The position numbers and the translations under genes are program-made. The notes under the pieces were generated by a model. The model saw nothing but the letters and a program-made list of their open reading frames with translations, did no database searches and was not told where the DNA came from. Source: Bacteroidales bacterium (GTDB lineage Bacteria > Bacteroidota > Bacteroidia > Bacteroidales > UBA932). Taken from it: a DNA stretch of 50,528 nucleotides. Positions 1 through 50,528 of the stretch are shown piece by piece. Every line of letters starts with the position of its first letter. Positions within the stretch are counted from its first letter, which is position 1. Location of the stretch: the NCBI GenBank assembly GCA_017962235.1, contig JAGCVS010000020.1, forward strand, positions 1-50,528, given 5' to 3'.

Positions 1-267
1 ATTTTCGGCTCCGATGTCTCGCACGAAACCTGGCGGAATGTCCGCAGCTACATGGTACTGACCGGCATTGCCTGCTTGAGTTGCAGTCCGCTGGCCGTCT
101 GGGCCGCAAGGGTGTATCTGGAGCGGTTTGCGTACCGCGTTGAAAACTACGGATGGGTGTTTGTGGTGGCAGTCATCATCTCCCTGGCCATTGCCTTTGG
201 AACGGTGCTATGGCAGACGCTGAAGGCGGCGAAAACGAATCCGGCGATTGAGCTAAAGAAGGAGTAA
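1..267 (+). CDS. ABC transporter permease, FtsX/MacB type, C-terminal fragment
   Basis: The frame is open from base 1, so the gene begins outside the window and only about 88 C-terminal residues are present. Two hydrophobic segments are visible (about residues 18-35 and 50-70 of the fragment). They are followed by the cytoplasmic ending KAAKTNPAIELKKE, which is the usual ending of FtsX/MacB-like permeases (AA-x-NP-x-x-x-L). Such proteins pair with an ATPase to move lipoproteins, peptides or drugs, or to transmit signals across the inner membrane. The partner ATPase is not in the window. A strong hairpin follows 40 bases downstream. The family call is fairly firm; the substrate is unknown. Confidence 0.8.
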   Translation: MFGSDVSHETWRNVRSYMVLTGIACLSCSPLAVWAARVYLERFAYRVENYGWVFVVAVIISLAIAFGTVLWQTLKAAKTNPAIELKKE

Positions 268-307
268 AGGCTTCATAAGCATAGTTAAACATAAATACTA
301 CTTCATG

Positions 308-344
308 AAAACTGCCGTCATCCTGTTGGGGTGGCGGCAGTTTT
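308..344 (+). terminator. Intrinsic terminator after the ABC permease
   Basis: AAAACTGCCG at 308-317 pairs perfectly with CGGCAGTTTT at 335-344 around a 17-base loop, giving a 10-bp stem with A- and T-runs at the ends. It ends the permease transcript and marks the left edge of the accessory cassette. The rest of 268-440 shows nothing else supportable. Confidence 0.7.
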
Positions 345-440
345 AAGATGGCTCCCTTTGGACAACCGTTCGAGATGTCGGGCGAGAATGAATTAATAAT
401 ACACACTTTCGTCCGCTATCACGCATTCTCCTAGTGCTTA

Positions 441-1541
441 TTATCTTTGAGAGGTTTCCCCTTTAATCATTTTCACTCCCCATAACTCCAGCTCAAACTC
501 ATCTATGAACGCCTCCAGGTTAGCGTGATGTTCGGGAGGGAAGAGTTCAGCGGCCTTGAGGAAGGCGGTGGAGTGTTTCTTTTCGGTGGCAGCTGCTGGG
601 TGTGTCTTATAGCGGATGAGCCAGTCGGCGATGTCTATGTGTGCAGCGATGTCTTCCGGGGTGGCTTCTTGCTGGAGTAGAGTGCTGACCTTGATTTTAA
701 GGTCAGGATAGGAGGCGAGTTTGTGGGTCCAGTCGTCGTAGCCGTCGATGTCGGGGTAGGCGATAGTTTTGCGGCCTTTCAGTACCAGGAGCCTGTCGTT
801 GATTTGTGATTTGCCGCCGGTGGCGAGCCAGAGGTATCTGGGCATCAGGCCGGCGCAAATTACAGCCGTCTTCTCGGACTCTACCAGGGCGACTGGCTTG
901 CCCGGGTATTCTTTCAGGAGGTGTTCGCCGAAAAGGCACTGGGTGAGTTGCCAGTCGTCGGGCAGCTGTCCGGAGGTTTTCATCAGGGAGTGTACCCAGG
1001 TGATACGTCCGGGGGTATTCGGGTCTTTGATGCGGTGGCCAGTCTCGGGGTCGTACTTCATTATCTTGCCGGTGCGGCACCGGCCATCTTTGTCTATCTG
1101 GAAGAAGATTGTGGCTCGGTTGCGGCTGACGCCGATGCGGTATTCGTCAACTAGACCCTCTATTACGACGGGATCCAGGAAGGTTCGCAGGAAGGTGATC
1201 AGGTCGGAGTCGTGGCTGTGGGTGACACTGCGGCGGACGATGTCATCCGGGATGGTGCAGAGCGGCGCTTTGACGCGGCGGTTTACTTCGGCCTGCAGCT
1301 CGTCCTGCCAGGACTTGCCGCCTCGGGCCTCCGGGTGGTCGAGGAAGTACTGCCTGGGCGTGTAGTGGTAGCCGCAGCTGGACTCCCGGTCGCAGCGGCC
1401 TACGTTGTCGGCTAGCTTGTGGCCTTCTTCGTCTACGTAGAGGGTGAATTTGTGCATCTGGCCGCAGCTGGGGCAGGTGTGGCGGCTTGCGATGCCTTGG
1501 TATTTCTGGAGGGTGTACATTGCGGTTGGGCTGGTGTCCAC
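441..1541 (-). CDS. DUF6371-like protein with N-terminal zinc finger and Toprim-like domain
   Basis: 366 aa. The N-terminus carries a probable zinc finger (C23-x2-C26 and C50-x5-C56), as in DnaG-type primases. The middle has a Toprim-like stretch with VALVESEKTAVIC near residues 216-228 and an acidic motif YPDIDGYDDW near 262-271. This layout matches the DUF6371 proteins of Bacteroidetes mobile elements, thought to be primase-like replication proteins (family knowledge; the activity here is inferred). It is last in a three-gene minus-strand unit after an HTH protein and a RecA-fold ATPase, 67 bases downstream of the latter. A start at Met8 (1520) is possible because the conserved part begins at YTLQKY. 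Confidence 0.7.
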   Translation of the reverse strand: MDTSPTAMYTLQKYQGIASRHTCPSCGQMHKFTLYVDEEGHKLADNVGRCDRESSCGYHYTPRQYFLDHPEARGGKSWQDELQAEVNRRVKAPLCTIPDDIVRRSVTHSHDSDLITFLRTFLDPVVIEGLVDEYRIGVSRNRATIFFQIDKDGRCRTGKIMKYDPETGHRIKDPNTPGRITWVHSLMKTSGQLPDDWQLTQCLFGEHLLKEYPGKPVALVESEKTAVICAGLMPRYLWLATGGKSQINDRLLVLKGRKTIAYPDIDGYDDWTHKLASYPDLKIKVSTLLQQEATPEDIAAHIDIADWLIRYKTHPAAATEKKHSTAFLKAAELFPPEHHANLEAFIDEFELELWGVKMIKGETSQR

Positions 1542-1608
1542 GCGTCCACGAGCGGGTATGAAGTGCCCGCCGTGGATTGGATGGACATCGTGGACAGTTG
1601 TGGTTGGG

Positions 1609-2673
1609 TTAGTCGAAGAGGGAGGGGGAGAGCTCGATTACTTCGCTGTCCACACCGTCCGTTCCGGCAACTTCGTTTGTGCCCGTGGACGTGGACAGGG
1701 ACTTGAGTTTGGTGGCAATCTTGCCCACCAGAGACTTGGAAATGCCCAGGATGGAGGCTATCTCGCGATAGGATTTGTTCTTGTCCAGCAGCTCTTTAAC
1801 GTTGTCAAGGCGGATGTTGTCGTCTTCCGGGGTGCGTTCGCGGAGGTGCTCGTACTCGGAGTCAAAGTTCCTGAACTGGAAGTGGACATAGCCGTCGGCG
1901 TTGGATATTTCGTAGACGATGACGTTGTCGCTGTCGTAGCGGAATTCGCCGGCACGGACTTTCAGCTGCTTGACGTAGCGCAGGCTCTTATCCTTGGCGC
2001 TTTTGCCTATGGCTATGACGCTGTCGAAGAAGTTGTAGAGTTTCTTGCTGCCGGCCAGGTCGTTCTGGGTGATTGGGCTGCTGAGTGCCCGCTTGGGTGT
2101 GTGAGCCACTATCAGGAGCGACCAGCCGTACTGCTTTTTGAGGTTCATCAGCTTCATCATAAAGATGCCGGCATCGGCGCCTTTGTCGCTGTTGTTGCAG
2201 AGGTAGGTTAAGTTGTCGATGATGACAACTTTGCATCCCAGCTGCTGCATTGCCTCTTCTATGTGGGCAAGGATGTTCTCTTCGTAGTTCTTGACGTTGA
2301 GTGCCATAGGGTTGATTTCTGCCCGGAGCAGGCCCGGGGGAAACTTGTGGAGTATGCCGGTGTCGCGGTCTGTGTAGCGCATCTGGAATTGTTTGTCGGA
2401 GAGTTCGCAGTCTACGAGCAGTACGTTTTGGTGACGTGCTATCTCTTCTGCCATCTGGACTGCAAAGATGGATTTGCCCAGGTTGGAGTCGGAGAAGAGG
2501 CAACACACCTCGCCTTCGTACCAGAGTTCGTAGTAGAGGGGGTCGGGGTTGGGCCTTGCGTGCGCGTCGGAGAGAGTGCGGTTGGCGCTCTTGATGGTGA
2601 ACATTCCGATGTTCTCCGTTGCAGCTGCACTCTCGATCTCGGCGCTGATGGCTTTGATAGGATCTGTCTGCAT
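1609..2673 (-). CDS. RecA-fold AAA ATPase (RepA/AAA_25-like) with C-terminal helix-turn-helix
   Basis: 354 aa. A P-loop-like motif SDSNLGKS lies at residues 61-68 and a Walker B strand VVIIDN ends at about D153. A sensor-like IVAHTPKR follows near 188-195. The overall pattern is that of RepA/AAA_25 replicative-helicase-like ATPases of plasmids and integrated elements. Residues about 289-325 form a helix-turn-helix (YREIASILGISKSLVGKI). The first glycine of Walker A is replaced by Ser, which is unusual. It lies between the HTH protein (15-base gap) and the DUF6371-like protein, so the three probably form a replication module. The exact biochemical role is inferred. Confidence 0.72.
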   Translation of the reverse strand: MQTDPIKAISAEIESAAATENIGMFTIKSANRTLSDAHARPNPDPLYYELWYEGEVCCLFSDSNLGKSIFAVQMAEEIARHQNVLLVDCELSDKQFQMRYTDRDTGILHKFPPGLLRAEINPMALNVKNYEENILAHIEEAMQQLGCKVVIIDNLTYLCNNSDKGADAGIFMMKLMNLKKQYGWSLLIVAHTPKRALSSPITQNDLAGSKKLYNFFDSVIAIGKSAKDKSLRYVKQLKVRAGEFRYDSDNVIVYEISNADGYVHFQFRNFDSEYEHLRERTPEDDNIRLDNVKELLDKNKSYREIASILGISKSLVGKIATKLKSLSTSTGTNEVAGTDGVDSEVIELSPSLFD

Positions 2674-2688
2674 AGCGCGCTCCTGGGG

Positions 2689-2973
2689 TTAGTGCTGGTA
2701 ACGGTAGACGGCCCTTGTCTCGATGGCCTCGTCGAGTTCATCAGCATCTACGAGGGTCTTGCCCTCGACCTTGAGGATGGTGATTTTGCCTTTGTTGGCC
2801 AGACGGTAGAAGGTGGTGGTGCCTATCTTGAGGTGTTTGCAGGCCTCCTCGCGGGTGTAGTAGCGCTTTTCGTTCTTCACTGCGGTTTCTGCGTTGGCTT
2901 CTGCGATGGCTTCTGCGATGATGGGTTTGAGGATGTCTTTTACAAGACCACGGATTGCATCAGTGTCTGACAT
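2689..2973 (-). CDS. Small helix-turn-helix DNA-binding protein (HTH_17/excisionase-like)
   Basis: 94 aa. After an Ala/Glu-rich N-terminal helix, residues about 38-86 read YYTREEACKHLKIGTTTFYR and continue into a wing (KGKITILKVEGKTLVD). This is the winged-helix fold of HTH_17/MerR-like excisionases, which in Bacteroidetes elements sit upstream of replication or mobilisation genes. It is the first gene of the minus-strand arm. A perfect inverted repeat at 3102-3117, upstream of its start, could be its operator (inference). It could be a regulator, an excisionase or a replication accessory protein. Confidence 0.7.
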   Translation of the reverse strand: MSDTDAIRGLVKDILKPIIAEAIAEANAETAVKNEKRYYTREEACKHLKIGTTTFYRLANKGKITILKVEGKTLVDADELDEAIETRAVYRYQH

Positions 2974-3555
2974 AGTTTCGATTTCTTAAAATGTGATGGA
3001 AAAAAGGAGTCGCGACGTCCTGCTGCCCGTTTGACAGCAGTTGTAAAAGTATAGTCAAAATGTGGAAATATGAAAAGTGAAAATCGCTGTTTCCGGGTAC
3101 TGCAAAAGTGTTTTTGCTATCGACTGTCACCCGATTTAACCCACTGTGAATCTTGCTGATATGTGTTAATCTCTTTGCTGGAGAATTGGGCTCTGAGAGC
3201 GGCTGGCCATTGGTTGTTTGGTGCCCTGGGCTGTGCATAATTTTTAAAAGAATTTTTGCGGCAGTTCTATGTTAAAACTTTTAAGATTCGGGATATAGGA
3301 AATGGAGTTAGCAAACGTCAGAAAGGTGTGTTTCTTTTCTTGCCATTTGTTTCCCTGACATTTCAAAATCGTAGTGGAATTTTTCACCCCTATGCCGTAA
3401 TTTATGTGTTATGTGGGCTGATTTCTTACACATTCGAAAAATAATTTCAAATAGTTGATATAGAAACTATTACGCAATTTGTATTGCCACTTAATGTGCC
3501 GAAATTCGCACTTAGACAGATGATTGCAGTTTGATACTTCTGACATATTTGAAAA
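2974..3555. other. AT-rich divergent intergenic region of the cassette (582 bp)
   Basis: No convincing gene is seen. The short open frames here (3256-3444, 2960-3238 and 3409-3677 on either strand) have no family features. The region separates the minus-strand replication-like arm from the plus-strand structural/lysis arm, so promoters for both should lie here. It holds an inverted repeat CTGCTG...CAGCAG at 3020-3040 and a perfect one, GCAAAA...TTTTGC, at 3102-3117. No exact TAnnTTTG element was found on either strand. It is clearly richer in A+T than the flanking genes. An origin of replication or a control switch is possible but not shown. Confidence 0.5.
3102..3117. promoter_or_regulatory. 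Candidate operator: perfect inverted repeat
   Basis: GCAAAA (3102-3107) and TTTTGC (3112-3117) form a perfect 6-bp inverted repeat around a 4-base centre. It lies 129 bases upstream of the HTH gene start. The size and symmetry suit a dimeric repressor, but no second copy was found, so this is only a candidate. Confidence 0.3.
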
Positions 3556-4620
3556 ATGATAGTTCGCCCTTCCATAGCCTTCTCGGGATTCTCCGGATCT
3601 GCCAAGGATGTTACGGCCCGCCAAGTGCACGGCCGTAGCATCCTTTCTTGCAGAACGTGGCCTACCGGTATGGCCACGCCTGTTCAGTTGGTGCGTCGCG
3701 CTTCGCTCCGGCAGATTTCGAAGTCGTTTCAGACATTGACCTCTGAGCAGATGGCTGCCTGGAATACCCTTGCCAAGGGGGTCAAGAGTAAGACCATACT
3801 GGGTGAGGCGGCGGAGATCTCCGGACTGAACCTATACATCAAGTTGAACTACAATAGGGTGATGGCTGGCTATAGCATTATGGCTGACGCCCCGGCTGCT
3901 CTGCGTGCTGTGCCTAACGTAGTATATGAGGCTGCGTGGGTTACTCTTACGGCCGTTATCATCAAGGGTATAGAGCACGAGGAAATGCCGTTCAAGCTGG
4001 TTGTGAGGATGTCCGGCGGCCAGAGCAACGGCGTGTCCAAGGGTTGGAGCAAGACGGTGATTATCTCTCCCGGTATGGAGGAGGACTGGGGTGACGCCGA
4101 TGTTACCAAGCTCTATTTCTCCACCATCGGCGTGCAGCCTGCTCTGGGCGAAAAGGTGTTCCTTGAGATGTACTGGTTGAACACAACCACCGGCGTGACC
4201 GGGTTGGATGCTCGTGACTCCATCACCTGCATCACGGATGAGGAAGCTTCCATCGAGGGACTGACCGTCCGCTTCAAATTCAACGAGATGGATCTGTACG
4301 AGGGAAGGGCTAGTTCTGTGTCTGACTATGACCTGGACTTCTCTACCGGCATCGCAGCCGCTTATATAGATGCAATTTGCACCGGCGGTGCGACTGAGGG
4401 ATATTCTTCCCTATACCTGAACACTGCGTTCCCGGAGCAGGTCAAAGGACCGTTCAACTGCGTCGCCAGGAGTACCGAGGCTAACGGGAACCTCAAGGTG
4501 CAGCTCTGTACAGTGGAAGTGAAGAATAGCAAGAATTATTCTCAGCTGTCCATCGCCACAATAGCCGGCAATACCGGCGTTCCTTCACACGTGTTCGGTG
4601 TGGGTATCAGATATGAATAA
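3556..4620 (+). CDS. Phage-like protein, paralogue A (354 aa, unknown function)
   Basis: No signal peptide or membrane segment. Residues about 6-225 are colinear with the 230-aa protein at 6121-6813. Shared landmarks are SIAF, SGSAK-x-VTA, LTSxQ-x-x-AWN, LG-x4-ISG-x-NL, GQSNGV and KVF. The extra C-terminal part (about 230-354) is rich in beta-type sequence and has no match in the paralogue. The gene starts the plus-strand arm and is followed 15 bases later by another unknown gene. The company of holin-like, spanin-like and amidase genes suggests a virion or particle component, but no known capsid or tail family is recognised. The start at 3556 follows an AT-rich stretch, and the conserved block begins at about residue 5. 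Confidence 0.6.
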   Translation: MIVRPSIAFSGFSGSAKDVTARQVHGRSILSCRTWPTGMATPVQLVRRASLRQISKSFQTLTSEQMAAWNTLAKGVKSKTILGEAAEISGLNLYIKLNYNRVMAGYSIMADAPAALRAVPNVVYEAAWVTLTAVIIKGIEHEEMPFKLVVRMSGGQSNGVSKGWSKTVIISPGMEEDWGDADVTKLYFSTIGVQPALGEKVFLEMYWLNTTTGVTGLDARDSITCITDEEASIEGLTVRFKFNEMDLYEGRASSVSDYDLDFSTGIAAAYIDAICTGGATEGYSSLYLNTAFPEQVKGPFNCVARSTEANGNLKVQLCTVEVKNSKNYSQLSIATIAGNTGVPSHVFGVGIRYE

Positions 4621-4635
4621 TAGCACTCAAGAGAT

Positions 4636-5376
4636 ATGTTCGTTTCTACATCAAATAACTTCGGCGCAGGCCAGATCCAGTTCAAGGATTACCAGTGCAG
4701 CCTGTATGTGGTGCTGAACGCCAAGTTCACGGTAAACACCAGCTCGCCGGCTTATCTGGCTGCATCCCGTATGGAAATCAAGGTGCCCGACCTGAGCATA
4801 GGTCGCAGCGTGGAAGTGCCTGTTGCGATTCGCTTCGCCGACAGGCGCACAATCAGCGGTCAGGAGGTGAATTGCGACGGTGGCACAGTACTGATATCAA
4901 AGGTCGCCGACAAGAATACTATCGTGATTGAGCGCCATCGGCTCTTTGACAACCAGGGAGAGATGACCATCATCATCTCTGCGATGTATGCCACCCTGAA
5001 CAACGGCAACAATCCCCAGAAGGTACAGAGAACTATGCTTCAACTGCAGCAGGAGAATCCGTACCTGTATATGTCCGATAGCGCATACTTCGTAGCCGAC
5101 CAGCACTGGGTGTTCCTGTGTATGGGATTCTCTCATTGCCTGTACGACTACAAGAATCTGCCGTGGGAAGCCACCCTCAAGGATTTCCCTACCGACGTAA
5201 CTGCCGACGTGGCTTTCATCGGAGGCGTGAATGCCTACAATCCCCAGGTGTGCGGTATGGGCGAGGCTCACATAGAGAACGGAGTGTTCACGATGCAGGA
5301 GCGTATGTATAATTTCTGCGAGGGCAGCCCCAAGCCGTTTGTGTTCGCGTTCCTCGTAAGGGATACTCAAGAGTAA
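4636..5376 (+). CDS. Unknown 246-aa protein of the phage-like cassette
   Basis: The family is not recognised. The protein has no signal peptide and no clear membrane helix. It is mixed hydrophobic/aromatic and looks beta-rich, with several Cys residues (for example in QCSLYV, VNCDGG, FLCMGF and PQVCGMG). It lies 15 bases after paralogue A and 5 bases before the holin-like gene, so it is almost certainly co-transcribed. Soluble, structural-looking and unique in the window, it is a reasonable candidate for a particle protein. That is inference from position only. Confidence 0.5.
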   Translation: MFVSTSNNFGAGQIQFKDYQCSLYVVLNAKFTVNTSSPAYLAASRMEIKVPDLSIGRSVEVPVAIRFADRRTISGQEVNCDGGTVLISKVADKNTIVIERHRLFDNQGEMTIIISAMYATLNNGNNPQKVQRTMLQLQQENPYLYMSDSAYFVADQHWVFLCMGFSHCLYDYKNLPWEATLKDFPTDVTADVAFIGGVNAYNPQVCGMGEAHIENGVFTMQERMYNFCEGSPKPFVFAFLVRDTQE

Positions 5377-5381
5377 TAACG

Positions 5382-5651
5382 ATGAAGACCAGGAATCACA
5401 TAGAGCTGACCAGACTGCAGGGCATCATCGCAGTTGCGAGCTTCTCTTCTGGAGTGACCATAGCGGCTATGTGTCTGTTCTTCATAGAGCCCCTGGGGGA
5501 GATAGCCAACTCGGCCATCAGCATAGTTTCGGAGCTGCTAGTTCTATGCGGGGCAATACTGGGCGTCAAGGCCGGATACGATGTGAAGTTCCGGAGGTTT
5601 GAAGCAGAGCTCAGGCACAAAGTTGACAAGACTACTGAAGAAGAACAATGA
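5382..5651 (+). CDS. Holin-like small membrane protein (two TM segments)
   Basis: 89 aa. Two hydrophobic segments (about residues 13-36 and 40-66) join through a short turn (EPLGE) and are followed by a charged C-terminal tail (KFRRFEAELRHKVDKTTEEE). This is the size and layout of phage holins, which permeabilise the inner membrane to release or activate the endolysin. It overlaps the next gene by 4 bases (ATGA) and sits just ahead of a spanin-like lipoprotein, which strengthens the lysis interpretation. It could also be an unrelated small membrane protein. Confidence 0.55.
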   Translation: MKTRNHIELTRLQGIIAVASFSSGVTIAAMCLFFIEPLGEIANSAISIVSELLVLCGAILGVKAGYDVKFRRFEAELRHKVDKTTEEEQ

Positions 5652-6109
5652 GACAGATTTTGACATACATACTACTCCTGATTGCTGCCGCCAGCTGCGC
5701 AGTCGCGAAGCCGGTAGCCGGAAACAGCACCGTAGAAGTGCGCTACATCACCGAGACGGTACACGACACGGCCGTTGTGGAGCTGCCGGTGATCATTGAG
5801 CACAACGTCACGCTGGATACCACATCCCATCTGGAGAATACATACGCCAGGAGCGATGCAGTTGTCTCAGCTGGAGTGCTCCGCCACAGCCTACAGACGA
5901 AACCGGTGAAGCTGCCGGTGGTCGTGGAGAAGAAGATCATCTACAGGGACTCCATCAGGACTCAGGAGATTGTGGTGCCGGAGACGGTAGAAGTTGAGAA
6001 ACCGCTCACGTTCTGGCAAAAGGTAAAACTGAAGATTGGCGGGATCGCCATAGTGATGACACTATTATTTGGACTTTACGTTTCATTAAAAATATTCCTT
6101 AACCATTAA
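5648..6109 (+). CDS. u-spanin-like lipoprotein with C-terminal membrane anchor
   Basis: 153 aa. A lipoprotein signal peptide ends in AAAS-C17, and a second hydrophobic segment lies at the very C-terminus (about 131-150), preceded by LTFWQKVKLKIGG. The region between is periplasmic and rich in beta-type residues and HDT/RDS motifs. Lipidation at one end and a membrane helix at the other is the architecture of unimolecular spanins such as T1 gp11, which fuse inner and outer membranes in the last step of lysis (family knowledge). Similar short HDT-rich lipoproteins follow holin-like genes in Bacteroides phages. The functional call is inferred from architecture and position. Confidence 0.55.
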   Translation: MRQILTYILLLIAAASCAVAKPVAGNSTVEVRYITETVHDTAVVELPVIIEHNVTLDTTSHLENTYARSDAVVSAGVLRHSLQTKPVKLPVVVEKKIIYRDSIRTQEIVVPETVEVEKPLTFWQKVKLKIGGIAIVMTLLFGLYVSLKIFLNH

Positions 6110-6120
6110 CCTTTACTATT

Positions 6121-6813
6121 ATGAAGTACATTCCTTCTATCGCTTTTGAAGAGATGTCTGGCTCCGCCAAGGGCGTGACCGCAGCGAAGGTCAAGAGCCG
6201 TAAGTACATCCGCAACCGTGGCTACGGCGGGAGCACCCGCACCAGCTATCAGGCATCCGTCAAGTCTGTGTTCAAGCAGCTGAGCCAGGCTTGGAAAGGT
6301 CTCACCAGCGCGCAGATTCTCGCGTGGAATGCTGCCGCCAACACTGCAGAGGGTCGCTCTGTCCTGGGAACCAAGAGCAAGATTTCCGGTGCCAACCTCT
6401 TTATGAGGCTGAATTACTGGGTCGTTTTCTGCGGTGGCCAGATCATGACCACTCCGCCCACTCTTGCGGGTGTGGAGACTCCTTCCTCTGCCACCATCGT
6501 GTGCCAGGGTGACACTTTCACCTTCAAGCTGGATCAGGCAATCGCCGACAATGGCGGTATCTACCTGGTTATTGAGGCTACCGAAGGCCAGAGCAACGGC
6601 GTAACCCGTGCCTACAGCAAGGCTGCCAACATCAAGATGGTGGAAGAGCCCACCGCAGCTGCAGTGGATATCCACAGTGAGTATGCTGCGAAGTACGGTG
6701 CCCTGAGCGCAGGCGCGCCCAAGGTGTTCTTCCGCTACTTCTATGTCAACTCCTCCACCGGCGAGAAGTCTGGCACCATGCTGGCCGAAGCCACCTGGAC
6801 TGCAGGTGCGTAG
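6121..6813 (+). CDS. Phage-like protein, paralogue B (230 aa, unknown function)
   Basis: The whole protein is a diverged paralogue of residues about 6-225 of the gene at 3556. Landmarks in the same order are SIAFEEMSGSAKGVTA, a basic patch near residues 24-34, LTSAQILAWN, LGTKSKISGANLF, EGQSNGVTRAYSK and KVFFRYFYVNSSTGE. There is no signal peptide or TM segment. It lies 11 bases after the spanin-like gene and just before a strong terminator, so it closes the plus-strand unit. The helical, basic N-terminal third and beta-like C-terminal part would suit a nucleic-acid-contacting or particle protein. No family could be named. Confidence 0.6.
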   Translation: MKYIPSIAFEEMSGSAKGVTAAKVKSRKYIRNRGYGGSTRTSYQASVKSVFKQLSQAWKGLTSAQILAWNAAANTAEGRSVLGTKSKISGANLFMRLNYWVVFCGGQIMTTPPTLAGVETPSSATIVCQGDTFTFKLDQAIADNGGIYLVIEATEGQSNGVTRAYSKAANIKMVEEPTAAAVDIHSEYAAKYGALSAGAPKVFFRYFYVNSSTGEKSGTMLAEATWTAGA

Positions 6814-6847
6814 TCGCCCCGTTCCAGTCCTGAATCCTGGAATAGTT

Positions 6848-6879
6848 AACCCCATCGGAATTCATCCGGCGGGGTTTTC
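6848..6879 (+). terminator. Intrinsic terminator closing the phage-like unit
   Basis: AACCCC (6848-6853) pairs with GGGGTT (6871-6876), with an inner CGG/CCG pairing after a small internal loop, then TTTTCTTG. It lies 35 bases after the stop of paralogue B, so the five genes at 3556-6813 form one transcription unit. Confidence 0.7.
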
Positions 6880-6956
6880 TTGTTAGCAAAAAAAAGAAAT
6901 GACATTATGGTGATATTTCCCGGATTGCTGCATTTATTAGGATAAACAATCTAGTT

Positions 6957-7391
6957 ATGAAAAAGATACTTGTTTCTTTACTTTGTGTGCTGTTGTTGAG
7001 CTCTTGCATAAAGAGCCAGAAATCATCCCCCGTAAGAGAAGTCAGGATTACGAACGAGTCTTCCTACGAACTTGTTTTTACCGATATTGACAACGGTGGT
7101 GATCCGACATTCTGGCCTCAGACCAGTTTTACGCTGAAACCGCATGAAGAGTATTCCCAGTTTTGTTACAACATACCCAAAGACTCTCCTTATAGGCTTG
7201 CACCAGTGTCAATGACACTTGAATGCGACGGGAAGACAATCTATTTCAGCGGGTCATCCAATTATGAGAAGAATCCCTGCGATGTTGCTGATTATTACGA
7301 ACTCGACAACTTCTCTAAGTACGGGCCAGGTCTCCATTATCAATTCATCATCGATGATGAAGACATTGAAAAATGGCTGAGTGCGGAATAA
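6957..7391 (+). CDS. Small lipoprotein of unknown function, cassette cargo
   Basis: 144 aa. A clear lipoprotein signal peptide ends in LLSS-C17. The mature part is polar and beta-rich, with an acidic end (DDEDIEKW). It stands alone between two terminators, so it is transcribed independently of the phage-like unit. Single lipoproteins of this kind in integrated elements are often cargo, for example for exclusion of other phages, but nothing in the sequence shows a specific role. Confidence 0.55.
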   Translation: MKKILVSLLCVLLLSSCIKSQKSSPVREVRITNESSYELVFTDIDNGGDPTFWPQTSFTLKPHEEYSQFCYNIPKDSPYRLAPVSMTLECDGKTIYFSGSSNYEKNPCDVADYYELDNFSKYGPGLHYQFIIDDEDIEKWLSAE

Positions 7392-7416
7392 ACAATACAG
7401 TTATTAAGATACAGAA

Positions 7417-7450
7417 CAACCCCCGATGGCTTTATGGCTTTCGGGGGTTG
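7417..7450. terminator. Bidirectional terminator between lipoprotein and amidase
   Basis: CAACCCCCGA (7417-7426) pairs perfectly with TCGGGGGTTG (7441-7450), giving a 10-bp GC-rich stem with a 14-base loop. It lies between the convergent genes ending at 7391 and 7467 and can serve both. Confidence 0.7.
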
Positions 7451-7466
7451 CTGCTTTGTTTGTGTC

Positions 7467-8054
7467 TTATGATAGGTATTGAATAATTCCTTCGACGTGT
7501 AGCCTGACTATTGCTGCAGCTCCTTCTTCTGACTCCAGGAAGGCGACATCGTCCTGGTTGTCCATAAATAAGTTTTCTGTCAGGACTGCAGGGCAGCTGG
7601 TGTGGCGGAGAAGGTAGAAGTTCTCCTCGATGTCGGGGTCCCCATCTGTATAGTCCATCCTGAGTTTGTGGCCGGGCAGGTGCTCTGTCGCGGCTCGATA
7701 GAGGCTCGTTGCGAGCTCGTCTGCCCGTGTCTGGCCGGGAGTAGTGTAGCAACTCCAGCCTTGGGCGTTCACCCATTCTGAGCCGTTTCCTGCGGCGTTG
7801 ACGTGTATGGATATCAACAGTACCTGGTCACTGCCCAGCTGGCGACATATCTGGTTGGTCCGACGGCATCGCTCTGCTAGGGAGATGTCTTCCATCTCCG
7901 GAACGAGCAGCTGGGAATCCAGGCCGTTGCTCTTCAAACGCTGGTGGATCTGACTTGCTATATATCTATTATAGGCGAACTCGCGGAACAATCCATCTGG
8001 ACTTCGCTTCCCGGGAGTGTCAATGCCGTGGCCATTATCGAGGAGAATCTTCAT
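7467..8054 (-). CDS. N-acetylmuramoyl-L-alanine amidase (Amidase_3), endolysin-like
   Basis: 195 aa, a single catalytic domain without signal peptide. The zinc ligands and catalytic Glu of the Amidase_3 family are all visible: H9 in DNGHG, E25, H84 in SIHVNA and E160 in LTENLF. The enzyme cuts the amide bond between MurNAc and L-Ala of peptidoglycan. Lack of a signal peptide fits an endolysin that needs a holin, and holin- and spanin-like genes lie 1.4-2.1 kb away in the same cassette. Amidases of this type are also common cargo of small Bacteroidetes integrated cassettes. The enzyme call is strong; the lysis role is inferred. Confidence 0.82.
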   Translation of the reverse strand: MKILLDNGHGIDTPGKRSPDGLFREFAYNRYIASQIHQRLKSNGLDSQLLVPEMEDISLAERCRRTNQICRQLGSDQVLLISIHVNAAGNGSEWVNAQGWSCYTTPGQTRADELATSLYRAATEHLPGHKLRMDYTDGDPDIEENFYLLRHTSCPAVLTENLFMDNQDDVAFLESEEGAAAIVRLHVEGIIQYLS

Positions 8055-8111
8055 CTTGAGCAGGTTTAAGGTTGCTGCAAGATGGGGAGAATATGTGGTA
8101 ATCGCTATTGC

Positions 8112-8259
8112 CTATTATTTCCAATAGTATAGACGGGGAAGGTTTCTCCGGGGAGCCACAATTAACTAAAAGGCCGGGAGCCACAAGTCCAGTGGCGCTC
8201 CAGGCCCATCTATCTATACTTCTTCAAAATTTATAAAAGGAAGCCACAAAGAAGCCACA
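8112..8259. repeat. Cassette right-end region: AGCCACA repeats and hairpins
   Basis: Four direct copies of AGCCACA occur at 8154-8160, 8179-8185, 8242-8248 and 8253-8259. A long imperfect hairpin pairs 8172-8184 with 8192-8206, and a small inverted repeat CTATT...AATAG lies at 8112-8127. The region is between the amidase start and the tRNA-Asp terminator and holds no gene. Short repeats next to a tRNA 3' end resemble recombinase arm sites of an integrated element, but no recombinase is present. Confidence 0.4.
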
Positions 8260-8270
8260 TTTTGGAAAGC

Positions 8271-8303
8271 AAATGGCCTCACAGGTATCTGTAAGGCCAT
8301 TTT
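8271..8303 (-). terminator. Terminator of tRNA-Asp
   Basis: AAATGGCCT (8271-8279) pairs with AGGCCATTT (8294-8302), giving a 9-bp stem, with the loop partly pairing as well (ACAG/CTGT). It starts 4 bases after the 3' end of tRNA-Asp on the minus strand. Confidence 0.65.
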
Positions 8304-8306
8304 CAG

Positions 8307-8380
8307 CGGTGCGGACGAGACTCGAACTCGCGACCCCCGGCGTGACAGGCCGGTATTCTAACCAGCTGAACTACCGCACC
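8307..8380 (-). tRNA. tRNA-Asp (GTC)
   Basis: The minus strand folds into a complete cloverleaf. The acceptor GGTGCGG (8374-8380) pairs with CCGCACC (8308-8314), with G as discriminator at 8307. The D-arm is AGTTCAGCTGGTTAGA, the anticodon loop CTGTCAC gives GTC, and the T-arm contains GTTCGAGTC. The CCA end is not encoded. A near-perfect promoter lies at 8408-8438. The phage-like cassette begins just beyond its 3' end, a classic integration position. Confidence 0.95.
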
Positions 8381-8407
8381 AAGTGTTTGGTTTTCCAAAC
8401 GGGACTG

Positions 8408-8438
8408 CAAATATAGCCGTTAAATTTGATTATGCAAA
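8408..8438 (-). promoter_or_regulatory. Promoter of tRNA-Asp (Bacteroidetes type)
   Basis: On the minus strand, TTTG (8435-8438) and TATATTTG (8408-8415) are separated by exactly 19 bases, a perfect match to TTTG-N19-21-TAnnTTTG. The -33 box lies within the last codons of rsmD. Confidence 0.75.
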
Positions 8439-8972
8439 ACTTTTTCTAAAAAAGCTGAAGTGCACGTTTCCGTACCGTTTCTCCTTTATAAAGCAGGGCT
8501 CTGAAGAGAAGTTGTGGTCGGCGCCGTGCTCCAGGATAAACCAGCCGTCATCGGCCAGAAAACCGGCTCCCAACACCTTTGAGGGAAGGTTCTCAAGTCC
8601 TTCAAGGGCGTATGGCGGGTCTGCGAAAACCAAGTTGAAGCTCTTGGTGCAGATGCCGATAAAGTCGAACACGTTGTGGCGTACGACCTGCATGCCGGCA
8701 ATGCCCAGTGCTGCCGCCGTCCTTTTTATGAAACCGGCGTTCGCGGGATTCATTTCCACCGCCACGATGTCGCCGCAGCCGCGGGAGGCCATCTCGTAGC
8801 TGATGCTGCCGGTGCCGGCAAACAAATCCAGAAAGACGGTGTCTTCAAAATCTATCATCCCGGCCAGGATGTTGAACAGCCCCTCCTTTGCAAAGTCGGT
8901 GGTGGGCCGTGCAGCATAGCCGGCAGGCGGGTTGATGCTCTTGCCGCGAAGTGTGCCAGATATTATCCTCAT
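8430..8972 (-). CDS. rsmD: 16S rRNA (guanine(966)-N2)-methyltransferase RsmD
   Basis: 180 aa from the chosen start. It begins MRIISGTLRGK, the standard RsmD N-terminus, then has RPTTD, the SAM-binding motif DLFAGTGSISYE and the N6-adenine-type catalytic motif DPPY. It methylates G966 of 16S rRNA in the small subunit. An upstream start at 8987 would lie inside the terminator hairpin of the preceding gene, so 8972 is preferred. Its 3' end overlaps the tRNA-Asp promoter. Confidence 0.92.
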   Translation of the reverse strand: MRIISGTLRGKSINPPAGYAARPTTDFAKEGLFNILAGMIDFEDTVFLDLFAGTGSISYEMASRGCGDIVAVEMNPANAGFIKRTAAALGIAGMQVVRHNVFDFIGICTKSFNLVFADPPYALEGLENLPSKVLGAGFLADDGWFILEHGADHNFSSEPCFIKEKRYGNVHFSFFRKSFA

Positions 8973-8985
8973 AATCCTTACAAAC

Positions 8986-9013
8986 AAAAAACTGCCCGCG
9001 AAAGGCAGTTTTT
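8986..9013 (-). terminator. Terminator between the 9039 gene and rsmD
   Basis: AAAAACTGCC (8987-8996) pairs perfectly with GGCAGTTTTT (9004-9013) around a 7-base loop. On the minus strand it ends the transcript of the gene at 9039-9647. Confidence 0.7.
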
Positions 9014-9038
9014 GTGAAACTCCGAAGCGCGGCGGGAA

Positions 9039-9647
9039 TTACTCCCAGTTGCCGGCGTTGTTGTTGGGGTTCTCTATGCTGCCCACCTGGAGGCCGGGAT
9101 AGCGGTCTGTGTCGGTGCGCTCGTAAACGAGGTTGACCAGCAGCTGATGGTCCATGCCGTTGAGCAGGGAAACATAGGGCACCTGAGCCTCGAACAGGGG
9201 AACATCCACACCGGAAACCTCCTTGATGGTGGAGTGCATGCGAATGGTGTCACCGTCTGTGAAGGGGATGAATTTGAGGTCTTCTGCCTTGAAGTCGGGC
9301 CTGTTCTTGAGCAGGGTATCCCTTACGGGTATCTCGATAGCCTCGCGCTTTACAAGATTCTTTGCAACTGCGATGGAGTCATCCATGGAACCGATGGAAC
9401 GGATAACTGTCATCTTGCCGTTGTTGTAGAAATCAACCAGGGAGTCGATGCTCGGGGCAAATTTGCCGTTAACGTTCTTGTAAGCAACCTGCAGGGTGCG
9501 GATGTCTTTGAGCTTGACGATGGCTGCTGCCTCGCGGATAGCCTTCTCTTTGTTGAACTTGACGGGCTGCATCACACTCTTGAAAATCAGGAACACCAGC
9601 AACAGGATGATGATGGGGAATACGATGTAAGTGAGAACCTTTTTCAT
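9039..9647 (-). CDS. Conserved Bacteroidales membrane-anchored protein, unknown function
   Basis: 202 aa. One N-terminal membrane segment (about residues 4-23, MKKVLTYIVFP then Ile/Leu-rich) is followed by a soluble domain of about 175 residues, probably periplasmic. It has helical KEKAIREAAAIVKLKDIRTL and a polar C-terminus ending PNNNAGNWE. Start Met17 of the open frame (9647) is chosen because it gives a normal Lys-Lys signal-anchor. The pattern of one anchor followed by an amphipathic helix resembles pilin-like proteins, but no cleavage motif is seen. I believe it is a Bacteroidales-specific family without assigned function. Confidence 0.6.
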   Translation of the reverse strand: MKKVLTYIVFPIIILLLVFLIFKSVMQPVKFNKEKAIREAAAIVKLKDIRTLQVAYKNVNGKFAPSIDSLVDFYNNGKMTVIRSIGSMDDSIAVAKNLVKREAIEIPVRDTLLKNRPDFKAEDLKFIPFTDGDTIRMHSTIKEVSGVDVPLFEAQVPYVSLLNGMDHQLLVNLVYERTDTDRYPGLQVGSIENPNNNAGNWE

Positions 9648-9731
9648 ATTTAAGTTTTGTATTATTATTCGATCGGCAATCAAATTAATTGTCAAAAGTA
9701 AAAATAATATTTAGTGCTTGCAAGATATTTT

Positions 9732-9739
9732 TAAATTTG
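9732..9739 (+). promoter_or_regulatory. Probable -7 element of the nrnA operon
   Basis: TAAATTTG matches TAnnTTTG exactly, 23 bases before the nrnA start. A weaker -33 match (TTTA at 9710-9713) lies 18 bases upstream. Confidence 0.45.
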
Positions 9740-9762
9740 CAGTTAGAAACAATTTGCAGTAA

Positions 9763-10794
9763 ATGCGGGTCGTGGTTGCTGAAGATAGGCTTAATGGGCT
9801 GATTCAGAGGAGTTCAAATGTCGTTTTGTTTGGGCATGAGAACCCCGATGGCGATTCCATTGGCAGTTGCATGGCAATGTACCGTTACCTAGAGGGGCTT
9901 GGCAGGCGCGCACACATCATTATCAACAGCCGCTTGCCGGAGTATTTCAGCTTCCTGATACCGGAAGGAGTTGTATCGTACTATACGGAAGCGCCTGAAG
10001 ATTGTGAGCGTCTGGTGGCCGGTGCAGACCTGCTGGTGTTCCTTGACATGAACGGTGCGGACCGAGCCGGCGGTGTAGCAAAGGCGGTGGAGAAGGCCCG
10101 CAAGGGGGATGTAAAACCCGCCATGGTCCTCATAGACCATCATCTCAACCCAAAGGCAGAGGAGTTTGACATTGTGATTTCCGATACGGAGGTGTCATCT
10201 GCCTGCGAACTGCTCTATCAGGTGCTGCTCTCGCAGCCCGGTGTGGCCGGCGATGTAAACAAGCTCTCCCTGGAGTGCGCTAAGGCTCTTTTCACAGGCA
10301 TTCTGACGGACACCAACAACTTTGCCAACAGCGTGTACCCGTCCACTTACATGGCGGTGTCCGCACTGCAGGGCAGAGGGGTGGACCGCGACGCGATCTT
10401 CAACCATGTGTTCCGCTCTTATTCGCAGCAGCGGATGCGGCTCATGGGCCACATGCTGCAGGACAACATGCGCTGCATCGCCCACGGCGTGGCGTATTTC
10501 ACCTTGAGCCGTCGTACCAAAGAAGAGTTCGGCTTTGTGAAGGGCGACAGCGAAGGCTTTGTGAATCTGCCGCTTGCCATAAAGGATATTAAAATGACAG
10601 CCTTCTTCACGGAAGAGGAAGACTACATAAAAGTGTCCCTTCGCAGTAAGGGCGACATAGATGTAAACGAGTTCTCCCGCAGGTATTGCAACGGCGGGGG
10701 GCACAGGAATGCCTCCGGCGGCCGTCTGTATATGCCTATGGAAGAGGTTCCTGCATATTTTGAGAGCAAGGTAAACGAGTATTTCGCCGGATGA
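9763..10794 (+). CDS. DHH/DHHA1 phosphoesterase, NrnA-like (oligoribonuclease / pAp phosphatase)
   Basis: 343 aa. The N-terminal DHH domain shows H25, D29 and D31 in FGHENPDGDSIG, an aspartate in VFLDMNGAD, and the DHH signature IDHHLN near 124-129. The C-terminal DHHA1 domain has the substrate-binding GGGHRNASGG near residue 310-320. NrnA-type enzymes degrade short RNA oligomers and dephosphorylate pAp in the cytoplasm using Mn2+. Its stop overlaps the next start by 4 bases (ATGA), so it leads a three-gene operon with two FKBP lipoproteins, a common Bacteroidales arrangement. Confidence 0.88.
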   Translation: MRVVVAEDRLNGLIQRSSNVVLFGHENPDGDSIGSCMAMYRYLEGLGRRAHIIINSRLPEYFSFLIPEGVVSYYTEAPEDCERLVAGADLLVFLDMNGADRAGGVAKAVEKARKGDVKPAMVLIDHHLNPKAEEFDIVISDTEVSSACELLYQVLLSQPGVAGDVNKLSLECAKALFTGILTDTNNFANSVYPSTYMAVSALQGRGVDRDAIFNHVFRSYSQQRMRLMGHMLQDNMRCIAHGVAYFTLSRRTKEEFGFVKGDSEGFVNLPLAIKDIKMTAFFTEEEDYIKVSLRSKGDIDVNEFSRRYCNGGGHRNASGGRLYMPMEEVPAYFESKVNEYFAG

Positions 10795-11255
10795 AAAAGG
10801 TGTTTTTCATATTGATTCTGGCAACATTGTTGTACGGTTGTGAGAACGAACTGGCCAACACGGCCGTGTCGCAGGACGAGAAGATAACCAAGTTCATCGA
10901 GTCCAAGTATGCGGAGTCCAAGGTGGTATTCAACAACGGCGTGAACAGGATTGTGCTGGAAGAGGGTGACGGCAGCTGCTTTGCCGCCCCCGGCGACCTG
11001 GTGGATTTTACTTATGTGGGATACCCCTTCAGCGGCAGCATCGGCAGCCCGTTTACCCGCGGCGACATGCAGGCGCACCTGAGCAGCGACGAGATGATAT
11101 CGGGTCTGGTATACGGGATGGAGGGAATGTGCCCGGGAGAGAAGGCCTATATAATCTTCTCCTGCAAATATGGCTATGACCGGTCGGTGGCCGGGGTCGG
11201 ACGTGACCAGGCCTTGGTTTTTGAAGTTTTTATGAATGATATTGATCAGGAATAA
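10791..11255 (+). CDS. FKBP-type peptidyl-prolyl isomerase-like lipoprotein, single domain
   Basis: 154 aa. The lipoprotein signal ends in LLYG-C17. One FKBP-like domain covers about residues 55-150: GDLVDFTYVG, then SGLVYGMEGMCPGEKAYIIF, then YGYDRS and LVFEVFM. These correspond to the FKBP core strands, the G-F/M-x-E-x-L-x-G-M loop and the final strand. Such proteins assist folding in the periplasm or at the outer membrane. Several aromatic pocket residues are poorly conserved, so isomerase activity is uncertain. It overlaps its neighbours by 4 bases and 1 base. Confidence 0.75.
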   Translation: MKKVFFILILATLLYGCENELANTAVSQDEKITKFIESKYAESKVVFNNGVNRIVLEEGDGSCFAAPGDLVDFTYVGYPFSGSIGSPFTRGDMQAHLSSDEMISGLVYGMEGMCPGEKAYIIFSCKYGYDRSVAGVGRDQALVFEVFMNDIDQE

Positions 11256-12295
11256 TGCGTAAGACGATAACAATAGCGGCAGTTCTGGCGGCCATCTGCA
11301 TGGCGGCCCTCTCATGCGCGAAATATGTGTCTGAAGATAACCTTACGGCGCAGAAACGCATCCGCGAAGCCTGGATGAGAGTCAATCTGGGACGGGAGCT
11401 GGAGGCTGACGAGAACGGAATATACATACTTGAAAAGACTGTGGGCACGGGCGCTGCCATAGGCGATACCGCATACTGTCTGCTGGATTATTCCTCGCGT
11501 GACCTGGACGGTAATTACACTAAATACACCTCGGCGGAGCTGGCCAAGCGGATGGGTAAATACAACCCTACCAAATACTACTGTCCCGAGATTGTACAGA
11601 TGGGCAACTTTGCCATGTATACCCCTGTGGAGAATCTGATCAAGACTCTGAACGGCGGCGGGTCTGCGAGCTTCCTGCTCCCTCCTGAAGCCACCACATA
11701 CGATTATCCCAAGGACCTTCAGAAGTATTATAAATCCAACGGCAAAGACGGCACAAAGCCTGCCGCAAGCGAGAATTATCTGTACGACCTCAAGGTGGTG
11801 GAGGTGATAGACGATATCTACAAATATCAGATAGACAAGCTGGAGGATTATTCCAAGAAGAACTATTTCGGCATTGACTCTCTTGAGAAAGGTTTCTACT
11901 TCCGCAAGTTAAAGATCAACTCTGTGGAGAATGACACCATTGTGCCGGGGACTTCCGTAAAAGTGAATTATGTGGGGAAGCTGCTGGACGGCTTCTGCTT
12001 TGACACAAATATACAGGATACCGCAAAGGTTTATGGCCTGTACAGCCTGGGTAAGAAATACGAATCGCTCTCAGTTACATATCAGAAGAACGGTTATTCC
12101 CTTGGAGACAACGGTGAGAAGAATTTCAGCACCGATGTAATCAGAGGCTTCTCCATGGCTGTGGGCCGGATGAAATACGGAGAGCAGGCGGTCGCATTCT
12201 TCTGGTCGCCGCTGGCATACGGCTCCAAGTCTTCTGACTCCTATCCGGCTTACGCGCCGATGTGTTTCTTCCTGGAAGTCCAGAATAAAGAGTAA
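11255..12295 (+). CDS. Two-domain FKBP-like lipoprotein (GldI/PpiA-like)
   Basis: 346 aa. The lipoprotein signal ends in AALS-C21. Two FKBP-like units are visible. Residues about 60-185 (GTGAAIGDTAYCLLDY ... LIKTLNGGGSASFLLPP) look degenerate. Residues about 222-342 (VPGTSVKVNYVGKLLDG ... VIRGFSMAVGRMKYGEQAVAFF ... LAYG) are closer to a working FKBP domain. It probably acts on outer-membrane or secreted proteins. The stop of the preceding gene and this start share a base (TAATG). A strong terminator follows at 12298. Confidence 0.78.
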   Translation: MRKTITIAAVLAAICMAALSCAKYVSEDNLTAQKRIREAWMRVNLGRELEADENGIYILEKTVGTGAAIGDTAYCLLDYSSRDLDGNYTKYTSAELAKRMGKYNPTKYYCPEIVQMGNFAMYTPVENLIKTLNGGGSASFLLPPEATTYDYPKDLQKYYKSNGKDGTKPAASENYLYDLKVVEVIDDIYKYQIDKLEDYSKKNYFGIDSLEKGFYFRKLKINSVENDTIVPGTSVKVNYVGKLLDGFCFDTNIQDTAKVYGLYSLGKKYESLSVTYQKNGYSLGDNGEKNFSTDVIRGFSMAVGRMKYGEQAVAFFWSPLAYGSKSSDSYPAYAPMCFFLEVQNKE

Positions 12296-12297
12296 AG

Positions 12298-12327
12298 AAA
12301 ACGGCCTCCTTTGCGGGAGGCCGTTTT
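12298..12327. terminator. Bidirectional terminator between FKBP operon and fba
   Basis: AAAACGGCCTCC (12298-12309) pairs perfectly with GGAGGCCGTTTT (12316-12327), giving a 12-bp stem with a 6-base loop. It serves both convergent genes. Confidence 0.8.
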
Positions 12328-12346
12328 CTATATCAGCAGGAGATTA

Positions 12347-13348
12347 TTACTCTGCCTTGCCGTCTGAACCAAGCACATTCACAATCTTGTGGATGTAAAG
12401 TTTCTTCATGTTGTCGCGTGCGGGACCCAGATATTTGCGGGGGTCAAACTCGGCGGGCTTCTCGTCGAATACGCGGCGGACTGCTGCGGTCATTGCCAGA
12501 CGGGAGTCGGAGTCGATGTTGATCTTGCAAACTGCACTCTTGGCTGCCTTGCGGAGCTGTTCCTCGGGGATGCCGACAGCTGCCTGGAGCTTGCCGCCGT
12601 GAGCGTTGATGGTGTCAACCTCGTCCTGAGGAACGGAAGAAGAGCCGTGGAGCACGATGGGGAAGCCGGGGAGCTGCTTCTCTACGCCTTCGAGCACGTC
12701 GAATGCCAGCGGCGGGGGAACCAGACGGCCGGTCTTGGGATCCAGGGTGCACTGCTCCGGTTTGAACTTGTATGCGCCGTGGGAAGTACCGATGGAGATT
12801 GCGAGGGAGTCGCAACCGGTCTTGCTTACGAAATCTACAACCTCTTCAGGCTTGGTGTAGTGGGATTCCTCTGCGGATACCTCATCCTCTACGCCTGCCA
12901 GCACGCCGAGCTCAGCCTCTACGGTAACGTCAAACTGATGTGCGTATTCAACAACCTTCTTGGTGAGGGCTACGTTCTCATCGTAAGGGAGGGAAGAGCC
13001 GTCTATCATTACAGAAGAGAAACCAAAGTCTACGCAGCTCTTGCAAGTCTCAAAGCTGTCACCGTGATCCAGGTGGAGGCAGATCTGGGGTTTCTCCCAG
13101 CCGAGTTCCTTTGCATATTCAACAGCACCCTGAGCCATGTAGCGAAGCAGGGTCTGGTTTGCGTATGCGCGAGCGCCCTTGCTCACCTGCAGGATAACGG
13201 GGCTCTTGGTCTCTGCAGCAGCCATGATTATGGCCTGCAGCTGCTCCATATTGTTAAAATTGAAAGCGGGGATTGCATATCCGCCGTCGATAGCCTTGGC
13301 AAACATCTCACGGGTGTTGACGAGGCCCAATTCTTTGTAAGAAACCAT
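12347..13348 (-). CDS. fba: Class II fructose-bisphosphate aldolase
   Basis: 333 aa, normal for class II B enzymes. Metal and active-site motifs are clear: NFNNMEQ near the start, the zinc region CLHLDHGDS near residues 89-97, EAELGVLAG, SIGTSHGAYK and VLHGSSS. It cleaves fructose 1,6-bisphosphate to DHAP and glyceraldehyde 3-phosphate in the cytoplasm (glycolysis/gluconeogenesis). It is a single-gene unit, divergent from gmk. A TAAATTTG element on the minus strand (13399-13406) may be its -7 box. A long open frame on the opposite strand is a shadow. Confidence 0.95.
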   Translation of the reverse strand: MVSYKELGLVNTREMFAKAIDGGYAIPAFNFNNMEQLQAIIMAAAETKSPVILQVSKGARAYANQTLLRYMAQGAVEYAKELGWEKPQICLHLDHGDSFETCKSCVDFGFSSVMIDGSSLPYDENVALTKKVVEYAHQFDVTVEAELGVLAGVEDEVSAEESHYTKPEEVVDFVSKTGCDSLAISIGTSHGAYKFKPEQCTLDPKTGRLVPPPLAFDVLEGVEKQLPGFPIVLHGSSSVPQDEVDTINAHGGKLQAAVGIPEEQLRKAAKSAVCKINIDSDSRLAMTAAVRRVFDEKPAEFDPRKYLGPARDNMKKLYIHKIVNVLGSDGKAE

Positions 13349-13417
13349 AGTTTGAATTATTTGTTTTGACTTATGTTAATTGTCGTTTTCAGAGCACGCA
13401 AATTTAGTTAAAAATCT

Positions 13418-13425
13418 TAATTTTG
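13418..13425 (+). promoter_or_regulatory. -7 element in front of gmk
   Basis: TAATTTTG matches TAnnTTTG and ends 4 bases before the gmk start codon, which would give a nearly leaderless mRNA. No good -33 TTTG is seen at the right distance. Confidence 0.4.
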
Positions 13426-13429
13426 CTTT

Positions 13430-13987
13430 ATGAAACGGAAAGTAATAATTTTTTCAGCACCCTCCGGCTCCGGCAAGAGCACAGTGGTGAATCACCTGAT
13501 GGGCAAATGCCCAGAACTGGAGCTCTCCATAAGCGCCACATCGCGTGCCCCGCGCGGCACAGAACAGAACGGAGTAGAGTACTATTTCCTCACCAACGAA
13601 GAGTTCGAGCGCCGTATTGCAGCCGATGAGTTCGTGGAATACGAGCAGGTTTACAAGGGCGTTTATTACGGCACCCTGAAGAGCGAGCTGGAGCGCATCT
13701 GGGCCGCCGGCCACATCATCGCCTTTGACGTCGATGTGAAGGGAGGCGTCCACCTCAAACAGATCTTTGGCGACGACGCCCTTTCCGTATTCATCAAGGC
13801 ACCGTCGGTTGAGGTTTTGCGCGAGCGTCTTATAAAGCGCGCCACCGATTCGCCGGAGGCGATTGCTGAACGCGTTGCAAAGGCCACCGCAGAGCTGGAA
13901 TATGAGCCGCAGTTCGACTATGTGCTGGTGAACGACGATCTGGCCACCTGTCTGGCAGAGGCGGAAGGGCTGCTGGACAAATACTGA
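13430..13987 (+). CDS. gmk: Guanylate kinase
   Basis: 185 aa. It opens MKRKVIIFSAPSGSGKST with the P-loop (SAPSGSGKST), then has the GMP-binding SISATSRAPRGTEQNG and EYYFLT, YEQVYKGVYYGT, and FDVDVKGG. It phosphorylates GMP to GDP. Length and C-terminus (ending GLLDKY) are normal for the family. Its UGA stop (13985-13987) is in the same frame as the following nadD sequence. Confidence 0.96.
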   Translation: MKRKVIIFSAPSGSGKSTVVNHLMGKCPELELSISATSRAPRGTEQNGVEYYFLTNEEFERRIAADEFVEYEQVYKGVYYGTLKSELERIWAAGHIIAFDVDVKGGVHLKQIFGDDALSVFIKAPSVEVLRERLIKRATDSPEAIAERVAKATAELEYEPQFDYVLVNDDLATCLAEAEGLLDKY

Positions 13988-14512
13988 ACTTCCCGCCGCC
14001 GGGTCGCGCTTTACTTTGGTACTTTCAACCCGATGCACGCCGGTCATCTGGCCATCCTGCGTCATCTCTGCGCCGCCGGTTTCGATGCGGTGCGGATGGT
14101 GGTATCTCCGGAAAGCCCGTTCAAGCGCGGCAGCGATGACACCGCGGAGCGTCGTTTGGAAGCGGTCCGTGCCAAGGTGGCGGAGCTGGGCCTGCCGGTT
14201 GAAGTGTCCGATGTGGAGTTCGGCCTGCCCAAGCCCAACTATACTGTAAATACCCTGCGCGCGCTCAGCGAGGCGGAGCCGGACACCGACTTTGTGATAG
14301 CGATGGGCGCCGACAACATCGCCGGCATAGAGCGCTGGCGGGAGTGGAAAGAGATTGTGGATAATTATGAAATCTGGGTTTACCCGCGCAAAGGATATAA
14401 TGTGGAAGAGAAGTGCCGCGAGCTGGGTGTGCGATATATAGACGCCCCGCTCGTGAACGTCTCTTCTACCGAAATCCGTGAGGGAAAGGCCGATAAAGAT
14501 TTGATGATATGA
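13988..14512 (+). CDS. nadD: Nicotinate-nucleotide adenylyltransferase NadD, start codon missing
   Basis: The conserved NadD N-terminus VALYFGTFNPMHAGH is encoded from 14003, and the rest follows (SPFKRG, ADNIAGIERWREW, YPRKGY, and VSSTEIR near the end). NadD adenylates nicotinate mononucleotide in NAD synthesis. The oddity is that between the gmk UGA (13985-13987) and 14033 there is no AUG, GUG, UUG, CUG or other near-cognate codon in frame. The first AUG (14033) lies inside the nucleotide-binding motif and would drop GTFNP. So either the start is created by a base error or strain variation, or the protein is made by readthrough as a Gmk-NadD fusion. The interval given is the conserved coding extent. 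It overlaps the next gene by 4 bases. Confidence 0.8.
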   Translation, partial: TSRRRVALYFGTFNPMHAGHLAILRHLCAAGFDAVRMVVSPESPFKRGSDDTAERRLEAVRAKVAELGLPVEVSDVEFGLPKPNYTVNTLRALSEAEPDTDFVIAMGADNIAGIERWREWKEIVDNYEIWVYPRKGYNVEEKCRELGVRYIDAPLVNVSSTEIREGKADKDLMI

Positions 14513-15213
14513 TATATCAGGAACTGCCCGAAGAACTGTTTGGCGATATCGCCGCCCGCATACTTTTTGAAGACAACCACGTGCTGATTATCAACAATCG
14601 GGTGGGGGAGATTGTGCAGGGCGACAAGACGGGCGACGAGCCCCTCTGCGAGACCCTCAAGGCCTTTATCGCGCAGCGCGACGGCAAGCCGGGCAATGTG
14701 TTCATGGGGGTTCCGCACCGCCTGGACCGCCCCGTGAGCGGCATCGCCATGTTTGCCAAGACGTCCAAGTCGCTGGAGCGCCTCAACGAGGCCTTCCGCA
14801 ACGGCAGCATCCACAAGACCTACTGGGCGCTGACCTGCGCCGCCCCCAAGCCGGCTGAAGGGGAGCTCACCGATATGCTGCTTCGCAACGAGAAGCAGAA
14901 CAAGTCGTATATCTGCACCAACGGCAATCCTGCCGCAAAAGAGGCTCGTCTGAGATACCGCACTCTGCGTCAGTTCGACCGCTACACGCTGGTTGAGGTG
15001 GAGCTTCTCACCGGCCGTCATCATCAGATCCGCTGCCAGCTTTCAGGCATCGGCTGCTGCATAAAAGGTGATTTGAAATACGGCGCCCCGCGCAGCAACC
15101 GGGACGGCGGCATCAGCCTCCACGCGCGCAGCGTCACCTTTGTGCATCCCACCCGCAAAGAGCCTGTCACAGTGGTGGCTCCGGTGGACTGGCCCCCCTT
15201 TGTCCAGGAGTAA
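14509..15213 (+). CDS. RluA-family RNA pseudouridine synthase
   Basis: 234 aa. The catalytic motif HRLDRPVSG places the nucleophilic Asp at 73. Other family motifs are YWALTCA, LLTGRHHQIRCQL near residues 163-175 and IKGDLKYGAP. No S4 domain is present, so it is a short RluA/RluC-type enzyme modifying uridines in rRNA or tRNA; the target cannot be told. The start overlaps nadD by 4 bases (ATGA), and it closes the gmk-nadD-rluA operon. Confidence 0.88.
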   Translation: MIYQELPEELFGDIAARILFEDNHVLIINNRVGEIVQGDKTGDEPLCETLKAFIAQRDGKPGNVFMGVPHRLDRPVSGIAMFAKTSKSLERLNEAFRNGSIHKTYWALTCAAPKPAEGELTDMLLRNEKQNKSYICTNGNPAAKEARLRYRTLRQFDRYTLVEVELLTGRHHQIRCQLSGIGCCIKGDLKYGAPRSNRDGGISLHARSVTFVHPTRKEPVTVVAPVDWPPFVQE

Positions 15214-15323
15214 TCTTTCCTGTATTTTCTGCCATTGTGTCAGTTTTAACCCGCTGGCATAATCTTCGTATTTTCTTCTGCCGACAATAAATACTGACAA
15301 AAGAAAATTAAAAACATACAATT

Positions 15324-17324
15324 ATGGGAAAGATTATAGGAATTGACCTTGGTACTACCAACTCGTGCGTTGCCGTGATGGAAGGCAACGAACCCGCCGT
15401 CATCATCAACAGTGAGGGCAAGCGTACCACTCCTTCCGTCGTAGCATTCACCGACAACGGTGAACGTAAAGTGGGTGATCCTGCAAAGCGTCAGGCCATC
15501 ACCAATCCTCAGCGTACCATATACTCTATCAAGAGGTTCATGGGCGAAACTTACTCCAGAGTCCAGGCAGAGATCAACCGCGTGCCTTTCGCAGTTGAGC
15601 GCGGCGACAACGACACCCCGCGTGTCAAGATCGACAACCGTCTCTACTCCCCTCAGGAGATTTCTGCAATGATTCTGCAGAAGATGAAAAAGACTGCAGA
15701 GGACTATCTGGGACAGACTGTAACCGAGGCTGTCATCACCGTCCCTGCATACTTCAGCGACAGTCAGCGCCAGGCCACCAAAGAGGCGGGCGAGATTGCC
15801 GGTCTTACTGTTAAGCGTATCATCAACGAGCCCACCGCGGCAGCGCTTGCATACGGCCTTGACAAGAAGAACAAGGATATGAAGGTGGCTGTGTTTGACC
15901 TGGGTGGCGGTACATTCGATATCTCCATCCTGGAGCTGGGCGACGGCGTGTTTGAGGTTAAGTCCACCAACGGTGATACCCACCTGGGCGGCGATGACTT
16001 TGACCACAAGATCATCGACTGGCTGGCAGAGGAGTTCATGAAGGATAACCCCGGCGTGGACCTGCGTAAGGACCCTATGGCTCTCCAGCGTCTGAAAGAG
16101 GCTGCGGAGAAGGCTAAGATAGAGCTTTCCAGCCAGACCACCGCAGAGATCAACCTGCCGTATATCATCCCCGTTGACGGTGTGCCCAAACACCTTGTAA
16201 CCAACCTCAGCCGCGCTAAGTTCGAGGCTCTGTGCGACGGCCTTATCAACGCCACCATCGAGCCGTGCCGCAAGGCTTTGGCAGATGCAGGCCTGCGGGC
16301 TTCCCAGATAGATGAGGTCCTGCTGGTGGGCGGTTCTACCCGTATCCCCGCCATTCAGGCAATCGTGGAGAAGTTCTTTGGCAAGGTGCCCAACAAGGGT
16401 GTCAATCCCGATGAGGTTGTGGCTGTGGGTGCATCCATCCAGGGCGGTGTCCTCTCCGGCGATGTGAAGGATGTCCTCCTTCTGGATGTCACTCCGCTGA
16501 GCCTGGGTATCGAGACCCTGGGCGGCGTGATGACCAAGCTCATCGACGCCAACACCACCATCCCTACCCGCAAGAGCGAGGTGTTCTCCACCGCTTCGGA
16601 CAATCAGCCTTCAGTACAGATCAACGTGCTGCAGGGTGAGCGTCCCATGGCGCGCGACAACAAGCAGATCGGCGTCTTCAACCTGGACGGCATTGCTCCC
16701 GCACCGCGCGGCATACCTCAGATTGAAGTTACTTTCGATATCGATGCCAACGGTATCCTGAACGTTTCCGCAAAGGATAAATCCACCGGCAAGGAGCAGA
16801 AGATCCGTATCGAGGCATCTTCCGGCCTCTCCGAGGCAGAAATCAAGCGTATGCGCGACGAAGCCAAGGCCAACGAGGCTGCCGACAAGGCAAAGAAGGA
16901 GATGATAGACAAGATCAATGCGGCCGATGCAATGGTATTCCAGACGGAGAAGAACCTGAAGGAATACGGCGACAAGATCCCCGCTGACAAGCGTTCCGCA
17001 ATCGACAGCGCCCTCCAGGGGCTGAAGGATGCCCACAAGATTGCCAAGGATGAGTATGATGCAGGCCGCACCGTTCCCACCGACAAGTTGGACGCTGCAA
17101 ACAAGGCTCTGGAAGAGGCATGGCACGCAGCCAGCGAAGACATGGCCCGCGCAGCACAGGCATCTCAGGCTGGCCCCGGCGCAGGCTTCAATCCCGGCGG
17201 TGCCGGCTTCAACCCCGGTGACGCAGGCTTCGGCGGCGGTGCTAACCCCGGCTCCGGCCCTCAGGGCGGCAGCTCCGACACCAACGGCACCGCCGAGGAT
17301 GTCGACTTCGAGGAGGTCAAGTAG
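15324..17324 (+). CDS. dnaK: Molecular chaperone DnaK (Hsp70)
   Basis: 666 aa. It starts [21 protein letters not shown], the DnaK hallmark. The nucleotide-binding domain has [15 protein letters not shown] and [14 protein letters not shown]. The substrate-binding domain begins after [17 protein letters not shown], followed by the helical lid. The tail is Gly/Pro/Asn-rich with two GAGFNPGG-like repeats and ends EDVDFEEVK. It is an ATP-driven cytoplasmic chaperone acting with DnaJ and GrpE; neither partner gene is adjacent. It is monocistronic, followed by a terminator. No CIRCE-like inverted repeat and no exact TAnnTTTG was seen upstream, so its heat control is not visible. Confidence 0.98.
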
Positions 17325-17374
17325 TTATTGTGGATTTGCGAAGCAAAGACAAACATAAGCACTTCACATATGAC

Positions 17375-17404
17375 AAAAAGAGGCAGCCGAAAGGTTGCCT
17401 CTTT
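17375..17404. terminator. Bidirectional terminator between dnaK and amt
   Basis: AAAGAGGCA (17377-17385) pairs with TGCCTCTTT (17396-17404), extended by GCC/GGT around a CGAAAG-type loop. It serves dnaK and the convergent amt gene. Confidence 0.75.
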
Positions 17405-17425
17405 CTGTTTTAAGTCGCGTCGTCT

Positions 17426-18679
17426 TTAGTTGTAGCAGGTCTCGCCGTGTTCGTAGATGTCGAGGCCTTCGTCTTCTATACGGGCGGGGACGCGCAGGCC
17501 GTGCAACTTCTTGATGCCGTAAAAGAGGGCGAATCCGCAGGCAGCTGCCCAGAGGTCAATGACCAGAATGCCGAAGCATTGTGCCCCGAAGAAGCCCCAG
17601 CCGTGGCCGTAGAATGCACCGTTGGTGGTGGATAGCAGGCCGGTGAGCAGTGTGCCCAGGATGCCGCATACGCCATGGACGGAGGATGCGCCAACGGGGT
17701 CGTCAATATGCAGCTTGTGGTCGATGAATTCAATCGCGAATACCAGCACGGTACCGCATATCAGGCCGATAATGACGGCGCCCAGAGGCGATACCATATC
17801 GCAGCCGGCGGTGATGCCTACAAGACCGGCCAGTACACCGTTGAGCATCAGGGAGAACGACGGCTTCTTGTACTTGATCCATGTCAGGAACATCGTGGCA
17901 ACGCCGCCGGCCGCTGCCGCAAGGTTGGTGGTCAGGAAGACATGCGATATGGCAGTGCGGTTCACTTCTCCGGCGGCTGCCAGTTGCGAGCCGGGGTTGA
18001 AGCCGAACCATCCCATCCACAGGATGAATACGCCGAGCGCTGCCAGGGTGAGTGAGTGGCCGGGAATAGCGCGGCTCTTGCCGTCCTTTCCATATTTGCC
18101 GCGACGGGCTCCCAGCGCCATCGCTCCGATGAATGCCAGCAAGCCGCCGACAGAGTGCACTATGGCAGAGCCGGCAAAATCGTGGAATACATCGCCAAAG
18201 GTGTTCATCATAAAGCTGCCTGCGGCATCGTTGCAGAGCCATCCGCCGCCCCATGTCCAGTGGCCCTCGATAGGGTAGATGAACAACGAAATAAATGCAC
18301 TGTATATTACGTACATAGAGAATTTGGTGCGCTCTGCCATTGCGCCGCTGACAATGGTGGCGGAGGTGGCGCAGAACACGGTTTCAAAAATCAGGAACCC
18401 TTCGACCGGCAACGTCCCTTTATAGAATGAGAGGTCGCCCCAGTTGGGCCGCCCGATAAACCCGGCACCGTCCGAGCCGAACATGAAACCGAATCCCACG
18501 AACCAGAAGAGCAGGGATCCGAACATGAAATCTACAAAGTTCTTGAATAGTATGTTGGCGGTGTTCTTGCTGCGGGTGAAACCTGCTTCGCAAAGCGCAA
18601 AGCCGGGTTGCATGAAGAATACCAGCATTGCTGCAAGCAGCATCCATACGGTATCGAGTGAAATGGCTATATCGTTCAT
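17426..18679 (-). CDS. amt: Ammonium transporter, Amt family
   Basis: 417 aa, a multi-spanning inner-membrane protein with about 11 hydrophobic segments. Family motifs are visible: MLVFFMQPGFALCEAGFTRSK near the N-terminus, FETVFCATSATIVSGAMAER near residues 98-117, HWTWGGGW, HDFAGSAIVHSVGG with a pore-lining region, LGVFILWMGWFGFNPGS, and the late DDPVGASSVHGVCG. It conducts ammonium into the cell. The PII gene lies 18 bases upstream on the same strand, the classical glnK-amtB pair in which PII blocks the channel when nitrogen is plentiful. Confidence 0.96.
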   Translation of the reverse strand: MNDIAISLDTVWMLLAAMLVFFMQPGFALCEAGFTRSKNTANILFKNFVDFMFGSLLFWFVGFGFMFGSDGAGFIGRPNWGDLSFYKGTLPVEGFLIFETVFCATSATIVSGAMAERTKFSMYVIYSAFISLFIYPIEGHWTWGGGWLCNDAAGSFMMNTFGDVFHDFAGSAIVHSVGGLLAFIGAMALGARRGKYGKDGKSRAIPGHSLTLAALGVFILWMGWFGFNPGSQLAAAGEVNRTAISHVFLTTNLAAAAGGVATMFLTWIKYKKPSFSLMLNGVLAGLVGITAGCDMVSPLGAVIIGLICGTVLVFAIEFIDHKLHIDDPVGASSVHGVCGILGTLLTGLLSTTNGAFYGHGWGFFGAQCFGILVIDLWAAACGFALFYGIKKLHGLRVPARIEDEGLDIYEHGETCYN

Positions 18680-18697
18680 AACAGTTGCCTCCTTTAA

Positions 18698-19045
18698 TTA
18701 CTTTTTATCTCTCAAAACAGTGTCTCCGTGCTCCCCTGTGCGGATGCTCCATGTGTCAATGATATCGCTCACAAAGATGCGCCCGTCGCCTACCTCGCCT
18801 GTATTGGCGGTGTCAATTATAACATTGACGGTGGGCTGGACAAACTGGTCGCGGCATACGATTGTGATTGCAACGCGCTCGATAACGTCGGTGGAGTACT
18901 GTACGCCGCGGTAAATACGCTCCTGACGGCTCTGACCGATACCGTGCACGTCGTGATATTCAAACCAGTTGATGTCGGAGTTCAGGAGGGCTTCCTTCAC
19001 CTCCTCGAACTTTGTCTTGCGGATAATAGCTTCAATCTTTTTCAT
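18698..19045 (-). CDS. PII nitrogen regulatory protein (GlnK-like)
   Basis: 115 aa from Met at 19045. An upstream in-frame start (19099) would add 18 residues not found in PII proteins. The fold markers are MKKIEAIIRKTKFEEVKEAL, a T-loop QERIYRGVQYSTD containing both tyrosines in the usual spacing, and the ATP-site loop GEVGDGRIFVSDI followed by IRTGEHGD. PII senses 2-oxoglutarate and ATP/ADP and gates Amt. It is the first gene of the glnK-amt operon. Whether the T-loop Tyr is uridylylated cannot be told. A σ70-like TTGACA lies upstream, but a typical Bacteroidetes promoter was not found. Confidence 0.93.
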   Translation of the reverse strand: MKKIEAIIRKTKFEEVKEALLNSDINWFEYHDVHGIGQSRQERIYRGVQYSTDVIERVAITIVCRDQFVQPTVNVIIDTANTGEVGDGRIFVSDIIDTWSIRTGEHGDTVLRDKK

Positions 19046-19147
19046 CCTTCTTGTCGTTATGTTACGATGCGAAGGTATCGTCCACAGACGCTCTGTCAAT
19101 GGACATGTTCCAGATTTTAGCCAAATCTTAAGATAGTTGGTTATGTT

Positions 19148-19184
19148 TTGAAATATCCGGAGGGCAAAGACCTCGATATTTCAA
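19148..19184. terminator. Hairpin terminator after arcA
   Basis: TTGAAATATC (19148-19157) pairs perfectly with GATATTTCAA (19175-19184), with an inner AGG/CCT pair. It lies 35 bases beyond the arcA stop. The rest of 19046-19219 is glnK upstream sequence. Confidence 0.5.
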
Positions 19185-19219
19185 GCAGATGGCGCTCTTT
19201 TTATGATAAATTGTTGCCT

Positions 19220-20500
19220 TTAATCTTCGCGCCAGACGGGCATGGTCATGCAGCGGGCACCGCCGCCGGCGCGGGGGAGTTCGGAGGCGGGGAAGACGGC
19301 GACAAACTTTTCGTAATCTTCCATATTGACTTTTCCCGATACGATGTCCTGTGCCTGTAGCACGTTGAAGCCGGCGCGGTACAGAGCTTCGATGGTGCGT
19401 TCGTTGCGGCGGTAGCCCAGCACTTTGCCGTCGCCCAAACTGAAGAAGTTGGCGCCGCTGTGCCACTGTTCGCGCAGTTGTACCCAGGGGTCGCTGCCGC
19501 CGCCAATCACGGGCTCGACTTCCCATCCCAGCTGATTCAGGCCGTCTATCAGGTTGTTGACCTGGCGGTAGCGTACCTTGCCGTCTTCTATTGAAATCAG
19601 GGTGGTATCCTTTCCGGCAAACAGTCCTTCGCGCTTTAGCATCGGCTCGAAGGCCATGCAGTGGTGCTTGCCCAGGAAGGTGAACACCATGTCCAGATGG
19701 ATGAACGATTCTGGTTTGCGGGGCAGTTCCTGAACCATTATATGGAAGCGTTCCTTGCCGCGCGAAAGGGTCTTTGCCAGGTATTCGATGCCTTTGGAGT
19801 TGGTGCGGATGCCTTCTCCAATCACAAGCAGTTCGTCGGATGCGATGTGGATGTCGCCGCCCTCTGTGCGGGACTTGGGGTTCCAGCTTTCTGCGTTCAG
19901 GGTCTCGGCTCCGAAGAAGTTGCGGAAGATGGCATCGTATATGAGAGATTCGCGCTCGCGCACCTCAAAGCTCATGGAATTGATGAGCACCTGATTGTAT
20001 ATGGTGGAGGCGGCGTCACGGGTGAAAATCAGGTTGTAGAGCGGTTCCAGAAGGTAGCGGTTGTCGCTGATGCCTTCCCACTTTGGATTCTCGTACCCTT
20101 CAATCAGCACCCTGGCCAGTTCTGTGCTGCTCATGCTCATCAGCTCCTTGGCAAGACGGTAATTGGCCTCTGCAGAAAGTTTCACGGGGCGGAGGCCGTA
20201 GTTGAATACACTCTCGCGTACCAGATGCTCGCGCACTGCGGGCTGCTCAACCAGCTGCTCCAGGATGTCCTCTACGTAATAAACCTTTGCCCATCTCTCC
20301 AGCACTCCGGAGAAAAGGGCATATTCCGCATCCACGTTCATCTTGTCCAGGATATCGTTGTAAAGGGCGTGGGCGCAGTTGAGCGGGGTCATGCGCTCTA
20401 TCTCCACTCCGGGTCGGTGCAGCATCACGGCGCGCAGACGGCCGGTTTCGCTGCAGACATTCACCGGGCAGGGCTTCAGTATGGCTTTTTTGTCTGTCAT
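19220..20500 (-). CDS. arcA: Arginine deiminase
   Basis: 426 aa. Guanidine-hydrolase motifs are all present: FTRDAAS, EGGDIHI, SFIHLDMVFT, and the catalytic GGGARCMTMP with Cys at 417. It hydrolyses arginine to citrulline and ammonia in the cytoplasm. The ctlX gene precedes it by 3 bases on the same strand, and ammonium transport genes lie just downstream. No carbamate kinase or ornithine carbamoyltransferase is nearby, so this is not the standard ATP-yielding deiminase pathway. Peptidyl-arginine deiminase is excluded by the motifs. Confidence 0.93.
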   Translation of the reverse strand: MTDKKAILKPCPVNVCSETGRLRAVMLHRPGVEIERMTPLNCAHALYNDILDKMNVDAEYALFSGVLERWAKVYYVEDILEQLVEQPAVREHLVRESVFNYGLRPVKLSAEANYRLAKELMSMSSTELARVLIEGYENPKWEGISDNRYLLEPLYNLIFTRDAASTIYNQVLINSMSFEVRERESLIYDAIFRNFFGAETLNAESWNPKSRTEGGDIHIASDELLVIGEGIRTNSKGIEYLAKTLSRGKERFHIMVQELPRKPESFIHLDMVFTFLGKHHCMAFEPMLKREGLFAGKDTTLISIEDGKVRYRQVNNLIDGLNQLGWEVEPVIGGGSDPWVQLREQWHSGANFFSLGDGKVLGYRRNERTIEALYRAGFNVLQAQDIVSGKVNMEDYEKFVAVFPASELPRAGGGARCMTMPVWRED

Positions 20501-20503
20501 AGG

Positions 20504-21397
20504 CTATTGAAAGATTTCCGCAATCATGCAACGGGCGCTGCCGCCGCCCACGGTCTCTATTATGGGGATTTCGGGCGCCAGGATGCGGGTGTATTTCTCC
20601 AGGGTCTCTATCTGCATGCGGGAGAGGGACATCAGGGCGGAGCGGCTCATCACCAGCAACTCCTCGCCCTTGCTGTTGTGCACCTGGAGCATGTTCCCCG
20701 CAAACTGGTTCATCTGCTCCAGGGTGATTGCCACCAGCTCCTTCCCGCTCTTGTGAATGGTCTCGGAGAGCAGTTCGCGCTGTACGTCATCTTTTACGGC
20801 ATCCAGGCATACCACGGCATATCCGGTGCCGATGTGCATCATTACGTTGGTATGATATATGGGGATGCCGCCCATATCGGAGGCCTTGAACATCACCGGG
20901 GTGTAACCCATGGAGTCTGCCCACTGCTCTACCAGAGAGGCGTCGGTACGGGGCGATATGCAGGCGTATGCAATCAAGTTCTCGCGGTCCAGCACCAGCG
21001 ACCCGGTCCCTTCCAGGAACCTGTCCACCTCTTCGAACGCGGTGAGGTCCACGATGCGGTCAAAGTCGTATTTCTCCAGGGCGCTCTTCAGCTTTTCCCT
21101 CTCCAGCCGTCGGTTGAAGGCGAACATGGGGTAGAGCACCAGCGCGTCGCCGTGCGTGGAGAAGCAGTTGTTCGGGAATATTGAATCGGGGGTGTGGGGC
21201 TGCGGGGTATCCTGCAGCACATCCACGGTTATCCCGTTGCTGCGCAGCATGGATACATAATCGTCAAACTCTTCCACGGCCCTTTGCGCCACGTCGCCGT
21301 CCAGCCGCTGTTGGAAGGCATTGTTGGCCGCCGTCTCTTCGTTGAAGGCAAAGCCGCAGGGCCTCACCATCAAAATGGTGTCTGTTGTCTGTTTCAT
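20504..21397 (-). CDS. ctlX: Citrulline hydrolase CtlX-like (arginine deiminase-related)
   Basis: 297 aa from Met at 21397. The longer open frame upstream has no conserved sequence and runs through the divergent HD gene. It begins MKQTTDTILMVRPCGFAFN, then has NTPDS-like PHTPDSIFPNNCFSTHGD, GTGSLVLDRE, IYHTNVMMHIG and GGGSARCMIAEIF with Cys at 290. CtlX-type enzymes of the amidinotransferase superfamily hydrolyse citrulline to ornithine, ammonia and CO2. Placed 3 bases before arcA, it would complete arginine to ornithine with release of ammonia. A TATATTTG box at 21405-21412 ends 7 bases before the start, so the mRNA may be leaderless. Confidence 0.85.
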   Translation of the reverse strand: MKQTTDTILMVRPCGFAFNEETAANNAFQQRLDGDVAQRAVEEFDDYVSMLRSNGITVDVLQDTPQPHTPDSIFPNNCFSTHGDALVLYPMFAFNRRLEREKLKSALEKYDFDRIVDLTAFEEVDRFLEGTGSLVLDRENLIAYACISPRTDASLVEQWADSMGYTPVMFKASDMGGIPIYHTNVMMHIGTGYAVVCLDAVKDDVQRELLSETIHKSGKELVAITLEQMNQFAGNMLQVHNSKGEELLVMSRSALMSLSRMQIETLEKYTRILAPEIPIIETVGGGSARCMIAEIFQ

Positions 21398-21404
21398 TTG
21401 AATA

Positions 21405-21412
21405 CAAATATA
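21405..21412 (-). promoter_or_regulatory. -7 element of the ctlX-arcA operon
   Basis: TATATTTG on the minus strand matches TAnnTTTG and lies 7 bases before the ctlX start, which would put the transcription start at or next to the AUG. The -33 box is unclear. Confidence 0.45.
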
Positions 21413-21448
21413 CTCAAAATACGTAATAAATCCGTATCTTCGCACCAT

Positions 21449-22063
21449 ATGCTTCTCAGTGATTACATAGCAAACCGCATACTGCCGCGATACGAGAATT
21501 ACGATGCGGCGCACCGTCTGGATCACATCGGGGCCGTTATACGCCGCAGCGAAGAGCTGGCAAAGGGTTATGATGTGAACTACGACATGGTGTATGCCAT
21601 CGCCGCCTATCATGACCTGGGCATCTGCGAGGGGCGCGAACTGCACCACCTCTCTTCTGCCAGGATGATGCGGGAAGACAAGAACCTGCGGGAGTGGTTC
21701 ACTGAAGATCAGATAGAGACCATGGCGCAGGCAGTGGAAGACCACCGGGCCTCTGCCAAGAGCGCCCCGCGGAGCATATACGGCCGCATTGTGGCGGAGG
21801 CTGACCGTGAGATAGATGCCGATACCATTGTGCGGCGCACGGTTCAGTACGGCCTTGACAACTATCCTCAGTACGACAGGCAGGGGCAGTTTGACCGCTT
21901 CAAGGCCCATATTGCGGAAAAATATGCCCGCGGCGGCTATCTCAAGATATGGATTCCCGGCGGGGAGAATGACATCAGGCTGAAGGCTTTCCAGAGTGAA
22001 ATAGAGAAACCTGGGGCGCTGGAGGCGATGTTTGACAAATGGTACGAAAAACTTACACGATAA
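21449..22063 (+). CDS. HD-domain phosphohydrolase
   Basis: 204 aa from ATG at 21449. The longer frame upstream overlaps ctlX in antisense and is discounted. HD motifs are in order: AAHRLDHIGAVI, AAYHDLGICEGRELHH, DHRAS and VAEADREID. This is the metal-binding set of small HD-superfamily hydrolases acting on nucleotides or phosphate esters; the substrate is unknown. It is divergent from ctlX and translationally coupled to the next lipoprotein gene (TAATG shared base). Confidence 0.75.
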   Translation: MLLSDYIANRILPRYENYDAAHRLDHIGAVIRRSEELAKGYDVNYDMVYAIAAYHDLGICEGRELHHLSSARMMREDKNLREWFTEDQIETMAQAVEDHRASAKSAPRSIYGRIVAEADREIDADTIVRRTVQYGLDNYPQYDRQGQFDRFKAHIAEKYARGGYLKIWIPGGENDIRLKAFQSEIEKPGALEAMFDKWYEKLTR

Positions 22064-22887
22064 TGAAAAGGATTGTAGTTGTAATGATGCTGGCGCTGCT
22101 GCTTGCAGGCTGCCACGGCAAGAAGAAAGAAGTTTACTATCAGACCGATGTGGAGCAGGACATGGGCCTGCGCACAGAAGTGGACTGGGTGGGCCTGTAT
22201 GTCCGCTGCCACGAGCTGGACAGCCTCAAGAAAGGGGTTGAAATAGCAGGTCTGAAGGCGGGGGATCCGCTGCCCGCGCTTCCCGACAGCCTCACCAAGC
22301 TGTGGGAGGATATGACCACCAAGATAGTCATGCGCGACGGTGAAGGCGCATTCGCCCTCTATGACAGCCACCGTGAGGATATTGAGAAATATCTCCGTCT
22401 GGACTTTCTCAACTACGGCTTCATAACAAAAGTATATCTCCCGTACAAGGCAACTGTCTCCTCGCGCGAGGAGTATGGTAAAATCTGTATCGAAGAACTG
22501 GAGAAAGAGTTCTCCAAGGCGCAGGAGACTCTCCGTATGGGAGGCGGCATCCCCAGCCATTACGACGACATGCTCCTGGATCTCTTTCTGGCTTATGTAA
22601 ATTATGACCGTCTGCAGGAGGCCGACGGGATGTGCGGAGAGATTATGGCATATTACAAGGCTATGGGTAAGGAGAATACCCTGCAATATGCCGATATGCT
22701 TGGCCACAAGGCAGAGCTTTACCACAGGATGGGCAGCAACTATACATCTGTGATATCCGCCAACCAGGCAATAAAGATGTACGATGATTTCCTGAAATCC
22801 GGCACTCTGGGCGAAGATCAGGCTAAGAAAGTCTTGGACTCCAAGGCGGCCCTGGAATCCAAGCTCAAGGAGTGGCAGAAAAAGTAA
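22063..22887 (+). CDS. Lipoprotein of unknown function, helical-repeat-like
   Basis: 274 aa. The signal peptide ends in LLLAG-C17. The mature part is helical and charged; the C-terminal 120 residues (LDLFLAYVNYDRLQEADGM, YADMLGHKAELYHRMG, SVISANQAIKMYDDFL) look like tetratricopeptide-type helix pairs. The start is taken at Met 22063, which shares a base with the preceding stop; an upstream Met at 22039 would place extra residues before the signal peptide. The family is not recognised. Confidence 0.6.
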   Translation: MKRIVVVMMLALLLAGCHGKKKEVYYQTDVEQDMGLRTEVDWVGLYVRCHELDSLKKGVEIAGLKAGDPLPALPDSLTKLWEDMTTKIVMRDGEGAFALYDSHREDIEKYLRLDFLNYGFITKVYLPYKATVSSREEYGKICIEELEKEFSKAQETLRMGGGIPSHYDDMLLDLFLAYVNYDRLQEADGMCGEIMAYYKAMGKENTLQYADMLGHKAELYHRMGSNYTSVISANQAIKMYDDFLKSGTLGEDQAKKVLDSKAALESKLKEWQKK

Positions 22888-22891
22888 TCCC

Positions 22892-23842
22892 TTAGATGTT
22901 CAGCGGGCGGTTGTAATCCAGCTCGCTGCGGTTCTTGGAATGTCTCATCCACAGGCCGTATACCTCGGATACGCGCCCTGCGGTGATGAATGCCTGTATC
23001 TTCTCGTCGCGGATCTTGGCCATCAGCTTGGCAAACTCTTCGTTTGTCAGGATGGTTTGCAGTTCAAACTTGTCGTCCTGTGAATAGCCGCCCTTGACGT
23101 GATACAGAGTGCATCCGCGGGTCAGAGTGTGGACAATGTAGTCCTGTAGTTTCTCGTATTCAGGCGAGATTATGCACACACGCTTTTTGGCATTCAGGCC
23201 GGCGGTGAAGTAGTCCACCACGATGCCGTTGATCCAGGTGCCGATGAAGCCCAGGCAGATCAGGTACAGCGAGTTGCCGGGGATGAAGAAGGCGGAACAG
23301 CAGATAATGGCGCCCGCTACCGTGACGCTGGTGCCGATATCTATGTGCAGATACTTGTTCACTATCTTGGCAATGATGTCCAGGACGCCGGTGGAGGCGT
23401 TGATGTTGAACAGTATGGCCTGCGTGGAACTCAGGATGAACACAAAGCAGAGCAGATAGAACCAATAGTCCGTGCCGTTGGGGAAGTGGAACAGGGTTGT
23501 GGGGTCGATGCCGTATTTGCCGTCTATCCACTCGAATAGTCTCAGCCATGGGGAGAGAATCAGCGCCGTATATACAGTCTTGGTGCCGAACTCCTTGCCT
23601 ATGAGGATATAGGCCAGTATCAGAAGAACCAGGTTTATGGTGAACGTGAGAACCGATACCGGGATGCCCGTGATGCGGTATATCACTATGGACAGACCCG
23701 AAATGGAGCCCACAACAAGGCCGCTGGGCTGCATGAAGTAGTGAACGGCGATGGCGGCGATGCCCATTGCAAAAGTCATCAGGAAGAACTCCTTCAGAAA
23801 CTTTTTAATATTAACCGGATTCTTTCTCTTTTCTAATGCCAT
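22892..23842 (-). CDS. YitT-family membrane protein (DUF161/DUF2179)
   Basis: 316 aa. The N-terminal half has about five to six membrane segments with typical YitT motifs (FFLMTFAMGIAAIAVHYFMQ, GSISGLSIVIYRITGIP, STGVLDIIAKIVNKY). It is followed by a cytoplasmic DUF2179 domain beginning about residue 220 (KKRVCIISPEYEKLQDYIV, LTRGCTLYHVKGGYS). Members are widespread; their transport function is unknown. It converges with the lipoprotein gene with only 4 bases between stops. Confidence 0.88.
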   Translation of the reverse strand: MALEKRKNPVNIKKFLKEFFLMTFAMGIAAIAVHYFMQPSGLVVGSISGLSIVIYRITGIPVSVLTFTINLVLLILAYILIGKEFGTKTVYTALILSPWLRLFEWIDGKYGIDPTTLFHFPNGTDYWFYLLCFVFILSSTQAILFNINASTGVLDIIAKIVNKYLHIDIGTSVTVAGAIICCSAFFIPGNSLYLICLGFIGTWINGIVVDYFTAGLNAKKRVCIISPEYEKLQDYIVHTLTRGCTLYHVKGGYSQDDKFELQTILTNEEFAKLMAKIRDEKIQAFITAGRVSEVYGLWMRHSKNRSELDYNRPLNI

Positions 23843-23915
23843 AACAGATGTGTTGTTTCAATAATTTGTCTAAATTAGCAAAAATATAACTAATTGTACT
23901 TTACAGGACAGAAAT

Positions 23916-25238
23916 ATGTCTTCATTCATCATAAACGGCGGCAACAGACTCAGTGGTGTAATAACTCCCCAAGGGGCTAAGAATGAGGCACTTCAGATTC
24001 TTTGTGCCACTCTGCTCACCCGGGAAGACATAGTGGTGGACAACGTTCCCGACATCATGGATGTGAATAACCTGATCGCGCTGCTGCGCGACATGGGGGT
24101 TGAGGTGGAAAAATGCGGGGAGCGCAAGTGGCGGTTCAAGGCTGCGGATGTGGATACCGACTTCTTTGAGAGCGACGATTTTACCCGCCGCAACAGCGCC
24201 CTGCGCGGTTCCATAATGCTGGTGGGCCCCATGCTGGCCCGCTTTGGCAAGGCGATTGTGGCCAAGCCCGGCGGCGACAAGATTGGCCGGCGCCACATTG
24301 ACACCCACATGGAAGGGTTCGAACGGCTGGGAGCCAAGTTTACATTCGACACTGAAAAGTCAAAATATGTACTCTCTGCCAGCACTCTGACCGGCTGCAA
24401 TATGGTGCTTTCAGAGGCGTCGGTTACCGGTACTGCCAACATAGTGATGGCGGCGGTGCTGGCAAAAGGGCGCACGGTGATTTATAACGCAGCCTGCGAA
24501 CCATATGTGCAGCAGCTGTGCAGGATGCTGTGTGCGATGGGAGCCAGAATCTCCGGCATCGCCTCCAACCTGCTCACAATAGACGGCGTGGAGGCCCTAC
24601 ACGGTTGCAGTCACACGATACTGCCCGACATGATTGAGGTGGGCAGCTTCATAGGCATGGCGGCCATGACCCGCAGTGAACTCACTATCAAGAACGTATC
24701 TTACAGCAACCTGGGTATCATTCCGGACAGCTTCAAAAGGCTGGGTATCGGGCTGCAGCAGAGGGGAGACGACATATACAGTCCCGCTCAGGAGGAATAC
24801 CGCATTGAATCTTTCATAGACGGCTCCATAATGAAGATTGCGGACGCTCCCTGGCCCGGCCTGACCCCAGATTTACTGAGCGTAATGCTGGTGGTGGCCA
24901 CCCAGTGCCACGGTAGCGTGCTGATTCATCAGAAGATGTTCGAGAGCCGCCTGTTCTTTGTGGACAAGCTCATAGATATGGGGGCGCAGATTATCCTCTG
25001 CGACCCGCACCGCGCGGTGGTGGTGGGACACAACCATGAGCGCAACCTTAAGGGGAGGGTTATGACATCCCCCGATATCCGCGCCGGCATCGCGCTGCTG
25101 ATTGCCGCACTGGGTGCTGAGGGGCAGAGCGTAATACACAACATCGACCAGATAGACCGCGGATACGAAAGCATAGAGACGCGTCTGGCGGCCCTGGGCG
25201 CTGACATCCGCAGGCATGAGGAACCGATGACCCACTAG
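23916..25238 (+). CDS. murA: UDP-N-acetylglucosamine 1-carboxyvinyltransferase
   Basis: 440 aa. It shows MurA landmarks: INGGNRLSGVITPQGAKNEAL (with the conserved KN), RRNSALRGSI, the active loop KPGGDKIGRR, and PDLLSVMLVVATQ. It transfers enolpyruvate from PEP to UDP-GlcNAc, the first committed step of peptidoglycan synthesis. The loop position that is Cys115 in E. coli is Asp121 here; this change is known to make MurA insensitive to fosfomycin. murB follows after 3 bases. Confidence 0.96.
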   Translation: MSSFIINGGNRLSGVITPQGAKNEALQILCATLLTREDIVVDNVPDIMDVNNLIALLRDMGVEVEKCGERKWRFKAADVDTDFFESDDFTRRNSALRGSIMLVGPMLARFGKAIVAKPGGDKIGRRHIDTHMEGFERLGAKFTFDTEKSKYVLSASTLTGCNMVLSEASVTGTANIVMAAVLAKGRTVIYNAACEPYVQQLCRMLCAMGARISGIASNLLTIDGVEALHGCSHTILPDMIEVGSFIGMAAMTRSELTIKNVSYSNLGIIPDSFKRLGIGLQQRGDDIYSPAQEEYRIESFIDGSIMKIADAPWPGLTPDLLSVMLVVATQCHGSVLIHQKMFESRLFFVDKLIDMGAQIILCDPHRAVVVGHNHERNLKGRVMTSPDIRAGIALLIAALGAEGQSVIHNIDQIDRGYESIETRLAALGADIRRHEEPMTH

Positions 25239-25241
25239 GCG

Positions 25242-26240
25242 ATGATTTACAAGGACAAACCGGTATACAACACCTTTGGACTGGAGGCCGTGGCGGGCAC
25301 TTATGTGGAGTATTGCTCCGCAGAGGAACTGCTGAGGGATATCCCTGATGCCCCCCGCCCGTGGCTGCATGTGGGTGGCGGCAGCAACCTGCTGTTCGCA
25401 CATCCCCGCTTTGAAGGGACGGTGTTCCACAACGCCATGAACGCCATTGAGGTTCTGTCAGAGGATGAGGAGTCGGTGGTGGTGCGTGCCGGCGGAGGCG
25501 TGGTGTGGGACTTCTTTGTGCAGTGGTGCGTAAACCATGGCTGGTACGGAGCGGAGAACCTCTCGCTGATTCCCGGGGAAGTGGGTGCCGCGGCGGTGCA
25601 GAACATAGGGGCGTACGGAGCCGAGGTAAAAGATATAATAGAGCGGGTGGAGACGCTGGATACGGAGACTCTGAGAGAACGGGCGTTCTCCCGCGAGGAG
25701 TGCGGCTATGGTTACCGCAGCAGCTTCTTCAAGAGCGAAGCAGGGCGCCGTTTCTTTGTGCTGAGCGTGGTTTTCCGCCTTAGTGTCGTTCCTAAGTTCA
25801 ATTTGGGATATGGGGCGCTGAAGGATATCGACAGCCCGTCACTTACTCTGGCGGCGGTGCGCGAAAAGGTGATTGCCACGCGCGAGGCCAAGCTCCCCGA
25901 TCCGGAGCAAATCGGCAGCGCCGGGAGTTTCTTCATGAACCCGGTGGTATCGCGGCAGAAGGCGGAGTCGCTGCTTGCAGAGTATCCAGATATGCCTCAG
26001 TATCCCGCCCCGGACGGCATGGTGAAGCTCTCCGCCGGCTGGATGATAGACCGCTGCGGCCTGAAGGGATACCTCCGCGCCAATGCGGGAGTATACGAGA
26101 AACAGGCGCTGGTGCTGGTGAACCTTGGCGGAGCCACGTCAGAAGAGATACTGGCTCTGGCGAACCAAGTTATTGATACGGTACGTGATAAATTTGGTGT
26201 AACTTTGCACCCGGAAGTACAGATAATAAAAAAAGGGTAA
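25242..26240 (+). CDS. murB: UDP-N-acetylmuramate dehydrogenase
   Basis: 332 aa. FAD-binding motifs LHVGGGSNLLF and LSLIPGEVGAAAVQNIGAYG are clear, with the active-site Tyr region GYGYRSSFF and the C-terminal GSAGSFFMNPVV and SAGWMIDRCGLKG. It is an E. coli-like (type I) enzyme that reduces UDP-GlcNAc-enolpyruvate to UDP-MurNAc with NADPH. It forms an operon with murA. Its last two codons overlap the 3' end of the SRP RNA on the other strand. Confidence 0.96.
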   Translation: MIYKDKPVYNTFGLEAVAGTYVEYCSAEELLRDIPDAPRPWLHVGGGSNLLFAHPRFEGTVFHNAMNAIEVLSEDEESVVVRAGGGVVWDFFVQWCVNHGWYGAENLSLIPGEVGAAAVQNIGAYGAEVKDIIERVETLDTETLRERAFSREECGYGYRSSFFKSEAGRRFFVLSVVFRLSVVPKFNLGYGALKDIDSPSLTLAAVREKVIATREAKLPDPEQIGSAGSFFMNPVVSRQKAESLLAEYPDMPQYPAPDGMVKLSAGWMIDRCGLKGYLRANAGVYEKQALVLVNLGGATSEEILALANQVIDTVRDKFGVTLHPEVQIIKKG

Positions 26241-26333
26241 GCTGAATATATCGCACCGCTACAACCTTCTACCCTTGCTGCCTTCCGGCCCTGGGGGAGT
26301 TCAAAGGGAGCTGGTCGTATATGACTTACCCGG
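26235..26333 (-). ncRNA. ffs: Signal recognition particle RNA (small bacterial type)
   Basis: The minus strand carries the universal SRP domain IV core: AGGGCCGGAAGGCAGCAAGG with the GGAA tetraloop and the asymmetric internal loop. The ends close by GGGTAAG (5' side, plus-strand 26325-26331) with CTTACCC (plus-strand 26235-26240 region). The RNA is about 99 nt. It ends in a T-run (26228-26234 complement), which acts as terminator. A perfect promoter lies upstream at 26336-26366. It binds Ffh for co-translational membrane targeting. The 3' end overlaps the murB stop codon. Confidence 0.92.
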
Positions 26334-26335
26334 CA

Positions 26336-26366
26336 CAAAAGTAGACATTTTTTTATTGATGGCAAA
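26336..26366 (-). promoter_or_regulatory. ffs: Promoter of the SRP RNA
   Basis: On the minus strand, TTTG (26363-26366) and TACTTTTG (26336-26343) are exactly 19 bases apart, matching TTTG-N19-21-TAnnTTTG. The expected start at about 26330 fits the RNA 5' end. Confidence 0.75.
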
Positions 26367-26368
26367 AT

Positions 26369-27553
26369 ATGTTTGACGGCAAGAAGATAGCGGTGGGTCT
26401 CTCCGGGGGGGTGGATTCCAGCGTGGCGGCGCTGCTGCTCAAAGAGCAGGGAGCCGACGTATTTGCCATCTTCATGCAGAACTGGAACGATTCCACAGGC
26501 ACCCTGCACGGTGACTGCGAATGGGAAGAGGAACTGTCGGTGGCCCGCATGGTGGCCAAGAAGATAGGCATTCCGTTCCATTTTGTTGACCTGAGCGGCG
26601 AGTACCGCAAGCGGGTGGTGGATTACATGTTCAAGGAATATGAGGCGGGCCGCACCCCCAATCCCGATGTGCTCTGTAACAGCGAGATAAAGTTTGACGC
26701 ATTTCTGGAGCATGCCCGCAGGCTGGGCGCCGACATGGTGGCCACGGGACATTACTGCCGCCGGGAACAGACCACAGATGCGGCAGGCAATACGGTATAC
26801 CGCCTGCTGGCCGGCACCGACACCAACAAAGACCAGAGCTATTTTCTCTGCCAGTTGAACCAGGAACAGCTCAGCCGGGCGCTTTTCCCCATAGGACATC
26901 TCACCAAGCCGGAGGTGCGTGAGATTGCCCGCAAGGCGGGTCTTCCCAGTGCAGAGAAAAAGGACTCACAGGGCATCTGCTTTGTGGGCAAGGTAGATCT
27001 CCCGGTGTTCCTCCAGCAACAGCTCAAGGCCCGCGAAGGGGATGCGGTGGAAATCTTCCGCGACTTTTACGAGGGTCTTCCGCAGCCCGATACGCTGGAG
27101 GCGATGGCAGAGCCGATACTGTATCGCAAGGGCGACGGCAAGGTGGTGGGGCGGCACATCGGCGCGCAGTTCTACACCATAGGGCAGCGTCACGGCCTGA
27201 ACATCGGCGGTCACAAAGAGCCGCTGTTCGTGATTGCCAAGGACGCGAAGGAGAATATCATCTATCTGGGTGAGGGACAGTCGCATCCCGGACTCTACCG
27301 GCGTGCGCTGGGCATTCTGCCGGAAGATGTTCACTGGATACGTCCCGATTTGGCGATGCAACCTGGCGAAGAGCGCGACGCCATGGTGCGCATCCGTTAC
27401 CGCCAGCCCCTGCAGAAGGCCCGTCTGATATGCCGGCCGGAGAAGATGTATATCCTGTTTGAGAACCCTCAGCGCGGCGTAACGGCAGGTCAGTTTGCCG
27501 CCTGGTATACAGAAGACGGAGAACTCACCGGCAGCGGTGCGATAGAGAAATAG
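26369..27553 (+). CDS. mnmA: tRNA-specific 2-thiouridylase MnmA
   Basis: 394 aa, slightly longer than typical. The PP-loop LSGGVDSS is at residues 11-18. The catalytic pair is C103 in DVLCNSEIKF and C204 in DSQGICFVGK. The sequence GHYCRR follows, and the C-terminal beta-barrel carries VRIRYRQ. It thiolates U34 of tRNA for Lys, Glu and Gln using ATP and a sulfur relay. The flavoprotein gene follows 2 bases later. Confidence 0.95.
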   Translation: MFDGKKIAVGLSGGVDSSVAALLLKEQGADVFAIFMQNWNDSTGTLHGDCEWEEELSVARMVAKKIGIPFHFVDLSGEYRKRVVDYMFKEYEAGRTPNPDVLCNSEIKFDAFLEHARRLGADMVATGHYCRREQTTDAAGNTVYRLLAGTDTNKDQSYFLCQLNQEQLSRALFPIGHLTKPEVREIARKAGLPSAEKKDSQGICFVGKVDLPVFLQQQLKAREGDAVEIFRDFYEGLPQPDTLEAMAEPILYRKGDGKVVGRHIGAQFYTIGQRHGLNIGGHKEPLFVIAKDAKENIIYLGEGQSHPGLYRRALGILPEDVHWIRPDLAMQPGEERDAMVRIRYRQPLQKARLICRPEKMYILFENPQRGVTAGQFAAWYTEDGELTGSGAIEK

Positions 27554-27555
27554 GT

Positions 27556-28815
27556 ATGTACGATGTCGTTGTCATAGGCGCGGGAGCCGCCGGTTGCATA
27601 GCCGCCATCAAGGCGGCGGAGGCTGGCGTGCGGGTCGCCCTGATTGAGAAGAATGCCAAGATAGGGCGCAAGCTGATGCTTACCGGCAAGGGTCGGTGCA
27701 ACATCACCAACGCCAAGAAATGGGCGCAGTTCTCCACCCATCTGCACAGCAAGCCAGCATTCTTCAAACCGGCATTTTACGAATTCTCCAATACCGATAC
27801 CATAAGCTTCTTTGAATCGCTCGGGGTGGACACCGTGCTCACCCGCGACGACCGGGTCTTCCCCAAGACCATGCAGTCCGCCACCGTGGTGGACGCCCTG
27901 GCAGCAAGACTGGCCAAACTAAAGGTGAAGACCTTTTTCTGCTGCGACGTGAACAACGTCTCCGTGAATCCGGAAGGGTTCTTTGAGACGGCCTATGTGC
28001 TGGAGAACGACCACAAGTTCACCTCCGGCACGGCCGAATCCCGCACGGTGATAGTGGCCACCGGCGGACTTTCTTATCCCATCACCGGCTCCACCGGGGC
28101 GGGCTATGATATCGCTCAGAGCTTTGGCCATACCATAAAGAAGACCTTTCCCTCGCTCACGGCGCTTACTCCGGCCGGATATGACATCCGCCTGAACGGT
28201 ATAACCCTTCTTAACATATCGCTCTCGCTGATTGTGGGCAAAGATATGGTGGCCTTTGAGTTCGGCGACTTGCAGTTCACCGACGGCGGCATAGAGGGTC
28301 CGGTGGGGTTCAAGGTCTCCCGCAAGGCGGTTTGGGCCATGATAAACGGCGACAAGGTCTCTGTGTCGATTGACCTCAAGCCGGCGGTGCAGCTGCCCAT
28401 GCTTGAGGAACGGGTCAAAAAGGACGCCCGCATGCAGGATGTCACCGCCGCCAACTTTGACCGCAAGAAGTATTCTTTCCTGCGCGGGTATATGCCGCAG
28501 GAGCTGGTGGAGCCGTTCATAGACGGCAACCGTCTCACTCTGGCAAACCTGGCTTCAAAGCTTAAGGACTGGAAGATGGATATCGCAGATTACGTGGGCT
28601 GGCGCAGGGCGGTGGTCACCGCCGGCGGCGTGAGCCTGGAAGAGGTGGTGGCGCGCAGCATGGAGAGCCGCAACCGTCCCGGACTCTTCTTCGCGGGGGA
28701 GGTTCTGGACATAGACGGCGACACCGGCGGCTACAACCTGCAGTTCGCCTTCTCTACCGGAGCGCTGGCCGCAAAAGGGGCGCTCGAGCACATCGGTATC
28801 ATTAGAAAATCTTAA
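27556..28815 (+). CDS. FAD-dependent oxidoreductase, HI0933/YhiN family
   Basis: 419 aa. It begins MYDVVVIGAGAAGCIAAIKA, a Rossmann dinucleotide motif, then has IEKNAKIGRKLMLTGKGRCN, which is diagnostic of the HI0933 family. It later has VIVATGGLSYPITGSTGAGY and the C-terminal GLFFAGEVLDIDGDTGGYNLQ. The family binds FAD; the substrate is unknown, and a link to tRNA or cofactor metabolism is only suggested by mnmA next door. The end overlaps the convergent gene by 14 bases. Confidence 0.9.
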   Translation: MYDVVVIGAGAAGCIAAIKAAEAGVRVALIEKNAKIGRKLMLTGKGRCNITNAKKWAQFSTHLHSKPAFFKPAFYEFSNTDTISFFESLGVDTVLTRDDRVFPKTMQSATVVDALAARLAKLKVKTFFCCDVNNVSVNPEGFFETAYVLENDHKFTSGTAESRTVIVATGGLSYPITGSTGAGYDIAQSFGHTIKKTFPSLTALTPAGYDIRLNGITLLNISLSLIVGKDMVAFEFGDLQFTDGGIEGPVGFKVSRKAVWAMINGDKVSVSIDLKPAVQLPMLEERVKKDARMQDVTAANFDRKKYSFLRGYMPQELVEPFIDGNRLTLANLASKLKDWKMDIADYVGWRRAVVTAGGVSLEEVVARSMESRNRPGLFFAGEVLDIDGDTGGYNLQFAFSTGALAAKGALEHIGIIRKS

Positions 28816-29335
28816 AGGAGTGCTCTGTGCCGCAGTTGCACAGGGTTACGGTCTCGCCTCTTTCAATGGGAGAAGCGGGGGTCAGTTCCAGCGCCAGAAT
28901 GTCGCCCAGCCGCATCATGGAGCGGGAGGATACTGCAACAATTGAACTTGCAAAGCGGGAAGCGTCCGGGGCTTTGTCGGTTTGGAAAAGAACATGCCCG
29001 CCGGATCTCAGTGAAAAACTGCCCCTGGGCAGGTCGTCCACCGGTCTGAAATCCATCCCCATGACGCATGTTCCATCTAGCGAAACCGCCATGGCGGGGG
29101 TGATGCCGGCGGTGGCGTCGTCTATCAGGCAGCCGAATGCGAAAGAGTCAAAGTAGCGCTTTGCAAATCGCTCCGCCACGCACTTGGCGGTCTTGGAAAT
29201 GCGTGTGTAGAGCACGGGTGTCACCTGCAACGAAGCGACAGCTTCAGGACAATAATAGTCCAGGAACTTGTGGTTCAGGGTGGAGTCGGCCCGGAAGTAA
29301 TAGTCTCCGGCCGGTTTAACGATGACTATGTTCAT
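28802..29335 (-). CDS. Small fumarylacetoacetase-like protein, unusual and short
   Basis: 177 aa. A few blocks resemble the fumarylacetoacetate hydrolase C-terminal fold: VAERFAKRYFDSFAFGCLIDD, MGMDFRPVDDLP, SRSMMRLGDILALELTPAS and IERGETVTLCNCG, in the order strand, substrate loop, final hairpin. It is shorter than normal members and lacks a convincing metal triad, so catalytic activity is doubtful. It is the last gene of the dnaN unit, overlapping the exonuclease by 20 bases. The assignment is tentative. Confidence 0.45.
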   Translation of the reverse strand: MNIVIVKPAGDYYFRADSTLNHKFLDYYCPEAVASLQVTPVLYTRISKTAKCVAERFAKRYFDSFAFGCLIDDATAGITPAMAVSLDGTCVMGMDFRPVDDLPRGSFSLRSGGHVLFQTDKAPDASRFASSIVAVSSRSMMRLGDILALELTPASPIERGETVTLCNCGTEHSFKIF

Positions 29336-30095
29336 TTTTGCTCTCGAGGGCTATCTTGCTCAGGACCGCCTTAGTATCCTGGGTAAAGTCACCGTTTTGC
29401 ATCCAGCTCAGGTAGCTGGGTTCGTCTGCAAGCACCTGCGCCACCGGTTTGCCCTTGTGCTTGCCAAAGTTGAAGACGGGCACGTCGTGGTCGTTGAGGA
29501 TGATGCGGCCGGCGTAGTCCAGCATCTTCTCGCGACGGGTGTATTTTGAAAGCTCCGCAACATCGTTGGGAAGGTCGTCGTAGTGGTCCAGCTGGGCCTC
29601 CAGAACCTCCAGAGTCGCCATGGTGTCGGCCTCGGCGCTGTGGGCGTCCTCCAGATTCTTGTTGCAGTAGAACTTGTATGCGGCAGAGAGGGTGCGGGGC
29701 TCCTTCTTGTAGAAGACCACCTGCACGTCCACCAGGTTGCGCTCGCGGAACTTGGGGTCGAGACCCACGCGCATGAACTCTTCCGTGAGAAGCGGGATGT
29801 CGTAGTTTATGGAGTTGTAGCCGGCGATGTCGCACCCCTCCATCCATTGCAGAATGGATTTGGAGAGCTGTGCAAAGGTGGGTTCGTCCTTCACGTCTTC
29901 GTCGCTGATACCGTGCACGGCCTGTGCCTCCTTGGGGATGGGTATGGTGGGGTTGATGCGACGGGTCTTCACATGGCGGGAGCCGTCCGGCATGAGCTTC
30001 ACCATGGATATCTCCACGATGCGGTCTGTAGCAACATTAAGCCCCGTGCTTTCTATGTCAAAGAAGAGCAGGGGGCGGGTGAGTTTAAGCTGCAT
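29316..30095 (-). CDS. DnaQ-like 3'-5' exonuclease (Pol III epsilon family)
   Basis: 259 aa. DEDDh exonuclease motifs: FFDIESTGLN (Exo I, D-x-E) near residue 12, AGYNSINYDIPLL (Exo II) and HSAEADTMATLEV (Exo III, H-x4-D). The C-terminal part (FNFGKHKGKPV, YLSWMQNGDF) is a GK-motif extension typical of Bacteroidetes homologues. It probably proofreads for DNA polymerase III or acts in repair. It lies 12 bases after dnaN on the same strand. Confidence 0.85.
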   Translation of the reverse strand: MQLKLTRPLLFFDIESTGLNVATDRIVEISMVKLMPDGSRHVKTRRINPTIPIPKEAQAVHGISDEDVKDEPTFAQLSKSILQWMEGCDIAGYNSINYDIPLLTEEFMRVGLDPKFRERNLVDVQVVFYKKEPRTLSAAYKFYCNKNLEDAHSAEADTMATLEVLEAQLDHYDDLPNDVAELSKYTRREKMLDYAGRIILNDHDVPVFNFGKHKGKPVAQVLADEPSYLSWMQNGDFTQDTKAVLSKIALESKNEHSHR

Positions 30096-30107
30096 AACGT
30101 ATATGTG

Positions 30108-31226
30108 CTACATCATTACCGGCATCAGCAGTGCGCTGAGGTCCTCGGAAGCGTTGTTGCCGTCGGCAGAAACAATCAGCGCCGGGCGGCAGTTGTCCGC
30201 CATCTCCACGCAAACGTTCTCGAAAGAGAAGTTGTTCAGGATGTCTGCAAGGAAAGGGGCCTTGAAGCCGATTTCCAGAGCCACGCCGTCGTATTCGCAT
30301 GAGAGGCGTTCGTATGCCGATATAGAGTATCCGGTATCCTCTGCAGATATCATCAGCTCGCCGTTGCCCACCTTGAGCAGCACGTGGCTGGTGGCCTGGT
30401 TGGAATAAACGGCCACGCGGCGTACGGCACCCAGCAGCTCGGTGCGGTTGATGATCATCTTGTTGGGATTGTTCTTGGGAAGGATTGACTTATATGCGGG
30501 GTAATTGCCGTCTATCAAGCGGCATACCAGCAGGGTGTCGCCAAAAGAGAAGAAGGCGTTGCGCTTGTCAAAGCGGATTACAACCTCGTCCTCTACCTTG
30601 GCCAGGATGCTCTTGAGTATGGCAGCCGGTTTCTTGTGCAGTATGAAAGAGCAGGGAGCGGGACATTTGATGTCGCGCAGCCAGTAGCGTACCAGCTTGT
30701 GGGCGTCGGAAGCCACCATGGAGAGGGAGTCGGTGTCGATATCGAAGAAGATACCGTTCATCACCGGCCTCAGTTCTTCCTCTGCTGTGGCGTAGATGGT
30801 GTCGCTGATGCCGTTCATCAGGGCCTCCGCACTGATGGAGAGGGTGTTGAACTCCTCTGAAATCACGGGGAGGGCGGGGTAGTCCTCTGCGGGGTGGAAC
30901 GGAATCTTGGAGGCACCGCTGGCCCAGGTTATGATAAGCGACGAGTTGTGGTCTGTCGCAAACGTGAGCGGCTGGTCAGGCAGCGAGCGCAGCGCATCGG
31001 TGAAAAGGCGGGCGGGGACGGTGATCTGGCCGTCTTCAAAAACCTTCTCGATGGCTATCTCCGTTTTCAGCGAAGTCTCGCCGTTGGAGGCGGTTACCGC
31101 AAGAACATTGTCCTTGAGGTCAAACAGATAGTTGTCGAGTATCGCCAGAGCGGGCTTGGTTGAGATTACCTTTGAAACGGAATTGAGCCCGAGGAGGAGC
31201 TGCGTGCTGGATGCTATAAATTTCAT
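30108..31226 (-). CDS. dnaN: DNA polymerase III sliding clamp, beta subunit
   Basis: 372 aa, the length of three clamp domains. It starts MKFIASSTQLLLGLNSVSKVIS, has the repeated interface LPDQPLTF and IPFHPAEDYPALP, and ends in the partner-binding region (LSALLMPVMM, corresponding to the conserved M-P-M/V-R/M end). It rings DNA and tethers polymerase. It is the first gene of the dnaN-exonuclease-FAH-like unit. TATATTTG at 31254-31261 is a probable -7 element. Confidence 0.95.
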   Translation of the reverse strand: MKFIASSTQLLLGLNSVSKVISTKPALAILDNYLFDLKDNVLAVTASNGETSLKTEIAIEKVFEDGQITVPARLFTDALRSLPDQPLTFATDHNSSLIITWASGASKIPFHPAEDYPALPVISEEFNTLSISAEALMNGISDTIYATAEEELRPVMNGIFFDIDTDSLSMVASDAHKLVRYWLRDIKCPAPCSFILHKKPAAILKSILAKVEDEVVIRFDKRNAFFSFGDTLLVCRLIDGNYPAYKSILPKNNPNKMIINRTELLGAVRRVAVYSNQATSHVLLKVGNGELMISAEDTGYSISAYERLSCEYDGVALEIGFKAPFLADILNNFSFENVCVEMADNCRPALIVSADGNNASEDLSALLMPVMM

Positions 31227-31253
31227 AAAGACAGATTTTCACTTTTACATCCA

Positions 31254-31261
31254 CAAATATA
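31254..31261 (-). promoter_or_regulatory. -7 element of dnaN
   Basis: On the minus strand, TATATTTG matches TAnnTTTG, 27 bases before the dnaN start. A weak TTTA -33 match lies about 22 bases upstream. The divergent protease gene starts at 31339. Confidence 0.45.
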
Positions 31262-31338
31262 GAAAAAATTCACAATCGCAACTTAAATTAGTGGCATATA
31301 ATTTGACGCACGAAAGCTCAAAATTCAAAAAACAGTTT

Positions 31339-32442
31339 ATGAAAAAGTTTCTAAAGTGGATATGGGGCCTGGCTGTTACGGCCCTTGTGGGTTATCTGGC
31401 ATACGACAAATATCAGGAAAAACAGCAGCAGAGTGAGCAGCAGGCGCAGGACGAGGTGGAAGCCATCCGCGCTCAGCAGAACCGTGTGGTGCCTTCCCGC
31501 ACCGCGCCGGTGGATGCTGCCCAGTCTACATCGTTCTCCGATGCTGCCGAAATGGCAGTCCGCTCAGTGGTGTATGTCAAGGTCACCAAGAAAGCGGTGC
31601 TGCAGGCGCCTTCGTCTATCCTGGATTATCTGTTCGGCTTTGCCGCGACTCCCAAGGATCAGGTGGGCATAGGCAGCGGCGTGATTATCTCGCAGGATGG
31701 CTACATTGTGACCAACAACCATGTGGTGAACGGCGGCGATGAGTTTGAAGTTACGCTGTACGACAATTCTGTTTATACCGCGACCCTCGTGGGTGCTGAC
31801 CCTGCTACAGATCTGGCTTTGATAAAGATAGACAAAACAGATTGCGAGGCGCTCCCCATGGGCGATTCGGATACCCTGCGTCTGGGCGAATGGGTGCTGG
31901 CAATCGGCAGTCCGTATGATTTACGAAGCACCATCACCGCGGGCATCGTGAGTGCCAAAGGGCGTTCTTTCCCCAACTACGACGGCCAGTACCGCGTGGA
32001 ATCTTTCATCCAGACCGACGCGGCGGTGAACCCCGGCAACAGCGGCGGCGCACTGGTGAATACGCTGGGCGAACTGGTGGGTATCAACACCTCCATCATC
32101 TCCCTCACCGGCTCTTATGCAGGCTATTCATTTGCAGTTCCGGTGAACATCGTAAAGAAGGTCACTGACGACTTTATCAACTACGGCCAGGTGCAGCGTG
32201 CAATGCTGGGCGTATCCATGCGCGAAACCGAGACCGGAGTGGTTGTGGAGGCTGTGAAAACCGACAGCCCGGCAGAGAAGGCAGGCGTGCGTAAGGGCGA
32301 TGTAATCAGGGAGATAAACTTTGTGAAGATATCGGGCGCATCCGACCTCCAGGTGCAGGTAAACAAGTACCGTCCGGGAGAGAATATCGTGCTCACTATA
32401 GAGCGGGAAGGGGTGCTTAAAGAAATGATTTTGAATCTTTAA
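31339..32442 (+). CDS. Trypsin-like serine protease, DegQ/DegS type (S1C) with one PDZ domain
   Basis: 367 aa from ATG at 31339; the longer frame antisense to dnaN is discounted. A membrane anchor (about residues 5-22) is followed by a coiled Gln/Glu-rich linker. The protease domain has H128 (TNNHVV), D158 (PATDLALIKID) and S235 (NPGNSGGALVN). One PDZ domain is at about 280-367. A single anchor plus one PDZ is more like DegS than DegP. It acts in the periplasm on misfolded or signalling proteins. It is monocistronic; the rpoD promoter overlaps its end. Confidence 0.9.
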   Translation: MKKFLKWIWGLAVTALVGYLAYDKYQEKQQQSEQQAQDEVEAIRAQQNRVVPSRTAPVDAAQSTSFSDAAEMAVRSVVYVKVTKKAVLQAPSSILDYLFGFAATPKDQVGIGSGVIISQDGYIVTNNHVVNGGDEFEVTLYDNSVYTATLVGADPATDLALIKIDKTDCEALPMGDSDTLRLGEWVLAIGSPYDLRSTITAGIVSAKGRSFPNYDGQYRVESFIQTDAAVNPGNSGGALVNTLGELVGINTSIISLTGSYAGYSFAVPVNIVKKVTDDFINYGQVQRAMLGVSMRETETGVVVEAVKTDSPAEKAGVRKGDVIREINFVKISGASDLQVQVNKYRPGENIVLTIEREGVLKEMILNL

Positions 32443-32459
32443 AAAAGATATTACCTTTG
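32430..32459 (+). promoter_or_regulatory. Promoter of rpoD
   Basis: TTTG (32430-32433) and TACCTTTG (32452-32459) are 18 bases apart. The -33 box lies within the last codons of the protease gene. The expected start at about 32466 leaves a short leader. Confidence 0.6.
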
Positions 32460-32487
32460 TAACCCTTATACTCATTTTTTAATATAG

Positions 32488-33348
32488 ATGAGACAGCTAA
32501 AGATTACAAAGTCAATTACTAATCGAGAGAGTGCATCCCTCGATAAGTATTTGCAGGAAATCGGCAGGGAGGAACTTATCTCGGTAGAAGAGGAGGTGGA
32601 GCTGGCCCAGCGTATCAAGAAAGGGGACCAGGAGGCTCTCGAAAAACTTACGCGCGCCAATCTCCGTTTCGTGGTTTCCGTTGCCAAGCAGTATCAGAAC
32701 CAGGGTTTGAGCCTGCCCGACCTTATCAACGAAGGCAATCTGGGACTTATCAAGGCCGCAGAGAAGTTTGATGAGACCAGGGGCTTCAAATTCATCTCTT
32801 ATGCTGTGTGGTGGATCCGCCAGTCCATTTTGCAAGCTTTGGCAGAACAGTCAAGAATCGTGCGCCTTCCGCTCAATCAGGTGGGATCGCTGAACAAGAT
32901 TAACAAGGCTCTGAGTAAGTTTGAGCAGGAAAACGAGCGTATGCCGTCACCTGAGGAACTGGCCGAGATGCTTGACGTACCGCGGGAGAAGATTAGTGAC
33001 ACCCTCAGGGTGTCTGGCCGCCACGTATCTGTGGACGCGCCGTTTGTAGAGGGCGAGGACAACAGCCTGCTGGATGTGCTCCCCAACAACGACTCGCCCA
33101 ACGCAGACTACGGCCTGGTTAACGAATCTTTGAACAAGGAGATTGAACGTGCGCTCTCCACTCTCACTGAGCGCGAGCGCGACATCGTGAAGAACTTCTT
33201 CGGAATCGGCTGTCAGGAGATGACGCTGGAAGAGATCGGCGAGAAGTTCAACCTCACCCGCGAGCGTGTCCGCCAAATCAAGGAGAAGGCCATCCGCAAG
33301 TTGCGGAACAGCGCCCGCAGCAAACTTCTCCAAAGCTATCTGGGTTAG
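32488..33348 (+). CDS. rpoD: Primary RNA polymerase sigma factor (sigma-70, Bacteroidetes type)
   Basis: 286 aa, without region 1.1, as is normal for the Bacteroidetes primary sigma. Region 1.2 is [16 protein letters not shown], region 2 has [20 protein letters not shown] and [16 protein letters not shown], region 3 has [16 protein letters not shown], and region 4 has [20 protein letters not shown]. It directs RNA polymerase to TTTG/TAnnTTTG promoters, which are found repeatedly in this window. It is monocistronic with its own promoter and a terminator-like hairpin at 33363-33399. Confidence 0.95.
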
Positions 33349-33362
33349 TTCCCAATGCCTTT

Positions 33363-33399
33363 AAAAGGGGGGTGCCGCAAAACGGAAACCCTCTTTTTT
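33363..33399 (+). terminator. Terminator after rpoD
   Basis: AAAAGGGGGGT (33363-33373) pairs imperfectly with ACCCTCTTTTTT (33388-33399), followed by AG and then TTG. It is the only such structure between rpoD and the peptidase gene. Confidence 0.5.
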
Positions 33400-33424
33400 A
33401 GTTGAAAACAAACAATAACACGAT

Positions 33425-35515
33425 ATGAAAAAACTACTTTTACTTACGCTGATTGCAATGACTACAGTAAGCTGTGAAGAAAAGAATCCCCTTCTGAAAG
33501 AGTGGGACACCCCCTTTGGTGTACCGCCGTTTGAAGAGATAAAGACTGAGCATTACATGCCCGCTCTGAAAAAGGCCATAGCCGTTCAGGAGAAAGAGAT
33601 AGACCAGATTGTCAACTGCAAGGAAGAACCTACCTTTGAGAATACCATAGCTGCGCTGGACCGCAGCGGAAGGCTTCTGGGCAAAGTGATGATGGTGTTT
33701 GGCAACAACGAATCCATCGCTTCCACAGAAGAGATACGCCGCCTGTCCACCGAGATGTCTCCCATTGTGAGCAACCACAGCAGCAACATAATGCTCAACG
33801 AAAAGCTGTTCGCCCGCATCAAGGCGGTGTATGACAAGCGCGAGGAACTGGGCCTGGAACCGGACCAGATGCGTCTCACCTGCGAGACCTACAAGTCGTT
33901 TGAGCGCAACGGCAGCAACCTGGACGCAGAGGGCAAGGCCGCTCTGAGGGAGGTCAATACAAAGATTGACTCCCTGCAGACACTCTTCTCCCAGAATCTG
34001 CTGAACGAGACTGCCGCTTGGACCCTTCTCATAGACAATGAAGAGGATCTGGAAGGTCTTTCAGAGGACTTCATAGCCGATGCAGCAGCGCGTGCCGCAG
34101 CCGCCGGTTCAGAGGGCAAATGGCTGGTGGGTCTGGACAACCCCAGCGTGATGCCTTTCCTGCAGAGTTCCGCAAACCGCGAGCTCCGCGTGAAGGTGCT
34201 GGATGCGTACAGTAACCGTTGCAACAACAATAACGAGTGCGACAACAAGGACATCGTTTCTGAAATAATCGCCCTCAAGCTCAAGAAGGCTCAGATAATG
34301 GGTTATGAGACCTATGCCGATTATGCTCTGGAGCGCAAGATGGCCGGCAATGCAGAGTCTGTATACAAGCTTCTGGACGAAGTTTGGCAGCCGTCGCTGG
34401 CAGCTGCCCGCAGGGAGCTGGCCGACATCAAGCAGATGGCAAAGGAAGACGGCATCACCACCATCCTGCCCGCCGACTGGCGCTATTACGCAGAGAAGGC
34501 GCGTCAGGCCAAGTATTCTTTTGACGAGAGCGCCGTTATGGAGTATCTCCAGTACGACAACGTCCGCGACGGTATCTTCTACGTGGCGAACAAGCTCTTT
34601 GGCGTAACCTTCACCAAGCTGAACGATTTCCCGCTGCCGCATCCCGAGGCTGAGGCTTACGAGTGCGGCCTGCCCAGCGGCGCCACCCGCGGTATTCTCT
34701 ATATCGACATGTTTGCCCGTCCCGGGCAGAAGAGCGGTGGTGCATGGTGCACCAGCTACCGCGAGCACGAGGTGGATGCAGAGGGCAGGAACGTTCCGGC
34801 GGTGATGTCCATCGTGGGCAACTTTACCCGTCCTTCAGAGAACAAGCCCTCGCTGCTCACCGTAGATGAGACCGAGACCTTCTTCCACGAGTTTGGCCAT
34901 GCTATCGCAGGCCTGCTGAGCGACGTCCGCTACGAGAGTCTGGGCAACTTTGTCCGCGACTTCGTGGAGCTCCCTTCGCAGCTCAACGAGCACTGGGCAT
35001 TCGAGCCTGAGGTGCTGAACGTATACGCAAAGCATTACATCACCGGCGAGGTGATTCCCATGGAACTTGTAGACAAGATCAAGGAGTGCAAGAACTATGG
35101 CGTGGGCTTTGCCGAGACAGAGCTGGTGGCTGCCATGTATCTGGATATGGACATGTATTCCATGAAGGAGATTCCGGAGCACTTTGACGTGCTTGCATAC
35201 GAGGCCAAGTGCATGGAATCCCGCGGCCTTATCCCCGAGATTCTGCCCCGCTACCGTGTGCCGTATTTCCTGCATATCTTCTCCCACGGCTACGATGTGG
35301 GTTACTACAGCTACCTGTGGGCCAACGTTTTCGAGTGCGACGCATACGAGGCGTTCAAGGAAACCGGCGACATCTTCAATCCGGAAGTGGCAAAGGCATA
35401 CCGCGAGCAGATTCTGGCCCGCGTGAATGAAGACGACGCGAAGGTGCTTTACACAAACTTCCGCGGCTTCATGCCCACCGCAGAGCCCTTCCTCAAGAGC
35501 CGTGGCCTGAAATAG
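33425..35515 (+). CDS. M3-family metallopeptidase (peptidyl-dipeptidase Dcp-like), lipoprotein
   Basis: 696 aa. The signal peptide ends in TTVS-C17, so the protein is a lipoprotein, probably in the periplasm. The zinc motif HEFGH (FFHEFGHAIAGLL) and the downstream glutamate helix typical of M3 enzymes are present, as is the late tyrosine-rich region (HGYDVGYYSYLWANVF). These enzymes cut dipeptides from peptide ends. Two bases separate it from the AGCS transporter gene, which fits uptake of released amino acids (inference). Confidence 0.92.
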   Translation: MKKLLLLTLIAMTTVSCEEKNPLLKEWDTPFGVPPFEEIKTEHYMPALKKAIAVQEKEIDQIVNCKEEPTFENTIAALDRSGRLLGKVMMVFGNNESIASTEEIRRLSTEMSPIVSNHSSNIMLNEKLFARIKAVYDKREELGLEPDQMRLTCETYKSFERNGSNLDAEGKAALREVNTKIDSLQTLFSQNLLNETAAWTLLIDNEEDLEGLSEDFIADAAARAAAAGSEGKWLVGLDNPSVMPFLQSSANRELRVKVLDAYSNRCNNNNECDNKDIVSEIIALKLKKAQIMGYETYADYALERKMAGNAESVYKLLDEVWQPSLAAARRELADIKQMAKEDGITTILPADWRYYAEKARQAKYSFDESAVMEYLQYDNVRDGIFYVANKLFGVTFTKLNDFPLPHPEAEAYECGLPSGATRGILYIDMFARPGQKSGGAWCTSYREHEVDAEGRNVPAVMSIVGNFTRPSENKPSLLTVDETETFFHEFGHAIAGLLSDVRYESLGNFVRDFVELPSQLNEHWAFEPEVLNVYAKHYITGEVIPMELVDKIKECKNYGVGFAETELVAAMYLDMDMYSMKEIPEHFDVLAYEAKCMESRGLIPEILPRYRVPYFLHIFSHGYDVGYYSYLWANVFECDAYEAFKETGDIFNPEVAKAYREQILARVNEDDAKVLYTNFRGFMPTAEPFLKSRGLK

Positions 35516-35517
35516 CC

Positions 35518-36891
35518 ATGGGTTTCTGGGAGAGAATCGGAGATTCGATAGTCGCAGTCAGTGATATTGTCTGCGGCTATCCCTTTTTTATACTGCTGGT
35601 AGGTGGAGGACTCTTCTTCCTGTTCTACAGCGGATTCGCCCCGGTGCGCCATTTCGGGCGGGCGGTGCAGGCGCTGCGCGTGAAGGAGTCTGGCGGTGCC
35701 GGACAGATAAGTTCGCTGGAGGCGCTCTCCACCGCCATCGCCGCCACCGTGGGGATGGGCAACATCGCCGGCGTGGCGATAGCGATCTCCATAGGCGGTG
35801 CAGGCACCATCTTCTGGATGTGGGTCAGCGCCCTGCTGGGCATGGCCACCAAGTTCTTCGAAGGGACTTTGGCGGTGATGTTCAAGGGTAAGGATTCCGC
35901 CGGAGTGGTGCAGGGCGGCCCGATGTACGTGATTACTCAGGGACTGGGGCCCAAGTGGAAGCCGATGGCGGTGTTCTTTGCCGTGTCGGGTCTCTTCGGC
36001 ACCCTGTGCACCATGCAGTCCAACCAGATTACGGAGGCGCTCACCACCACCTTCATCGCCCCTGAGAACATCACTCCCATGACCCGCTTTGTCACCGGCC
36101 TGATTATCACGGCGCTGGTTTCCATAGTGGCGCTGGGGGGTATAAAGCGCATCGGCAAGGTCGCTTCGCGCCTCACGCCGTTCATGGTGGGGGCATATTT
36201 CGTTCTGGTATTCTACATCCTCGTAACCCATATCAGCGCGGTGCCGGGGGTGTTCCGCGATATCTTCGTGGGGGCCTTCACTCCGCGCGCGGCGCTTGGA
36301 GGCGGCATCGCCAGTGTTATCACAGTCGCCCTCACGGGCGTGCGCCGTGCGGTGTTTGTGAACGAAGCGGGCGTGGGTACAGCATCCATGGTTCACGGCG
36401 CCTCAAAGAACAGCGAGCCGGTGCGCGAAGGGCTGGTGGCCATGCTGGGCCCTTCGATTGATTCGGGCCTGGTGTGCACCCTCACGGCGCTGGCGATATT
36501 GATTCAGAAGGATGTGATACCGGTAGCGGGGATGAGCTCCATGCAGGGTCTCCAGCTGGCGCTGAACTCGTTTGAGGCTTCCATCCCGGTGGTTGGCCGC
36601 TATCTGCTGCTGGCCATCCTGGTGGTGTTCGCCTTCTCCACAATGTTCTCCTATTCGTATTACGGAACCAAGTGCGCCAGCTGGCTGTTCGGCGCAGATA
36701 AGGGAAAATATTACATCTATTTTTATCTTTGCATGATAATTGCCGCCGCGGTGGTGCCGCTGCGTGCAGTCGTGGGCTTTGTGGACCTGACATTCGCGCT
36801 GATGGCCTTCCCGAATATGATAGCGCTGTTTGCCCTGGCCCCCAAGGCGAAAAAAGAAATGAAAAGGTATTTTAAGGAGAACAGAAAATGA
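35518..36891 (+). CDS. Alanine/glycine:cation symporter (AGCS family)
   Basis: 457 aa with about ten membrane segments. Family signatures are STAIAATVGMGNIAGVAIAI near residues 70-89, GAGTIFWMWVSALLGMATKF, GGPMYVITQGLG, FVNEAGVGTASMVHGASKN and the late TMFSYSYYGTKCASWLFG. It takes up alanine or glycine with sodium across the inner membrane. It is coupled to the upstream peptidase and overlaps argS by 4 bases. Confidence 0.93.
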   Translation: MGFWERIGDSIVAVSDIVCGYPFFILLVGGGLFFLFYSGFAPVRHFGRAVQALRVKESGGAGQISSLEALSTAIAATVGMGNIAGVAIAISIGGAGTIFWMWVSALLGMATKFFEGTLAVMFKGKDSAGVVQGGPMYVITQGLGPKWKPMAVFFAVSGLFGTLCTMQSNQITEALTTTFIAPENITPMTRFVTGLIITALVSIVALGGIKRIGKVASRLTPFMVGAYFVLVFYILVTHISAVPGVFRDIFVGAFTPRAALGGGIASVITVALTGVRRAVFVNEAGVGTASMVHGASKNSEPVREGLVAMLGPSIDSGLVCTLTALAILIQKDVIPVAGMSSMQGLQLALNSFEASIPVVGRYLLLAILVVFAFSTMFSYSYYGTKCASWLFGADKGKYYIYFYLCMIIAAAVVPLRAVVGFVDLTFALMAFPNMIALFALAPKAKKEMKRYFKENRK

Positions 36892-38693
36892 ATCTTGACG
36901 GTTTCATTGCAGAGAAGGTCGCGTGTGCGATAGAATCATTATACGGCGCAAAGGCTCCGGAAGGGGCGGTGCAGATTTCCGCGACCCGCAAGGAGTTCGA
37001 GGGGGATGTCACCCTGGTGACCTTCCCGCTGCTGCGCATCTCGCGCAAGGCTCCTGAGGCCACGGCGCAGGAGATAGGTGAGTGGCTCAAGGCCAACCTG
37101 CATCAGATTGAGTCTTTCAACGTGGTGAAGGGCTTTTTGAACATCAAGATAGCTCCCGCATACTGGAACGATGTGTTCTGCGAGATAGCCGCTGCGCCCG
37201 ATTACGGACAGGCTGACGCCACGGGACGTACGGTTATGGTGGAGTTCTCCTCTCCCAACACCAACAAGCCGCTCCACCTGGGGCATATCCGCAACAACCT
37301 GCTGGGCTGGTCGGTATCGCGCCTGCTGGAGGCTGCCGGCGATAAGGTGATAAAGGTTAACCTGGTGAACGACCGCGGTATCCACATCTGCAAATCGATG
37401 CTGGCATGGCTGCAGCGCGGCAACGGCGTCACTCCCGAGAGCAGTGGCATAAAGGGCGACCATCTGGTGGGCGACTATTACGTGGAGTTCAACAAGATGC
37501 TCACGGAAGAGACCGACGCTGCGCTGGAGGCTGCCGGGATAGACCCCAAGGAGGCTACTCCGGAGCAGAAGGCAGAGGCTCAGAAGAACACCAAGTGTCA
37601 GAAAGAGGCCCAGGCGATGCTGCTCAAGTGGGAGCAGGGTGACCCCGAAGTCCGCGCCCTCTGGGCAAAGATGAACGGTTGGGTATACGACGGTTTTGAC
37701 ACCACATACCGCAATCTGGGAATCTCCTTTGACAAGATATATTACGAGTCGCAGACATACCTGCTTGGCAAGTCGCTTGTGGAAGAGGGACTCGAAAAGG
37801 GTATCTTCTACCGTCGCGACGACGGCTCCGTATGGTGCGATCTGACCGCCGACGGCCTGGACGAGAAGCTGCTGCTTCGCGGCGACGGAACGTCGGTATA
37901 CATGACCCAGGACCTGGGCACCGCCTGCCGTCGTCACGATGAATTCGGCTTTGACGAGATGATTTACGTGGTGGGCAACGAGCAGAACTATCATTTCCAG
38001 GTGCTCAAGCTCATCCTTGGTAAACTGGGCTTTGACTGGGCCGATGCCATTTACCACCTATCTTACGGCATGGTGGAGCTCCCTGAGGGGAAGATGAAAT
38101 CGCGCGAAGGGACAGTGGTGGATGCCGACGATTTGATAGAGAAGATGTACCAGACCGCGAAGGAGACCTCTCTGGAAAGCGGCAAGCTGGAGGACATGGA
38201 GCCGGCGGAGCAGGACAAGCTGTTCATGATGCTGGGTCTGGGCGCCCTCAAGTACTTTATCATCAAGGTGGATCCGCGAAAGACCATGCTCTTTGACCCG
38301 CGCGAGTCCATAGATTTCAACGGCAATACCGGTCCGTTTATCCAGTATACCCACGCCCGCATCAAGAGCGTGCTGCGCAAGGCGGCCGCGCAGGGCATGG
38401 AGCCCGCCTCCACAAAGGCGGCGCTGATTCCCAAGGAGATAGAGCTGGTGAAGATAATGGCCGGCTTCCCCGACAAGATAAAGGAGGCCGCTGCTGCCCA
38501 TTCGCCCGCACTGGTGGCCAATTATGCATACAACCTGGCAAAGGAGTTCAACCAGTATTATCACGACGTAAGCATCCTCAGGGAGACAGACGCCGATGTC
38601 CGCGCGCAGCGGCTGATGCTGATCTCCGTAATTGCCAAAGTGCTGGTAAAGGCTATGGATATCCTTGGAATCCAGCTGCCGGAGAGGATGTAA
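36888..38693 (+). CDS. argS: Arginyl-tRNA synthetase
   Basis: 601 aa. Class I signature PLHLGHIRNNLLGWSVSRL (HIGH-type) near residues 127-146, MTQDLGTA, VVGNEQNYHF, and the KMSKS-like GKMKSREGTVVDADDL near 402-417, followed by the anticodon-binding domain ending LGIQLPERM. The N-terminal Add1 domain is present. It charges tRNA-Arg. The start overlaps the AGCS stop by 4 bases (ATGA). Confidence 0.96.
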   Translation: MNLDGFIAEKVACAIESLYGAKAPEGAVQISATRKEFEGDVTLVTFPLLRISRKAPEATAQEIGEWLKANLHQIESFNVVKGFLNIKIAPAYWNDVFCEIAAAPDYGQADATGRTVMVEFSSPNTNKPLHLGHIRNNLLGWSVSRLLEAAGDKVIKVNLVNDRGIHICKSMLAWLQRGNGVTPESSGIKGDHLVGDYYVEFNKMLTEETDAALEAAGIDPKEATPEQKAEAQKNTKCQKEAQAMLLKWEQGDPEVRALWAKMNGWVYDGFDTTYRNLGISFDKIYYESQTYLLGKSLVEEGLEKGIFYRRDDGSVWCDLTADGLDEKLLLRGDGTSVYMTQDLGTACRRHDEFGFDEMIYVVGNEQNYHFQVLKLILGKLGFDWADAIYHLSYGMVELPEGKMKSREGTVVDADDLIEKMYQTAKETSLESGKLEDMEPAEQDKLFMMLGLGALKYFIIKVDPRKTMLFDPRESIDFNGNTGPFIQYTHARIKSVLRKAAAQGMEPASTKAALIPKEIELVKIMAGFPDKIKEAAAAHSPALVANYAYNLAKEFNQYYHDVSILRETDADVRAQRLMLISVIAKVLVKAMDILGIQLPERM

Positions 38694-38705
38694 TTCTTTC
38701 TTCTG

Positions 38706-40415
38706 ATGGCGCCGTTCACCATACCGACAAGCAAGAAAGAGATGGAGGCTCTGGGCTGGGACCAGGCCGACATCATCTTGTTTACGGGGGATGCCTTTGT
38801 GGACCATCCTTCGTTTGGTACGGCTGTCATAGCCCGCGTTCTGGAATCGCACGGCTACCGGGTGGCGGTGATTCCGCAGCCCAACTGGCGCGATGATTTG
38901 CGTGACTTCCGCAAACTGGGCCGCCCGAGGCTCTATTTTGGCGTATCTTCTGGCGCGATGGATTCCATGGTGAATCATTACACCGCCAGCAAAAGGCTCC
39001 GCAGCAATGACGCCTACACGCCGGAGGGTCGTGCCGGGTATCGTCCCGATTATGCCGTCACGGTTTATACCAACATCCTCAAGCAGATTTATCCCGACGT
39101 CCCGGTGGTGATAGGGGGCATAGAGTCATCCCTGCGCCGCCTCACGCATTATGATTACTGGTCGGACAGCCTCAAGCCCTCCGTGCTGATAGACAGCAAG
39201 GCGGACTGGCTGGTATATGGGATGGGGGAGAAGTCCAACCTGGCGCTGGCGGATGCCATGGCTTCCGGCGCCACCGTAGAGCAGATGCGTGCCCTGCCCC
39301 AGGTGGGCTACGTGGCGGACCAGCAGCCCGACGGCGATTTCTTTGACCTGCATTCATACGAGAGCTGCTGCCGCAACAAGCTGGCGTTCGCGCAGAACTT
39401 CAATATAATAGAGCGGGAGGCTAACCGGCTGCACGCCGTGACCCTGGTGGAACAGGTCGGCAACCGGTTCGTGTGCATCAACCCGCCGTATCTCCCTTCA
39501 ACTGAAGAAGAGATGGATGCGATTTACGCGCTGCCTTTCACAAAGCTGCCGCATCCCCGTTACAAGGGGAAGCGCATCCCGGCGTACGATATGATAAAGT
39601 TCTCCATCACCACCCACCGCGGTTGTTTCGGAGGATGCAACTTCTGCACTATCGCCGCCCATCAGGGCAAGTTCATACAGTCGCGCTCCATAGAGTCGAT
39701 TGTGAAGGAGGCGGAGGAGCTGAACAATCTGCCCGATTTCAGGGGGAACATCTCCGATCTGGGCGCCCCCACCGCCAATATGTACAAGATGGGCGGGCGC
39801 AACAAAGAGATGTGCGCCAAATGCTCGCGCCAGTCGTGCCTGTTCCCGAGCATGTGCAAGAATCTGGACAACGACCACGCGCCGCTGCTGGAGCTCTACG
39901 ATGCAGTTGCCGCCACAAAGGGCATCCGTCACGCCTATGTGGGGAGCGGCATACGCTACGACCTTTTCCTGGGGGCCGATGGGTGCTACGATTCCACCTG
40001 CGAGACCTATCTGAGGGAGCTGATAGTGAACCATACCTCCGGTCGCCTGAAGGTGGCGCCGGAACATACACAGGACAACGTGCTGGCGGTGATGGGCAAG
40101 CCCTCTTTCAAACTGTTCGAAGTGCTCCGCACAAAGTTCGATGAGATCAACCGTCGCGAAAAACTCAAGTTCCAGCTGGTGCCCTATTTTATTTCCGGTC
40201 ATCCGGGCTGCGGAATGCGGGATATGATGGCCCTTTCGCAGAACAAATCGCTCAAAGGCTTGTATATGGAGCAGGTTCAGGACTTTACGCCAACACCCAT
40301 GACCGTGTCCAGCGTGATGTTCTACTCAGGAATGGACCCACGCACTCTCAAACCGGTATATGTTGAAAAAGATATTGAGAAAAAACGCAGGCAAAAGTTG
40401 TATTTTTTCAAATAG
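38706..40415 (+). CDS. YgiQ-family radical SAM protein
   Basis: 569 aa. The N-terminal domain (WDQADIILFTGDAFVDHPSFG) is UPF0313-specific. The radical SAM cluster motif C-x3-C-x2-C lies in GCFGGCNFCTIAAHQGKF at about residues 306-323. The later sections DLGAPTANMYKMG and YFISGHPGCGMRDM are conserved in the family. It binds a 4Fe-4S cluster and SAM; its substrate is not known. It lies 12 bases after argS, so it probably belongs to the same operon. Confidence 0.93.
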   Translation: MAPFTIPTSKKEMEALGWDQADIILFTGDAFVDHPSFGTAVIARVLESHGYRVAVIPQPNWRDDLRDFRKLGRPRLYFGVSSGAMDSMVNHYTASKRLRSNDAYTPEGRAGYRPDYAVTVYTNILKQIYPDVPVVIGGIESSLRRLTHYDYWSDSLKPSVLIDSKADWLVYGMGEKSNLALADAMASGATVEQMRALPQVGYVADQQPDGDFFDLHSYESCCRNKLAFAQNFNIIEREANRLHAVTLVEQVGNRFVCINPPYLPSTEEEMDAIYALPFTKLPHPRYKGKRIPAYDMIKFSITTHRGCFGGCNFCTIAAHQGKFIQSRSIESIVKEAEELNNLPDFRGNISDLGAPTANMYKMGGRNKEMCAKCSRQSCLFPSMCKNLDNDHAPLLELYDAVAATKGIRHAYVGSGIRYDLFLGADGCYDSTCETYLRELIVNHTSGRLKVAPEHTQDNVLAVMGKPSFKLFEVLRTKFDEINRREKLKFQLVPYFISGHPGCGMRDMMALSQNKSLKGLYMEQVQDFTPTPMTVSSVMFYSGMDPRTLKPVYVEKDIEKKRRQKLYFFK

Positions 40416-40454
40416 TTTCGCTAATATTGTATAGAGAAAACAACTGAAGCGACT

Positions 40455-40832
40455 ATGGCAGTAAATCAACCCAAGAAGAGAATCATCATCAGCTACGACA
40501 ATATGTCTCAGGATTTGAAGGATGCTTTTGACAGGAAGTATCCTCACGGATATGCGGATTATATGGGAGACATAATGAAGGTGGACAAGCCGGACGGGAG
40601 TTGTTTCCACGCTGTTCCCTTCCGCCCTGAGAATGAAGATGAGGAGGTGGTTGAGGATGTTCTGTATCTGGTAAAGATTAATGTTAACACAGATAATGTA
40701 GAGGAGGTGGAGAAAGAGCTGTTCGAAGACCAGTCCGACGAGGGCGGCGGAGACTCCGACGGCGAAGTGCTTCCCGGTAACGACAACGACTTCAACACCC
40801 ACTCCGACGACGATTCAGACGAAGAGGAATAA
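40455..40832 (+). CDS. Small acidic conserved protein, unknown function
   Basis: 125 aa. A folded N-terminal part of about 85 residues (KKRIIISYDNMSQDLKDAF, YPHGYADYMGDI, DGSCFHAVPF, VLYLVKINV) is followed by a strongly acidic low-complexity tail of about 40 residues (Asp/Glu/Ser/Gly-rich). It has no signal peptide and is probably cytoplasmic. Acidic tails of this kind occur in chaperone-like or nucleic-acid-mimic proteins, but no function is known. The next gene's coding frame begins before or just after its stop. Confidence 0.6.
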   Translation: MAVNQPKKRIIISYDNMSQDLKDAFDRKYPHGYADYMGDIMKVDKPDGSCFHAVPFRPENEDEEVVEDVLYLVKINVNTDNVEEVEKELFEDQSDEGGGDSDGEVLPGNDNDFNTHSDDDSDEEE

Positions 40833-40863
40833 ATCATATAAACTGCTGTGTGCGCTGGCAGTC

Positions 40864-42549
40864 TTGACAGGTGTGTTGAGCGGGCTGGCGGCAGTAATCC
40901 TCAAACAATCCATTCTGTTGCTGCACCGGTTGGTGTCGGGCGCCATAGCCGGCGGCTCGTACCAGTGGCTGTATCTGGTTACGCCCGGCTTGGGAATGCT
41001 CCTCTCGCTGCTTTTTATCAAATATATCATAAAGGATAAGGTAGGTCACGGGGTTACCCGGGTGCTGAAGGCCATCTCGCGCAACGAGGCGCACATCCGG
41101 CCTCACAACACCTTCAGCTCCGTGATTGCCAGCGCCCTCACCATAGGCCTGGGCGGCAGTGTGGGCGCCGAGGCCCCCATCGTTTATACCGGTGCCGCCA
41201 TCGGCAGCAACATAGCCCGGGCTATGAAGCTCCCGTACATGCAGATCACCATACTGCTGGGATGCGGTGCAGCGGGGGCGATAGCCGGTATCTTCAAGGC
41301 GCCCGTGGCAGGGGTGCTGTTCACGCTGGAGATACTCATGTTCAACATCTCCATGACCTCCATACTGCCGCTGCTGCTCTCTTCCATATCGGCCACGATG
41401 GTGACATACTTGCTGATGGGGGACACGGTGACATTCTCCAGCAGCATAGTGCCGTTCGCCCTCTCCAATGTCCCGTTCTACGTGGTTTTGGGCTTGGTTT
41501 GCGGCCTTGTGTCGCTCTACTTTCTGCGCACTACCCTGCGGGTGGAGGACAAGCTTGGCAGGATCAGCAACCCGTTTGTAAAATGGATTCTGTGCGCTGT
41601 TTTTCTGGGAATACTCATATTCCTGCTTCCGCCGCTGTACGGCGAGGGGTTTGATTCGCTGGGTTCCATGCTGGCGGGTGAGCTGCCGCCGTCGCTGGAC
41701 ATGATTCCCGCCGGACTGATAGACGGCAAGTGGACCATAATCATCTTCTTTGCGGCGGTTATGTTCGCCAAGGTATATGCCACCGCCCTCACTAACTCCG
41801 GCGGCGGAGTGGGCGGTACGTTCGGCCCCACTATGTTCACCGGCGCCGTAACGGGTTTTGTGCTGGCGCGGCTGGTGGGCAACCTGGGTATCGCATCGCT
41901 GCCGGAGGTGAACTTCACGCTGGTGGGCATGGCCGGCCTAATGGCGGGGGCCATGCAGGCGCCGCTCACCGCAATCTTCCTTATTGCAGAGATCTCCGGC
42001 GGATACGCCCTCATGTATCCGCTTATGATAACCGCAGTGGTATCATTCGGTACCATGCGGCTGTTTGAACGCTATTCGATATACACCAAGCGCATCGCGC
42101 AGCAGGGGGACCTCATTACCCACGACAGCGACCGGGCTGTGCTCACGCTGCTGCGAACCTCAGATTTCATAGAGACCGACTTCATGCCGGTGGATATCGA
42201 CGCCACGCTTGGCGATCTGGTAAAGATTATCGCCTCCAGCAACCGCAACGTGATACCCGTGGTGGACAAGCAGAGCAAATTCCAGGGTATTGTGCTGGTA
42301 GACGATGTGCGCCAGTATATGTTCAACCCGGAGCTTTACGACACGGTTTATATTTATAATATGGTGAAGGCCGCCCCGGCGGTTCTTTCCGAGGAAGATA
42401 AGATGGACAGGGTAATGAACCTGTTTGAGCGCACCGGAGCCTGGAACCTGCCTGTGACCGATGCCGAGGGGCACTACGTGGGCTTTGTGTCCAAGTCCAA
42501 GATATTCTCTTCTTACCGAGACCAATTACATCAGGTTTCCCATGACTGA
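40864..42549 (+). CDS. ClC-type chloride channel/antiporter with C-terminal CBS pair, start uncertain
   Basis: 561 aa from a UUG at 40864. ClC motifs include GLGGSVGAEAPIVYTGAAIG, GCGAAGAIAGIFKAPVAGVLF, NSGGGVGGTFGPTMFTGA and MAGAMQAPLTAIFLIAEI. Two CBS domains occupy about residues 430-560. It moves chloride (or exchanges it for protons) across the inner membrane. The conserved first helix seems to begin upstream (KLLCALAV precedes the UUG in frame), yet there is no AUG or GUG; an AUU at 40813, overlapping the previous gene, is a possible start. It overlaps tex by 8 bases. Confidence 0.88.
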   Translation: MTGVLSGLAAVILKQSILLLHRLVSGAIAGGSYQWLYLVTPGLGMLLSLLFIKYIIKDKVGHGVTRVLKAISRNEAHIRPHNTFSSVIASALTIGLGGSVGAEAPIVYTGAAIGSNIARAMKLPYMQITILLGCGAAGAIAGIFKAPVAGVLFTLEILMFNISMTSILPLLLSSISATMVTYLLMGDTVTFSSSIVPFALSNVPFYVVLGLVCGLVSLYFLRTTLRVEDKLGRISNPFVKWILCAVFLGILIFLLPPLYGEGFDSLGSMLAGELPPSLDMIPAGLIDGKWTIIIFFAAVMFAKVYATALTNSGGGVGGTFGPTMFTGAVTGFVLARLVGNLGIASLPEVNFTLVGMAGLMAGAMQAPLTAIFLIAEISGGYALMYPLMITAVVSFGTMRLFERYSIYTKRIAQQGDLITHDSDRAVLTLLRTSDFIETDFMPVDIDATLGDLVKIIASSNRNVIPVVDKQSKFQGIVLVDDVRQYMFNPELYDTVYIYNMVKAAPAVLSEEDKMDRVMNLFERTGAWNLPVTDAEGHYVGFVSKSKIFSSYRDQLHQVSHD

Positions 42550-44683
42550 TTTATACATAAAGCATATAAGCGGCCTGCTGGGGATAAACCAGTGGCAGGC
42601 GCTGCACTGCGTGGAGCTGCTGGAAGAGGGGGCCACCATCCCCTTCATAAGCCGTTACCGCAAAGAGCGCACCGGCGGACTGGACGAGGTGCAGGTAGGG
42701 CAGATCAAACATTATTTCCAGTATTTCACAGATCTGGACAAGCGCAAGGCTGCCATACTGGTATCGATCCAGGAACAAGGCGCACTTACCGATGAACTGA
42801 GAAGTGCGATAGAATCCGAGATCGATTCCACAGCGCTGGAAGATTTGTACCTACCGTACCGTCCCAAGAAGCGCACCCGCGCCTCCGTGGCGCGCGAGAG
42901 GGGGCTGGAACCCCTGGCCGACGCTTTCATGGCGCTTAAGGCCGACCGTCCTCACGAGCTTGCCCGCAGGTATATCAACGCCGATGTGCCGGATGAAGAT
43001 GCGGCCATAGAGGGAGCCTGCGACATTATCGCGGAGCGGATCAGTGAGGATTCAAAAGTCCGCAGTATGCTGCGCTCCAGCTATCTCAAGTGGGGCACCG
43101 TGGTTTCTAAACAGTCGCGCGAAGGGGCGCAGAAAACGGAGGAGAGCGACAACTACCGCAGCTGGTTTGACCATCGCGAACCGCTCACCCGCATCGCTCC
43201 GCACCGCCTGCTGGCCATCCTCCGGGGCGCTTCTGAAGGGATGCTCACCGTAAAGGTGGAGGCCGAAGCGCAGCGCAATCTGGAGCGGATATCCAACATA
43301 ATTCTGGACGGCCGCCGGGTTGCCTCCCGCGAACTGTACAATATCCTGAACGACGCCATGGCGGACGCCTACAAGCGGCTGCTGCACCCGTCGATAGAGA
43401 ATGAAGTGCTCAGGATTGCCAAGGAGAAGGCCGATATCAGCTCCATAAAGGTGTTCGGCGAGAACCTGCGGCAGCTGCTGCTCGCCCCGCCGGTGGGGCA
43501 GAAGCGGGCCATGGCCATAGACCCCGGCTTCAGGACGGGCTGTAAGGTGGTCTGCCTGGACGAACAGGGGAACCTGCTGCACAACGATACCATATATCCC
43601 CATCCGCCCGTAAACGAGCGCATCTCCGCCATGAAGAAGATTACCGATATGGTGGAGAAATATCACGTTGAGGTGATAGCCATAGGCAACGGCACCGCCG
43701 GCCGCGAGACGGAGAGTTTCATCGGCAAGCTGGCGCTGCCGGAGGATATCAGAGTTTATATGGTGAGCGAAGATGGCGCATCCGTGTATTCAGCATCCGA
43801 GATTGCCAGGGAAGAGTTTCCCGATTACGATGTCACCGTGCGCGGTGCGGTATCCATTGGCCGCCGCCTGATGGACCCGCTGTCGGAACTGGTAAAGATA
43901 GATCCCAAGTCCATCGGAGTGGGACAGTATCAGCACGATGTGGACCAGGCCCTGCTGAAAGAGGAGCTGGACAATACCGTGGAGAGCTGTGTGAACAATG
44001 TGGGGGTGAACCTGAATACCGCCAGCGTATATCTGCTGCAGTATGTCTCCGGGATAGGTCCCGCGCTTGCATCCAACATTGTGGAGTGGCGCACCGCCAA
44101 CGGTAACTTTGCCTCCCGCGGCGACCTGATGCAGGTGAAGCGGCTGGGGGCCAAGGCTTATGAACAGTGTGCCGGCTTCCTGAGGATTCCCTCCGCGGCC
44201 AATCCGCTGGACAACTCCGCCGTGCATCCGGAGCGGTATTCCCTGGTAGAGAAGATGGCCTCCGATATGGGGGTCAGTGTCGCAGACCTGGTGGGCAACG
44301 AGGCCATGTGCGGCAAGATCAACCTGGAGGCTTATGTAGATGGCGAGGTGGGTCTGCCCACCCTCAGGGATATCGTCTCCGAGCTCCGCAAGCCGGGTCG
44401 CGACCCGCGCGGCGAGGCATCAGAGTTCTCTTTCAGCGAAGAGATACGCTCCATAGAAGATGTACAGCCGGGGATGATATTGCCCGGCATCGTCACCAAC
44501 ATCACAGATTTCGGGGCGTTCGTGGATATCGGCATCAAGCAGAGCGGCCTGATACATGTCTCCCGCATGCCGAGGGGTGGCGGAAAGGCTTCTTTAAAGA
44601 TTCAGCAACACGTTGAGGTTAAGGTAGTAAGCGTGGATGTGCAGCGCGGCCGCATAGGGCTGACTTTGAATTTTGCACAATAA
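42542..44683 (+). CDS. tex: Tex-family RNA-binding transcriptional accessory protein
   Basis: 713 aa from ATG at 42542. An in-frame start at 42461 lies within the ClC gene and adds non-conserved residues. Tex markers are ATIPFISRYRKERTGGLDE near the N-terminus, the YqgF-like RNase H domain (AMAIDPGFRTGCKV), a helix-hairpin-helix region (LLQYVSGIGPALASNIVEWR) and a C-terminal S1 domain (PGMILPGIVTNITDFGAFVDIG). It binds nucleic acids and contacts the transcription/translation machinery. It is coupled to the ClC gene. Confidence 0.94.
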   Translation: MTDLYIKHISGLLGINQWQALHCVELLEEGATIPFISRYRKERTGGLDEVQVGQIKHYFQYFTDLDKRKAAILVSIQEQGALTDELRSAIESEIDSTALEDLYLPYRPKKRTRASVARERGLEPLADAFMALKADRPHELARRYINADVPDEDAAIEGACDIIAERISEDSKVRSMLRSSYLKWGTVVSKQSREGAQKTEESDNYRSWFDHREPLTRIAPHRLLAILRGASEGMLTVKVEAEAQRNLERISNIILDGRRVASRELYNILNDAMADAYKRLLHPSIENEVLRIAKEKADISSIKVFGENLRQLLLAPPVGQKRAMAIDPGFRTGCKVVCLDEQGNLLHNDTIYPHPPVNERISAMKKITDMVEKYHVEVIAIGNGTAGRETESFIGKLALPEDIRVYMVSEDGASVYSASEIAREEFPDYDVTVRGAVSIGRRLMDPLSELVKIDPKSIGVGQYQHDVDQALLKEELDNTVESCVNNVGVNLNTASVYLLQYVSGIGPALASNIVEWRTANGNFASRGDLMQVKRLGAKAYEQCAGFLRIPSAANPLDNSAVHPERYSLVEKMASDMGVSVADLVGNEAMCGKINLEAYVDGEVGLPTLRDIVSELRKPGRDPRGEASEFSFSEEIRSIEDVQPGMILPGIVTNITDFGAFVDIGIKQSGLIHVSRMPRGGGKASLKIQQHVEVKVVSVDVQRGRIGLTLNFAQ

Positions 44684-44696
44684 TTGCGTATCTTTG
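44665..44696 (+). promoter_or_regulatory. Promoter of the glycosyltransferase operon, nearly leaderless
   Basis: TTTG (44665-44668) and TATCTTTG (44689-44696) are 20 bases apart, a perfect match. The start codon follows 6 bases after the -7 box, so transcription should begin at or beside the AUG. The -33 box lies within the end of tex. Confidence 0.65.
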
Positions 44697-44702
44697 AGCG
44701 AT

Positions 44703-45434
44703 ATGGCAGCTGAGAGCAAAATAGTAATCATCCCCACTTATAAGGAGAAGGAGAACATTGAGAAGATAATCCGCAAGGTGCTGAGCCTTGAGGGTGACTT
44801 CCATATCCTGGTGATAGACGACTGCTCTCCAGACGGCACCGCCGATATCGTAAAGTCCCTGATGCAGGAGTTCAGCGGCTCCCTGTTCATAATAGAGCGG
44901 GAGGGCAAACTGGGGCTCGGCACCGCCTATCTCACCGGTTTTAAATGGGCGCTGGAGCGCGGTTATGAATACATCATTGAGATGGATGCCGATTTCTCCC
45001 ACAACCCGGACGATTTGCCGCGGCTGGTGGGTGCCTGCAGCGACTGCGGCGGCGACGTGGCCATCGGGTCGCGCTACTGCAAGGGCATCAGCGTGGTAAA
45101 CTGGCCCATCGGGCGCCTGCTGATGTCATACTTTGCATCGGCTTATGTCCGCTTCATGCTGGGCGTGAAGATTTACGATACCACCGCCGGCTTTGTGTGC
45201 TACCGCCGCAAGGTGCTGGAGGCTATCGACTTTGACCGCGTAAAGATGAAGGGTTACGGTTTCCAGATAGAGATGAAATACACCGCTTACAGGCTCGGGT
45301 TCAAAATCAAGGAGGTCTCCATGATCTTTGTTGACCGCACCGAGGGGGTCTCAAAGATGAGCAGCAGCATATTCGGCGAGGCGTTCTGGGGAGTCATGGA
45401 GCTCAGGCTGCGCAAATTCAACCGCAATCAATAG
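44703..45434 (+). CDS. Polyprenol-phosphate mannosyltransferase-like GT2 (DPM1-like)
   Basis: 243 aa from ATG at 44703, chosen because the promoter -7 box excludes the upstream Met at 44673. GT-A motifs: VIIPTYKEKENIEKII, VIDDCSPDGTADIV, GLGTAYLTGFKWAL and the catalytic EMDADFSHNPDDL. There is no C-terminal membrane domain. Such enzymes charge polyprenol phosphate with mannose or a related sugar at the inner face of the membrane, feeding glycoprotein or glycolipid assembly. It is followed 3 bases later by pyrC. Confidence 0.87.
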   Translation: MAAESKIVIIPTYKEKENIEKIIRKVLSLEGDFHILVIDDCSPDGTADIVKSLMQEFSGSLFIIEREGKLGLGTAYLTGFKWALERGYEYIIEMDADFSHNPDDLPRLVGACSDCGGDVAIGSRYCKGISVVNWPIGRLLMSYFASAYVRFMLGVKIYDTTAGFVCYRRKVLEAIDFDRVKMKGYGFQIEMKYTAYRLGFKIKEVSMIFVDRTEGVSKMSSSIFGEAFWGVMELRLRKFNRNQ

Positions 45435-45437
45435 TAT

Positions 45438-46793
45438 ATGGCACGTCTGCTGTTCAAGAACGCGACAATCATAAACGAAGGCCTCTGTTTCCACGGAGGT
45501 ATTTTTGTCAATGACGGTCTCATAGCGGATGTGTTTGATTACGACGTGGTTTCTGACAGTGCCCGCCAGACTTCCATGGAGGGTTCTGCAGATGAGATAT
45601 ACGACCTTGACTGGCGCTGCCTGGCGCCGGGGGTGATTGACACCCACGTCCATTTCCGCGAGCCGGGGGCGGAGCACAAGGGGTGCATGGCCACGGAGAG
45701 CGCGGCTGCAGTGGCGGGCGGTGTGACATCGTTCCTGGACATGCCCAACAACAACCCGCCGGCAGTCTCTGCAGAGGCACTGCACGCCAAGATGGATATC
45801 GCCGCATGCGATTCCCTGGCCAACTACGGCTTCTATCTGGGCGCCAACGACAATAACATAGACGAGGTGGCTGCGGCAGACGCGGCCGGGGCGTGCGCGG
45901 TAAAGGTCTTCATGGGGGCCTCCACCGGAGGTCTGATGGTGAACAGCGACGCCGTTCTGCGGCACGTCTTTGAGCGTTCTCCGCTGCTGATTGCCACCCA
46001 TTGCGAAGACAACACCATAATCGCCGCCAACCTGGCGCGCATCAAGGCGCAGTACGGCGAAGATATTCCGATACCTATGCACCCCGCCATCCGCACTTCA
46101 GCGGCGTGCCTGACATCCACTGCCAAGGCGGTGTCGCTCGCACTGGAAACGGGGGCGCGGCTGCATGTGCTCCATGTCTCCACGGAGGCGGAGGTGGAAT
46201 TTCTGTCAAAGGTAATGGCCCGCACCGACCGCATCAGCACGGAGACGTGCGTGCAGTACCTTTGCTTTGACGATAATGATTACGAGCGCCTGGGCGCGCA
46301 GATCAAGTGCAATCCGGCCATAAAGAGCGCCGCCGACCGCAGCGTCCTCTGCGACGCCGTCCGTGCCGGGATAATCAAGACCATATCCACAGACCATGCG
46401 CCGCATCTTCTGTCAGAGAAGCAGGGCGGCTGCCTGAAGGCGGCCAGCGGCATCCCGTTGGTGCAGTATTCCCTGCTGATGATGCTCGACAAGGTGCGCG
46501 AAGGGGTGTTTACGCTGCCCATGGTGGTGGAAAAGATGTGCCACGCTCCGGCGCGTCTGTTTTGCATAGAGAAGCGCGGCTTTATCCGCAAGGGCTATTA
46601 TGCCGACCTGGTGGTGTTTGACACCGCATCGCCCTCCGAGATGCCGCCGCTGTCGCGTTGCGGCTGGAGCCCGGTTACCCGATTTGCATCGTCTGTAATT
46701 TATACCTTTGTGAACGGCACCCTCGCCGCCCGTCGCGGAATCCCGTGCGCCGGTGCCCAGCGCGGAATGCGTCTTACCTTTAATAACCGATAA
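45438..46793 (+). CDS. pyrC: Dihydroorotase
   Basis: 451 aa, amidohydrolase fold. The metal-site DTHVHFREPG is near residue 70, the carboxylated lysine is in CAVKVFMGASTG, histidines are in ATHCEDN and LHVLHVST, and the catalytic Asp is in STDHAPH. These features mark the type I dihydroorotase of de novo pyrimidine synthesis, closing carbamoyl-aspartate to dihydroorotate. Allantoinase is an alternative because the families are close, but the context and motifs favour pyrC. Confidence 0.88.
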   Translation: MARLLFKNATIINEGLCFHGGIFVNDGLIADVFDYDVVSDSARQTSMEGSADEIYDLDWRCLAPGVIDTHVHFREPGAEHKGCMATESAAAVAGGVTSFLDMPNNNPPAVSAEALHAKMDIAACDSLANYGFYLGANDNNIDEVAAADAAGACAVKVFMGASTGGLMVNSDAVLRHVFERSPLLIATHCEDNTIIAANLARIKAQYGEDIPIPMHPAIRTSAACLTSTAKAVSLALETGARLHVLHVSTEAEVEFLSKVMARTDRISTETCVQYLCFDDNDYERLGAQIKCNPAIKSAADRSVLCDAVRAGIIKTISTDHAPHLLSEKQGGCLKAASGIPLVQYSLLMMLDKVREGVFTLPMVVEKMCHAPARLFCIEKRGFIRKGYYADLVVFDTASPSEMPPLSRCGWSPVTRFASSVIYTFVNGTLAARRGIPCAGAQRGMRLTFNNR

Positions 46794-46805
46794 TAACCAG
46801 ATATC

Positions 46806-48455
46806 ATGAAAACCAGACTGTTTACAGCACTTATCCTGGCGGCGATAATCGCCCCTGCATCGCTTTTTGCACAGACTCCAGTGGAGAAGGAGTTCAAGGT
46901 GAAACAACGTTACCTGAATATTCCCGTTTACGACGACCGGCCCAGCGCGCGCCTGCTGTTCACCACAAAGGGGGTTGACACGCTGGACGTGGATGTGTGG
47001 ATTGCACAGGGCGAGCCGATGTACTGGGTTTACAAGGATCTGACTCCGTATATGGGCAAGAAACTTAAGTTGACATACTTTGGCGATCCCGCAGATATGG
47101 ACAAGCTCTTTGTGGCAGATACGATTATGGGCCAGAGCACCTTCTACAAGGAGGCCAAGCGTCCCCAGTTCCATTTCACGACTATCAGGGGATGGAACAA
47201 CGACCCCAACGGAATGGTATATTATAATGGTGAGTATCATCTCTACTACCAGCACAACCCGTACAAGCGGTATTGGGGCAACATGCACTGGGGTCACGCC
47301 GTAAGCCGCGACCTGGTGCACTGGGAAGAATTTGACGACGTGCTGTTCCCCGACAATCTGGGCACCATGTTCTCCGGTTCTGCCGTGGTTGACAAGAACA
47401 ACACCAGCGGCTGGGGCAAGAAGGGTGTCGCACCTATAGTATATGCATACACTGCGCATGCACAGTGGCAGACCCAGTGCATGGCCTACAGTCTGGACGG
47501 CGGCCGCACCCTTGTCAAATATGAGAACAATCCCGTTGTGAATTCACACGAGGCGGCCGGCAGCCACGAGACCCGCGACCCGCGCCTGCTGTGGTACGGC
47601 GGCGAGGACGGACACTGGGTAATGGTGCTCTTTGAGAAGGACGGCAACTCCATATACACTTCAAACGACCTCAAGAACTGGACTTACAAGAGTCATGTTC
47701 CCGGGTTTGACGAGTGCCCCGACCTGTTCTGCCTCCCCGTGGACGGCAACCCCGCCAACAAGAAGTGGGTCACCTTGGGTGCAGCCGGAATTTATATGAT
47801 TGGCGACTTTGACGGAGAGAGATTTACTCCCGAAGCGGGCAGGTATCAGTATATGACCGGCGTGCCCTACGCCGCACAGACTTTCAGCGACACCCCGGAC
47901 GGCCGCTGCATACAGATAGCATGGGGCAGGGTTTCCCATGCCGGGATGCCCTTCAACAGCCAGATGCAGCTTCCCACAGAGCTCACCCTGCGCACCACAC
48001 GGCACGGCGTCCGTCTTGCCAGCAACCCCGTCAAGGAGGTGGAGTCGCTGCTCCACAGGCAGTTCACTGCCCCCGGGGTGATGAATGCAGACGATGTGAA
48101 TAAAGTGCTTGCCAAGTTTACCGACCCCGACCAGGGTCTTCACATAAAAGCTACCGTGAAGCTGGACGCTTCCTGCTGGGTGGCCTTCAAAATGAACGGC
48201 AAGGAATTCTTTGAATACAGTCCCAGTTTTGGCCTGTTCAACGGCGCATTCTATTCCACCGAGGATATCACCGGCCTGTCATTCCCGATAGAGTTTTATA
48301 TCGACCGCACAGGGGTTGAGGTATTTGTAGACAACGGTCTCTACAGTTGGTCCGGGCAGTTGAATTGTGCTTCTGACAGCCGTCTGTTCTCATTCGAAGG
48401 CTGGGCTGCAACGCTCTACGAGGTGGTTATCGATACCGTAGAGAGCATCTGGTAA
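46806..48455 (+). CDS. GH32 fructan/sucrose hydrolase with N-terminal DUF4980-like domain, secreted
   Basis: 549 aa. A signal peptide (MKTRLFTALILAAIIAPASLFAQ region, cleavage after about residue 22) directs export. An N-terminal beta domain (about 25-120) resembles DUF4980 of Bacteroides GH32 enzymes. The catalytic beta-propeller has D133 in WNNDPNG (nucleophile), D258 in RDP (stabiliser) and E303 in ECPD (acid/base), then a C-terminal beta-sandwich. It releases fructose from inulin, levan or sucrose. No SusC/SusD pair or fructokinase is adjacent, so it is an orphan enzyme at the end of the glycosyltransferase-pyrC unit. Confidence 0.92.
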   Translation: MKTRLFTALILAAIIAPASLFAQTPVEKEFKVKQRYLNIPVYDDRPSARLLFTTKGVDTLDVDVWIAQGEPMYWVYKDLTPYMGKKLKLTYFGDPADMDKLFVADTIMGQSTFYKEAKRPQFHFTTIRGWNNDPNGMVYYNGEYHLYYQHNPYKRYWGNMHWGHAVSRDLVHWEEFDDVLFPDNLGTMFSGSAVVDKNNTSGWGKKGVAPIVYAYTAHAQWQTQCMAYSLDGGRTLVKYENNPVVNSHEAAGSHETRDPRLLWYGGEDGHWVMVLFEKDGNSIYTSNDLKNWTYKSHVPGFDECPDLFCLPVDGNPANKKWVTLGAAGIYMIGDFDGERFTPEAGRYQYMTGVPYAAQTFSDTPDGRCIQIAWGRVSHAGMPFNSQMQLPTELTLRTTRHGVRLASNPVKEVESLLHRQFTAPGVMNADDVNKVLAKFTDPDQGLHIKATVKLDASCWVAFKMNGKEFFEYSPSFGLFNGAFYSTEDITGLSFPIEFYIDRTGVEVFVDNGLYSWSGQLNCASDSRLFSFEGWAATLYEVVIDTVESIW

Positions 48456-48458
48456 CAG

Positions 48459-48923
48459 TCAGATACAGAGTCCGTAGCTCTGCTTTATGGGGTTCATTAC
48501 AAACGAGCTTTGTATGGACCCCAAACTGTCTATGCGCCCCAGTACATTAAGTATCAGCTGGTTGTAGTATTTCATGTCGGGGGCGTGGATTTTCAGAAGG
48601 TAATCGAATTCGCCCGAGATGTTGTAACACTCCGTCACCTCGGGAATTTCCTGTATCCGCTTTACAAAGTTGTCTGCAATCTCGGTGTTTAACTTCTGTA
48701 GTTTCACGCTGCAGAACACAATGAATCCGAGGTTAAGTTTCTCTGCGTCCAGTACAGCGGTGTATTTCTCTATATAGCCTTCGTTTTCCAGCCGTTTCAG
48801 CCGCTCGTACACGGGGGAAGGGGAGAGGTGCACCTTTGCTGCAAGTTCTTTGTTAGTTATGCGGGCATTCTCCTGCAGGGCGCGGAGAATCAAAATATCG
48901 GTTTTGTCCAGGTTTTGTGTCAT
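48459..48923 (-). CDS. Lrp/AsnC-family transcriptional regulator
   Basis: 154 aa. An N-terminal helix-turn-helix (LDKTDILILRALQENARITN, LAAKVHLSPSPVYERLKRLE) is followed by an effector-binding RAM domain (IPEVTECYNISGEFDYLLKI). Proteins of this family sense amino acids and control amino-acid genes. It faces metY across a 127-bp divergent region, so metY may be a target (inference). The stop is 3 bases from the GH32 stop (convergent). Confidence 0.93.
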   Translation of the reverse strand: MTQNLDKTDILILRALQENARITNKELAAKVHLSPSPVYERLKRLENEGYIEKYTAVLDAEKLNLGFIVFCSVKLQKLNTEIADNFVKRIQEIPEVTECYNISGEFDYLLKIHAPDMKYYNQLILNVLGRIDSLGSIQSSFVMNPIKQSYGLCI

Positions 48924-48942
48924 GATTCAGAATAATCTTCTG

Positions 48943-48975
48943 CAAAAATAAGAAAATATTATACAATGTACTAAA
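48943..48975 (-). promoter_or_regulatory. Promoter of the Lrp-type regulator
   Basis: On the minus strand, TATTTTTG (48943-48950) matches TAnnTTTG. TTTA at 48972-48975, 21 bases upstream, is a three-of-four match to the -33 box. Confidence 0.5.
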
Positions 48976-49050
48976 TTTTCAAAGATTCTTGGATAATGTT
49001 GCCATTGACATGACCTTTGCTGCAGAAAATAACAAATAAAACATACAAAT

Positions 49051-50340
49051 ATGATCAACACTAAACTTCATTTCGAGACTCTTCAGCTTCACGTAGGGCA
49101 GGAAACTGCCGACCCCGCTTCGGACGCTCGCGCCGTGCCCATTTACCAGACCGCCTCTTATGTGTTCCACAACTGCGGACACGCCGCTGCGCGCTTTGGT
49201 CTCGCCGACGCCGGCAACATCTACAGCCGCCTGACAAACACTACCCAGGATATTTTCGAAAGGCGCATTGCTGCCCTCGAAGGTGGTGTGGGAGCGCTTG
49301 CGGTGGCGTCGGGCGCCGCAGCCATCACCTATTCCATATTGAATATCGCGCGCGCGGGAGACCACATAGTCGCCTCGAAAAATATATATGGTGGCACTTA
49401 TGACCTGCTCCAGCATACGTTGGTGCCTTACGGTATAACCACTACTTTTGTGGACGGCAGCGATTTGTCCAACTATTCCAAGGCAATCCGCCCCGAAACC
49501 AAGGCGGTCTTCGTGGAGAGCTTCGGGAATCCCAACTCCAATATCACCGACATAGCGGCTGTGGCAGCCATCGCGCATGCTGCCGGTATTCCGCTGATTG
49601 TGGATAACACCTTCGCGACGCCTTACCTGCTCCGGCCAATCGAATATGGCGCCGACATTGTCGTCCACTCCGCAACCAAATTCATCGGCGGCCACGGCAC
49701 CACCATCGGCGGCGTAATTGTTGATTCCGGCAAGTTCGACTGGAAGGCGTCGGGTAAATTCCCTCAGTTTACTCAGCCAGAAGAGAGTTATCACGGAATC
49801 GTATTCGCCGATGCGGTGGGACCTCTGGCCTACATTATCCGCGCCCGTGCCATCTTGCTGCGCGACACCGGCTCCACGCTCTCGCCGGTGAGCGCATTCA
49901 TCTTTCTGCAGGGGCTTGAAACACTCTCGTTACGCGTGGAACGTCATGTCTCCAATGCGCTGAAGGTGGTTGATTTTCTCTCTCATCATCCGAAGGTGGC
50001 CAGGGTGAATCACCCGTCGCTGGTCTCGCATCCCGACAACGGATTATACAAGAAATACTTCCCGAACGGCGGAGGGTCCATCTTCACTTTTGAGATAAAA
50101 GGGGGGCAGGATGAGGCTTTCAAGTTCATAGATTCCTTGGAAATATTCTCACTGCTGGCCAATGTGGCCGATGTTAAATCGCTGGTTATCCATCCGGCAA
50201 CCACGACCCACTCCCAGCTCACAGATGCCGAACTGGAGGATCAGGGAATCTCCCACAGCACCATCCGTCTTTCGATAGGCACGGAACATATCGACGATTT
50301 GATTGCTGATTTGGCTCAGGCATTGGATGCTGTAAAATAA
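49051..50340 (+). CDS. metY: O-acetylhomoserine sulfhydrylase (MetY-like)
   Basis: 429 aa, the length typical of MetY rather than the shorter cystathionine enzymes. PLP-enzyme motifs: YSRLTNTTQDIFERRIAALE near the N-terminus, VASGAAAITYSI, VESFGNPNSNITDI, and the PLP lysine in VHSATKFIGGHGTTIGG. It makes homocysteine from O-acetylhomoserine and sulfide. It is divergent from an Lrp-type regulator. A weak promoter (CTTGG at about 48990, GACCTTTG near 49011) lies upstream. The gene ends just before the rRNA promoter. Confidence 0.93.
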   Translation: MINTKLHFETLQLHVGQETADPASDARAVPIYQTASYVFHNCGHAAARFGLADAGNIYSRLTNTTQDIFERRIAALEGGVGALAVASGAAAITYSILNIARAGDHIVASKNIYGGTYDLLQHTLVPYGITTTFVDGSDLSNYSKAIRPETKAVFVESFGNPNSNITDIAAVAAIAHAAGIPLIVDNTFATPYLLRPIEYGADIVVHSATKFIGGHGTTIGGVIVDSGKFDWKASGKFPQFTQPEESYHGIVFADAVGPLAYIIRARAILLRDTGSTLSPVSAFIFLQGLETLSLRVERHVSNALKVVDFLSHHPKVARVNHPSLVSHPDNGLYKKYFPNGGGSIFTFEIKGGQDEAFKFIDSLEIFSLLANVADVKSLVIHPATTTHSQLTDAELEDQGISHSTIRLSIGTEHIDDLIADLAQALDAVK

Positions 50341-50352
50341 TTTTTGAAAAGA

Positions 50353-50383
50353 TTTGGAGGGAAAGAAAAGATGTGTATCTTTG
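50353..50383 (+). promoter_or_regulatory. rRNA operon promoter
   Basis: TTTG (50353-50356) and TATCTTTG (50376-50383) are 19 bases apart, a perfect Bacteroidetes promoter, preceded by an A/T-rich stretch that could act as an UP-type element. Transcription should start at about 50390. Confidence 0.75.
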
Positions 50384-50389
50384 CAGTCC

Positions 50390-50512
50390 CTTTCCGGAGG
50401 GAGGGGGGAAAGTTGATTGAATTATTGGAAGACAAAAGTACAAGCAAGCAAGAAAAGAGCAAGCGAAGATTCTTTAGAGAGATAACTCCGAAGCCAGAGA
50501 AATAGAATATAT
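50390..50512 (+). other. Leader of the 16S rRNA precursor, with boxA-like element
   Basis: About 120 purine-rich bases separate the promoter from 16S. TTCTTTAGAGA at 50470-50480 resembles the boxA antitermination element (CTCTTTA in E. coli). No open frame is present. Confidence 0.45.
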
Positions 50513-50528
50513 ACAATGAAGAGTTTGA
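50513..50528 (+). rRNA. 16S rRNA, 5' end only
   Basis: The window ends in TGAAGAGTTTGA, the start of the universal 16S 5' end (the 27F primer region begins here). Aligned to E. coli numbering, position 1 falls at 50513, so 16 bases of the gene are present. The promoter upstream supports a real operon start. Confidence 0.85.

Follow-up and report, generated by a model that had tools for sequence, protein, structure and literature searches.

A gut Bacteroidales genome carries, adjoining a tRNA-Asp gene, a compact cassette that is very probably a mobile element, a member of a modular, tRNA-docked family found in one Bacteroidales family. There is about an even chance that this element is helper-dependent and satellite-like, moving without an integrase of its own. 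The preliminary description of the window (the whole stretch of DNA analysed, 50,528 nucleotides) had proposed a compact, divergent cassette spanning 441..8260, and gene calls recovered every named gene at or near its expected place. The compact unit is therefore borne out, while its limits have moved: the edge on the tRNA side lies at 8305, and the opposite edge falls somewhere in 268-440.

The minus-strand replication arm comprises an excisionase-type HTH protein (2689-2973; HTH_17, E=4.7e-10; TIGR01764 excise, E=1e-8), a RecA/DnaB-like ATPase with a C-terminal HTH (1609-2673; PF13481 AAA_25, E=7.1e-15; phrog_239 DNA primase/helicase, E=2.4e-22), and a protein with a zinc ribbon and DUF6371 (441-1541; PF21957, E=2.3e-25; PF19898 DUF6371, E=1.8e-51; NF040506 PG0870_Nterm). 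Judged from these matches, the ATPase would supply the helicase part of a primase-helicase split between two proteins, and the DUF6371 protein is predicted to be of primase type. The HTH-ATPase-DUF6371 trio is common to Bacteroides plasmids and mobilizable elements, and counterparts of the DUF6371 protein with 36-46% identity occur in 11 Bacteroidales plasmid records. The 582-bp divergent intergenic region (2974-3555) may hold an origin or promoters; a repeat search for an origin found none there, and a promoter scan found 7 against 7.2 expected.

The plus-strand unit encodes three core proteins to which profile searches assigned no family. P3556 (3556-4620) is composed of a poorly modelled N-terminal part, an Fn3 domain and a C-terminal beta domain, and P6121 (6121-6813), whose N-terminus is very conserved, is its paralogue (32% identity, E=4.1e-27), as the preliminary description had proposed for two proteins of this unit. 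P4636 (4636-5376) has a pair of beta domains similar to the heads of viral fibres. In structure comparisons, the P4636 model aligned best with viral receptor-binding heads and the P3556 model with Fn3 domains. Neither a double jelly-roll nor an HK97 fold was among the matches listed for P4636 and for P3556, the latter compared as far as its C-terminal domain. The proposal that the unit encodes a capsid-fold particle protein is so far unsupported; P4636 or P3556 may still play a capsid role despite these likenesses. The best Foldseek PDB match of P4636, pine vicilin (E=3.7e-4), was rejected at a TM-score of only 0.14 or less, as were bicupin and norovirus matches at TM-scores of 0.20 or less. 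A PDB sequence search gave one chance-level match only for each of A6 and A7.

A complete-looking lysis set was recognised, as had been suggested. It consists of a plus-strand holin-like protein (5382-5651) with two hydrophobic segments, a plus-strand u-spanin-like protein (5648-6109) with an N-terminal lipoprotein-type segment and a C-terminal transmembrane segment, and a minus-strand, endolysin-type Amidase_3 (7467-8054; PF01520, E=7.2e-25; phrog_435 endolysin, E=4e-40). All 50 holin-like homologues have at least two hydrophobic segments, and 48 of 49 u-spanin-like homologues have a Cys near the N-terminus and a hydrophobic segment near the C-terminus. In the nearest relative, G017, the amidase is 88% identical and occupies the equivalent position; this genome alone, among the loci compared, has a counterpart (53% identical) of the lipoprotein-like accessory gene (6957-7391, plus strand; a sub-threshold LPAM_1 match only, E=0.35). 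A plus-strand terminator-like hairpin (6844-6880), trailed by T-rich sequence, lies 3' of P6121 (hairpin scan 6838-6884, z -3.3), where a terminator closing the unit had been suggested, and another hairpin lies between the lipoprotein-like gene and the amidase (7412-7452, z -6.8); a consensus terminator scan picked up neither.

Profile searches of the ten cassette proteins confirmed that no integrase, capsid or terminase is recognisable: no family of integrase catalytic domains, capsids, portals or large terminases matched at E<=1, including the HK97 capsid, large terminase and portal of the Caudoviricetes. In PHROGs, excisionases matched (best E=3.7e-8), and small terminases (E=0.0094 and 0.018) and a DNA invertase (E=0.018) did so weakly, through HTH-type similarity. 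These weak small-terminase matches were the nearest approach to a capsid-redirecting or packaging gene, and no FtsK/HerA packaging ATPase, as a Varidnaviria-like virus would have, was recognised, the sole recognised ATPase being AAA_25/DnaB-like. A PF00589 search of 15 genomes assigned no integrase to a block, two nearby matches being excluded by judgement. One (G347:C1), directly after P6121, adjoins hsdS-like genes and is presumably a type I restriction-modification inversion recombinase. The other (G270:C6) follows, at a distance of ~1.7 kb, a P6121 that breaks off near residue 77 within a truncated second block of that genome, and was attributed to later insertion or deletion. The lack of a recognisable integrase, shell or packaging gene therefore suggests possible dependence on another virus for spread.

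The union of replication-type and lysis genes within one 7.9-kb unit could instead indicate a small autonomous virus, in which P3556, P4636 and P6121, joined by P0 in relatives, would form a tailless, spiked shell. The two-domain beta structure of P4636 is compatible with this reading, as is a P6121-like protein (26.7% identity, E=2e-4) in MW202486, a circular genome of 4577 bp that encodes an HUH-type Rep; none of the five further proteins tested from this genome matched a capsid family. We regard such a virus as unlikely, though worth weighing, given the resemblance of P4636 to receptor heads and of P3556 to Fn3 domains with no capsid fold among the matches listed, the unrecognised packaging ATPase, and a relative (L107, below) in which no replication gene was recognised. 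In addition, IMG/VR scans found only 2 contigs of this family, plausibly because the element has no hallmark gene, and no phage record matched P3556 or P4636.

The host tRNA-Asp(gtc) gene (8306-8380, minus strand) is the probable docking site and the sole Rfam match in window positions 1-9000. Behind it, an attachment-site-like end (8242-8305, minus strand) consists of a hairpin (z -7.0) and two TGTGGCTTC repeats 11 bp apart, with more TGTGGCT copies nearby at 8154 and 8179. A search of the far edge (268-440) for a duplicate of the tRNA 3' end found none, leaving the window without a distal att copy. Overall, 79 testable flanks contained 26 tRNAs within 3.5 kb of the block, against 2 on 67 flanks at 3.5-7 kb. 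The 3' end is directed at the block in 25 of these 26 tRNAs, and direct repeats of at least 9 bp lie behind 18 of them; such repeats occurred in 0.6% of random 75-mers and at 1 of 9 cassette-less tRNA-Asp loci. The identity of the tRNA varies between genomes: G017 carries the cassette at tRNA-Phe and lacks it at tRNA-Asp, and all nine informative tRNA-Asp sites of genus relatives are without it. The signs of mobility at tRNA genes are varied tRNAs, patchy presence, arm-like repeats and one clear direct-repeat pair; circles and a two-sided empty site were sought and not found. No such site was found for the window's element, because the permease orthologue in G018 has different genes downstream; exact terminal overlap was seen in 0 of 28 whole contigs, and no circular form turned up in loci L066-L085, a set that includes many partial contigs.

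Gene order is conserved in 72 of 75 and 68 of 68 testable loci, and so the cassette is more than a chance assembly. The genes stay together in the tested loci, and the core proteins matched no family; unlinked genes or membership of ordinary cellular families would have spoken against the preliminary description. Among 60 relatives, P4636 occurs in 5, each of them one of the 26 same-genus genomes (its own genome counted), and it is present in 70 of 398 genomes of the bacterial family. Across nine cassette genes dN/dS is 0.10-0.20, indicating purifying selection (0.20 for the ATPase gene; 0.12 for the DUF6371 gene, with dS close to saturation), and these values, with the patchy presence, disfavour the domesticated remnant suggested earlier. 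Purifying selection, and fibre-head-like and Fn3 domains beside lysis genes with no recognised packaging genes, would also suit a resident or domesticated device, namely an adhesin or fibre akin to a bacteriocin or tail fibre that is set free by lysis, retained by its host and dispersed through recombination at tRNA hot spots. This seems rather improbable in view of the patchy P4636, the varied tRNAs, att-like repeats and replication-type arm, and the nine tRNA-Asp sites that lack the cassette. Least probable is decay of a larger prophage or integrative element through loss of its integrase and structural genes: the window does lack an integrase and a distal att copy, and G017 also holds a C-terminal P6121 remnant as G270 does its truncated block, but the compact set recurs in dozens of loci with frames mostly open, the window's genes are under the selection described, and no larger parent element was seen among the loci examined.

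A satellite is favoured over a virus because L107, a 5.48-kb relative bounded by a 30-bp direct repeat (29/30 matching), has as its recognisable content only P0, P3556, P4636, P6121 and an RNA region. This ~1.05-kb region, conserved and apparently structured in relatives, is absent from the window. Scanned to E=5, the L107 copy matched just three eukaryotic families at chance level, and in eight loci no non-tRNA family reached its gathering score.

Phage satellites such as PICI, P4-like elements and PLE are small, integrate site-specifically and take their particles from helpers. To our knowledge, known satellite families have an integrase of their own and functions for packaging or capsid hijacking, none of which is recognised in the cassette. 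With elements that we take to be of NBU/Tn4555 type and with cfxA-bearing Bacteroides plasmids, the cassette shares the trio alone; it lacks their integrase and mobilization genes, both present beside the trio in two of the plasmid records, L002 and L006, and has fibre-like and lysis genes instead. Cis-mobilizable elements have recombination sites without a recombinase and are mobilised in trans. GOLLD and ROOL RNAs occur in phage and tRNA contexts. CALIN likewise have recombination sites without a recombinase and are mobilised in trans (PMC11389934). CALIN and cis-mobilizable elements are cassette arrays or ICE remnants, unlike the conserved virus-like gene set here. The relatives of the window's element, many of them from rumen MAGs, carry a large, conserved and apparently structured RNA that recalls GOLLD and ROOL (PMC12286853); the L107 RNA gave only the chance-level matches above and the window has no such region. 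Charybdis elements, by the part of their description consulted, are small, lack the hallmark proteins of viruses, transposons and plasmids, and have protrusion- or fibre-like proteins and a ~230-aa double beta-sandwich protein, some being integrated beside tRNAs (PMC12324425). The cassette resembles them in size, lack of hallmarks, fibre-like proteins and tRNA adjacency. They are described as marine, with putative archaeal hosts, an integrase in all integrated forms, mostly no detected replication gene and, in the part consulted, no mention of lysis genes, whereas the cassette resides in a gut Bacteroidales, without integrase and with a replication arm and lysis genes. Among the titles and abstract openings listed from the open-licence literature, none described the gene set.

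On the satellite reading, an integrase from another element would recombine the site made of hairpin and arms at the 3' end of the tRNA, and the HTH/helicase/primase arm would replicate the excised element. P3556 and P6121 (Fn3) with P4636 (twin fibre-head-like) would make up, or retarget, the receptor-binding tip of particles that rely on a helper for shell and packaging, and holin, amidase and u-spanin would open the cell. Attachment and lysis genes would then move together without an integrase or shell. A more speculative and doubtful proposal is a new virus-like class, a modular, integrase-less mobile unit that docks behind different tRNAs with borrowed integrases of several specificities and builds its own small fibre-crowned P0/P3556/P4636/P6121 particle. 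Its distal module would be either a protein primase-helicase or the ~1.05-kb RNA, which would assume a role in replication, packaging or assembly. On either reading, a virus-like family would be common in one gut Bacteroidales family (70/398 by one marker gene), and, from its relatives, a large structured RNA could occupy the place of a replication module.

The transporter gene downstream of L107 was sought in 61 genomes, returning 12 loci, of which 6 were scanned for the att sequence. Five gave nothing; in the sixth, L210, a tRNA-Arg 3' fragment adjoins the L107-type transporter gene, with unrelated cargo upstream.

The cassette spanning approximately positions 441-8305 of the window belongs to a modular family of elements that dock at tRNA genes, encode lysis and attachment-like proteins, and have no integrase that can be assigned to them. 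The window is the complete contig C11 of a source genome of 2.07 Mb (22 contigs, 99.0% complete), and DNA-level comparison revealed a single cassette copy in that genome. Gene calls and family searches of the cassette proteins bore out the gene list of the preliminary description. The minus-strand arm encodes a trio that we read as a split primase-helicase: an HTH protein of the excisionase type, a DnaB-like ATPase and a protein combining a zinc ribbon with DUF6371. The plus-strand unit comprises three core genes, named here by their start positions (P3556, P4636 and P6121), together with a holin-like and a u-spanin-like gene, and is followed at the tRNA-Asp end by a lipoprotein-like gene and an amidase. 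Three hairpins lie, respectively, 3' of P6121, between the lipoprotein and amidase genes, and immediately 3' of tRNA-Asp. In Pfam the core proteins matched nothing with an E-value below 0.097, and PHROGs and NCBIfam listed no match for them at E<=1.

A pattern-based scan covering 84,980 species, each represented by one genome, yielded 85 relatives, the best 80 of which were retained as 79 loci, mostly from rumen or gut Bacteroidales MAGs. Of the 75 loci bearing P3556 and P4636 on one strand, 72 have the two genes side by side, and P6121 follows P4636 within 3.5 kb in all 68 loci compared, with holin and spanin genes between them in 47. Two loci without this intervening lysis pair, L028 and L031, encode a phage lysozyme 3' of P6121, followed in one of them by a small coiled-coil-type protein and a lipoprotein-like protein. 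A third paralogue, P0, is present in 51 of the 79 loci, usually directly upstream of P3556 among the loci listed. Some P4636 relatives carry long C-terminal extensions (total frames of 435 aa in L052 and 370 aa in L063), and several loci contain tandem pairs of P4636 genes. Among 60 related genomes, P4636 is present in five (the source genome counted), all within the 26 of the same genus, and P6121 in nine. A P4636 profile matched 70 of 398 family genomes (again including the source), part of these matches being partial or weak, in 10 of the 25 genera sampled; the source genome was the sole match of a P6121 profile among 395 genomes drawn across the phylum.

The conserved core blocks dock at the 3' side of many tRNA genes. 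Of the block flanks, 79 extend for 3.5 kb or more; on these, 26 tRNAs lie within 3.5 kb of a block, 25 of them with the 3' end toward it, as against two tRNAs on 67 flanks in the comparison zone 3.5-7 kb away. Per locus, a facing tRNA was found in 23 of 58 testable loci and none in 35, some of the 58 being scored on one side only. The adjoining tRNAs are of the Asp, Phe, Cys, Ala, Ser and Arg types, and two loci with P6121 alone adjoin a Leu tRNA and a tmRNA. Many docking tRNAs are followed by a hairpin and two direct repeats, approximately 11-12 bp apart, whose sequence is locus-specific. The longest repeat pair behind the 26 near tRNAs reaches at least 9 bp in 18 and at least 7 bp in 20 (9 bp at the window tRNA-Asp), compared with 0.6% and 3.3% of random 75-mers for 9-bp and 7-bp repeats. 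The tRNA controls are not all clean: other tRNAs of the same loci reach 9 bp in three of six cases, and among nine cassette-less tRNA-Asp loci four reach 7 bp and one reaches 11, the latter being L190, from G017, the nearest relative by P4636, where another element may be in residence. We interpret these repeat pairs as putative tyrosine-integrase arm sites.

Boundaries are clearest in L107, where 30 bp from the 3' end of tRNA-Arg are repeated 5.48 kb away (29/30 identical); the two copies enclose P0, P3556, P4636, P6121 in a longer form and a stretch of non-coding DNA. L107 alone among 21 tRNA flanks tested has such a distal copy, none being found at the window or the remaining flanks; L100 and L111 bear tandem att-like copies approximately 100 bp apart, and L086 repeats its hairpin approximately 4 kb inward. 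Elsewhere, a tRNA-Arg 3' fragment (L210:1405-1467) adjoins a counterpart of L107's transporter, with unrelated upstream cargo, which suggests that this site is a hot spot of changing content.

G017 bears a complete cassette at tRNA-Phe and has a tRNA-Asp without one. A search for RsmD in the 26 genus genomes gave 23 matching places in 20 of them; 13 of these places were retrieved, and 10 contained tRNA-Asp; one (L191) was dropped, as its sequence stops 56 bp past the tRNA. The tRNA-Asp locus had been proposed for comparison in relatives as a source of empty sites: all nine retained loci lack any cassette gene, five with rsmD and the tRNA arranged as in the window and four with the tRNA inverted. 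A clean two-sided empty site was not found. Nine genes compared between the window and G017 have dN/dS values of 0.10-0.20, the lipoprotein being saturated; dS ranges from 0.19 (P6121) to 1.66 (zinc-ribbon/DUF6371, near saturation); this mosaic suggests module exchange. In G017 a remnant of the P6121 C-terminus (L029:5595-5663), and in L086 a repeat of the hairpin from the tRNA flank, directly 3' of an intact P6121 (approximately 11870-11905), bracket approximately 4 kb containing an antiporter-like gene, a lipoprotein and an amidase, possibly a cargo insertion.

Integrase-type (PF00589) proteins occur in all 15 genomes searched, two of them near a block. In G347 one directly follows P6121, with hsdS-like genes adjoining. 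G270 has a second block (L222:309-4306), which is truncated and lies where its contig ends; the P4636 relative and the holin and spanin genes are intact there, P6121 breaks off near residue 77, and approximately 1.7 kb past this gene an integrase-type match follows (L222:3758-4228). Others lie approximately 7 kb host-side of tRNA-Phe in G017 and approximately 8 kb past the replication arm in G331. In our judgement none of these four is assignable to the element.

Among the 79 loci, members of the replication trio occur in nine, a conserved region of approximately 1.05 kb (nhmmer, E<=1e-3) in 43, both in one and neither in 28, many of these on short contigs. Where the layout is readable, both lie at the tRNA-distal end. 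One copy of this region lies at L107:11880-12937 on the plus strand, and 42 other loci among L086-L164 match it; no copy was found in the window. The region has no conserved reading frame and is a candidate large non-coding RNA, apparently structured. For the strand directed away from the tRNA, RNAalifold analysis of 21 aligned full copies in six alignment windows gave z-scores between -10.7 and -31.9, from column shuffling that does not correct for the relatedness of the copies, with 174 pairs, 96% standard and 90 with two-sided changes. Scores are likewise good on the reverse strand (z between -13.6 and -41.7), where 73 of 152 pairs show two-sided changes, as is usual for complementary strands. 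Rfam at gathering scores identified tRNAs alone in eight loci and, up to E=5, chance-level matches alone in L107. Relatives of the DUF6371 protein occur in 11 plasmid records, and the three small Bacteroides plasmids examined carry all or part of the trio alongside cfxA, two also bearing genes for mobilization and for integrase.

We give about even odds to a helper-dependent, satellite-like life, which is favored because it best accounts for the 5.48-kb relative and for the absence of genes for a shell, packaging and an integrase. The cassette may instead, with lower probability, be an autonomous virus. Against 50,697 phage records, P3556 and P4636 had zero matches at E<=1, and the sole match of P6121 was a circular 'Inoviridae sp.' genome of 4577 bp, present in three records (26.7% identity, E=2e-4; L166:421-1248 in MW202486.1), whose annotation lacks a Zot-like gene. 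Beside the P6121-like gene, MW202486.1 encodes a Rep (PF23343), and its annotation includes a DNA methyltransferase. The window ATPase matched seven phage records, the top two being unverified 'Bacteriophage sp.' scaffolds (51-53% identity) that both encode a DUF6371 protein and lack the core proteins. IMG/VR scans recovered two contigs (L027/L165/L207 and L028), and single-sequence scans with P3556 and with P4636 recovered zero. Among the published accounts compared, the nearest parallel would be the Charybdis elements (PMC12324425), the likeness being one of kind. Directly outside several blocks, judged from ORF starts, lie restriction-modification or methyltransferase-like genes (L103:3916-5271, L136:2464-5681, L028:3410-4762, L094:1721-6467 and L117:13115-16000), a neighborhood that we liken to defence hot spots.
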